Below the pieces are notes generated by a model, which saw only the letters and a program-made list of their open reading frames with translations, searched no databases and had not been told where the DNA came from. Source: Victivallales bacterium (lineage in GTDB: Bacteria; Verrucomicrobiota; Lentisphaeria; Oligosphaerales; Lenti-02). Taken from it: DNA of 38,105 nt. Below, one piece after another: positions 1 to 38,105 of this stretch (the first letter of the stretch is position 1; every line of letters begins with the position of its first letter). Position numbers and translations under genes: made by a program. The stretch spans positions 1-38,105 of the forward strand of contig QKCY01000026.1 of the NCBI GenBank assembly GCA_003245525.1. The letters run 5' to 3'.

Positions 1-2
1 GG

Positions 3-368
3 CTGGGAGCGCGCTTCTGCACCCACTACTGCGTGCTGCCGCGCGATCCGGCCATCCACTGCCTGGAACCCATGTGCGCCTGCCCGGCCACGCCCGCCAT
101 CATCAACCAGACGACGCCGGAGTTCTTCCTGGAGCACTACGCGCAGTTTGAGGGCCGGTTCGCCCTCATCTCCCAGTCCGGTCCCTATGGTCGCCAGCTC
201 GGTGCCACTCCCCGCGAGCGGCTCGCGAACTTCCGGCTCTGGGCCCAGGACTTCCTGGCCCGGTTCCGGGGCAAGAGCGGCCTGATGATGATCTGCCACG
301 CCCCCACGGTCGAGGAGGCGCGGGAGGCCTTCGCCATCTGGGACGGCCTTAACTGCTGGCCATCCTGA
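3..368 (+). CDS. C-terminal part of an unknown protein (5' end outside window)
   Basis: The frame is open from the first bases to TGA at 366-368, giving about 121 residues of an incomplete protein. The visible start is crowded with cysteines (FCTHYC, then HCLEPMCACP), an arrangement that could bind metal or form disulfides. The rest is soluble and helical-looking (RLANFRLWAQDFLARF). A GTG at 33 could act as a start, but coding continues upstream of it, so a start outside the window is more likely. I do not recognise the family. It converges with the pseudopilin gene, with about 30 bases between the two stops. Confidence 0.55.
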   Translation: MGARFCTHYCVLPRDPAIHCLEPMCACPATPAIINQTTPEFFLEHYAQFEGRFALISQSGPYGRQLGATPRERLANFRLWAQDFLARFRGKSGLMMICHAPTVEEAREAFAIWDGLNCWPS

Positions 369-399
369 CGGCGCTTCCCGGTGCCAGTCGAGACCTACC

Positions 400-1089
400 C
401 TACCAACCCGAGATCACGGCCGTCTTGGTTGGCTTCCACGGGAGGTAGTTGTCGGAGTCCGACTTCGTGCTGGCGTAGGCGCGGAGAGCGGGGACGGACT
501 CGGCGTGTCCGTCGGCAAACGCGATGTTCACGCGGTCGCCGTGCCACATCTTGTAGTAGTTGTCCGCCGCACAGGACCCGTTCGCGCCCCGGAACGCCCG
601 CCACCAACCGCCCCCGGCATTGTTGCTGTCCACGATGTAGATCGTCTTCGAGGGCGCGGTGAACGACGAGAGCGGCACCCCGCCGCTGCTTCCCCAAGCG
701 CAGTTGACGCCATAGTTCGTGCCGGTGCTGAGGGCTCGGGCCCAGGGCGTATACTTGCCGCAGTTGGTGTTGCCCTGGCTTGTCTGGCTGGGGCAGAGGA
801 ACACGTTCTTGTCAGTCACGTAGGTGATCACAAAGTGCTGCCAGAACGCCACACTGTCATTGGCGCAGGCCAGGTAGTACGGACGGCCGCACGGCACCAT
901 GCCGTTGTTGTCGTCGGTGTACATCATGCAACCGAGAACCAGCTGTTTGGAGTTCGATAGACAACTGGCCGAGCGGGCTTTCTCGCGCGCCTTGGACAAG
1001 GCGGGGAGCAGCATGGACGCCAGAATGGCGATGATGGCGATGACGACGAGTAGCTCGATCAGAGTGAACCCCTTGCGCGTCCGGATCAT
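400..1089 (-). CDS. Orphan type II/IV pseudopilin-like protein with H-x9-DG motif
   Basis: 229 residues. The N-terminus is a textbook prepilin leader: a short basic segment MIRTRKG, then [16 protein letters not shown] with Glu at +5, followed by the hydrophobic helix that anchors pseudopilins. A prepilin peptidase would cut between G7 and F8. Near the C-terminus is [12 protein letters not shown], the H-x9-DG signature of the large prepilin-like family abundant in Lentisphaerota and Planctomycetota. The middle is rich in Gly, Asn, Cys and aromatic residues, as in these surface proteins. The start is supported by GAGGTG just upstream on the minus strand. No assembly genes are nearby, so it is an orphan copy; its substrate or role is unknown. 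Confidence 0.9.
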
Positions 1090-1390
1090 AGGTACACCTC
1101 GTTGCTGATGTTGGACTAAGGTCGTATATCCGCCACACTCATGGTATCACAAGCCAACTGCCGATGCAAGTTTCCGCCCCGAGGATGTGAAGGTTTTGTG
1201 AAGGACGCGGTTTGGCCCGTCCCCAGCGGCGGCCTTCCGTGGCACCGAGCCGGTAAAAGGCGGTGGCGGCAAAAAGCCGTGGCGCAACAGGAAAAAACGG
1301 AAAAACGGTACACAGTATGCGGTTCTGTCGGCGACTGTCCGTTGGGGACGGCGCCGCGCCTGGATTGTGGACTGGAACGATCTGAGCCGC

Positions 1391-2206
1391 ATGGACTTCC
1401 TGCAACTCCAAGACAAGAGCATCCTGGTGATGGGTGTGGCCAATCGGCGCAGCGTGGCTTGGGAAGCCGCGAAGGTGCTGACCGAGGCCGGTGCCCAGCT
1501 CATCTACGTGGTGCGGGACGCCGAGACCCGGGACAAGAACCGGAAGCTCTTCGGCGATGCCCCCGTGTTGCTCTGCGATGTGGAGGACGACGCGCAGATC
1601 CGGGCCCTGCCCGCCGCCGTGGCCGAGCACACGCCGGTCCTGCATGGTTTCCTGCACTCCATCGCCTTTGCCAACTACAGCAATGGCTTCCGGCCCTTCC
1701 ACGAGACCGGCAAGAACGATTTCCTGCAGGCCGTGAACATCTCCTGCTTCTCGCTGACGGCAGCCTGCAACGCATTGCTGCCGCTGTTCGCCGAGGATGC
1801 GGCCGTGGTCACCATGTCCATCTCCACCACGCGGATGGCGTCGGAGAACTACGGCTACATGGGGCCGATCAAGGCCGCGCTGGATTCCTCCGTTGTGTTC
1901 CTGGCCAAATCGCTCGGCGCGGCCGACCACAAGCGGATCCGGGTCAATGCCGTGGGTGCCTCCCTCCTCAAGACCTCCGCCTCGGCCGGCATTCCGGGCT
2001 ATGTGGACTCCTATCTCTATGCCGAGCAGGTTGTCCCGCGGGGCGAGTCCCTGGAGACGGCCGAAGTCGGCAATACCATCGCCTTTCTCCTCAGCCCGCG
2101 CGCCAGCGGCATCAATGCCCAGACCCTCGTGGTGGACGCCGGCATGTCGATCAACTACTTCGACCGGGAGATCGTCCGACGAGTGGTGGGAGGGGCGGAC
2201 GCCTAG
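1391..2206 (+). CDS. fabI: Enoyl-[acyl-carrier-protein] reductase (NADH), FabI type
   Basis: Catalyses the last reduction of each fatty-acid elongation cycle in the cytoplasm (trans-2-enoyl-ACP to acyl-ACP). It is a short-chain dehydrogenase fold protein of the FabI branch: N-terminal [14 protein letters not shown] is the FabI nucleotide-binding motif, LHSIAFA matches the FabI core, and the catalytic pair is Y154-x6-K161 in YGYMGPIK. The start chosen is ATG 1391, because [13 protein letters not shown] aligns with the usual FabI N-terminus and places Tyr/Lys close to E. coli 156/163. A GTG at 1367 would add eight residues. From 1391 it is 271 residues, close to the family's ~260. There is no strong ribosome-binding site. 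argD follows 118 bases later. No other fatty-acid genes are seen. Confidence 0.88.
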
Positions 2207-2324
2207 CCGGCGTACGGCCGCACCCTCCCGAACCTTCCCCGGCTGGCCTGCCTCCCTCTGAGGCGGCCATCTTTGGCATCCATTTCCTCCGGGATTCCGG
2301 AACGCGCGAGAAGGAACCGTAGCG

Positions 2325-3521
2325 ATGACGCACGACAAAACCACTCTTCTGGACATGCAAAGCAGCCATGTCCTTGGCACCTACAGCCCCAGCCTCATGC
2401 TGGTGAAAGGCGAAGGCGCCTACGTCTGGGACATTGACGGCAACCGGTATCTGGACTTTGCCGCCGGGATCAGCGTCTGCAACCTCGGCCACTGCCACCC
2501 CCGGGTGACGGCGGCCATCCGGGAGCAGGCAGGCAAGCTGGTCCACGTCTCCAACCTCTACTACAACGAAAACCAGCCCCAGTTGGCCACCCTGATCGCC
2601 GAGAACAGCTTCGGCGGCCGGGTCTTCTTCGCCAACAGCGGCGCGGAGGCCAACGAGGGCCTCATCAAGTTCGCCCGGAAGTGGGGCAGCGCCGAAGGCC
2701 GGTACGAGATCGTCTGCATGGCCGACTCGTTCCATGGCCGGACCCTGGCCACCCTGGCCGCCACCGGCCGGAGCAAGTACCGGCAGGGCTTCGCCCCCGA
2801 CGTGGAGGGCTTCGCCTTCGCCGAGTTCAACAATCTGGACAGCGTCCGGGCCAAGATCGGCCCGAAGACGGTGGCCGTGCTCTGCGAGCCGGTCCAGGGC
2901 GAGGGCGGCATCATCCCCGCCACCCCCGAATTCCTCGCCGGCCTGCGGCAGCTCTGCGACGAGCAGAAGCTGCTGCTCCTGTTCGACGAAGTGCAGTGCG
3001 GCATGGGTCGCACCGGAACCATGTTCGCCTACCAGAACTACGGCATCGAACCGGACGGCATGAGCCTGGCCAAGGCGCTGGGCAACGGCTTCCCGATGGG
3101 GGCCTTCGAGCTCCAGGCCAAGTACGCGGACGTGCTGGTGCCCGGCACCCACGCCTCCACCTTTGGCGGCACGCCGCTGGCCTGCGCCGCTGGCATCGCC
3201 GTGTTCGAGGCCTTCGCCGAGGAGCACATTCTGGAAAACGTGCGGACAGTGGGGGCGCACCTGCAGCAGGCCCTCGCCGGACTCTGCGCGAAGTACCCCG
3301 CCGTCAAGGCCGTCCGGGGGGCCGGGCTCATGCTCGGTCTCGTGGTGGAAGCGGACCTGAAGCCCGTGCTGGCGGCGGCCAAGGCCAAGGGACTCCTGGC
3401 CCTGACCGCTGGCGAGAACGTGCTCCGGCTGCTGCCGCCGCTGGTTATCACCATCGACCAGGCCGACCAGGCCGTGACGATTCTCGACCAATCCCTTGCC
3501 GAGGGGCTGGTGCAGGCCTAA
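2325..3521 (+). CDS. argD: Acetylornithine aminotransferase (class III, PLP-dependent)
   Basis: 398 residues, full length. Transfers an amino group from glutamate to N-acetylglutamate semialdehyde in arginine synthesis; many members also act on succinyl-diaminopimelate. The N-terminal substrate region (YSPSLMLVKGEGAYVWD, then YLDFAAGISVCNLGHCHP) is typical of ArgD. NSGAEANEG is the phosphate-binding stretch, FDEVQCGMGRTG holds the PLP-pyridine aspartate, and SLAKALGNGFPMGA carries the Schiff-base lysine K250. THASTFGGTPLACAA closes the site. ATG 2325 follows GAAGGAAC by a good distance. No other arg genes are near. A strong hairpin follows the stop. Ornithine or other class III aminotransferases are less likely given the motif pattern. 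Confidence 0.92.
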   Translation: MTHDKTTLLDMQSSHVLGTYSPSLMLVKGEGAYVWDIDGNRYLDFAAGISVCNLGHCHPRVTAAIREQAGKLVHVSNLYYNENQPQLATLIAENSFGGRVFFANSGAEANEGLIKFARKWGSAEGRYEIVCMADSFHGRTLATLAATGRSKYRQGFAPDVEGFAFAEFNNLDSVRAKIGPKTVAVLCEPVQGEGGIIPATPEFLAGLRQLCDEQKLLLLFDEVQCGMGRTGTMFAYQNYGIEPDGMSLAKALGNGFPMGAFELQAKYADVLVPGTHASTFGGTPLACAAGIAVFEAFAEEHILENVRTVGAHLQQALAGLCAKYPAVKAVRGAGLMLGLVVEADLKPVLAAAKAKGLLALTAGENVLRLLPPLVITIDQADQAVTILDQSLAEGLVQA

Positions 3522-3537
3522 AGTTCCGCGGACTCTT

Positions 3538-3572
3538 ACCCATCCGCAACGGGGGGGCCGTTGCGGATGGGT
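3538..3572 (+). terminator. Hairpin after argD
   Basis: Perfect 15-bp arms (acccatccgcaacgg at 3538-3552 and its complement at 3558-3572) around a five-G loop, starting 16 bases after the argD stop. No run of T follows on the + strand, so it is not a classic intrinsic terminator. It could stop transcription less efficiently, protect the argD mRNA 3' end, or separate argD from the cell-division genes downstream. Confidence 0.65.
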
Positions 3573-3603
3573 TACCCCGTCAGCCCCAGCACCTGTGCGA
3601 GGC

Positions 3604-4869
3604 ATGAGTAGGCGAGGCAAACGCGACATTTTGACTGGAGTCGAGATCGGGACCAAGACGATCAAAGCTCTGGTGGGGGAATTCCGGGACGGCGATGTCC
3701 TGTCGGTTCTGGCTGTCGTCGAACAGCCGTCGTTGGGGGTCCGCAAAGGCCGGATCGAGAACGAACGGCAGGTGACGGACCAGTTGGTCCAGGTCTTCCG
3801 CGACTTGCAGGAAGCGGCCCGGCAGGAGATCACCGAGAACATCTTCGTGGCCGTCACCGGCGCCCATGTGGGCACCGTGGTCAGCTCCGGTGCCGTCCGC
3901 ATCCGCGATCCGGAAGCCGGCGTGGCACCGGACGAGGTCGAGAGCGTCATCGCGACCGCCCAGACCTTCAATCTGGGCGGCCAGCAGGAATTGCTGCACT
4001 TCTGCGACCGACCGATCCGGCTACCCGGCGGCCGGGAAGCCACCTATCCGGTGGGGGCGACCGTCTCCAAGATCGAGACCGAATGCATGCTGGTCTTCGG
4101 CCAGTCGCAGGTGGTGGATACCACCCGCGAGTTGTTGCGCCGGGTGCTGGGCGAAGTGCCCGTCTGCCCCCTGTTCTCGGGAGTCGCGGCCGGCCTGGCC
4201 GCCCTCGCTCCGGACGAGATCGACCGGGGAGCCCTGGTCATCGACCTCGGCAGCGGGGTCACCGAATACGCGGTCTACCGCAGCCCCGGCTGCTTCTATA
4301 CTGGCCAGATCACCGTCGGCTGCGACCATCTGGTGAACGACCTGCACGTGGGGCTCAAGCTGGAAAGCAACGAGTGCGCCGCGCTGCTGCGCGAACTGCC
4401 CCACCACGGTTCCGTGGTCCTCAAGGACGACGGGGGCAAACGCCGGATGCCCGTGGGCGGCGGCGTGGTGAACAAACGGATGGTGCCGGTGGCGGCGGTG
4501 GAGCGCATCATCGACCTGCGCCTGCGCGAGTTGTTCACCATCATCCGCGACGATCTGGACAGCCATAACGCCCGGGAGCGAATCCAGTGCGGCATCAAGC
4601 TCTGCGGCGGCGGGGCGCTGCTGCCGGGGATCGACAAGCTGGCCCGCGACATCTTCGAGCAGCCCGTGGACATCGCCATCCCCCGGTTGGTGGTGGCCGA
4701 CCGGATGCCCCTCCTCCAGTCCCCGCGCCTGGTGACGCCGGTGGGCCTGCTCCGCCTCGGGCGCATCATGATGGCCGCCGAGGAGGACGAGACGGGCTCC
4801 TTCTGGCATCAGTTCCGCAGCGAGTCCCGGCGCATGCTCTCGCTGTTCAAGGATGTATTCCGAATCTGA
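3604..4869 (+). CDS. ftsA: Cell division protein FtsA
   Basis: 421 residues. An actin-fold ATPase that tethers FtsZ filaments to the inner membrane. Seen: the first phosphate loop VEIGTKTIKALVGE, the FtsA-specific 1C subdomain region (VAVTGAHVGTVVSSG), phosphate-2 VIDLGSGVTEYAVY, and the adenosine motif IKLCGGGALLPGI. The last residues (RRMLSLFKDVFRI) make a short amphipathic helix, the membrane-targeting sequence of FtsA. The start is ATG 3604; an open frame reaching back to 3496 lies across argD and the hairpin and is not coding. ftsZ follows 43 bases downstream, the classic order, but no murein-synthesis genes flank the pair. Confidence 0.9.
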   Translation: MSRRGKRDILTGVEIGTKTIKALVGEFRDGDVLSVLAVVEQPSLGVRKGRIENERQVTDQLVQVFRDLQEAARQEITENIFVAVTGAHVGTVVSSGAVRIRDPEAGVAPDEVESVIATAQTFNLGGQQELLHFCDRPIRLPGGREATYPVGATVSKIETECMLVFGQSQVVDTTRELLRRVLGEVPVCPLFSGVAAGLAALAPDEIDRGALVIDLGSGVTEYAVYRSPGCFYTGQITVGCDHLVNDLHVGLKLESNECAALLRELPHHGSVVLKDDGGKRRMPVGGGVVNKRMVPVAAVERIIDLRLRELFTIIRDDLDSHNARERIQCGIKLCGGGALLPGIDKLARDIFEQPVDIAIPRLVVADRMPLLQSPRLVTPVGLLRLGRIMMAAEEDETGSFWHQFRSESRRMLSLFKDVFRI

Positions 4870-4874
4870 CTGGC

Positions 4875-4894
4875 CGGGCGGTCCGCACCGCCCG
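4875..4894 (+). promoter_or_regulatory. Intercistronic hairpin between ftsA and ftsZ
   Basis: Perfect 8-bp stem cgggcggt / accgcccg with a four-base loop, directly after the ftsA stop and about 10 bases ahead of the ftsZ ribosome-binding site (gggaaga, 4904-4910). It could affect mRNA stability or the ratio of FtsZ to FtsA. That role is inference. Confidence 0.45.
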
Positions 4895-4912
4895 CGCACG
4901 TGCGGGAAGACT

Positions 4913-6082
4913 ATGGCGAACGAAACGGCATCGGTAGCAGTTCTGGGCTTGGGCCATGGCGGCAGCCGGGTGGCTGCGGGCGTCTTCGAGGCTTTCCCCG
5001 GGGACGGTTTCCGGGTCACCGCCGCCGACACCGACCAGCGGGCGCTGGATAGCCTGGGACTGCCCAACACCATCGTCCTCGGAGCAGGCTGGGCCAAGGG
5101 CCAAGGCTGCGGCGGCGACGTGAAACGCGGCGAACGGGCGGCCACCGGCTGCCGGAGCGAGTTCGAGGAAGCCTTTGGCAGCACCCTCACCGTGGTGGTG
5201 GCCGGCCTGGGCGGCGGAGCTGGCAGCGGGGCCGCCATCGCCGTGGCCCGGCTGGCCCGCGAACTGGGACGGCCAACCGTGTTTCTCGTCACTCTGCCGA
5301 TCGCCATGGAGGGACGGGCCCGGCGGCTGCAGGCCGAGGAATCGCTCCGCGAACTGCGCGAGACAGTCGATACCGTGATCGCCGTGGCCAGCGACAACCT
5401 CTTCTCCGCCCTGGCTGCGGATACCCCCGCGCCCCTGGCCTTCGCCACCGCCAACCGGGTGTTGGCCGAGACGGTGGCGGTCTGGGGGCGGATCTTCCTG
5501 GCCCAGCCCCTGTTTCCCATCGACCTCGCCGCCGTGCGTTCGCTGCTGGCCACGGGGCCCATGGACTGCCGGGTGGGCGTCACCCAGGGAGCCGAAGGCG
5601 CCACCCCCGACCAACTGGTGGATGAGCTCAAGCGCAGCCCCTTCCTGGGTGGGCCCGACGGCATGGCCGACGCCGAAGCCGCCCTGGTGGGCGTGGTGGG
5701 CGGCCCCGGCCTGAGCATGGGGCAACTGAACGAACTGATGGGACGGCTGGATGCCTGCTTCTCGCCCAATGCCCGCCTCTTCAAAGGAGGCGGCACCCTG
5801 GCCACGGTCACGACCGGGCCGCAGGTGCTGGTCCTGACCTGCCGCCGCGATACGGGGGCGAACCGGCCCCGCCAGTTGGAGCTGTTCGCGGAGAGCCCGG
5901 TGATCTCCCACGGCAAGCGGGGCAACGGAGCGGTCCTGCCCAAGCAGGAAGAGTTCGGTCTCGTGGAGCCCTCCCTGGGCGTCTTCGCTGGCAGCGACCC
6001 CACCAAGGTGGGTACGGAGAACCTGGACATCCCCACCTTCCAGCGCCGGGGCATCCGCATCGACCTCGGCACCGAAGAGTAG
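4913..6082 (+). CDS. ftsZ: Divergent cell division protein FtsZ
   Basis: 389 residues. A tubulin-like GTPase forming the division ring. The fold is clear: VAVLGLGHGG (first GTP loop), DTDQRAL (NTDxxAL in most FtsZ), GLGGGAGSGAA at about 99-108 (tubulin signature GGGTGTG with Thr replaced by Ala), ME-G after TLPI, and a C-terminal peptide IPTFQRRGIRI like the FtsA-binding tail. The T7 synergy loop is unusual: NxDFAD of typical FtsZ reads P202-I-D204-L-A-A207, so the Asn and the second catalytic Asp are gone. ATG 4913 follows GGGAAGA; the longer frame from 4853 overlaps ftsA. Position after ftsA supports a division role. A non-hydrolysing FtsZ-like paralogue remains possible. Confidence 0.85.
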   Translation: MANETASVAVLGLGHGGSRVAAGVFEAFPGDGFRVTAADTDQRALDSLGLPNTIVLGAGWAKGQGCGGDVKRGERAATGCRSEFEEAFGSTLTVVVAGLGGGAGSGAAIAVARLARELGRPTVFLVTLPIAMEGRARRLQAEESLRELRETVDTVIAVASDNLFSALAADTPAPLAFATANRVLAETVAVWGRIFLAQPLFPIDLAAVRSLLATGPMDCRVGVTQGAEGATPDQLVDELKRSPFLGGPDGMADAEAALVGVVGGPGLSMGQLNELMGRLDACFSPNARLFKGGGTLATVTTGPQVLVLTCRRDTGANRPRQLELFAESPVISHGKRGNGAVLPKQEEFGLVEPSLGVFAGSDPTKVGTENLDIPTFQRRGIRIDLGTEE

Positions 6083-6169
6083 CCAGCCGGTACCCTAGCC
6101 TGCGCCATGCCGATCCGGTTCCGGCGGTATAGTATGGCTTTTCAGCCCCAACTGCCGGAACGTGTTGCC

Positions 6170-6793
6170 ATGAGCGGATCGCTGCGCATCCAAACCTACC
6201 CTGTCGGCCTGCTGGCCGTGAACTGCTACCTGATTCACGCGGCAGGCGAGACCGACGCCCTCCTTATCGATCCGGGCGACGAGGCGGAGGCTCTGGCGGA
6301 GGAGATCGACGGCCAGAAGCTCGCGTTGCGGGGCATTCTGCTGACCCACGGGCATTTCGACCACATCGGCGCGGTGCCGGGGTTGGTGGCGCGCTACGGG
6401 GTGCCGGTCTATATCCATCCACTGGATGCGGGGCTGTATGCCAGCCCGGCGAACTGCATGCCGCCCTGGTTCTCGGCGGTCCAGGGCTTGCCTGCTCCCA
6501 CGGCGGAACTGCCGACGGCAGCAGGGCTCTCCTTCACGGTCCTGCCCACGCCGGGCCACACACCTGGCGGAGTCTGCTATCACTTCGCCCAGGATGGCGT
6601 CGTCTTCTCCGGCGACACCCTGTTCGCGGGGTCGGTGGGCCGCACGGACTTCCCCGGCGGCAACGTGGCCGATCTCATGGCCTCGATCCGCAACGTGCTT
6701 TTCCGCCTGCCCGAAGAGACTCGCGTACTGGCCGGGCACAATAGCCCGACCACCATCGGGACCGAACGGGCCACCAATCCCTTCGTCCGCTAG
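6170..6793 (+). CDS. Metallo-beta-lactamase-fold hydrolase, glyoxalase II-like
   Basis: 207 residues from ATG 6170. Seen: T-H60-G-H62-F-D64-H65, the di-zinc HxHxDH motif; TPGHTPGG with the next metal histidine; FSGDTLFAGSVGRTDFPGG, the bridging aspartate and typical glyoxalase-like segment; and a final GHNSPTTIGTERATNPF, where most relatives have GHG. It belongs to the small hydroxyacylglutathione-hydrolase-like group, which cleaves thioesters or related metabolites in the cytoplasm; the true substrate is not known. ATG 6170 begins just before the conserved YPVGLLAVNCYLI. In-frame ATGs at 6107 and 6134 would add an unconserved leader. It is followed 16 bases later by the glycosyltransferase. 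Confidence 0.85.
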   Translation: MSGSLRIQTYPVGLLAVNCYLIHAAGETDALLIDPGDEAEALAEEIDGQKLALRGILLTHGHFDHIGAVPGLVARYGVPVYIHPLDAGLYASPANCMPPWFSAVQGLPAPTAELPTAAGLSFTVLPTPGHTPGGVCYHFAQDGVVFSGDTLFAGSVGRTDFPGGNVADLMASIRNVLFRLPEETRVLAGHNSPTTIGTERATNPFVR

Positions 6794-6809
6794 CCCGGAG
6801 GGCGTTGCC

Positions 6810-7613
6810 GTGAGCGAACCCATCCCTGTCTCCGCCTACCTGCTGACCTGCAACAACAGCAAGACGGTCGAACGCGCCCTGCAGAGCCTGCACTGGGTGG
6901 ACGAGATCGTGGTGGTCGATTCGGGCAGCACCGATGCGACCCTGGAGATCGTGCGCCGCTACACCGACCGGGTGATCCACCATGACTGGCCCGGTTTCCG
7001 CGACCAGTACCAGTACGCCGCCGACCAATGCACCCACGATTGGGCGCTCTTCATCGACGCCGACGAGGAGATCTCCCCCCAACTCGCGGCGGAAATGCAG
7101 GCCGAACTGCGCCGTAACGCCGCCCTCCCCGAGGCCGAGCGCGTCCAGGGCTACCACGGTCACCGGCGGACCTTCTTCCTGGGCCGCTGGCATCTCCACG
7201 GCGGCTGGGCGCGGGATCACGAGATCCGCCTCTACGACCGCCGGGTCGGACGCTGGGAAGGCGGGCTCCACGCCAATATCAAGATCCCCGGCCGGGTGGC
7301 CGACCTGCGCGGGTTCTACTACCACTACACCTACGAGAGCATCGCGGACCAGATCCACACCCTCGACAAGTATTCGACCAGCGTGGCCGGCGACCTGCTG
7401 GCCGAGGGGAAACGGGTGTCGCTCTGGAAGATGATCGCCAATCCCATCGCCGGGTTCCTGCGCGACTACATCCTGCGCGGCGGCTTCCGCGAGGGCATGG
7501 CCGGTTTCATCGTCGCCGTCAACTGCATGTTCTACGTCTTCTGGAAATACGCCAAGCTGTGGGAGGCGCAACAACGCTTCACGCTGTTTGACGAGCAGGG
7601 CCGTCAGCCCTAG
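6810..7613 (+). CDS. Family 2 glycosyltransferase, lipopolysaccharide-core type (WaaE/KdtX-like)
   Basis: 267 residues from a GTG start with a good GGAGG at 6796-6800. GT-A fold: the N-terminal SAYLLTCNNSKTVERALQSL and VVVDSGSTDATLEI nucleotide-sugar region, then FIDADEEISP with the DxD metal motif. The middle (RTFFLGRWHLHGGW, RLYDRRVGRWEG) matches WaaE-like enzymes that add sugars to lipopolysaccharide core. The C-terminal half has hydrophobic stretches (MIANPIAGFLRDYIL, GFIVAVNCMFYVFWKYAKL) that likely sit on the inner membrane. The acceptor is not shown by the sequence. It sits 16 bases after the hydrolase gene and 10 bases before the DUF493 gene, so the three are probably co-transcribed. 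Confidence 0.85.
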   Translation: MSEPIPVSAYLLTCNNSKTVERALQSLHWVDEIVVVDSGSTDATLEIVRRYTDRVIHHDWPGFRDQYQYAADQCTHDWALFIDADEEISPQLAAEMQAELRRNAALPEAERVQGYHGHRRTFFLGRWHLHGGWARDHEIRLYDRRVGRWEGGLHANIKIPGRVADLRGFYYHYTYESIADQIHTLDKYSTSVAGDLLAEGKRVSLWKMIANPIAGFLRDYILRGGFREGMAGFIVAVNCMFYVFWKYAKLWEAQQRFTLFDEQGRQP

Positions 7614-7623
7614 GTTTGCGCCC

Positions 7624-7893
7624 ATGAGCACCTTCGACTCCGCCAACATCGAATATCCCGCCCTCTGGCACGGCCGCGTGGTCGTCCTTGCCGATTGCGC
7701 CGACGCGGCAGAAGAGGGGCTGCGCCTGGCCCTGCTGGCCTTCGGGGTCGCCCAGCCGCCGGTGCGCGCCAACGTCTCCCGCAACGGCACCTATATCACC
7801 TTCGCCGTCCGGGCCACCATTCTCGATGCCGCCATGATGGTGGCTCTACCGGAGGCCCTGGCCCAAGTCGAGGGCGTCCGCATGCTGCTCTGA
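7624..7893 (+). CDS. DUF493 (YbeD-like) small protein
   Basis: 89 residues, ferredoxin-like fold expected. EYPALWHGRVVV at the N-terminus, then NVSRNGTYITFAVRATI and the final VEGVRMLL follow the DUF493 pattern (FPxxF..., S..G.Y.S....., V.MVL). Family members are small cytoplasmic proteins of unclear function, in E. coli next to lipoate genes. ATG 7624 starts ten bases after the glycosyltransferase stop with no strong ribosome-binding site, suggesting translational coupling. No lipoate genes are visible here. Confidence 0.75.
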   Translation: MSTFDSANIEYPALWHGRVVVLADCADAAEEGLRLALLAFGVAQPPVRANVSRNGTYITFAVRATILDAAMMVALPEALAQVEGVRMLL

Positions 7894-7952
7894 CATCCCG
7901 GTGGCCACTGCGGCTGCCGTACCGCATCACCTGAAGACTGGAGAACCGGAAC

Positions 7953-8732
7953 ATGAAAAAGGGTATCTGTCTGGGTTGCGTTATTGGGGCCGATGTGGCG
8001 GAGAAGTACGCCAACGCCGCGAAGTTCGGTTTCCAGACCGTCGAGCCCGGCGCGCTGACGACCCCGGCCGACCGCGCCATGCATGCCGAGCTGGCCCAGG
8101 CCAACGGCATCAAGATCTCGAGCATCATGAACCAGGCCCACTGGGCCAAGCCCCTCTCCGACCCCGACCCCGACGTGCGCAAGCAGTCCATCGACGGGAT
8201 CGTCCACGCGATCGACACAGCCGTGGTCCTTGGCACCGACACCGTCCTGGTCGTCCCCGCCGTGGTCAACGACAGGGTCTGCTACGAGGAAGCCTGGGAC
8301 CGCTCCATCGAGTCCATCAAGGCCGTTCTCCCCTACGCCCGCGAGAAGGGCGTCGTCCTCGCCGTCGAGAACGTCTGGAACAAGTTCCTACTCAGCCCCA
8401 TCGAGTTCGCCGCCTACGTGGACAGCTTCGACGACGAGTACCTCCGGGCCTATTTCGACGTTGGCAACATCGTCCTCTACGGCATCCCCCAGCAGTGGAT
8501 CAAGACCCTGGGCAAGCGCATCTGCAGGGTCCATGTGAAAGGCTTCGACGCGGCCAGCAAGGCCTTCGTCCAGCTCCGGGCCGGCAGCATCGACTGGCCG
8601 ACCGTCATGGCCGCCTTCCGCGCCATCGGCTACGACGACGTGATCACCGCCGAACTGACCGCGGCCGGCGACGACAAGGTGGCCGGTTTCCAGGTCATCA
8701 GCGACGACATGGACGCCATCCTCGCCTCCTAG
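7953..8732 (+). CDS. Sugar phosphate isomerase/epimerase (AP endonuclease family 2 TIM barrel)
   Basis: 259 residues. A xylose-isomerase-like TIM barrel: VAVENVWNKFL holds the first metal glutamate (E of VEN), YFDVGNI the aspartate, RVHVKGFD the histidine, and VITAELTA the last glutamate. The best family comparison is hexulose-6-phosphate or hydroxypyruvate isomerase/epimerase proteins, but the substrate cannot be read from sequence. The start is ATG 7953 after CTGGAGAACCGGAAC. It stands about 60 bases after the DUF493 gene. Together with the second isomerase at 22724 and the dehydrogenase at 21556 it fits sugar or polyol catabolism. Confidence 0.82.
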   Translation: MKKGICLGCVIGADVAEKYANAAKFGFQTVEPGALTTPADRAMHAELAQANGIKISSIMNQAHWAKPLSDPDPDVRKQSIDGIVHAIDTAVVLGTDTVLVVPAVVNDRVCYEEAWDRSIESIKAVLPYAREKGVVLAVENVWNKFLLSPIEFAAYVDSFDDEYLRAYFDVGNIVLYGIPQQWIKTLGKRICRVHVKGFDAASKAFVQLRAGSIDWPTVMAAFRAIGYDDVITAELTAAGDDKVAGFQVISDDMDAILAS

Positions 8733-9249
8733 TCGCCTTGCCCAACGCAGGGGATGGGCTTCCGGGCCGCGACGCGGGTAGCGCTTGCCGCCGGAGGCCA
8801 TCCCTTCTGCGTCCCGCCTGGCCAGCCGTAGTCTCCGGATCGCGGGATCGGCAGGGACGCGTCGCTTTTCTTCCAGGGATAGTCTCTTCGGTCAGTTGCA
8901 GATTCCGGGTTGCATGTTCTATTTGCGCCCACTTGCCGTAGGGCGGCCCGGAGGATGTCCTGCATGCGTGTCCCTTGCGTCATCCCTCGACCTCGTTGGG
9001 AAACTGGATGCCACCCATGGAACGGGGGGGCATCCACTATCGCGCCAAAGCCGCGAGCGGCCGCCCCAAGGCGGGCAACCGGTTCTCCCTCTCGCCGTGT
9101 CTTCGCCACGATGTCGCCAAGCCTGGCGGGGACCCACGGGATGCGCTCGCCGGTGCTTCTCCCCGGAATCCCGTTCGCCAGGAACGCGGCCGCGACATCC
9201 GGCAGCGGATGCCACCAGTCCATCCGGCATTCCAGCCAGGAACGATAGC
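8733..9249. other. Intergenic stretch, no convincing gene
   Basis: 517 bases. An imperfect inverted repeat (8752-8765 with 8791-8803) lies just after the isomerase gene and may act as a terminator. Open frames cross on both strands (notably minus 8729-9223) but lack family features or good starts. Nothing else is recognised. Confidence 0.5.
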
Positions 9250-10326
9250 ATGCCTCGTCTCCCCAACTGGTTTCCCCTCCTTCTTGTCACTGGCCTGGTG
9301 TCCTGGTCCGCCATCGGAGGAGAACCCACCACCCCGGTCGATCGCCCTGTCGGCTACCATCATCCGCGCCCGTTCAACCTCCCCTTCCTGATCCGTCCCG
9401 AGTCCTGGTACAGCTCCCGCGAACAGGGCATGCTCATGCTCTGTCCCGCCCACGCCCATGGCTCCCGGGCCGAAGCCGCCGCCGAACTCATCCGGCTCGT
9501 TGCTCTCCACCGTTCGCCCGCCCCCGCCACCATCTGGGTCTGCCGCGTCGACCAACTGAACGTATTGCACGAGTTCGCCGCTATGGTCGACCGGATCTGC
9601 ATCAACCCCTTTGCCAGCAACTCCACCCGCGGAGAGCCCATGGCCGATCCCCCCTGGGCAGGGACAGCCCATCCCCTGCTCAGGCAGTTCCAGGACATTC
9701 GCCGGGCTGCGCCCGACCGCCAACTCGTTGCCTGCATCGAGACCGAGGGCCAGGAGTCGCGGTTCGGCAAACGCCACCCCACCATGGATGAGATGCAGTG
9801 GATGGTCCTGGCCACCATTGGCAGTTCCTTCCAAGGCATCGCCTGGCGGGGTGATGTCGCCTCGCTGCCCTACAGCGACCGCTTGGCCTCCTTCACCGGC
9901 AATCTCCTTCGCTATGCCAACGAGGTGTCCCGAGCCGAGCCCGTAGACTGGGCCGCCGTTGTCCCGCCCAAGCTGGCAGTACCGGAACCCACCCAACAGC
10001 CGCCGGATGCCGGCGGCCAGGGGGCCCCGGGGCAGGTTCCCTGCTCCGCCCTGCTGGCGAAGAGCCAGCTCTTCGTCGTCCTTCTCCATCCCCAGGTCAT
10101 GGTGCCCGACCCTGGCAAGACTGAGGTCCACTTGCCTCTGTCGGCAACTGCCGTGCAGGAATGCCGGGTGGCCATATGCCCCCCTCCTGGGGTATCCGTG
10201 GCATCCGTGGTGCAGTTGGACGGCAGTTCGCTGGTGCCGCAGAGCGAGGGCGACCGGGTCGTGGTTTCCTGCCGGTTCGCTGGCGGCGGAACTCTTCTGG
10301 TCTACGAACTGGGGGACCAGCGTTGA
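9250..10326 (+). CDS. Secreted protein of unknown function, possibly TIM-barrel glycosidase-like
   Basis: 358 residues. The N-terminal signal peptide (MPRLPNWFPLLLVTGLVSWSAIGG) predicts export. The middle (RQLVACIETEGQE, MDEMQWMVLATIGSSFQGIAWRG, LASFTGNLLRYANEV) resembles the barrel and surrounding helices of putative glycosidases found beside secreted enzymes in this phylum, but no catalytic pair is certain. The last ~90 residues look like a beta domain (LLVYELGDQR end). ATG 9250 follows AGGAACG. Its TGA is one base before the sigma-factor ATG, so the two are translationally coupled, which suggests it belongs to the sigma-factor system as a sensor or target. Function unknown. Confidence 0.7.
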   Translation: MPRLPNWFPLLLVTGLVSWSAIGGEPTTPVDRPVGYHHPRPFNLPFLIRPESWYSSREQGMLMLCPAHAHGSRAEAAAELIRLVALHRSPAPATIWVCRVDQLNVLHEFAAMVDRICINPFASNSTRGEPMADPPWAGTAHPLLRQFQDIRRAAPDRQLVACIETEGQESRFGKRHPTMDEMQWMVLATIGSSFQGIAWRGDVASLPYSDRLASFTGNLLRYANEVSRAEPVDWAAVVPPKLAVPEPTQQPPDAGGQGAPGQVPCSALLAKSQLFVVLLHPQVMVPDPGKTEVHLPLSATAVQECRVAICPPPGVSVASVVQLDGSSLVPQSEGDRVVVSCRFAGGGTLLVYELGDQR

Positions 10327-10327
10327 G

Positions 10328-10954
10328 ATGAACCCCCGGGGCCCGGTCGCTACAGTCTGTTCCGCGGAAGCGTCGCCGCTCGTGTCCGGAACGCACCAAG
10401 ACGCGGACGCCGCCGCCATCGACCTCGCCACCGAGGACGGCTTCGCCCGCTTCGTCCTCGAGTGCCAAGAGCGGGTGTACCGGTTCCTGCTCCGTCGGGG
10501 AGTCCCCTCCCTGGAGGCGCAGGATCTTCGCCAGGAGGCATTCCTGGTCCTCTGGCGGAGCCGGGGCAAGCCGCGGAACCCCCGCACGTTTCTGCTGGGC
10601 GTGGCCAACCGTCTGGCCATGGCCTACCACCGCCAGCAACTCCAGCTTCCCACCGCCAGCATCGAGGAGATGGATCCGGCTCTGTTCGCCAGCAACGACC
10701 GCGAGGCGGCGGCGGCGGGACCGCAACGCATTTCGCCCGCGATTGCCGCAGCCATTGGCAGGCTCACCCGACGCCAGCGCGAGGTGATCGAACTTGTCTG
10801 GTTGCAGAACCTCTCCCGCACCGAAGCCGCTCAGAGACTCGGGATCACCGCGGGGGCCCTTCGCTACCACGAGAAGGTGGCTTTTGACCGGCTGCGGGCA
10901 CTGCCTGCCGACGAACTCCCAAAACCCAACACGTGCGACACTATAGTGAGATGA
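10328..10954 (+). CDS. ECF-type RNA polymerase sigma factor
   Basis: 208 residues. Region 2 is visible at about 40-100 (FARFVLECQERVYRFLL, then DLRQEAFLVLWR and the -10 recognition helix ending in VANRLAMAYHR). Region 4 is at about 140-195 (IGRLTRRQREVIELVWLQN, then a helix-turn-helix SRTEAAQRLGITAGALRYH). No region 1 or 3, as in ECF factors. ATG 10328 lies one base after the upstream stop and the gene overlaps the start of the next, a zinc anti-sigma factor, the usual pair. It would direct RNA polymerase to a few envelope-related promoters when released. The subgroup cannot be named from the sequence. Confidence 0.9.
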   Translation: MNPRGPVATVCSAEASPLVSGTHQDADAAAIDLATEDGFARFVLECQERVYRFLLRRGVPSLEAQDLRQEAFLVLWRSRGKPRNPRTFLLGVANRLAMAYHRQQLQLPTASIEEMDPALFASNDREAAAAGPQRISPAIAAAIGRLTRRQREVIELVWLQNLSRTEAAQRLGITAGALRYHEKVAFDRLRALPADELPKPNTCDTIVR

Positions 10955-12171
10955 TGAGACTGCTCTGCTACAAACTGGCTGAACTCCTCCGCTCATATCG
11001 GTACCGGAGCCTCTCCTGCGCCTGGGTCGAAGAGCGCCTGGCCGCCTACAGCGACTGGGATCTGCCAATCCAGGAGTACGAGGCGGTCGAGGCCCATCTG
11101 CGATGCTGTCCCGCCTGCCGGCGGTCGCTGGCCGACACGGAAGCGATCATCGGATCCCTCCGCGACGGGCTGGCTTCCTCCGACCCCGCCGCGCACTTCC
11201 CCCGACGGTCGGCTGTCGCAACCATGGCCTATATCCGCGCGGCGGAGGGGCCGGAGGCAGCGCCTGCCCCCTCCGCTCGCCGGGGACCAACCCTGACGGC
11301 AGGATGGGCGGCCGCCGCTTGCCTGGTGGTGCTCTTGATGGCCGCCGTCGCCGCCCTGGTCCACCGGGACTCTCCCGACGCCATGGCGGGACCTGTTGCC
11401 AGCGCTCTCCCTGCCGGTCCCGCCACCGTCACGAGCCAGGCGACCGACGCCACCTTGGCTGATCTGGGGGTCGTCAAGCAGTTGGGGGAAGAGTTCTCCG
11501 AGGCCCTGGCTTCGCTCAGGATCCGTGCCATGATCCCTGCCACCGAAGCGGAGTTGGAGGCGTGGGCGCGCCGCGAGTACCCGGCCGACATGTGGTTCTA
11601 TGACCTTCTCTGCCAGCAGCATGACTACCGAGGAGGATGGCAACTGCTCCTTCGGGAGAGTGGCGAATGCCTCCGCTTCGATTACCCCACCCACCCCGGC
11701 GACCCCAACTGCCGTCCCTCGCTCTGCGCCCTCCAGCGTATGGCCAGGGTAGCGGGCCTCGACCTCACTCTGGCACCGGCTGGCGACATCCTCCTCCCCC
11801 GGCAGCCTTGGCGCGAGGGGGTTCCCTCCTGCCAGCGCGCGCGACTGGAGAAGGTCCCTGCACCCTCGCAGCCGAGTGTCCCGCCTCCAGTCGCGCCTCC
11901 TCCCCCGGCCTACTCCCAGCGGATCGTGGCCGACAGCGGCCTTGCATCCTCCGCCATCGCCTATCTCCTCATCGCCGGACACATCGCCGGCGAGCCCCTG
12001 GACCAGATGTCGCCGGAATGGGAGGCCCTGCTGCTCCTCGGCGGGGCAGAACCGGCGACCGGGGGGGCTGCCTGCAGCCGCGAGACCATCGCCGCGCAGC
12101 GACTGGAGAGTCTCCTTCAGAAGAGACGGCAACTGATCGGTTCCGTGGCGGCGCAGAAGCTCGCCCCCTGA
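10951..12171 (+). CDS. Membrane zinc-binding anti-sigma factor (ZAS type) with large outer domain
   Basis: 406 residues from ATG 10951, overlapping the sigma-factor stop (ATGATGA; ATG 10954 is also possible, GTG 10933 less so). N-terminal ZAS domain: C23, then H49-x3-C53-x2-C56 in HLRCCPAC, the fold that clamps ECF sigma factors. One membrane helix at about 118-140 (AAAACLVVLLMAAVAALVH). Beyond it lie about 265 extracytoplasmic residues containing a cysteine-rich region (LLCQQHD, GECLRF, NCRPSLC, SCQRA), a proline run (SVPPPVAPPPPAYS) and a helical C-terminus. Most anti-sigma factors have much smaller outer parts, so this one probably senses an envelope ligand or redox state. That is inference. 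Confidence 0.87.
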   Translation: MMRLLCYKLAELLRSYRYRSLSCAWVEERLAAYSDWDLPIQEYEAVEAHLRCCPACRRSLADTEAIIGSLRDGLASSDPAAHFPRRSAVATMAYIRAAEGPEAAPAPSARRGPTLTAGWAAAACLVVLLMAAVAALVHRDSPDAMAGPVASALPAGPATVTSQATDATLADLGVVKQLGEEFSEALASLRIRAMIPATEAELEAWARREYPADMWFYDLLCQQHDYRGGWQLLLRESGECLRFDYPTHPGDPNCRPSLCALQRMARVAGLDLTLAPAGDILLPRQPWREGVPSCQRARLEKVPAPSQPSVPPPVAPPPPAYSQRIVADSGLASSAIAYLLIAGHIAGEPLDQMSPEWEALLLLGGAEPATGGAACSRETIAAQRLESLLQKRRQLIGSVAAQKLAP

Positions 12172-12238
12172 GGCGGGTTCCCCCCTCGACCTTGGTCCCG
12201 CGGCCACTCCGGAGATTCCTGCTTCTCGCCTCCCGCCC

Positions 12239-12263
12239 GAACCAAACACCCCCGACACTATAT
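12239..12263 (+). promoter_or_regulatory. Candidate ECF-type promoter ahead of the Cys-rich protein gene
   Basis: GAACC at 12239-12243 resembles the ECF -35 element, and 15 bases later comes tatat inside cgacactata (12253-12262). The same ten bases occur at 10936-10945 near the anti-sigma start. Spacing is slightly short for ECF promoters. Weak evidence only. Confidence 0.25.
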
Positions 12264-12421
12264 GGGCAGACACACTCTGCACCGGGGAATGCTCCGGCAG
12301 AGGGGATCACCTGCTCCGGTAGGCAGGAGAGGTCCTGTCCACATGGCGACTGTCCCCTTCCATATGGCTCGACGCCCGAACCTAGGCCCCAACACCCATC
12401 GCGTATCAAGGAGACGAGGAA

Positions 12422-12703
12422 ATGACGCCGAAACACCGTAGCTTCACCGTTCTTGCCGCAGTGGCGGTCGCGGTATTCCTGTCCGGAGCAATGCAGAGCA
12501 GAGCAACGACCGCGCTGGGCTGCCTAATCGATTGGGCGACCTGCTCCTGCGCGCCCGGGACTTGGTACGGGGCCTGCGATACCACGACGAACACCAGGTG
12601 CAAGGTTGTGGCGACCGAGCCCTGCGACAAGACGGTGAACCCGGACGGGACAGTCACATGCTCGTTCGGCTCGGTCACCAGTGAAGTGGTCCCCTGCAAG
12701 TGA
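12422..12703 (+). CDS. Small secreted protein with eight cysteines
   Basis: 93 residues with an excellent ribosome-binding site (AAGGAGACGAGGAA). A basic start and hydrophobic core (FTVLAAVAVAVFLSGAMQSRA) form a Sec signal peptide, leaving about 65 residues holding eight cysteines (GCLIDWATCSC, GACDTT, TRC, EPC, VTC, VPC), enough for four disulfides. The mature part is rich in Thr and Val and has no charge runs. It lies between the anti-sigma factor and a signal-anchored protein. Family unknown; it may be a structural envelope peptide, an inhibitor or a secreted signal. Confidence 0.75.
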   Translation: MTPKHRSFTVLAAVAVAVFLSGAMQSRATTALGCLIDWATCSCAPGTWYGACDTTTNTRCKVVATEPCDKTVNPDGTVTCSFGSVTSEVVPCK

Positions 12704-12892
12704 CACGCAGGAGTGTCCCGCCAGAGGCAGCGTTGTAGGAAACGCCGATTGGCGGGTACCTGTCTTCGGAAACGGTTCCGGCAAGGGACCGTCTCCGAGG
12801 ACGCCAATGGAATCCACGAGGGAGGGTCGTTGCCGGGTCCCGGGGCGGCCTTCCGTTTTCTGTTTCCATCCCCGCAGAGGCAGCAGCAAGAT

Positions 12893-13783
12893 ATGGCAGT
12901 TCTCACCAGGCGATCTCCTGTGGTAACCGCAGCTTTGGCAGTTCTCGTTGCTTCCGGGGCTGTTGTTCTAGGGGTCCGCTATGCCCATGTGTCCGATGCA
13001 GCGGCGGAGTCTGCGCCGGGACTGCAACCAGCAGCCGAGGCACCCATCGCCATGGCCGACACTGGCACGGCGGAAGCCGACCAGTCGGTAGCCCAGCAGA
13101 GTACCCCGCCAGATGGAGTCTCGCTTGCTGGTCTGGGAGGCGACGACGGCGACTCCGGACTGGCGAACGAGGACCTGTGGCTGCCTCTTGATGCCGAACG
13201 CCTGTCCGCCGAAACCATCCACGGCATCCTGGCTCCGTACCTCGCGGATGCCGTGGAGCAAGGCCTCACCGAGGACGTATGGCGGGAGTTCGCGGAGAGC
13301 CTCTTCACCCAGCTCAAGCTCGCCATGACTCAGGACAGCTCCTCCTTCCTCTCGGTCAAAGCAGGTCACGCCATGCTTTGGCACGACCAGGAAGTGGATT
13401 CCGAGCAGGTGCTGAAGGGCTATCAGCCAAGGCCGACGTTCCTACAGGCCAAGGCCGGATTCGCCAACCATCCGGTACGGGTCTTCCATGGGGTTCCGCG
13501 GGACATTCTCAGCAAAGAGCAGATTGCTGGCTTCGGCGAGGAAATCCGCGATCGCTTCTTCGACCGCGAGATGGTGTTGGTGGAGGTGAGGTCCACGCGC
13601 AAGTTCCTGGGCGCGCCCCCTCCCATGTACGGGAGCTCCCCGTACGTGAACTGTGAAACGTGGTTCTTCTATGATCCGACGAACAAGAAGCCTGTGTTCA
13701 GCGCTCTCAGCGAGACGGCCTTCCCGGTCAAGAACCCGAACGCAGATGTCCCGCTCTTCCTAGAGAAGCCAGTCGCCCCGTGA
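12893..13783 (+). CDS. Signal-anchored or secreted protein of unknown function
   Basis: 296 residues from ATG 12893; an upstream frame reaching 12713 reads as arginine-rich non-coding sequence. The N-terminus (RRSPVVTAALAVLVASGAVVLGV) is a signal peptide or anchor, followed by a low-complexity Ala/Asp/Gly/Ser linker to about residue 95 and then a folded domain of about 200 residues (WLPLDAERLSAETIHGILAP, RDRFFDREMVLVEVRST, NCETWFFYDPTNKKPVFSAL). I do not recognise the domain. Its place between the Cys-rich protein and the DUF1573 lipoprotein suggests an envelope role in the same system. Confidence 0.7.
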   Translation: MAVLTRRSPVVTAALAVLVASGAVVLGVRYAHVSDAAAESAPGLQPAAEAPIAMADTGTAEADQSVAQQSTPPDGVSLAGLGGDDGDSGLANEDLWLPLDAERLSAETIHGILAPYLADAVEQGLTEDVWREFAESLFTQLKLAMTQDSSSFLSVKAGHAMLWHDQEVDSEQVLKGYQPRPTFLQAKAGFANHPVRVFHGVPRDILSKEQIAGFGEEIRDRFFDREMVLVEVRSTRKFLGAPPPMYGSSPYVNCETWFFYDPTNKKPVFSALSETAFPVKNPNADVPLFLEKPVAP

Positions 13784-13965
13784 CGCCCCAGGCCAGAAAC
13801 GGCCGCTGGTGCCGCGCGGAACGGTAGACCAAGGCTGGGCATGGCATACCGCAGGTGCCTTCGCGAGGCCGCATGGGAGATGCCCACACTCGGTCTACGG
13901 CGCTACTGCTCCAGTCCACTTCCCGGTGCAGCCTTGCGCAGCACGCACCCCAACGGAGATTCCGG

Positions 13966-15036
13966 ATGTTCGCCGGCAAAGGAAATGCCCTCCCAAGAGC
14001 AGCGCTGTTCGGTCTCCTTGTTTGGGTCTCGGCGCTCCTGGTCGGTTGCTCCAAACGTGACCGGGATCACCAGGCGGGGCTTCGCTTTGCGAGCTCTTCC
14101 TATGACTTCGGGGCCGTTGTCGACAGCGCACCCTTGGAACATGAGTTCGTGTTTCGGAATACCAGCTCGACGACCCTGAGGATCGTGAAGATCTTCGCCA
14201 CGTGCGGTTGTACGGTTGCCTCTAGCGAAAAGGACTCCTATGCCCCAGACGAGGAGGGGTGCATCAACGTGAAGCTCTACCCGAACGGGTTGTCGGGCCC
14301 GCAGGAGAAGAGGGCATACATCCAGACAGACGCTGCCGGGCGCCAGGTGGTCTCGGTATGCATATCCGCCACCGTGACTCCCAGCGCCACCGTCACGCCA
14401 GCCGTGGCGGATTTCGGCGAGGTCGCGAACGGGTTGGTCGAAAGGCGGAGAGTCGTTGAGATACGGACGCTAGCCGAAGACGCGACCATAGCGGAGATCC
14501 GTTCACGGACCCCGCACTGCAGTGCGGCGGTACTATCGCGGAGCGTATTGCGCGCAGAGGAGAGTGGCGGGTACCGGCAAGCGATCCTCCTGGAGGTCAG
14601 GCTGCACGGATCGGTGGAGCCTGGTCGGTTCGGGGACGAGGTCCTGGTGCGGTTCGCCGGCACTTCCACAAGAACGCTCAAGATCCCGGTCCTGTTGCGG
14701 TGCATCGAGAGCATCTCCGTGGAACCCAAGTGTGTGGTGGTCAACGGCGAGAGCAGCGAGGCAGCATTCGATCGATCCATCCGGGTCACCGATCGTCTCG
14801 GACAGGCCTTCACAGTCAGGGGGGTTGCTGTGGTGGCAATGGACGGGGAGGAAGCCGCTTGGCCGGTGAGATGGGAGAAGGAAGCAGGTGAACCTTGCGC
14901 CTATACCATTATGATCACGGGCCTTGTCCCCGCCAGGTCCGGAGCGTTCCGGTACCTGGTCAAGATCCTGACCGAGAAGGGCGGCCAGGAACAGACTCTC
15001 TCGGTGCCCCTGTTCGGGACCGCCGGACGGACATAG
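13966..15036 (+). CDS. DUF1573 domain lipoprotein
   Basis: 356 residues. The signal peptide ends in a lipobox ALLVGC with C28 as the lipid-modified cysteine. Residues about 40-135 carry the DUF1573 immunoglobulin-like fold: YDFGAVVDSAPLEHEFVFRNT, then IFATCGCTVAS (C80, C82), the signature Cys-x-Cys of the family. A second similar beta-sandwich follows (VADFGEVANGLVERR). DUF1573 proteins are common in the envelopes of Bacteroidota and PVC bacteria; their function is unknown. ATG 13966 follows ACGGAGATTCCGG. It is the last gene of the cluster that begins with the sigma factor. Confidence 0.85.
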   Translation: MFAGKGNALPRAALFGLLVWVSALLVGCSKRDRDHQAGLRFASSSYDFGAVVDSAPLEHEFVFRNTSSTTLRIVKIFATCGCTVASSEKDSYAPDEEGCINVKLYPNGLSGPQEKRAYIQTDAAGRQVVSVCISATVTPSATVTPAVADFGEVANGLVERRRVVEIRTLAEDATIAEIRSRTPHCSAAVLSRSVLRAEESGGYRQAILLEVRLHGSVEPGRFGDEVLVRFAGTSTRTLKIPVLLRCIESISVEPKCVVVNGESSEAAFDRSIRVTDRLGQAFTVRGVAVVAMDGEEAAWPVRWEKEAGEPCAYTIMITGLVPARSGAFRYLVKILTEKGGQEQTLSVPLFGTAGRT

Positions 15037-15309
15037 ATGACCGAAACCACCGCGGAGGCCCACCGCGGCACCGCGGATCACGGGAGTGGACAGCCAGGCA
15101 CCCAGTGTACCTACCGACGGACGGCCTCGCTCACCCCCGTTGGCCCGGACGGATTCACCCGACCACTGGCGCGCGGGGCGCGGGGCCAGAGGCGGTGGAC
15201 CCGACGTCACCGCCTTGCTGAGGATGCCGATTGGGGCGCTTGCATGGGCCGGGGAGACCGGTACAGTCCCAGTACGTGGCTGTTCACTGTCTACCGGGGA
15301 GCCGGGTCT

Positions 15310-17334
15310 ATGCGTCAGATCGCCGCAGGTTGTTTCGCCGTCGCCGCCACCGTCCTGGCGGGGGATCTCTATGTCTCGCCGCAGGGGAAGGACACGAACC
15401 CGGGTACGCGCGAGCAACCGCTCGCGACCCTGCAACGGGCGCTGGCGGTGGCGCGCGAGGCGAAGCCCAAGACGATCTGGCTGGCACCCGGCGAGTACGA
15501 GGTGCTGGACGGGTTGAGCCTCGACGATGCGCTCGGGGCCACGCCGGAGGCGCCGTTGACCATCCGGCCCACGTCGCGGGGCAAGGCCCGGATCACCGGG
15601 GCCAAACAGGTGACCCGTTTTCGCCGCATCACCGACGATGAAGCGAAGCCGCTGATTTCGAAGGACGCGAAGAAGGAAGTCCTGGTGGCCGATCTGGCAG
15701 CCCAAGGCTTTCCCGCGCTGGTGAACTTGCCGGACCAGTTCCGCGCACCAGGCTGCGAGGAGGTGATCTTCGGCACCAAGCCCATGCAGTCCGCCCGCTG
15801 GCCCAACGAAGGCTTCGCGACCTTTACCGAGGTGATCGATGCCGGGGCGTCGGACCCGGTGCATTGGGTCAGTCGCGAGGTCTACCGGCCCGGTTCCTTC
15901 CGGTTTCCCGACGACCGGCCCAAGCAGTGGGACCTCGCGCGCGGGGTCTACCTGCACGGGTTCTGGTGCTACGAGTGGGCGGACGAGGCACTGAAAGTGG
16001 CCAGCTACGACGCGGCAACCCGCGAGCTGCGCCTGGGGGCCAAGCACGCCTACGGCATCGGCAACCCCTTCCACAAGGACGAACCCCGCCAGTTCTACGC
16101 GATCCATGTCTTCGAGGAACTGGACGCGCCCGGCGAGTACTATCTGGATCGCCAGGCCAACAAGCTTTTCTTCTGGCCGCCCGGAGATGCGGGCAAGGTT
16201 CCGACCTATATCTCGCTCTGCCCGAAGCCGCTGATTACCGCGACCAAGGTCTCCGGCCTCGTCCTGCGCGATCTGGTGCTGGAGAACGGGACGGACTGGG
16301 CGGTTTCCCTCAAGGACTGCGACCATGTCCGCATCGACCGCTGCCTCGTCCGGAACACCGGGTTGGGCGGCATCACTTCCTCCGGGGGCTCCGACAACGT
16401 GATCTCCCGCTGCGAGGTAACCCGTACCGGTGCCCAGGCCATCTCCGTGACCGCCGGCGATCGCAGGACCCTGACCAAGGGGAACTGCCTCGTGATCGGC
16501 AACCATTGCCATCATCTGGGCCGCTACGACTGGAACTCCGGGCGAGGCGTGGTGCTCGGCGGCTGCGGCAACCGGGTGGCGAACAACCTGATCGACCACT
16601 GCCCGACCGGCGGCATCGCCTACAGCGGCAACGAGCATCTGCTGGAGCTGAACGAGATCCACCATGTCTGCGAGCTCTATGCCGACGTCGGCGTGTTCTA
16701 CACCGGGCGCGACTGGGCCTCGCGGGGCAACGTGGTCCGCTGGAACTACATCCACGATGTCACCGACAACGGCGGCTCCGGCTCCCAGGGCATCTATCTG
16801 GACGATTGCGACAGCGGCGACACCGTGGTCGGCAACATCGTCTACGGCGGTGCCGGGCGGGGCGTGTTGCTCGGCGGCGGGCGGGACAACACCATCGAGG
16901 GCAACATCTTCATCGATCTACCCAAGGGTATCCACGTGGATGCCCGCGGACCCAAAGGCATCACCCTCGACCAGCCCGGTTCCTGGAACCTCAAGGCCAA
17001 GTGCGAGGCGTTGGACTATCTCTCGCCGCTCTGGAAGGAGCGCTATCCCCGGCTGGCGCGGGTGCTCGACGAGAACCCCCTCCTGCCCATGGGCAATGCC
17101 ATGCGCCGCAACATCTTTATCGGCATCAAGCAGCCCTTCGCCCTGACCAAGGAGGTGAAGGAGGAATGGCTGGACCGCGAGGGCAACGTGGAGTACGAGA
17201 TGAAGGATTTCTCCTTCCTCCCGGAACACGCGGCCGACGGCCCTCTGGATCTGGAGCAACTCCCCCGCGTCTGGCGCAAGGTGAAGGGGTTCGAGCCGAT
17301 TCCCGTCGACAAGATCGGTCCCAAGGGGATGTAG
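15310..17334 (+). CDS. Secreted right-handed parallel beta-helix protein (pectate-lyase-like fold)
   Basis: 674 residues. Signal peptide MRQIAAGCFAVAATVLAG, then DLYVSPQGKDTNPGTREQPLATLQRA, the DUF1565-type opening of secreted beta-helix proteins. From about residue 300 come short repeating beta coils rich in Asn, Gly and Ile (ISRCEVTRTGAQAISV, VVGNIVYGGAGRGVLLGG, TIEGNIFIDLPKGIHVD), the ladder of a right-handed helix. Likely a polysaccharide lyase or glycosidase acting outside the cell; the active site cannot be assigned. The start at 15310, with GGGGAG upstream, was preferred over an ATG at 15037 whose extra 91 residues are arginine-rich and would bury the signal peptide. Confidence 0.83.
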   Translation: MRQIAAGCFAVAATVLAGDLYVSPQGKDTNPGTREQPLATLQRALAVAREAKPKTIWLAPGEYEVLDGLSLDDALGATPEAPLTIRPTSRGKARITGAKQVTRFRRITDDEAKPLISKDAKKEVLVADLAAQGFPALVNLPDQFRAPGCEEVIFGTKPMQSARWPNEGFATFTEVIDAGASDPVHWVSREVYRPGSFRFPDDRPKQWDLARGVYLHGFWCYEWADEALKVASYDAATRELRLGAKHAYGIGNPFHKDEPRQFYAIHVFEELDAPGEYYLDRQANKLFFWPPGDAGKVPTYISLCPKPLITATKVSGLVLRDLVLENGTDWAVSLKDCDHVRIDRCLVRNTGLGGITSSGGSDNVISRCEVTRTGAQAISVTAGDRRTLTKGNCLVIGNHCHHLGRYDWNSGRGVVLGGCGNRVANNLIDHCPTGGIAYSGNEHLLELNEIHHVCELYADVGVFYTGRDWASRGNVVRWNYIHDVTDNGGSGSQGIYLDDCDSGDTVVGNIVYGGAGRGVLLGGGRDNTIEGNIFIDLPKGIHVDARGPKGITLDQPGSWNLKAKCEALDYLSPLWKERYPRLARVLDENPLLPMGNAMRRNIFIGIKQPFALTKEVKEEWLDREGNVEYEMKDFSFLPEHAADGPLDLEQLPRVWRKVKGFEPIPVDKIGPKGM

Positions 17335-17366
17335 CCGCCCATGCTGGCTCTGGCTGGAGAGAGAGA

Positions 17367-17687
17367 ATGATCCGCACCCTCGCGATTCTGAATCTGCTTG
17401 CCGCCCTCGTGCTGATTCCCTATCTGGCGATGTGGCTGGCGATCACGATCGCCCCGGACCGGATGGGCCAATGGATATCGCACATGGCCGAATCAGCGCC
17501 GTCAGAGGAGCTCCAAGGCGGGGTTATCGGCGGGAGCGACGGTTCCACGGCGGTCTTCGTCTCCTCGCGACCGAGTCCTGTTGGTGTGCTGCTCTACATG
17601 GTCCTGCTGTCTGCCGATACCATCGTCCTGTGGCGTCGCCGCGATGCCCAGGAAACCCCTGGGCAAGGCGCCACGGTCAGTTCCTGA
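17367..17687 (+). CDS. Small membrane protein, unknown
   Basis: 106 residues with a good ribosome-binding site (GGAGAGAGAGA). Two hydrophobic segments: TLAILNLLAALVLIPYLAMWLAITI near the start and VGVLLYMVLLSADTIVLW near the end, joined by a polar Ser/Gly loop, so a two-helix membrane protein with a polar tail. It lies 32 bases after the beta-helix gene and its end overlaps the convergent glycosidase gene by 11 bases. No family recognised. Confidence 0.65.
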   Translation: MIRTLAILNLLAALVLIPYLAMWLAITIAPDRMGQWISHMAESAPSEELQGGVIGGSDGSTAVFVSSRPSPVGVLLYMVLLSADTIVLWRRRDAQETPGQGATVSS

Positions 17688-20600
17688 CCAACCGGATCTC
17701 CCAAGGCGAGAGAGTCAGGGTGGTCTTCTCGCCTTCCCAGGTCAGGGCACCCGTCTGCTGCTGATCGGTGATGTTGACCAGGATGACGGCTTTGCTCCCA
17801 TCGGGTGCCTGGAAGGCGTTATGGAAGATGGCCGGGATTTGGCGCGGGGCATCCCGGCGCCACAGGCTCATGCCACTGGCCTTGAGCCAGAGACCGAGCC
17901 GGTAGCTCTTGCCGACGGAAAGCGCCTTGCCGTCCACCGGCAGGGCCAGGTTCGCCTCCGCCCAGGTTCCGTCCTCGTCGTTGGCGAGGCGGAGCGCCGC
18001 CGTGCCCCCGTGCTTCTGAGCGGAATCACGCTGCGGCCGGTTCGCTTCCTCGACCCCGAAGGAGGTCTTGCTCGTCGGGCTTTGCCACCCGGCGGGGACA
18101 CCGGTAGCCTCGTCCCAGTTCTCGAAGTCGCCCCGGGTCAGAAGATTCCCGTCACTCCCAACCTCGGTGAGCGTGAGATCGTCGAACCACAGCTTCCCTT
18201 TGCCCTGGAGATAGAGGTAGATGGTCCCGCGCTCGGCCCCCTCCGGAACCGTGAAGGTCACTTCGCGCTGTTCCCACTGCGGCACGTCCGCCTCCCCGAT
18301 CGGGATGTACGCGCTGTGGAAGATCCGCCCCTTGGCATCGGAGAAATGGAGCGGCACCCGGCGCGTGAGACGCGCCTTGCGGGCCGGGGTGTAGCTGCAT
18401 TCGACCCGTTGGGTGGTCAACTCGGGTGGATGCAGCATGCGCCCCGTGACCAGATACGGCCGTCCCGTCCCGGAGTACAGGCTCACCCACTGCCGCAGGA
18501 GCCGATTCTGCGGGGTGTCGGTCCAGACTGCGGCCGTGCCCTCTCCCTGGGCAGAGAGCTCCTCCAGCACAACGTCGTCGAGCCATACCGTAGCCTCCTG
18601 GTCGCCCGTGCTCAGCGCGATCGCGACCCGACGCATGGGCACGTCAAGGGTGAAGTCGATTTGCTTAGGGGTCCAGTCGGTTGCTTCGGATAGATCGATG
18701 GCCCAACTCCCGCGAACCTTGTGCTTCACATCGGTGGCCGTGACGGTCACGACTCCTTTGGCCGGCCCGGTCGACTTCAGCCAGACCCGCAAGCGGTACC
18801 GGTTGCCGTTGCACATCGCCGGGCCTGGGTTGCAGATCTCGTGCTGCACCGTGGCCGTCTCGCCCTTGCGTCCGGCCAGTCGCAGCGAGAACTCCCCGCC
18901 ATGCTTCTCCTGCGCATCCCGGGCGACTTCGCCCGTGTAGCGCCAGATCTGCCCCATCCCCACAGCCAGGTTCTGCCAGTAGACCGGGGTCCGGCTGTCG
19001 CTCCATTCCTCGAATCCGCCGTTGGGCAACACCGGCTCGCCGGGAAGACCATGGATGGCCGGGCGGTAGAGCAGGGCATTGCCGTTCACAATGGAGTAGG
19101 CCACACTCTCGATGTTCTCCAGCGAACCCGAGAGCATGGCGTACAGCGGCGAAAACTCGTGGTAGAGGTAGTCGATGACCGGAGCCGGTTCGTTCCCCGG
19201 CAGCTTCGGCGAGGTCCAGGGGGCAGCGCCCTTGTAAAAGTTCAGGCAGGAATCCTGGAGAAACAGCTCCTGCGTCTGCTCGAAACCGGCGATGGAGAAA
19301 CCGGGCAGTTTCCTGCGCAGCGAACGCAGTTGCTCGTGGATCGCGTCGGTCTCCCACAGGCCATGGCCTGGTGGATGGCCATGGTCCCGGCTGTAGCAGA
19401 CGTTCTGCATGCCGCCACTGGGCCAGTGACCGCCGACCACCTGGTCGATGTGGAAGATGTCGGCCCCCCGCTGGTGCAGGCCCTCGGCGAGGGTGTCGAA
19501 CCACTCGCGAGTCCAGGGGTCGCCCTGGCAGAGATTCGCCGTCTCGCCTCCCTCCATCCAGCTTGATCCCTGGCTGTAGGGCGAGCCATCCCGTCGGATT
19601 GCGGCATGGGCGCGGGCTACCTCTGCGAAGGCCTCCCGGCCATCCCAGATATAGCCGCCGGCCGGGCGTTTCCCGTAGGCGAGCCACCACTGGTAACCCG
19701 ATGGGGCCAGATACACATGGGCCCCCACCCGGTGCAGGGCCTGGGCTCCGCGCATGAATTCCTCGTCCGACGGGTAGAGCGGGAAATGACCCGGCGAGGC
19801 CCACGCAGCCAGGCCCTCGCAGGCGAAGAGAATCACGGTTGGTGGCGGTGCGGCGCCGAAATGGCGGGGCCAATACCGCTCGATCCAGTCCGCAATGGCG
19901 GTCATGCTCTCCGCGTTACCCCACCGCGAGCGGAGATCGCAGAAGAGAATCGCCGATCCGTCCTTCACCCAACCGGGGATGGTGTCCTGTTCGGGAATCG
20001 TCTTGGCGCACCAGGCCTGTTCCTGGGCCCACTGCTTGTAGAGGTCGGCCCCGTCGCGCCAGTCGGTGGGGCTGGTCGTCTCCCGACCCCGGAACGTCGT
20101 CGTCGCGACGGCGTAGTCCAGTGTCGTCGGCGACATCGCTTCCAGGTAGCAGAGGTGCCCCCAGGACAATTCCAGACCCTCGGTTGTGCGCGTGATATCG
20201 AGGGTCTTCGGGTAGCCCTTGCCATCCTGGGTAGCACTGTAGAGCCCCGCCGCGCCATCGTAGTAGCAGGCAAACTGCGCGGTAAGCGTGCCCGGCTGGT
20301 AGGCGTGGATGCGGTCGCCCGTGCGCCACTGTCCCGGGCGTCGGTAGATGCCACTCGTGCTCAGGCCGGCGACAAGGGCATCATCGTCGTCGCTCTCGCC
20401 CAGCGTCGCCCGCAGCGTCATGACCGGGTAACGGATCTCCTCCAGAACCAAGGGCTCCTTGCCACTCACCGAGATCCCCCAACGTACCAGCGGATCGTCC
20501 TGCTTCAGCGAGATCGTACACAGCGCCTCGATCTGGTGGCCCCCGATGCCCTGGAAGAGCACCTTGGCGACAGCGCCATCCGCGCCCGTCTCCACAGTAT

Positions 20601-20898
20601 ACGTCACCTCTGCCGCATCCAGGCTGCTGAACGTCTCCGTCGCGCCCGATGTCTCCCCTTGTTGTGTGCAGGTCAACCGGAACAGGCAGGGCTTCGCCGA
20701 TGGCGCGATGAACTCCTGCTGGCTGGCCACGTCCGCGAGCGAGACGACCGCCCCCTTCTGTGCCTTGTCGAGGACAAGGGTCAAGCGTCCATTGCCCAGC
20801 ACGAGCCGCGTCGCCTCATCCTGCACGCTGACTTGACCCTGGACGCTGCCGAAGGCAGCAAGAAGCAGCCCTAGCGTTGCGGCAACCTGTCGTACCAT
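17677..20898 (-). CDS. Large secreted glycoside hydrolase (DUF6259-like) with carbohydrate-binding-like modules
   Basis: 1073 residues. Signal peptide MVRQVAATLGLLLAAFGSVQGQ. An N-terminal beta-supersandwich (to about 270) precedes a TIM-barrel-like region (GWVKDGSAILFCDLRSRWGN, LPGNEPAPVIDYLYHEF, DIFHIDQVVGGHW near residue 485) typical of DUF6259 glycosidases in gut PVC bacteria. Two beta-sandwich modules follow, opening with NGGFEEW (about 625) and RGDFENW (about 920), each with the SLRLAG / ALRLAN style of CBM4-like domains. A C-terminal strand-rich cap ends in WEIRLVRN. GAAGGAGAAAGGG upstream marks the start. It is the only carbohydrate enzyme here on the minus strand. The substrate is not deducible. 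Confidence 0.8.
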   Translation of the reverse strand: MVRQVAATLGLLLAAFGSVQGQVSVQDEATRLVLGNGRLTLVLDKAQKGAVVSLADVASQQEFIAPSAKPCLFRLTCTQQGETSGATETFSSLDAAEVTYTVETGADGAVAKVLFQGIGGHQIEALCTISLKQDDPLVRWGISVSGKEPLVLEEIRYPVMTLRATLGESDDDDALVAGLSTSGIYRRPGQWRTGDRIHAYQPGTLTAQFACYYDGAAGLYSATQDGKGYPKTLDITRTTEGLELSWGHLCYLEAMSPTTLDYAVATTTFRGRETTSPTDWRDGADLYKQWAQEQAWCAKTIPEQDTIPGWVKDGSAILFCDLRSRWGNAESMTAIADWIERYWPRHFGAAPPPTVILFACEGLAAWASPGHFPLYPSDEEFMRGAQALHRVGAHVYLAPSGYQWWLAYGKRPAGGYIWDGREAFAEVARAHAAIRRDGSPYSQGSSWMEGGETANLCQGDPWTREWFDTLAEGLHQRGADIFHIDQVVGGHWPSGGMQNVCYSRDHGHPPGHGLWETDAIHEQLRSLRRKLPGFSIAGFEQTQELFLQDSCLNFYKGAAPWTSPKLPGNEPAPVIDYLYHEFSPLYAMLSGSLENIESVAYSIVNGNALLYRPAIHGLPGEPVLPNGGFEEWSDSRTPVYWQNLAVGMGQIWRYTGEVARDAQEKHGGEFSLRLAGRKGETATVQHEICNPGPAMCNGNRYRLRVWLKSTGPAKGVVTVTATDVKHKVRGSWAIDLSEATDWTPKQIDFTLDVPMRRVAIALSTGDQEATVWLDDVVLEELSAQGEGTAAVWTDTPQNRLLRQWVSLYSGTGRPYLVTGRMLHPPELTTQRVECSYTPARKARLTRRVPLHFSDAKGRIFHSAYIPIGEADVPQWEQREVTFTVPEGAERGTIYLYLQGKGKLWFDDLTLTEVGSDGNLLTRGDFENWDEATGVPAGWQSPTSKTSFGVEEANRPQRDSAQKHGGTAALRLANDEDGTWAEANLALPVDGKALSVGKSYRLGLWLKASGMSLWRRDAPRQIPAIFHNAFQAPDGSKAVILVNITDQQQTGALTWEGEKTTLTLSPWEIRLVRN

Positions 20899-21555
20899 GA
20901 TGGATCCCTTTCTCCTTCACCGGCATCGCGATGCCAGCCATGAACCGAAATGGCAACCACGACCGCTGGCAGGAAGCTAGACGGACACCGGTGCCCGGTC
21001 AAGCCGGGCTCGTTCCGGTAGCAGGGGAGGGTTCCGTGTCGGAAGGCCAGGACCTCCGCCGGACTGCGGTACAAAGACAGGTACAGGACCAAGGCGTCTT
21101 CCCTGCCCTATGGCAGGTTGGGAGTTCCCGTTCGTGCATCATCCCGGGTCCTGTTTTTGCGCAGCAAACGCATCGCAAGTGATTCGAGTTTGGGATGGTG
21201 CAATCACTGTCGGAGTCCCGCCTTCAGGCGGAAGCCAGCGCGCAGCTTCAGCGAGCGCGGGACACATAGGATGCACGGAAGCGGTGGCAGTGGTCTCCCT
21301 CCGGCGCTGAAGCACCGGAGACGACTTCCGCGTGAACGCGGGACTCCGACGTGGAGAGCTCCTCGTCTTTGGTTGCGGCCAACGGCTGCCCTAAGCGTTT
21401 CGTGGCTGGCATTCCCGGAGCCGGCACGGCCCTACGCTGCCTACCCTTGCCGCGAACCCAAAAACCGCCTCGGACACATGACATTCCGGGATGGGCGGAT
21501 ATGGTTCGCCCGGTGAGTCATCGGGCGAACCGCCCATCATTAGGAGACCTGACGG
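20899..21555. other. Intergenic region between divergent genes, holding a palindromic element
   Basis: 657 bases between the divergent glycosidase and dehydrogenase genes. No gene with family support. It contains the inverted-repeat element at 21209-21350 and a copy of a short dispersed repeat at 21367-21388. Promoters for both neighbours must lie here but none stands out. Confidence 0.6.
21209..21350. repeat. 142-bp palindromic REP/MITE-like element
   Basis: The ends are perfect 13-base inverted repeats (gtcggagtcccgc at 21209-21221, complement at 21338-21350). Pairing continues inward: 24 of the first 26 bases match, and a further gcttcagcg block pairs after a short gap. The transcript would fold into a long hairpin. 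Ends starting ggagtcccgc are the sort found in mobile palindromes of planctomycete and verrucomicrobial genomes. No transposase lies inside. Confidence 0.75.
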
Positions 21556-22584
21556 ATGTCGGATGCACTGCGTGTCGGTATTGTCGGCTGCGGCATGATC
21601 GCCAAGAAGAACCACCTCCCCGGTTTCGCGAGCGCGGGCGGCTGGCAGGTGACGGCGCTCTGCGATGTGCTCCCGGAGCGCATGGCGGAGAAGGCGGAGG
21701 AGTTCAAACTGCCCGAAGCAGCCCGGTTCGAGAAGGACACGGACCTCTTCGCCTCGGGGCTGGTGGACGCGGTCGCGGTCTGCACCCCCAACGACTGCCA
21801 CTATCCCCAGACCATGGCCGCCTGCGAGGCGGGTCTGCATGTGCTCTGCGAGAAGCCGATGGCCGGTTCACTGGCCCAATGCACGGACATGGTCGGGGCC
21901 GCCAAGAAGGCGGGCGTCGTGCTTCAGATCAACCAGAGCATCCGCTATAGCGCGCCCTACCAGGCCATCGTCGCCAAGGTCAAGGAAGGAGCCATCGGCG
22001 AACCCTTCCACGCGCGCTGTATCCGGGCCGGCAACGGCACGCCGAACAAGGGCTGGAGCCCCGGGGCCGACTGGTTCGTGCAGAAGAAACACGAGGGCGG
22101 CATGCTGGTGGATATCGGCATCCACATGGCCGACCTCCTGCGCCAGATCATGGGCCCCGCCACCAAGGTGGCTGGGCTGGTGGACACCCGCCTGCCCGAC
22201 ATCGACGTGCCGGACAACATCAGCGCCCTCTACCGCTACGCCAACGGTGCAACCGGCGTCCTGGAACTCTCCTGGACCCTCCCCGGCGGCGCGGGCTTCC
22301 TGGAGGTCTACGGTACCAAGGGCCGCATCCGCATGGGTTTCAACGGCAACCTCATCGAGATGTGGCAGGACGGCCCGAACGGCGGCGTCACCACGACTGT
22401 GAACCCCGAGGGCTGCCCCAACAGCCAGAAGGTCTTTGCCCGCGCCATCCGCGGCGAGGAGCCCTCCTGGACGCCGGGCGAGTACGGCCGTCGCGCCCTG
22501 GCCCTCTGCCTCGGTGCCCTCGAATCGAGCGAAACCGGCAAATGGATCGATATCCCCACCTTCCCCGGCGAAGACGCCTGCTAA
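21556..22584 (+). CDS. Gfo/Idh/MocA family NAD(P)-dependent oxidoreductase
   Basis: 342 residues. Rossmann fold with VGIVGCGMIAKKNHLP (GxGxxA/G loop), VAVCTPNDCHYPQ and HVLCEKPMAGS, where the EKP lysine is the family's catalytic residue. The C-terminal alpha/beta domain follows (GGMLVDIGIHMADLL with the His that assists hydride transfer, then GTKGRIRMGF). Members oxidise or reduce sugars, inositols or sugar acids. The start ATG 21556 has TTAGGAGACC ahead. The isomerase at 22724 follows in the same direction, a common pairing for polyol or amino-sugar catabolism. The exact substrate is unknown. Confidence 0.9.
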   Translation: MSDALRVGIVGCGMIAKKNHLPGFASAGGWQVTALCDVLPERMAEKAEEFKLPEAARFEKDTDLFASGLVDAVAVCTPNDCHYPQTMAACEAGLHVLCEKPMAGSLAQCTDMVGAAKKAGVVLQINQSIRYSAPYQAIVAKVKEGAIGEPFHARCIRAGNGTPNKGWSPGADWFVQKKHEGGMLVDIGIHMADLLRQIMGPATKVAGLVDTRLPDIDVPDNISALYRYANGATGVLELSWTLPGGAGFLEVYGTKGRIRMGFNGNLIEMWQDGPNGGVTTTVNPEGCPNSQKVFARAIRGEEPSWTPGEYGRRALALCLGALESSETGKWIDIPTFPGEDAC

Positions 22585-22594
22585 GGCTTCGTTC

Positions 22595-22720
22595 TGGAAT
22601 GGTGGAAGAGTGGAATGGTGGAACCAGTGCCACCCACGGACCACGGACCACGGATCCCGCAGAGCGGGACTGCTGCTTCGCACCAGCCACTGACAACCGA
22701 CAACTGACCAAGGACAAACC
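22595..22720 (+). repeat. Short direct-repeat spacer between dehydrogenase and isomerase
   Basis: Contains tggaatggtggaa twice (22595-22607, 22611-22623), then runs of accacgg and of tgacaac-like units. It is non-coding spacer built from simple units, apparently expanded by slippage. Confidence 0.6.
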
Positions 22721-22723
22721 ACA

Positions 22724-23596
22724 ATGAAAATCGGCGTGAGTTCCTACAGCTACAGTCGCCTGGTCCGCAGCGGCCAGATGCAGCAGATCGAGGTGATCGC
22801 GAAGGCCAAGGAGATGGGCTTCGACGTCATCGAGTTCTCCACCATCGCCGTGCCCGAGAACAAGACCCTCCCCGGTTTCGCCGCCGAGCTGAAGGCGGAA
22901 GCCGAACGGGTCGGCATCGAGATCGCCAACTACACCATCGGCGCCGACTTCCTCAAGGGTTCCGGCGGCGATCTCCAGGCCGAGATCGAGCGGGTGAAGC
23001 GCGAAGTGGACATCGCCGAAATCCTCGGCGTCCCCGGCATGCGCCACGACGCCAGCGGCGGCTTCCCCGCCGACTACGTGGGCGCGAAGAGCTTCGCCGC
23101 CGCCATTCCGCGCCTGGCCGAGGGCTGCCGCGCCGTCACCGAGTACGCGGCCACCAAGGGCATCAAGACCATGGTCGAGAACCACGGCCATTTCTGCCAG
23201 GACAGCCTGCGCGTCGAAGCCCTCGTCACCGCCGTCAACCACCCCAACTTCGGCGTGTTGATCGACATGGGCAACTTCATCTGCGTGGACGACGATCCCC
23301 CGACCGCCGTCGGCCGCCTGCTGCCCTACGCCTTCCACTGCCATGCCAAGGACTTCCACCTCAAGCCCGGCACCGACGTCTTCCCCGGCGAAGGCTGGGC
23401 GCTGACCCGGGGCGGCAACTACCGCCGCGCCGCCATCATCGGCCACGGCAACGTGCCCGTGCTCCAGTGCGTGCGCGTCATGAAGAAGGCCGGCTTCGAC
23501 GGCGTCCTCTCCATCGAGTTCGAGGGCATCGAGGAGGTCCTCAACGCCATCCGCATCGGCCACGACAACCTCCGCCGCTTCGTCGAGATGGCCTAG
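22724..23596 (+). CDS. Sugar phosphate isomerase/epimerase (TIM barrel), second copy
   Basis: 290 residues. N-terminal MKIGVSSYSYSRLV, then MVENHGHFC (metal glutamate), VLIDMGNFI (aspartate), FHCHAKDF (histidine) and LSIEFEGIE (final glutamate): the four metal ligands of the AP endonuclease 2 / xylose isomerase-like fold. It is only distantly similar to the isomerase at 7953. AAGGA lies ahead of ATG 22724. Following the Gfo/Idh/MocA gene, it probably acts on the same sugar or cyclitol intermediate. An intrinsic-looking hairpin lies 55 bases after its stop. Confidence 0.87.
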   Translation: MKIGVSSYSYSRLVRSGQMQQIEVIAKAKEMGFDVIEFSTIAVPENKTLPGFAAELKAEAERVGIEIANYTIGADFLKGSGGDLQAEIERVKREVDIAEILGVPGMRHDASGGFPADYVGAKSFAAAIPRLAEGCRAVTEYAATKGIKTMVENHGHFCQDSLRVEALVTAVNHPNFGVLIDMGNFICVDDDPPTAVGRLLPYAFHCHAKDFHLKPGTDVFPGEGWALTRGGNYRRAAIIGHGNVPVLQCVRVMKKAGFDGVLSIEFEGIEEVLNAIRIGHDNLRRFVEMA

Positions 23597-23651
23597 CCCG
23601 GTTCCGCCACGTCGAGTACCAGGCGGCCCCCACCTTCGCCGCCTGGGTCAC

Positions 23652-23679
23652 GGGGAGGGCGAGCTCTTTCGCCCTCCCC
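23652..23679 (+). terminator. Hairpin after the isomerase gene
   Basis: 11-bp perfect stem ggggagggcga / tcgccctcccc with a six-base loop, 55 bases past the isomerase stop. No long T run follows, but the position and strength fit a terminator for the dehydrogenase-isomerase unit. Confidence 0.6.
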
Positions 23680-23878
23680 TCCCCGACTTCCGCGGATGGC
23701 TCAACCCATGGAGCGATATCTTGGCGGCCGGTGAGAGCCCATACAGAGTCACTTGAAAGGCCCTGCAGAAGCGCCAGCGTATCATGCGTGAACAATGTCT
23801 TTTCCGACAGGTTCCAGAGATACCGGGAGGCTCCGTGCCAGCGCACACTTCAACGTGATGATTTGCTGGCGAAGACCA

Positions 23879-24613
23879 ATGACCAGAAGACATGCCATCA
23901 CAGTAACCTTACTGATCCTGCTCCTCGGGGTTGGGTGCAGATCAATTCCCGAAAACAGCCGAATAGGTCAAGTTCAGTGGACGCTGGACGATTCCATGGC
24001 AGGTCGTGTCGTTGGGACGAAAGGTCAGATTGTCGGCACCGGACAAGTGCTCTATGAGAGCGACTTCCCGATATGGGCACTGGCGTTGGTCAAAGTGGTT
24101 CTTGACGACGGTACAGAGCTGGCGGCTTTCGGCGAGTGTGCGGTCGCGCCACACCCGTTGCTAACCGCAAATGGTCTGGAATGGCTCATTCATACATGGG
24201 ACGAGGGAGCCGTCATCATCCGTAACCGCAATGATGCGTTTGTACGTTCGCCGTGGGCTGTTACTCACTGCCCCAAAGGCGCTGTCATCTATGTTGAGCA
24301 CTTCCCGAATCCCCGGATTGCTGTCCTAGAGGGCAAGGCAACAGTCACCCATCTACCGGAAAACGGAGAACCCCAGGCATGTCTGCTCATGGCTGGTCAA
24401 CAGATCAGCTGTGGATGGCAAGAACGGCAGCTCACATCAGTGCCAGACCTTCCCTCTCACCGAGCCGGGTCCCTTCGGTTAGGCGTCGCCGATCTCCAGC
24501 CGCAAACCCGGGAAGAGGCCTTGGCCAGGTCCAAAGCAACCGAGGAGGGCGAGCAGTGGCCTGACTGGCCTGACAGCCCTGAGGACGACGAGAGGGAAAC
24601 GCCAACAAAGTAG
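23879..24613 (+). CDS. FecR-like lipoprotein
   Basis: 244 residues from ATG 23879. A lipoprotein signal: hydrophobic run ending LLLGVGC with C20. The body contains a FecR-like beta stretch (GAVIIRNRNDAFVRSPWAV, then AVIYVEHFPNPRIAVLEGKATVTH and LLMAGQQIS), the pattern of a FecR domain in which a GTxF strand and an EGxV strand precede a GQ turn. FecR domains sense or transmit signals at the envelope. The acidic C-terminal tail (WPDWPDSPEDDERETPTK) is unusual. There is no partner sigma factor or TonB receptor beside it. The longer frame from 23795 lacks a signal. Domain call moderately sure. Confidence 0.65.
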   Translation: MTRRHAITVTLLILLLGVGCRSIPENSRIGQVQWTLDDSMAGRVVGTKGQIVGTGQVLYESDFPIWALALVKVVLDDGTELAAFGECAVAPHPLLTANGLEWLIHTWDEGAVIIRNRNDAFVRSPWAVTHCPKGAVIYVEHFPNPRIAVLEGKATVTHLPENGEPQACLLMAGQQISCGWQERQLTSVPDLPSHRAGSLRLGVADLQPQTREEALARSKATEEGEQWPDWPDSPEDDERETPTK

Positions 24614-24740
24614 TGCCGCTGATGCAGGACCCGCCGCTCCGCTCTGGGGGCCGCCGCACAGCAGACCACCACGTTGGCGAAGGTGCCAGAAGGAGCCCGT
24701 TCCCTGTGTTTCGTCCAGAGCGTTGGTTCGGGCCGGGTGC

Positions 24741-24778
24741 TGGAGAAGCGCCCGGCCTCGGGCGCGGGCGATCCTGCC
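24741..24778 (+). repeat. Dispersed 38-base repeat, copy 1
   Basis: Matches 26236-26273 at 35 of 38 positions. The core cgcccggcctcgggcg folds as a six-base-pair stem with a gcct loop. No coding content. Confidence 0.75.
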
Positions 24779-24841
24779 CGCGTCTCGACCAATGGTATTC
24801 AGCAGGACGACTGCACACCGCCTCAAGCGTCCCAGTTAGTG

Positions 24842-24903
24842 GTCCAGGCTTTGCCCTGTGTGTTTGCTTCCCAATCCAAGGGACAACAGGCTAAAGCCTG
24901 GAC
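24842..24903. repeat. Palindromic REP-like element
   Basis: Arms gtccaggctttgccctgt (24842-24859) and its near-complement (24886-24903) pair at 16 of 18 positions around a 26-base loop. This is a different family from the element at 21209. Sits in non-coding DNA. Confidence 0.7.
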
Positions 24904-25033
24904 TACCAACAGGTCGCTGATCCGAGAACGGGAAGGAGCCGTCTCTCCCGCTCTGAATTGCCACATGGAACTCGTCCCTTGCGGCTTGTCCAACCAACCT
25001 CAGCCACTCAATCTCACACGAGGCGCTTGCACA

Positions 25034-25936
25034 TTACTGATTAGGGAGAAGAGCCGGAATCTCGTTGACAGTCTTCACGGGCTTGACGTCCTCTCCCATC
25101 AGCTTCAGCGCTTCTAGAGCAGCTTCCCTGACGGAAAAGACCTGCACGCTTCTCCCAGGATAGTGTCTCTCATCAACCGCGTCATCGTCTAGCAGTTTTC
25201 GCAACAAGGGAACTGACTCCGCAAGTTTCTCCTGTCCACATACTATCGCGCCTGTCACCCTCTCGTCCTTGTCATCAGATTCGAGGAATGACAAAGCCAT
25301 CCTTCTGACTTCTGCTCTTGCTTCCTCAACTATCTCTTCCCATTCCTTTTTGTCGGTCTGATGTAGTCCATATATGTTCGATTCGTCTTCTCCATATGCA
25401 TATCCGCTACTGAGTTCAATCAGAATCATTTTGTTGATCTGGAGTCGAACGCAGAAGACCGTGCTGTCATGGCAGAAGAAGCCGATGGAGTGTTCATTCC
25501 AATAGAAACCGGAACGGCTTGCTCTCATACGACCCAGATCCGCTACTGTCCCGATCCCAAGTGAGGCGAGACTATGCACGCGAATCAGCCATCCATTTCT
25601 TCCATATATCACAATTGGAATATCGCCTAAGCTACCCCAATCATCCATGGTGACAACATATCTCCCGGAATCGGACACATAGATGCGGACAGGGGTGGCA
25701 TTGTTCACAAGGTATCGTGACCATAACTCCTCCTTTTCTCTGTACAGAGTAGCATAGCAGTTCCCCGGTTTCGTTTGCCAGTCCTCATCTAGCTCGACAG
25801 TGAGGCGGTAATCCCCATTGCCGGAAAGGAATTCAGTCTTCCTGGGCAACCCGCACTTATCTGCCCCAACCAAGAATGATAGTGAGGCACAGACTAGAAA
25901 CAGTTGGGATTTGCGCACCTTCCTCATTCCTTTCAT
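25034..25936 (-). CDS. Secreted protein with C-terminal helical repeats, AT-richer than neighbours
   Basis: 300 residues from ATG 25936 (AAGGAGAGGG ahead; ATG 25927 also possible). Signal peptide VRKSQLFLVCASLSFLVGADKC, possibly a lipoprotein. The central beta-rich part (YVSDSGRYVVTMDDWGS, IVIYGRNGWLIRVHSLASLG) recalls secreted beta-propeller-like proteins of PVC bacteria. The C-terminal region (MALSFLESDDKDERVTGAIV, SVREAALEALKLMGEDV) looks like two HEAT-type repeats. The base composition is clearly AT-richer than the surrounding genes, and it lies on the minus strand between repeat-rich spacers, which suggests transfer. Function unknown. Confidence 0.7.
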   Translation of the reverse strand: MKGMRKVRKSQLFLVCASLSFLVGADKCGLPRKTEFLSGNGDYRLTVELDEDWQTKPGNCYATLYREKEELWSRYLVNNATPVRIYVSDSGRYVVTMDDWGSLGDIPIVIYGRNGWLIRVHSLASLGIGTVADLGRMRASRSGFYWNEHSIGFFCHDSTVFCVRLQINKMILIELSSGYAYGEDESNIYGLHQTDKKEWEEIVEEARAEVRRMALSFLESDDKDERVTGAIVCGQEKLAESVPLLRKLLDDDAVDERHYPGRSVQVFSVREAALEALKLMGEDVKPVKTVNEIPALLPNQ

Positions 25937-26017
25937 CCCTCTCCTTCTTGGGTGAAGCAAAACGAACATCAACAGAGGGCGCTGGGCCTCATGGTCACCG
26001 CTTTGCATCCATAGAGG

Positions 26018-26176
26018 CTAGAGAACAGAAGCATCCGGCCGGGTCCCATCACAAGATCCCTTCATCCGCAGTTTCTCGGGTGACCCCTCCCGCACGCGGA
26101 AGATGTCCACGGACAGGATAGCATAGTCCCAAGCGTTCACCAGAACGAGCCCGTCGCCTATACTTTCGTATCCCAT
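26018..26176 (-). CDS. Possible small protein or gene remnant
   Basis: 52 residues. The frame reads MGYESIGDGLVLVNAWDYA and on to a TAG, with GGGGAG seven bases before the ATG. The amino-acid mix is balanced, unlike the Arg/Pro-rich shadow frames nearby. It could be a small real gene, or the tail of a decayed one. No family recognised. Confidence 0.3.
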   Translation of the reverse strand: MGYESIGDGLVLVNAWDYAILSVDIFRVREGSPEKLRMKGSCDGTRPDASVL

Positions 26177-26235
26177 CGAGGCGCTCCCCGCCCGAGTCCG
26201 GGGGGGTCCCCATACCGTTTGATCGTACCTAGCTT

Positions 26236-26460
26236 TGGAGGAACGCCCGGCCTCGGGCGCGGACGATCCTGCCTTTCGCCCCGCAGGGGCAGAGGAGCAG
26301 AGCCTGGGGCATCGCCCCAGGGAGACGTTCCTCGCGGTCTGGCAGGCTGAATGCCTGCGGCTTGTGCAGGCGGCCCCGGAAGCCGCAGGCCGCTGGCCTG
26401 CCCTTCGGGGCGGACGCAACCCGGGGCGACGCTTCGTTTAGCCCCGGGCTTTGCTGCCGT
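26236..26460. repeat. Cluster of GC-rich palindromes, including copy 2 of the 38-base repeat
   Basis: 26236-26273 repeats 24741-24778. Then cctggggc/gccccagg (26303-26310 with 26314-26321, loop of three) and cccggggc/gccccggg (26420-26427 with 26441-26448). Such hairpin-dense sequence is not expected of coding DNA and looks like nested mobile palindromes. Confidence 0.65.
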
Positions 26461-26545
26461 GGCCCTTCAGGCCGAAAGAGGGGGGCGCGGCCAGCCGCCG
26501 ACCCGGGCCTTTCGTATCACTACCTGCCGACTCCGCCAGGAAGAT

Positions 26546-26639
26546 CTCGCGCAGGGGCGCGGAGAAGGGGTCGGGAAGCCTTTCCGCCAGGCGATTCCCG
26601 TTCCTGCATTTCCTCTGCGCCTCCGCGTCTCTGCGCGAG
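26546..26639. repeat. 94-bp inverted-repeat element (MITE-like)
   Basis: Terminal arms of 19 bases: ctcgcgcaggggcgcggag (26546-26564) against ctccgcgtctctgcgcgag (26621-26639), pairing at 17 of 19 positions. Cores like cgcagagacgcgg are recurrent in many bacterial genomes as small mobile palindromes. No gene inside. Confidence 0.65.
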
Positions 26640-27202
26640 TAACCCCCTTTGGTTGGGGCCAATGGCCGCTGGCCGCTCTACGGGATCTGGGTCCGCCAAC
26701 CCACTGTCAGGGGTGGATCCGCGGGGCCGGAATCGCGACGCGGTGGGGCGAGAGGAGAGGCGAAAACCTCGTATATAGTATAGTTATTTACACTTTAGTC
26801 TAGTAGCGTATAGTTACGACAATAGATAAGCCATATTCCGCTGTTACTACGTATGTTATGTGACTTAATGTCGACCGCGATGCACGTCATCCGCAGGAAT
26901 GACAATACATATCGCACACCAATGCACAGCATTTTGGCGTCCCGAAGCCCTCGCCCTCGCCGATGCGCCTCCCTGTCGCCATCCATTCTACCACCCCTCC
27001 GGTCGCCTTTTTCGCTGCCCGCCTCCCCCCTCCCCGTTCCCCTCCGGTTCCACCCTTCCCTTCACTCGCCCAGCCCAACGTCCAGGATGCCATTCATCGC
27101 CCTCCCCGTTCCTCTTTTCCCCTCCACGATTCCGCGCAGGGCTCCTCCCAGGCTATATTCCGCGCCCGTTGGCCATTGGAACTCCAAGGATTGCATATCC
27201 CC

Positions 27203-28828
27203 ATGACTGCTCTGCCCCACGTCCTCCACCCCCAGCCGATCGCGGCTGCTTTTCCTAGCTTTCTCACCGGCCCGTCGCTCGCCGGCATGGAGAAATACCT
27301 CGCCGACGAGTCCCGTCGGCAGGGAACGGCCGAGGCCATGAGCTTTCCCACCAGCACCGCCGAAGTGGTTGGTGCCGTGGAGGAGGCCAACGAAAAGGGC
27401 TGGCCGATCACCGTCTCCGCGGCCCGCACTGGCATCACGGCGGGGGCCGTGCCGGAAGGTGGGCTTCTCCTTAGTCTGGAGCGCCTCACTGCCATCACCG
27501 GACTCCGCCAGGCAGCGGACGGCACCTTTTACCTTCATTGCGAAGCCGGGGCGCTGCTCGCGGACGTGCAGAAGGGCGTTCGCACCGGTTCCTTTGCCGA
27601 CGTCGCCCAATGGAGCGCGGTCAGCAAGAGGGCTCTGGAAGCCCTGAAACAGGTGAAGCTGTTCTATCCGCCCGATCCGACCGAAACCAGCGCCGCCATC
27701 GGCGGTACGGTGGCCTGCAACGCTTCCGGAGCCCATACCTTTCTCTATGGGCCGACCCGTCCCTACGTGCAGCGCCTCGTCGTGGTGCTCACCGACGGGC
27801 GCGTGCTCGACCTCGAACGGGGCACCCATCTCGCCGGACCCGATGGTCGTTTCGGCATTGCCCAGCCCGATGGCACGGTCGCCTGGGGCACGGTGCCTTC
27901 CTACCTCTGGCCCCGCACCAAGAACTCCGCGGGGTACTACACGGCGCCCGAGCTGGATCTGATCGATCTCTTCATCGGCTCCGAGGGCACGCTCGGCATC
28001 ATCACCGAGGCGGAAATCCGCCTGGTTGCCGCCCCCGAGACGAACTGCGCCATCATGACCTTCTGGCCGGACGAGGCGACGGCGCTGCGTTTCACCCGCG
28101 CCCTGCGCGAGCGTCGGGCGGAGCTCGGCGTCGAGGCCATCGAGTACGTGGATCCCAACGCGATGGCCATGCTTCGCGACCGCCGGACCACCCTCGGGGC
28201 GGCCTCCGGGATTCCCTCCTGTCTCTCCGATTCGGCGCAGAGCGCCATCTACCTCGATATCGGCACCGCCGTGGCCGCTCTGCCCCAGGTGCTGGCCGAA
28301 CTGGCCGAACTGGTCACCACCTGCGGCGGCGATCCCGAGCAATGCTGGAGCGCCATGGAGCGGGACGAGCGGGAACGGCTCCGCATCTTCCGCCATGCTC
28401 TGCCCGAGACCGTGAACTCCATGATTGCCGAAGCCCGCAAACGCCATCCGGGGATCACCAAGCTGGGCACCGACATGGCCGTGCCGGACGAACACCTGGA
28501 GCGGATCATGGCCGTCTACCGGGAGAAGCTCGACGCTGCCGACCTGACCTACGTCGTGTTCGGCCACATCGGCAACAACCACCTGCACGTCAACATCCTG
28601 CCGCGCAATCCCGAAGACTACCGCAAGGGCTGGGAGCTCTACCACGAGTTCGCCCGCACCGTGGTGGAACTGGGCGGCTCGCCCGCCGCCGAACATGGCA
28701 TCGGCAAGCTCAAGACGGACTTCCTGGAATTCCTCGTGGGAGCCAAGGGAATCGCCGAAATGCGGGAGGTGAAGCGGCTCTTCGATCCCGGGATGCGTTT
28801 GGGGATGGGAACGCTCTTTGCCGCGTAG
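27203..28828 (+). CDS. FAD-linked oxidase, D-lactate/glycolate dehydrogenase family
   Basis: 541 residues. FAD_binding_4 fold in the N-terminal half (TVSAARTGITAGAVPEGGLLLSLERL, TSAAIGGTVACNASGAHTFLYGPT) and GSEGTLGIITEAEIRLV; a GlcD-type C-terminal cap with VVFGHIGNNHLHVNILP (metal histidines) and AAEHGIGKLKTDFLE. It oxidises a 2-hydroxy acid such as D-lactate or glycolate, passing electrons to a carrier. There is no separate iron-sulfur subunit beside it, so it may stand alone. The start is ATG 27203 with AAGGA ahead, although the frame is open further upstream through the pyrimidine tract. It precedes the beta-galactosidase gene. Confidence 0.87.
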   Translation: MTALPHVLHPQPIAAAFPSFLTGPSLAGMEKYLADESRRQGTAEAMSFPTSTAEVVGAVEEANEKGWPITVSAARTGITAGAVPEGGLLLSLERLTAITGLRQAADGTFYLHCEAGALLADVQKGVRTGSFADVAQWSAVSKRALEALKQVKLFYPPDPTETSAAIGGTVACNASGAHTFLYGPTRPYVQRLVVVLTDGRVLDLERGTHLAGPDGRFGIAQPDGTVAWGTVPSYLWPRTKNSAGYYTAPELDLIDLFIGSEGTLGIITEAEIRLVAAPETNCAIMTFWPDEATALRFTRALRERRAELGVEAIEYVDPNAMAMLRDRRTTLGAASGIPSCLSDSAQSAIYLDIGTAVAALPQVLAELAELVTTCGGDPEQCWSAMERDERERLRIFRHALPETVNSMIAEARKRHPGITKLGTDMAVPDEHLERIMAVYREKLDAADLTYVVFGHIGNNHLHVNILPRNPEDYRKGWELYHEFARTVVELGGSPAAEHGIGKLKTDFLEFLVGAKGIAEMREVKRLFDPGMRLGMGTLFAA

Positions 28829-28952
28829 GCCTGGCGAACAGGACCACCAAGCAGGAAAAAGGCGAAGCGGGAGAGGCCGTTAGCCCCTTGTGGTGGTAGG
28901 CGTTTGGTGGGCTAGGGTATGGTAGTGGTTTCAGTAAGAAGGAGCCCTGCCC

Positions 28953-31022
28953 ATGTCCACCGAGTACCACGGTCTTGCTCCCCTCGGTCGGGGCGGTCTG
29001 TCGCACCGTCGGCCCACCGCACTCAGCACCTTCCATTTCGGGGCCCCCTACTACCCCGAGCACTGGTCGGCAGACGACCGGCGGGAGGATGCCGCACGGA
29101 TGGCGGAGGCGGAGTTCACGCTCGTCCGCATGGCGGAGTTCGCCTGGGACGTTCTGGAGCCGGAGGAGGGCACCTTCGATTTCTCCCTGTTCGACGAAAC
29201 CATCGCCCGCCTGGGCAAACGGGGCATCCGCACCATGCTCTGCACCCCAACGGCCACGCCTCCCCGCTGGCTGACCTTGGCCCGTCCGGACATCCTCCGG
29301 GAGGATCCCCGCGGGACCCGGATGCAGCATGGGGCCCGCCAGCACGCCTGCCACACCAATCCCTGTTTCCGCGAGTACTCCCGCCGGATCACCCAGGCCA
29401 TGGCCGACCACTATGCGGGCAACCGGCACGTCATCGCCTGGCAGACGGACAACGAGTTCAACTGCCACTTCTCCGAGTGCCACTGTCCCGCCTGCCAGGC
29501 TGGCTTCCAGGACTTCCTGCGCCGCAAGTTCAAGGGCGAGATAGCAAGGTTGAACCAGACCTGGGGAACGGCCTTCTGGGCCCAGACCTACACCGATTTC
29601 GCCCAGATTCCCACGCCCAAACCCGACCGTCCCTGCTACGACAACCCAGCGCACCGGTTGGACTACTACCGGTTCGTGCGCGAATCGGTGGCAGTCTTCC
29701 AGCACGATCAGGTCGCCATCCTGCGGGCCGCCAATCCGCAATGGTTCATCACCCACAACGGCTGTTTCCGCCATATCGACTACCGGGGGCTGTTCGGCGA
29801 GGATCTCGATGCCCTGGGCTATGATGTCTATCCTTTCTTCGATCCCGATCCCGAGCACCGTCCCTATTCGCAGGCCTTCAATCTGGACCGGGTCCGGGCT
29901 CTGACCGGCAACTTCCTGATCCCGGAACACCAGTCGGGACCAGGGGGGCAGGGGGGCTACATGCACGACACCCCCGAACCGGGCGAACTGCGGCGCATGA
30001 CCTACACCTCCATCGCGCGCGGCGCCGACGCGGTGATGTACTTCCGCTGGCGCACCTGCCGGTTTGGCGCGGAGGAGTACTGGCGCGGCATTCTGGACCA
30101 CGACAACGTGCCGCGCCGCGCCTACGACGAGGTGGCCCAGATCGGCCAGGAACTCCGTCGGCTCGGGCCTGCCGTGCTGGGAACCCATGTGCGGGTGGAT
30201 GTGGGCTTGGCAGTGGGGGATGCGGACGTGGAGGAGGCCCACGACATCCTCAGTCTGGGCCTCCCCAACCCCCGCACTATCGCCCAACGCCTCCATGAGG
30301 ACCTCAACCGGGCGGGCTACGCGGTGGGATGCGTCCATCCTGCCGACAGCTTGGGGGCCTTGTCGCTCTTCGTCATCCCGCACTGGGCCTCCTTCGATCC
30401 GGCCTGGGTTCCGGCGCTGGAGCAGTTTGTGCGCCAGGGCGGGGTCCTGGTCATCGGAGCGCGCACCGGGACCAAGGACATGAACAACAACGTGGTGGCG
30501 ACGACCGCCCCCGGCTGCCTGCGGGAGCTGGCCGGGGTGTCCGTACACGAGTACGGGCGGCAGAATGCCCCGGACAAGCGGCCCTTGCGCATCACCTACG
30601 GGGCCGATTCCGCCGCCACGGAACTCTGGTACGAAGTGCTGAAGCTGGAGGATGCGGACGAGTTGGCCACGTGGACCGGACGCCACCTCACCGGCGAGAC
30701 CGCGATCTCCCGGCGACGGATCGGGCGCGGAGCCGTCTACTATGTGGGAACCATGCTTACACCGTCCATCTGCATGCTCGTCTGGTCCCGCGTCCAACTC
30801 GACGCGCGGATCGAACAGCTCTGGCCCGGGACTCCCAGCCAGGTGGAAGTGGTGCTCCGGACCGATGGCTCCCGCCGGGTCTGGTTCTTCACGAACCGGA
30901 GCGACGAGTCCGTGCGCCTGCCCCATACGCCCACCGGGGACAACCTGCTGGACGACGACGAAGTCACCGGCGGACCCATCACCTTGGACCGGCATGGGGT
31001 CCTGATCGTGCGGGAGAGCTAG
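28953..31022 (+). CDS. GH42 beta-galactosidase
   Basis: 689 residues. Seen: FGAPYYPEHWS at the start of the barrel; IAWQTDNEFN, with E168 as acid/base; LIPEHQSGPGG, with E325 as the likely nucleophile; and a cysteine cluster CHFSECHCPAC (C171, C176, C178, C181) as in the zinc site of A-type GH42 enzymes. Domain B (about 400-600, a glutamine-amidotransferase-like fold) and a short C-terminal beta domain follow. GH42 enzymes hydrolyse beta-galactosides, often short galactan pieces, and act in the cytoplasm; no signal peptide is present. AAGGAG precedes ATG 28953. The fusion gene starts 12 bases after its stop, so they form a unit, perhaps for pectic galactan. Confidence 0.9.
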   Translation: MSTEYHGLAPLGRGGLSHRRPTALSTFHFGAPYYPEHWSADDRREDAARMAEAEFTLVRMAEFAWDVLEPEEGTFDFSLFDETIARLGKRGIRTMLCTPTATPPRWLTLARPDILREDPRGTRMQHGARQHACHTNPCFREYSRRITQAMADHYAGNRHVIAWQTDNEFNCHFSECHCPACQAGFQDFLRRKFKGEIARLNQTWGTAFWAQTYTDFAQIPTPKPDRPCYDNPAHRLDYYRFVRESVAVFQHDQVAILRAANPQWFITHNGCFRHIDYRGLFGEDLDALGYDVYPFFDPDPEHRPYSQAFNLDRVRALTGNFLIPEHQSGPGGQGGYMHDTPEPGELRRMTYTSIARGADAVMYFRWRTCRFGAEEYWRGILDHDNVPRRAYDEVAQIGQELRRLGPAVLGTHVRVDVGLAVGDADVEEAHDILSLGLPNPRTIAQRLHEDLNRAGYAVGCVHPADSLGALSLFVIPHWASFDPAWVPALEQFVRQGGVLVIGARTGTKDMNNNVVATTAPGCLRELAGVSVHEYGRQNAPDKRPLRITYGADSAATELWYEVLKLEDADELATWTGRHLTGETAISRRRIGRGAVYYVGTMLTPSICMLVWSRVQLDARIEQLWPGTPSQVEVVLRTDGSRRVWFFTNRSDESVRLPHTPTGDNLLDDDEVTGGPITLDRHGVLIVRES

Positions 31023-31034
31023 CGAGGAATGGTC

Positions 31035-34000
31035 ATGCGAGGATGCTGGATTGCCTTGGCGTTGGCCGTGTGGACGGCCCACGCGGAGGAGAGGGAATGG
31101 ACGCTGCTGTGGAGTGACTCCTTCGCCCAATCGACCAGTCACTGGGAGGTCAGGGCCGAAGGGGCTAACCAGGTGCTGGCAACCGCCTGGGAGGGCAATC
31201 CGGCAGTCTGCCTGCGGGATGTGGTGAACGCCCCCGCCCAGGCTGCGTGCAGTCTGAGCCGGGCCGTACCCGCCTTGCCGGGCGACTACCGCATCTTCTA
31301 CCGCGTCATGCTCCGGCAGGGAGAGGCAGCGGCGTTGAGCCAGGACATGGGGCTGCACTTGTTCGATCCCGGCCTGCTGTTCGATCTCTTCTTTTCCGGC
31401 GGCGAGCTGAAGACGTGGCAAGGCCAGAGCTGGGAAGGCCTGCATCCGCCCGTGAAGTGGGAGGCGGATCGCTGGTATACCGTTCAGGTCGTGCTTCACC
31501 CCGAGGAAGGCACGGCGGAGGTGTCGGTGGACGGCACGGTATCCCGGCCGGTGCGCCTGCGCCGTCCGGGGGCCGCTTTGACCCGGTTGGAGTTCGTGTC
31601 GCAACGGTATGCCACCGGGGAGCTATGGATCGACGATGTGCGGGTGGAGCATCGCCTGCCTGCCGAACTGGCCAGTCAGCCAGGTGAGGATTGGCTCCAG
31701 GCCACCCGGCGCGAGCGGGAAGAGCATTGGTTCGCCGATGCGGGTAGCACGCTGCGCTGGGGCAAGCTGCGGGGCAGGGAAGACGGGGTGGCCGTAGCCC
31801 GGCGTCTGATCACCGGGGATTTCACGGAGAACCCCATCCTCTCCTTCCGGCCCGAAGCGAGCGCCGGTGCCGACGTACGGCTGTATCTGTGTCGGGTTGC
31901 CACCGGGGAAACAGTGCCGCTCGCCATTAGCCCCACCGGAAAGTACGCCCTGTTTGCGGAGACTGGCTGGGATGGTGCCGAGGAGGTCGAACTGCTAGCG
32001 GTGCTGCGGGGGAAAGGGAGCCTCGAACTGGACGATCCCACCGTCTCCTTTCCGGTTTCGGTGGACTACCGCGATGTCGCTGCCATCAGCCCGAGACCCT
32101 ATGCCACGATGCCGGCCAGTTCGGCCTCGCGTCTACCCTTGCCCCTGGAGGCCATCGGAGCCCCCAACTCCACCGGTCCGGTTCGGTTCGGCATTCCGTT
32201 CCCGCCGGGGGGCTTGGACGGCTTGGAGAATCTCGTCCTCTGCGACGAGACCGCCCTGCGGAAGGCCCTCCCCTTGCAGACTCGCTGCCTTTCCGCCTGG
32301 CCGGACGGCAGTATCCGCTGGCTCCTGGTGGACTCCTGGCTCGACCTGCCTGCCACCGGGCGGCGGACGCTCGTTCTTGGCCGGGGAAAGCCGACGGACG
32401 GCGAGCGGGTTGGCAACGCCACCCCGGACCACATTACGCTCCAGGGAAAGGGATTCGCGATTGACCTTCCCCGCCAGGGGTTCCCTTCCTTGCTGGGGCT
32501 TCCCGCCCCCAGCAACGGCACCTGGGACTTCGTGATCGAGGCCGATGGGGTGACCTATCGTGCCAGTGCGGGAACCGCCGAAACCCGGCTGGAAGACGCG
32601 GGGAGCGTCCGTGCCACGGCGGTCGTTGCCGGTACCCTGGCGGCAGGGGACGACGCTCCCTTCCGCTACGAACTGCGCGTCACGACGTATGCCGATAGCA
32701 CCAGCGTGGACATACAACCCACCTTTCTGCTGGACGGTCAGAGCAGCGAGCGCAACCTGGGCCGGGTGAGTCTGCTGTTCGGCATGGCGGGGGAACCCGG
32801 TCCGGTGGCTCTAGGCGGGGACGAACCGCTGCTGTGCAATCGCACTGAGGGCCAGGTCGTGACCCTCTGCCAGGACCGACTGGACCGCTATGAAGCGACT
32901 CTGGGAGACAATTCGCTCGGGAGCGGGCAACGGGCCGAGGGATGGGTTCTGACCCAGGGGATCGGCTTGGCTGTCCGCCGATTTGCCGAGCAATTCCGCA
33001 AGGGCTTCGTGGTCGATGATCACGCGCTGCGCCTGGATCTATGGGCTCCCGGCGAGAGTCGCCGCTTCGGCAACGGTGCCGCCAAAACCCACGATGTCCG
33101 CTTGGCGTTCGGGATGGCGGGGTGGAAGGACGCCCAACAATTGGCGCGCCAGGTGAACGAGCCGACCTTCCTGTATCCCGGCGGCAAGTGGCTTGCCGAA
33201 TCCGGGGCGCTGGGCCCCTTCTCCCTCCCTGACGATTCCCTGGCAGATCTGGACAAGTTCTACGAAGCGGCGTGCGAACGGCGGCTGTCCGAGGCGGAAC
33301 GGCGTCCCGACCGTTCGTTTGGCCTCGTGGACTATGGCGAGACGAACCACATCAACAGCGAGATCGATGCGGCGGTGGCTCTCTACCTGCAATGGGCGCG
33401 CACCGGGCAGCGCCGATGGCTGGATGCCGCGTTGGACTGGTCCCGCCACAGCCAGGACATCGACGTCTGCCAGGCCAGTCCGAATCCACGGGAAATCGGC
33501 ATCCACCACAACCACTACGTTTCGGACCACAACAACGGGGGCCTTACCCTTACCCATACCTGGATTCGTGGCCAGCTTTTCCGCTACTACTTCACGGGTG
33601 ACCAGCGGTCCCTGCTGGTCGCCGACCTGGCCGGGCGGGCTTTCCGGCGGAACATGACGGCGGAAGGACAGCTCTTCGATGGCGGCAATCGGCGGGAAGG
33701 AATCGGGTCCCGCGCCTACGGACGGGCGGACTGGGCGCTCTGCGAACTCTACCAGGCGACGGGGAATCCCGCATGTCTCGATACCATGACCCGGCTCAAT
33801 GCCTATCTGGCGGCCAGTCTGCGGCCCGATGGCGCCCTCCCCGCCAGCCATGATGCCAACGGGGTCTGGACGACCACCGACGAATGTCCCCACATGGCGG
33901 CCATCTGTGCGGTGGGACTGGCTCGGTCGGCCCGTCTTCTGCCACAGACGCAAGCCCGGAATGCGATTGCCGCGCTGGAGCGCATCGCGCGCTGGGAACT

Positions 34001-35237
34001 CAGTCGTGGGGCCATGCCGAACAAGCTCGGCATCATGTACCACAACTACCCCGGCGGCGAGGTGATCCACTATGTGGACGCCACCAGCAACATGCTGGAG
34101 GCTTGGATCTCCCTCTATGGCTTCACCGGCAATGCGCTCTACCGGGATTGGGCGGAGACCATGTACGACAGCCTGATCGAGCAGGGCGACCGCTGGCAGC
34201 ACGACTGGACCATGGGGGCTCGCGGGCTCCTGTTCTACCAGGCACTCCGCACCGCCGCGCCGCCCCGTCTCCCGCGGATTCCCCCCTGGTCGGACGCCCC
34301 ACCGGGTGCCGACGCGGCATTTCTGGCAAGCTGTCAGAACGAGGATGGTGGATTCGGCGTAGTACCGAGTCTGCCGTCCGAGATGGATTCCACCTACCGG
34401 GCAGTGGACGCACTCCGCCTGCTCGGTGCCAGCCCCCTTCTGCCGGAGCGTTGTGGCGCCTGGATTCTGTCCTGCCGGGACAGCCAGGGCGGCTACGCGG
34501 AGGAGCCCCGCTGGTACCCGAATGTCGCGTGGACCTGCTTTGCCGTGGAATCGCTGGCCGCCCTGGGGATTCGCCCCCCTCACCCCGAGGATACGGTCGC
34601 CTGGTTGCGCTCTGCCTTCAACGCCGATGGCGGTTGTGGTTCATCCCCGGTCAAAGGGCCTCTCGCCTACCATCCGGCGTGGTCGTCCACCACGGAGTAC
34701 ACGGCATATGCGATGCGTGCTCTTGCCCTGCTTGGTGCCGAAGCGCCCGACCCGCTGGCAACCCGGGCATTCCTGTTGCAGCGAGGGGTGGATGGAGGCG
34801 GCTTCAACGACAGCCGTGGCAGATCCACCTTGGGGTACACGGCCTTGGCATTGGAAACCCTGCGCCGATTGCCCGATCCAACCAACCAACCAATCTACAC
34901 CGACAGCATGGTGGTCTGGCTCGCGTTGCTCCGGCAAGACAACGGCGGGTACGGCTGGTTGGGAGCGAAGCAGCCCAATCTGCGCAACACCTACGAAATG
35001 CTGGACATCCGCCGTTCCATCCAGGCGACCCTGACAGAATCCCAACTCACCCATTCCCGGCGGTACGTTCTCCATTGCCGCGCCCCGGAGGGGGGATTCG
35101 GTTACCGCCCGGGTTTCATCCCGACAGTTCTCCACACGTGGTATGGGGTGCGGTCCGCCATCATGCTCGGCCCGGAGTCCGAGCCTACGACGGAAACGCC
35201 GAACGCTCCAAGGCCGCGCACAGAAAGTGATAGATAG
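31035..35237 (+). CDS. Secreted YetA-like (exo-rhamnogalacturonan lyase-like) protein fused to prenyltransferase-type alpha/alpha repeats
   Basis: 1400 residues. Signal peptide MRGCWIALALAVWTAHA. Then a concanavalin-like beta-sandwich (about 20-210), a linker region, and from about 385 a YetA/PcRGLX N-terminal RIFT barrel (GIPFPPGGLDGLENL, LQTRCLSAWPDGSIRWLLVD), a central beta part, and an alpha/alpha toroid (NHINSEIDAAVALYLQWA, IHHNHYVSDHNNGGLTL). The last ~300 residues hold six repeats of the form xLxCQxxDGGFG spaced about 46-57 residues, as in prenyltransferase beta subunits; the final GGFGYRPGFIPTVLHTWYG keeps the zinc-type His but the Asp-x-Cys ligands are absent. ATG 31035 fits GAGG better than 31029. 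The end overlaps the convergent SIS gene by 53 bases. Confidence 0.8.
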   Translation: MRGCWIALALAVWTAHAEEREWTLLWSDSFAQSTSHWEVRAEGANQVLATAWEGNPAVCLRDVVNAPAQAACSLSRAVPALPGDYRIFYRVMLRQGEAAALSQDMGLHLFDPGLLFDLFFSGGELKTWQGQSWEGLHPPVKWEADRWYTVQVVLHPEEGTAEVSVDGTVSRPVRLRRPGAALTRLEFVSQRYATGELWIDDVRVEHRLPAELASQPGEDWLQATRREREEHWFADAGSTLRWGKLRGREDGVAVARRLITGDFTENPILSFRPEASAGADVRLYLCRVATGETVPLAISPTGKYALFAETGWDGAEEVELLAVLRGKGSLELDDPTVSFPVSVDYRDVAAISPRPYATMPASSASRLPLPLEAIGAPNSTGPVRFGIPFPPGGLDGLENLVLCDETALRKALPLQTRCLSAWPDGSIRWLLVDSWLDLPATGRRTLVLGRGKPTDGERVGNATPDHITLQGKGFAIDLPRQGFPSLLGLPAPSNGTWDFVIEADGVTYRASAGTAETRLEDAGSVRATAVVAGTLAAGDDAPFRYELRVTTYADSTSVDIQPTFLLDGQSSERNLGRVSLLFGMAGEPGPVALGGDEPLLCNRTEGQVVTLCQDRLDRYEATLGDNSLGSGQRAEGWVLTQGIGLAVRRFAEQFRKGFVVDDHALRLDLWAPGESRRFGNGAAKTHDVRLAFGMAGWKDAQQLARQVNEPTFLYPGGKWLAESGALGPFSLPDDSLADLDKFYEAACERRLSEAERRPDRSFGLVDYGETNHINSEIDAAVALYLQWARTGQRRWLDAALDWSRHSQDIDVCQASPNPREIGIHHNHYVSDHNNGGLTLTHTWIRGQLFRYYFTGDQRSLLVADLAGRAFRRNMTAEGQLFDGGNRREGIGSRAYGRADWALCELYQATGNPACLDTMTRLNAYLAASLRPDGALPASHDANGVWTTTDECPHMAAICAVGLARSARLLPQTQARNAIAALERIARWELSRGAMPNKLGIMYHNYPGGEVIHYVDATSNMLEAWISLYGFTGNALYRDWAETMYDSLIEQGDRWQHDWTMGARGLLFYQALRTAAPPRLPRIPPWSDAPPGADAAFLASCQNEDGGFGVVPSLPSEMDSTYRAVDALRLLGASPLLPERCGAWILSCRDSQGGYAEEPRWYPNVAWTCFAVESLAALGIRPPHPEDTVAWLRSAFNADGGCGSSPVKGPLAYHPAWSSTTEYTAYAMRALALLGAEAPDPLATRAFLLQRGVDGGGFNDSRGRSTLGYTALALETLRRLPDPTNQPIYTDSMVVWLALLRQDNGGYGWLGAKQPNLRNTYEMLDIRRSIQATLTESQLTHSRRYVLHCRAPEGGFGYRPGFIPTVLHTWYGVRSAIMLGPESEPTTETPNAPRPRTESDR

Positions 35238-35811
35238 CGACGTGGTGCTCCTGGACCTCAAAGGTCTCGTCGGAGGGGGCTCGGACACAGACGTCGGCCA
35301 AGGCGGCAAGGCGGCCCCCCTTGGCTCCGGTCAGACCGATGATGTGGAGCCCCTTGGCCTTGGCAGCGACTGCGGCAAGGGCTACACTACGGGAGTTGCC
35401 GGAGGTGGATATACCCCAGAAGACATCGCCCGGCCGGCCATAGCCCCACACCTGTTGGGCGAAGGGAAGGTCGCCCCCGTTGTCGTTCGCAACCGCCGTG
35501 CTGAGAGCGAGATGACCCGTCAAAGCAATGGCTGGCATCGCTCCCTGGAGACGTTCCGCGAGGTAGCCCCCCAACTCGGTATCCAGAACCGTTAACGCCG
35601 ACCGTTCCGCAACCGATACGGGACGCCGCAGAAGGAAGCCCTTCATCAACTCCCCCACAATATGCTCGGCATCCGCGGCACTGCCGCCATTTCCAGCAAC
35701 GAGGAGCTTGCCCCCCTGGGCGTAGGATGCTTGCAGGAGAGCCAAAGCAGAGGCAATGTCAGCCTTGCAGCCGGAGAGCTGAGGATGGGTCTCGATGAAC
35801 ATATCTAACAT
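35185..35811 (-). CDS. SIS-domain sugar isomerase, phosphoheptose isomerase-like (GmhA/DiaA family)
   Basis: 208 residues from ATG 35811. LLVAGNGGSAADAEHIVGELM and WGISTSGNSRSV are the two phosphosugar-binding loops of the SIS fold; PSDETFEVQEHHVAIYHFLC contains the conserved Gln and His region of GmhA-type enzymes. GmhA makes heptose precursors for lipopolysaccharide; the related DiaA binds DnaA and controls initiation. Both could fit, given the envelope genes in the window and dnaN across the AT-rich spacer. Other starts are TTG 35847 and ATG 35802; none has a strong ribosome-binding site. The 3' end overlaps the convergent fusion gene by 53 bases. Confidence 0.82.
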   Translation of the reverse strand: MLDMFIETHPQLSGCKADIASALALLQASYAQGGKLLVAGNGGSAADAEHIVGELMKGFLLRRPVSVAERSALTVLDTELGGYLAERLQGAMPAIALTGHLALSTAVANDNGGDLPFAQQVWGYGRPGDVFWGISTSGNSRSVALAAVAAKAKGLHIIGLTGAKGGRLAALADVCVRAPSDETFEVQEHHVAIYHFLCAALERSAFPS

Positions 35812-36091
35812 ATTTGAATCCAATCTATTACAACCTTTGTAGACCAACTGTCCAAGATATTGACAAGAGACCTGTTGAAAACCCTTCTCAACCCTCCTGA
35901 TAAAATGTCGGAAACCTTGTCCTCAACTTATTCACAGGGTCGTGAACCGGGTTACTATGGCTGTAAGTCACTGGTGCTGTCCACCCGTTCCGCTCTCCGG
36001 TTGACTTGTGCCCATCCCTAATAATATTGATTCTCTATAAAAGAAGAGTAGTTTCAATCCCTCTTGGCTGTAAACAACAGGAACTGCCACC
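35812..36091. other. AT-rich spacer before dnaN with a DnaA-box-like site; candidate origin region
   Basis: About 280 bases between divergent genes, AT-richer than the surroundings. TTATTCACA (35928-35936) fits the TTWTNCACA DnaA-box consensus, and TGTTGAAAA (35873-35881) is a degenerate box on the other strand. The region lies beside dnaN-recF, which often borders oriC, but dnaA is not seen and only one good box is present. Most genes to the left point toward this site, which argues against a bidirectional origin here. Confidence 0.35.
36001..36027 (+). promoter_or_regulatory. Candidate dnaN promoter
   Basis: TTGACT (36001-36006) resembles a sigma-70 -35 box, with TAATAT (36022-36027) 15 bases away as a -10. 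The 15-base spacing is short. A further TATAAA lies at 36036-36041. Placed about 65 bases before the dnaN start. Confidence 0.4.
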
Positions 36092-37183
36092 ATGAAGGTA
36101 ACGGTTTCCAGAGATAACTTGTTGCTCGGTCTTCGCCGGGTCATCCCCTTCGTGGGTTCGCGCACGACGCTCCCGATCCTGAACAACGTTCTGATCGTCG
36201 CGGATGGCCAGTCCCTGACCTTGTCGACGACGGATCTCGAGGTATCGATTCGCACGTCCATTCCGGCCTTCGTCCAGGAGGCGGGAGGGACCACGCTGCC
36301 GGCGAAGAAGTTCGCCAGCATCGTCGGGGCGTTGCCGGAAGGCGACGTGGCCCTGGAGACGGATCCGAACAACCAGACCCAGCTCCGCTGCGGTCGGTCC
36401 GCGTTCAAGATCGTCGGTCTGGACCCGAAGGACTTCCCCGAGGACAAGGAGTTCGCCGAGGAGTGGGCCTTCTCGCTCTCTTCCCAGGAACTGAAGAAGT
36501 GTCTGGCGAAGGTTTCCTATGCGCGGAGCAGCGACGAATCCCGCCATGTGCTGAACGGGGTGCTGATGAGCGTGCGCGAAGGCATGCTCTCCATCGCGGC
36601 CACCGATGGTCGGCGTCTGGCCTTGATCGAGCGGAGCCTGGAAGAGCAGACCGCGCCCGACGGCGATGTGATCCTGCCCTCCAAGATCGTCGGCGAGCTG
36701 GCCAAGCTGCTGGGTGGCGAGGACAAGGTCGGGGTCAAGCTGTCCGATGCGCGGGCGGTCTTCGAATGCACCGATACGGTGATTGCCTCCAAGCTGGTCG
36801 AGGGAAGCTATCCCAACTATCGGCAGGTGATTCCCGACAACTTCGCCCATTCGGCGGCGATTCCGCGGGTGACCTTCGAGCATGTTCTCAACCGTATCGC
36901 CCTGGTGGTGAGCGACAGCAGCGCGTCGGTCCTCCTGGCCATCGAGAACGGGGTCATGACCATTTCGGCGAGCAGCGCCGAGGTCGGCGAGGCCAGTGAA
37001 CCGATGGATGTCTCCTACGAAGGGGAGCGGTTCGAGTTGGCCTTCAACCCGGACTTCTTCCGCGATCCGCTGCGGGAACTGGATTGCGACCAGTTGATCA
37101 TGCAGTTCAACGACGGCTACAGTCCGGTGGCGCTGGCTGGCGACGAAGGGTTCATCTACGTCGTCATGCCGATGCGCGGGTAG
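36092..37183 (+). CDS. dnaN: DNA polymerase III beta subunit (sliding clamp)
   Basis: 363 residues, full length. The ring that holds polymerase III on DNA. MKVTVSRDNLLLGLRRVIPFVGSRTTLPILNNVLI is the standard N-terminal domain start, with TTDLEVSI in the first fold; SYARSSDESRHVLNGVLM and ATDGRRLALIE mark the second domain; the C-terminus (INxVVMPMR-like FIYVVMPMRG) is typical of bacterial clamps. AGGAACTGCCACC precedes ATG 36092. recF follows after a hairpin, the common dnaN-recF order. Confidence 0.97.
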   Translation: MKVTVSRDNLLLGLRRVIPFVGSRTTLPILNNVLIVADGQSLTLSTTDLEVSIRTSIPAFVQEAGGTTLPAKKFASIVGALPEGDVALETDPNNQTQLRCGRSAFKIVGLDPKDFPEDKEFAEEWAFSLSSQELKKCLAKVSYARSSDESRHVLNGVLMSVREGMLSIAATDGRRLALIERSLEEQTAPDGDVILPSKIVGELAKLLGGEDKVGVKLSDARAVFECTDTVIASKLVEGSYPNYRQVIPDNFAHSAAIPRVTFEHVLNRIALVVSDSSASVLLAIENGVMTISASSAEVGEASEPMDVSYEGERFELAFNPDFFRDPLRELDCDQLIMQFNDGYSPVALAGDEGFIYVVMPMRG

Positions 37184-37210
37184 CGGCAAGCGGTCGCACA
37201 AACAGTTGAG

Positions 37211-37243
37211 AGGGCCGTCTTCGCTTCGGGCGAGGGCGGCCTT
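37211..37243 (+). terminator. Hairpin between dnaN and recF
   Basis: A 14-pair stem (including G-T wobbles) with a five-base loop, starting 27 bases after the dnaN stop. No T run follows. It could reduce recF expression relative to dnaN, as intercistronic hairpins often do. Confidence 0.5.
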
Positions 37244-37269
37244 CGTATCTATCGGGAATCAGGGTCCCC

Positions 37270-38105
37270 ATGAGTGCCTATCTAGCCAACCTGGCGTTGC
37301 GGACGTTCCGCAACTACACGTCGCTGGATTTGGCTCTGGAACCGGGGGTGTCGGTTTTGGTGGGACGGAACGGACAGGGCAAGAGCAACGTCCTCGAGGC
37401 GGTGTGCTATCTCGCCCTCCTGCGTTCCTTCCGGGCCCAGGGAACCGTACCGTTGCGGCAGTGGGGTGCCGAGGGGTTCGCTGTCGAGGGGCGGCTCGGC
37501 TCCACGTCGGGCGATCCCTTGGCCCGGCATACCTTGCTGGCGCAGTCCGGTGAGAAACGCGTACTGCGGCTGGACGGCAACCCGGTGGAACGGGCGAGCG
37601 ATTTCATCAACCAGTTCCATTGCGTGCCGTTGGTGCCCGAGGATATCGATCTGATCCGCGGGCCCGCCCGGGATCGGCGTCGGTTCCTGGATATCCTGTG
37701 CAGCCAAGTTCAGCCAGGTTATCTGCGCCACTTGCAGGCCTTCCACGAGGCGGTGCGTTCCCGGAACGCGGTGCTCCGGGGGGGCGAGAGCTACCCGCAG
37801 CATGCGTTGGCGGCCTACGACGAGGTCGTGACGGTGCATGGTGCCGAACTGGAGGTGGTGCGGGACGAGGTGGTGAACCGGCTCAATGCTGAACTGGAAG
37901 GCACTGCGGAACGGCTCTTCGTGGACAGTCCCGGCAAGCTGGTCTTGCAGTACTCCTCCTTTACCGAAGAGGCGCTTCCCCTTGGGGAACTGACCCAGGC
38001 CTACCGGGAAGCTCTGGTACGGTCCCGCCCCCGGGATATGCGGGAGGCGCGGACCTGCGTGGGCCCGCATCTGGCGAATCTGGGCATTCATCTTGGCAGT
38101 CGTCC
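37270..38105 (+). CDS. recF: DNA replication/repair protein RecF (3' end outside window)
   Basis: 278 residues visible; the frame is open to the window end. SMC-like ATPase that loads RecA at gaps. LANLALRTFRNYTSLDLAL opens RecF, and VGRNGQGKSN (G32 to S39) is the Walker A motif. FHCVPLVPEDIDLIRGPARDRRRFLD is characteristic of RecF, and RDMREARTCVGPHL near the visible end matches the family's GPHRDD-type stretch, here GPHLAN. The start ATG 37270 has a weak ribosome-binding site, 86 bases after dnaN. The Walker B and signature motifs would lie beyond the window. Confidence 0.95.
   Translation, partial: MSAYLANLALRTFRNYTSLDLALEPGVSVLVGRNGQGKSNVLEAVCYLALLRSFRAQGTVPLRQWGAEGFAVEGRLGSTSGDPLARHTLLAQSGEKRVLRLDGNPVERASDFINQFHCVPLVPEDIDLIRGPARDRRRFLDILCSQVQPGYLRHLQAFHEAVRSRNAVLRGGESYPQHALAAYDEVVTVHGAELEVVRDEVVNRLNAELEGTAERLFVDSPGKLVLQYSSFTEEALPLGELTQAYREALVRSRPRDMREARTCVGPHLANLGIHLGSR

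Follow-up and report, generated by a model that had tools for sequence, protein, structure and literature searches.

A secreted PL26-like protein joined to a prenyltransferase-type toroid in an uncultured Victivallales bacterium

The fusion gene and its neighbors

The window, a 38,105-nucleotide stretch of DNA from a Victivallales bacterium, encodes at 31035..35237 (+ strand) a secreted PL26-like protein of 1400 amino acids with a C-terminal prenyltransferase-type toroid, an assignment based on the open frame, on Pfam, and on the same architecture in three orthologs (L131, L132, and L150). Inspection of the open reading frames gave a single unbroken frame to 35237, opening at either 31029 or 31035. 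A GAGGA sequence at 31024-31028 abuts the first of these ATG codons and lies 6 bases ahead of the second, and we consider 31035 the better start on account of this spacing. Read from the sequence, residues 1-17 (31035..31085, +) form a signal peptide, MRGCWIALALAVWTAHA|EE, with AHA|EE at its junction. The N-termini of the three orthologs are comparably hydrophobic and signal-like, so that all four fusion proteins agree with the secretion proposed in the initial annotation. At the other end, a C-terminal tail of ~20 residues (35175..35237, +), which no ortholog has, overlaps the end of a SIS gene on the minus strand.

A GH42 β-galactosidase gene (28953..31022, +; PF02449, E 3.6e-118), in whose product no signal peptide was seen, ends 12 bases upstream on the same strand, and the two genes are likely co-transcribed. 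GH42 was not seen beside the fusion gene in the three other genomes (the contig of L150 is short), and it was rejected as a conserved operon partner; the gene upstream of L132 encodes a nonhomologous SSF symporter. A DUF6288-type toroid is also encoded near L132, but that gene and its 1025-aa neighbor resemble a pair elsewhere in the window's genome (L003), and we therefore dropped any link with the fusion as incidental.

The N-terminal module and the PL26-like core

Residues 18-210 (31086..31664, +) constitute a β-rich module that yielded no Pfam match (top hit, Sialidase-like_CBM, E 0.11) and is probably a jelly-roll/LamG-like binding domain. The module is missing from the alignment of L132, indicating that it is optional.

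The PL26/PcRGLX-like core, at about residues 366-1075, has the three domains of the PL26 fold in order, as judged by Pfam, the AlphaFold model, and profile comparison. A RIFT barrel (~residues 369-455; 32139..32399, +) is marked by PcRGLX_1st (PF19501, E 1.1e-9 at 376-429, above the curated cut-off in a search with the whole protein) and by strands in the model. It is followed by a central β-sandwich (~residues 460-690; 32412..33104, +), supported by the model and by a weak match to PcRGLX_2nd (PF21345, E 0.0027) that strengthens to E 6.6e-7 in ortholog L150. The first α/α toroid, the putative catalytic domain (~residues 697-1074; 33123..34256, +), was delimited by the profile of relatives, the model, and Foldseek; PcRGLX_3rd is present in 21 members of the PL26-like set of 34.

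The initial annotation had called this region rhamnogalacturonan-lyase-like (YetA/PcRGLX-like), and both profile and fold comparisons bear this out. A profile of the PL26-like relatives matched the solved PL26 exo-rhamnogalacturonan lyase of Penicillium chrysogenum (PcRGLX, PDB 5xq3) at E 1.7e-48, and Foldseek with the model placed 5xq3 at rank 1, with PL26 entries filling ranks 1-13. A polar cluster (N774, E776, R789, H805, D810, H827, H832, and H841; 33354..33557, +) is conserved across the 34 PL26-like sequences, and in the profile alignment to 5xq3 its members other than H841 fall on identical PcRGLX residues. PcRGLX thus shares with our protein the order of RIFT barrel, β-sandwich, and α/α toroid as well as the N, E, R, H, D, H, H cluster; however, the two are only 15% identical by structural alignment, and PcRGLX lacks the optional N-terminal β domain and the C-terminal toroid. 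The fusion proteins also depart at several core positions, with His for Trp at H772 and for Phe at H953, and by these core residues they stand apart as a subfamily among PL26-like proteins.

A six-repeat toroid without a prenyltransferase zinc site

The second α/α toroid occupies ~residues 1090-1380 (34302..35174, +) and is supported by PF00432, AlphaFold, and Foldseek. Prenyltrans (PF00432) was found above its curated cut-off in the whole protein (E 5.1e-19) and, when the C-terminal part was searched on its own, at E 1.3e-21, with no lyase domain. AlphaFold predicted six outer/inner helix pairs, a complete barrel modeled confidently (pLDDT 85.5), matching exactly the six prenyltransferase-type repeats of the initial annotation, which had suggested both this prediction and the separate profile search. 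The nearest solved folds are RabGGTase β subunits (Foldseek, E about 1e-13), and all the closest ones are prenyltransferases and terpene cyclases. A 1070-residue model of the two toroids together reached a pTM of 0.86. The geometry of the cavity was judged only from helix positions in the model, in which a conserved YHPxW loop before the third inner helix has low confidence.

Like the RabGGTase β subunit (PDB 1dce, 6o60), the toroid is a six-repeat α/α barrel with GG-loop repeats, at about 21% identity and a TM score of about 0.7. Unlike that subunit, it is secreted, joined to a lyase-like core, and devoid of the Asp/Cys/His zinc site. The resemblance around the zinc His noted in the initial annotation is real in our protein, where TVLHTWYG in the last repeat lies against DPFHTLFG of RabGGTase, but it does not extend to the orthologs: H1367 (35133..35135, +) is replaced by Gly or Ala in all three. 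An invariant Arg, R1317 (34983..34985, +), stands where protein prenyltransferases have their ligand Cys, and the position of the ligand Asp is Asn or Thr in the fusion toroids. The earlier observation that the Asp-x-Cys ligands are not seen therefore holds more firmly than when it was made, since even the retained His, the one ligand of the set to survive, is found in this protein only.

Squalene-hopene and terpene cyclases (PF13243, PF13249) belong to the same superfamily and have the same repeats. These two families scored below cut-off in our protein, although some orthologs exceed the Pfam cut-offs, and TIGR01787 gave 28.8 bits against a cut-off of 322.7. An [E/D]MDST sequence in repeat 1 recalls the DxDDT of the cyclases, presumably in the same register; however, all four proteins have [E/D]MDS, with Ser for the fourth Asp of the class II DxDD motif, and the toroid further differs from the cyclases in being a single barrel rather than two and in being secreted. 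Also of the same domain family are standalone PF00432 toroids of ~300 aa encoded beside polyprenyl synthetase genes (L056, L106, L108, L123, L124, L161, and L162), from whose stock the fused domain perhaps descends. In contrast to it, they are unfused, have no evident signal peptide, and conserve acidic motifs, D-x-L-S/C-T in repeat 5 and D-x-E-Y in repeat 6, that are missing from the fused toroid.

A single origin of the fusion

A search for the same fusion elsewhere, as the initial annotation had advised, recovered it end to end in three more metagenome-assembled genomes at 45-48% identity, two from the same order and one from Armatimonadota (Ca. Zipacnadia). At least four uncultured bacteria thus share the fusion, and the four proteins form one clade (support 100/100), showing that it has one origin. 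The genome assembly is fragmented (607 contigs), and an assembly join or frame error linking two genes might on that account be suspected; the same uninterrupted join in three independent assemblies refutes this idea, and we give it virtually no credence. The Zipacnadia fusion came from a genome-contig search with the three-ortholog alignment, while that with the single protein gave no match; a phylum-wide toroid search with a single-sequence query returned only a distant secreted toroid in one genome (G161).

Sampling of the phylum gave 33 further PL26-like proteins, and hmmsearch without filters detected this toroid in none of them. They resemble our protein in a homologous lyase part (about 17-24% identity) with the same polar cluster and differ from it in having other C-terminal modules or none; in 24 of them, 180-335 residues follow the lyase part. 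The C-terminal slot is therefore a module site in the PL26-like family at which this toroid is new, and the literature searched and the genomes sampled yielded no other fusion of a polysaccharide lyase with a prenyltransferase-type toroid. A PL26-like lyase core followed by such a toroid constitutes a new domain architecture.

Possible roles of the second toroid

The initial annotation took the toroid to be probably a binding or structural module, or else a new toroid enzyme, and our results agree with that view. Invariant residues account for 36 of 93 positions in the GG loops of the toroid and 20 of 54 at the N-termini of inner helices, but only 7 of 60 in outer helices. The rim thus bears its own invariant aromatic and polar set, most of which belongs to repeats 1-3 and 6. 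This conservation, the use of the C-terminal slot as a module site, and the loss of the zinc site support the view that the toroid most likely handles sugar chains. That the protein is a putative PL26-like lyase whose toroid serves as a glycan-binding or positioning module is the explanation we favor, at about even chances. Against it, we know of no carbohydrate-binding module with this fold, better-known members of the toroid superfamily bind isoprenoids, peptides, or cobalamin, and an aromatic-lined cavity fits hydrophobic ligands as well as sugars. Should the toroid bind or cleave glycans, a fold associated with isoprenoid chemistry would gain a sugar-active role, and there would be a lead to what the unassigned secreted PF00432 proteins of PVC bacteria do.

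The mouth residues are strongly conserved and several are of a catalytic kind (D1118, E1157, H1213, E1221 or Asp, Y1222, and R1317), and α/α toroids are common catalytic folds among glycosidases and lyases. The toroid may, then, be an enzyme with a new extracellular activity (e.g., glycan lyase, hydrolase, or epimerase), making the protein bifunctional with two toroid active sites. The clustering of invariants at the mouth and the conserved YHPxW loop are in keeping with this possibility, which we take seriously without expecting it; a binding site would equally give conserved residues, the closest solved folds point to prenyl and terpene chemistry, and to our knowledge no solved enzyme of this toroid branch acts on sugars. 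It is doubtful, in particular, that the toroid forms an independent extracellular carbohydrate-active site; with its protein-prenyltransferase/terpene-cyclase fold, such an enzyme would bring new chemistry to the fold and found a new CAZy family.

The pTM of the two-toroid model suggests rigid docking, and relatives often have bulky C-terminal appendages, as would suit a ligand-free structural or dimerization module that packs on the lyase to stabilize or oligomerize it; with the invariants lining the mouth, at loops and inner-helix starts, rather than the outer helices, we judge this unlikely. The ancestral ligands of the fold are isoprenoids, and both the aromatic-rich conserved cavity and homology to the toroids encoded beside polyprenyl synthetases would fit binding of a lipid or isoprenoid (a hopanoid or lipid-linked sugar) that tethers the lyase to the membrane or to a glycolipid substrate. 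The absence of the standalone toroids' acidic motifs and the secretion of the protein make such a role quite improbable. As for a genuine protein prenyltransferase β-like enzyme outside the cytosol, RabGGTase β is the best match by sequence as well as by fold, and our protein retains the His; nevertheless, the ortholog residues at all three ligand positions rule out zinc-dependent prenyl transfer, prenyl diphosphates are not expected where the protein is secreted, and we consider this reading highly implausible.

If the toroid is a glycan-binding or positioning module, an isoprenoid enzyme scaffold would have become a device by which rim residues D1118, R1122, E1157, W1160, N1163, W1166, Y1212, H1213, W1216, Y1222, R1317, W1369, and Y1370 grip a chain near the lyase cleft. 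The PL26-like core, a reading founded on the 5xq3 profile and fold matches and on the shared polar cluster, would act by β-elimination on a polysaccharide that contains uronic acid, either rhamnogalacturonan I or a marine polymer akin to it, and the cluster common to this protein and PcRGLX may serve this cleavage; the departures at H772 and H953 cast some doubt on lyase activity. Products might then be imported, and the adjacent GH42 enzyme might strip side-chain galactose intracellularly. The position of GH42 directly upstream favors this account; that no GH42 was seen beside the fusion in the other three genomes speaks against it. The orthologs probably come from aquatic or sediment sources, and in such settings RG-I from plants would not be the first substrate to expect, which also weighs against this account.

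The fusion gene and its PL26-like core

The fusion protein is encoded by a single open frame on the plus strand (start 31029 or 31035, end 35237), within contig C178 of a fragmented 6.7 Mb genome. A GAGGA motif is better placed for the start at 31035 than for that at 31029, and initiation at 31035 gives a 1400-residue product with, as judged by eye, a typical signal peptide. The gene that ends 12 bases upstream on the same strand, itself preceded by a FAD-linked oxidase gene, encodes a GH42 beta-galactosidase (PF02449, E 3.6e-118), and a SIS-domain gene (35185-35847, minus strand) converges on the fusion gene. The final 20 codons of the fusion gene (35175-35237) overlap the end of the SIS-domain gene and are absent from the orthologues.

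When the query was searched alone against Pfam, PcRGLX_1st scored above cut-off, PcRGLX_2nd matched weakly, and the third PcRGLX domain gave no match. Once the query was aligned with 33 homologues of residues ~340-1060, taken from genomes of the window's phylum, the three domains were detected in 29, 26 and 21 of the 34 members, respectively, and the alignment, used as a profile, matched the solved Penicillium PL26 exo-rhamnogalacturonan lyase, PcRGLX, with an E of 1.7e-48. The query keeps every residue that is invariant, or almost so, across this alignment (N774, E776, R789, H805, D810, H827, H832, H841, R893, and Y1002), and the first seven align with identical residues in PcRGLX. Residues 331-1400 were modeled with AlphaFold (pLDDT 84.7, pTM 0.86), and the best solved match to the model was 5xq3, the PcRGLX structure. 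Thus, by fold, profile match, and shared conserved residues, the core is PL26-like, with putative lyase activity.

The second toroid and its possible role

The initial annotation had placed a prenyltransferase-type toroid of six repeats at the C-terminus, and this was borne out: PF00432 matched residues ~1090-1380 (E 5.1e-19), AlphaFold predicted six outer/inner helix pairs (pLDDT 85.5), and RabGGTase beta subunits were the nearest solved folds (TM about 0.7, E about 1e-13), followed by farnesyltransferase beta and squalene-hopene cyclases, a ranking with which a profile search concurred. Zinc-site positions were read from a profile alignment to RabGGTase. As the annotation had stated, the Asp and Cys ligands are missing, their positions being occupied by Asn/Thr and by R1317 (invariant in all four fusion proteins), respectively. 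The likeness to the zinc His that it had also reported holds for the query, which has H1367, but not for the three orthologues, which have Gly, Ala, and Ala. With two ligands replaced and the third unconserved, we consider prenyl transfer by this toroid very unlikely. Across the four sequences by which conservation was defined, invariant residues occupy 36/93 positions in the GG loops, 20/54 at the inner-helix starts, and 7/60 in the outer helices; judged from these sequences, the second toroid looks like a live site rather than a decayed one.

In the working that we propose, the core would cleave a polyuronide outside the cell, while the second toroid would grip or position the polysaccharide chain. 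We favor such an accessory role because PL26-like relatives often have additional sequence following the lyase part: 24 of 33 carry 180-335 extra residues there, none of the 33 having a prenyltransferase-type toroid in that place. It is also possible that the second toroid is an active site in its own right, since Asp, Glu, His, Tyr, and Arg are among its conserved rim residues. We inferred the substrate from the PL26 family and the GH42 neighbor; because no recognized GH42 was seen beside the orthologous fusion genes, in short gene neighborhoods, RG-I is a lead only. One orthologue has an SSF transporter gene upstream.

Distribution of the fusion

Among 48 genomes of the order, the fusion was present in the window's genome, G291, and G296, so that the same architecture, sought in other Lentisphaerota, was indeed recovered; the two orthologues share 45-46% full-length identity with the query. 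It was not found in G297, a congener of the window's genome, nor, beyond these three, among 198 genomes of the class. An alignment-based contig scan returned Lentisphaerae SI037_bin151 and Lentisphaeria SW_4_46 (evidently G291 and G296), as well as Candidatus Zipacnadia AB_3033_Bin_153 (48% identity), from a class of Armatimonadota in which 46 genomes yielded no other fusion. In a tree of the lyase part, the four fusion proteins form a single clade (support 100/100), with the Zipacnadia protein nested inside, adjacent to G291, which therefore points to either inter-phylum transfer or a misbinned 5.9-kb contig. The genes flanking the Zipacnadia fusion are glycosidase-like, with GHL10 and GH123 domains.

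The 14.1 Mb genome G291 contains about 20 PL26-like matches, many within 1200-1700-aa open frames. Next to its fusion gene, in divergent orientation, L131:3416-7141 (minus strand) encodes a 1242-aa protein with no Pfam match, which by eye looks like a GH42-type glycosidase.

Other toroid proteins

Standalone toroids of ~300 residues directly adjoin polyprenyl synthetase genes at 8 of 13 loci examined in the window's phylum and another (L056:683-1576, in the window's genome, L106, L108, L111, L123, L124, L161, and L162), the hosts being PVC bacteria and Armatimonadota. These toroids share the motifs SDLYYT, D-x-L-S/C-T, and D-x-E-Y, the latter two of which the fused toroid lacks. Each such toroid and its synthetase are possibly an isoprenoid enzyme pair as yet without assignment. 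At L123:2028-3761, the synthetase carries a fused DUF116 domain.

The nearest toroid outside the fusion clade in the sampled phylum is L057:8014-10137 (genome G161), a secreted-looking protein with prenyltransferase-type repeats and a further C-terminal part without assignment. Finally, at L132:1171-5240 and L003/L075, a gene for a ~1000-aa coiled protein is followed by one for a secreted DUF6288/terpene-cyclase-like toroid, a pair that recurs in two genomes.
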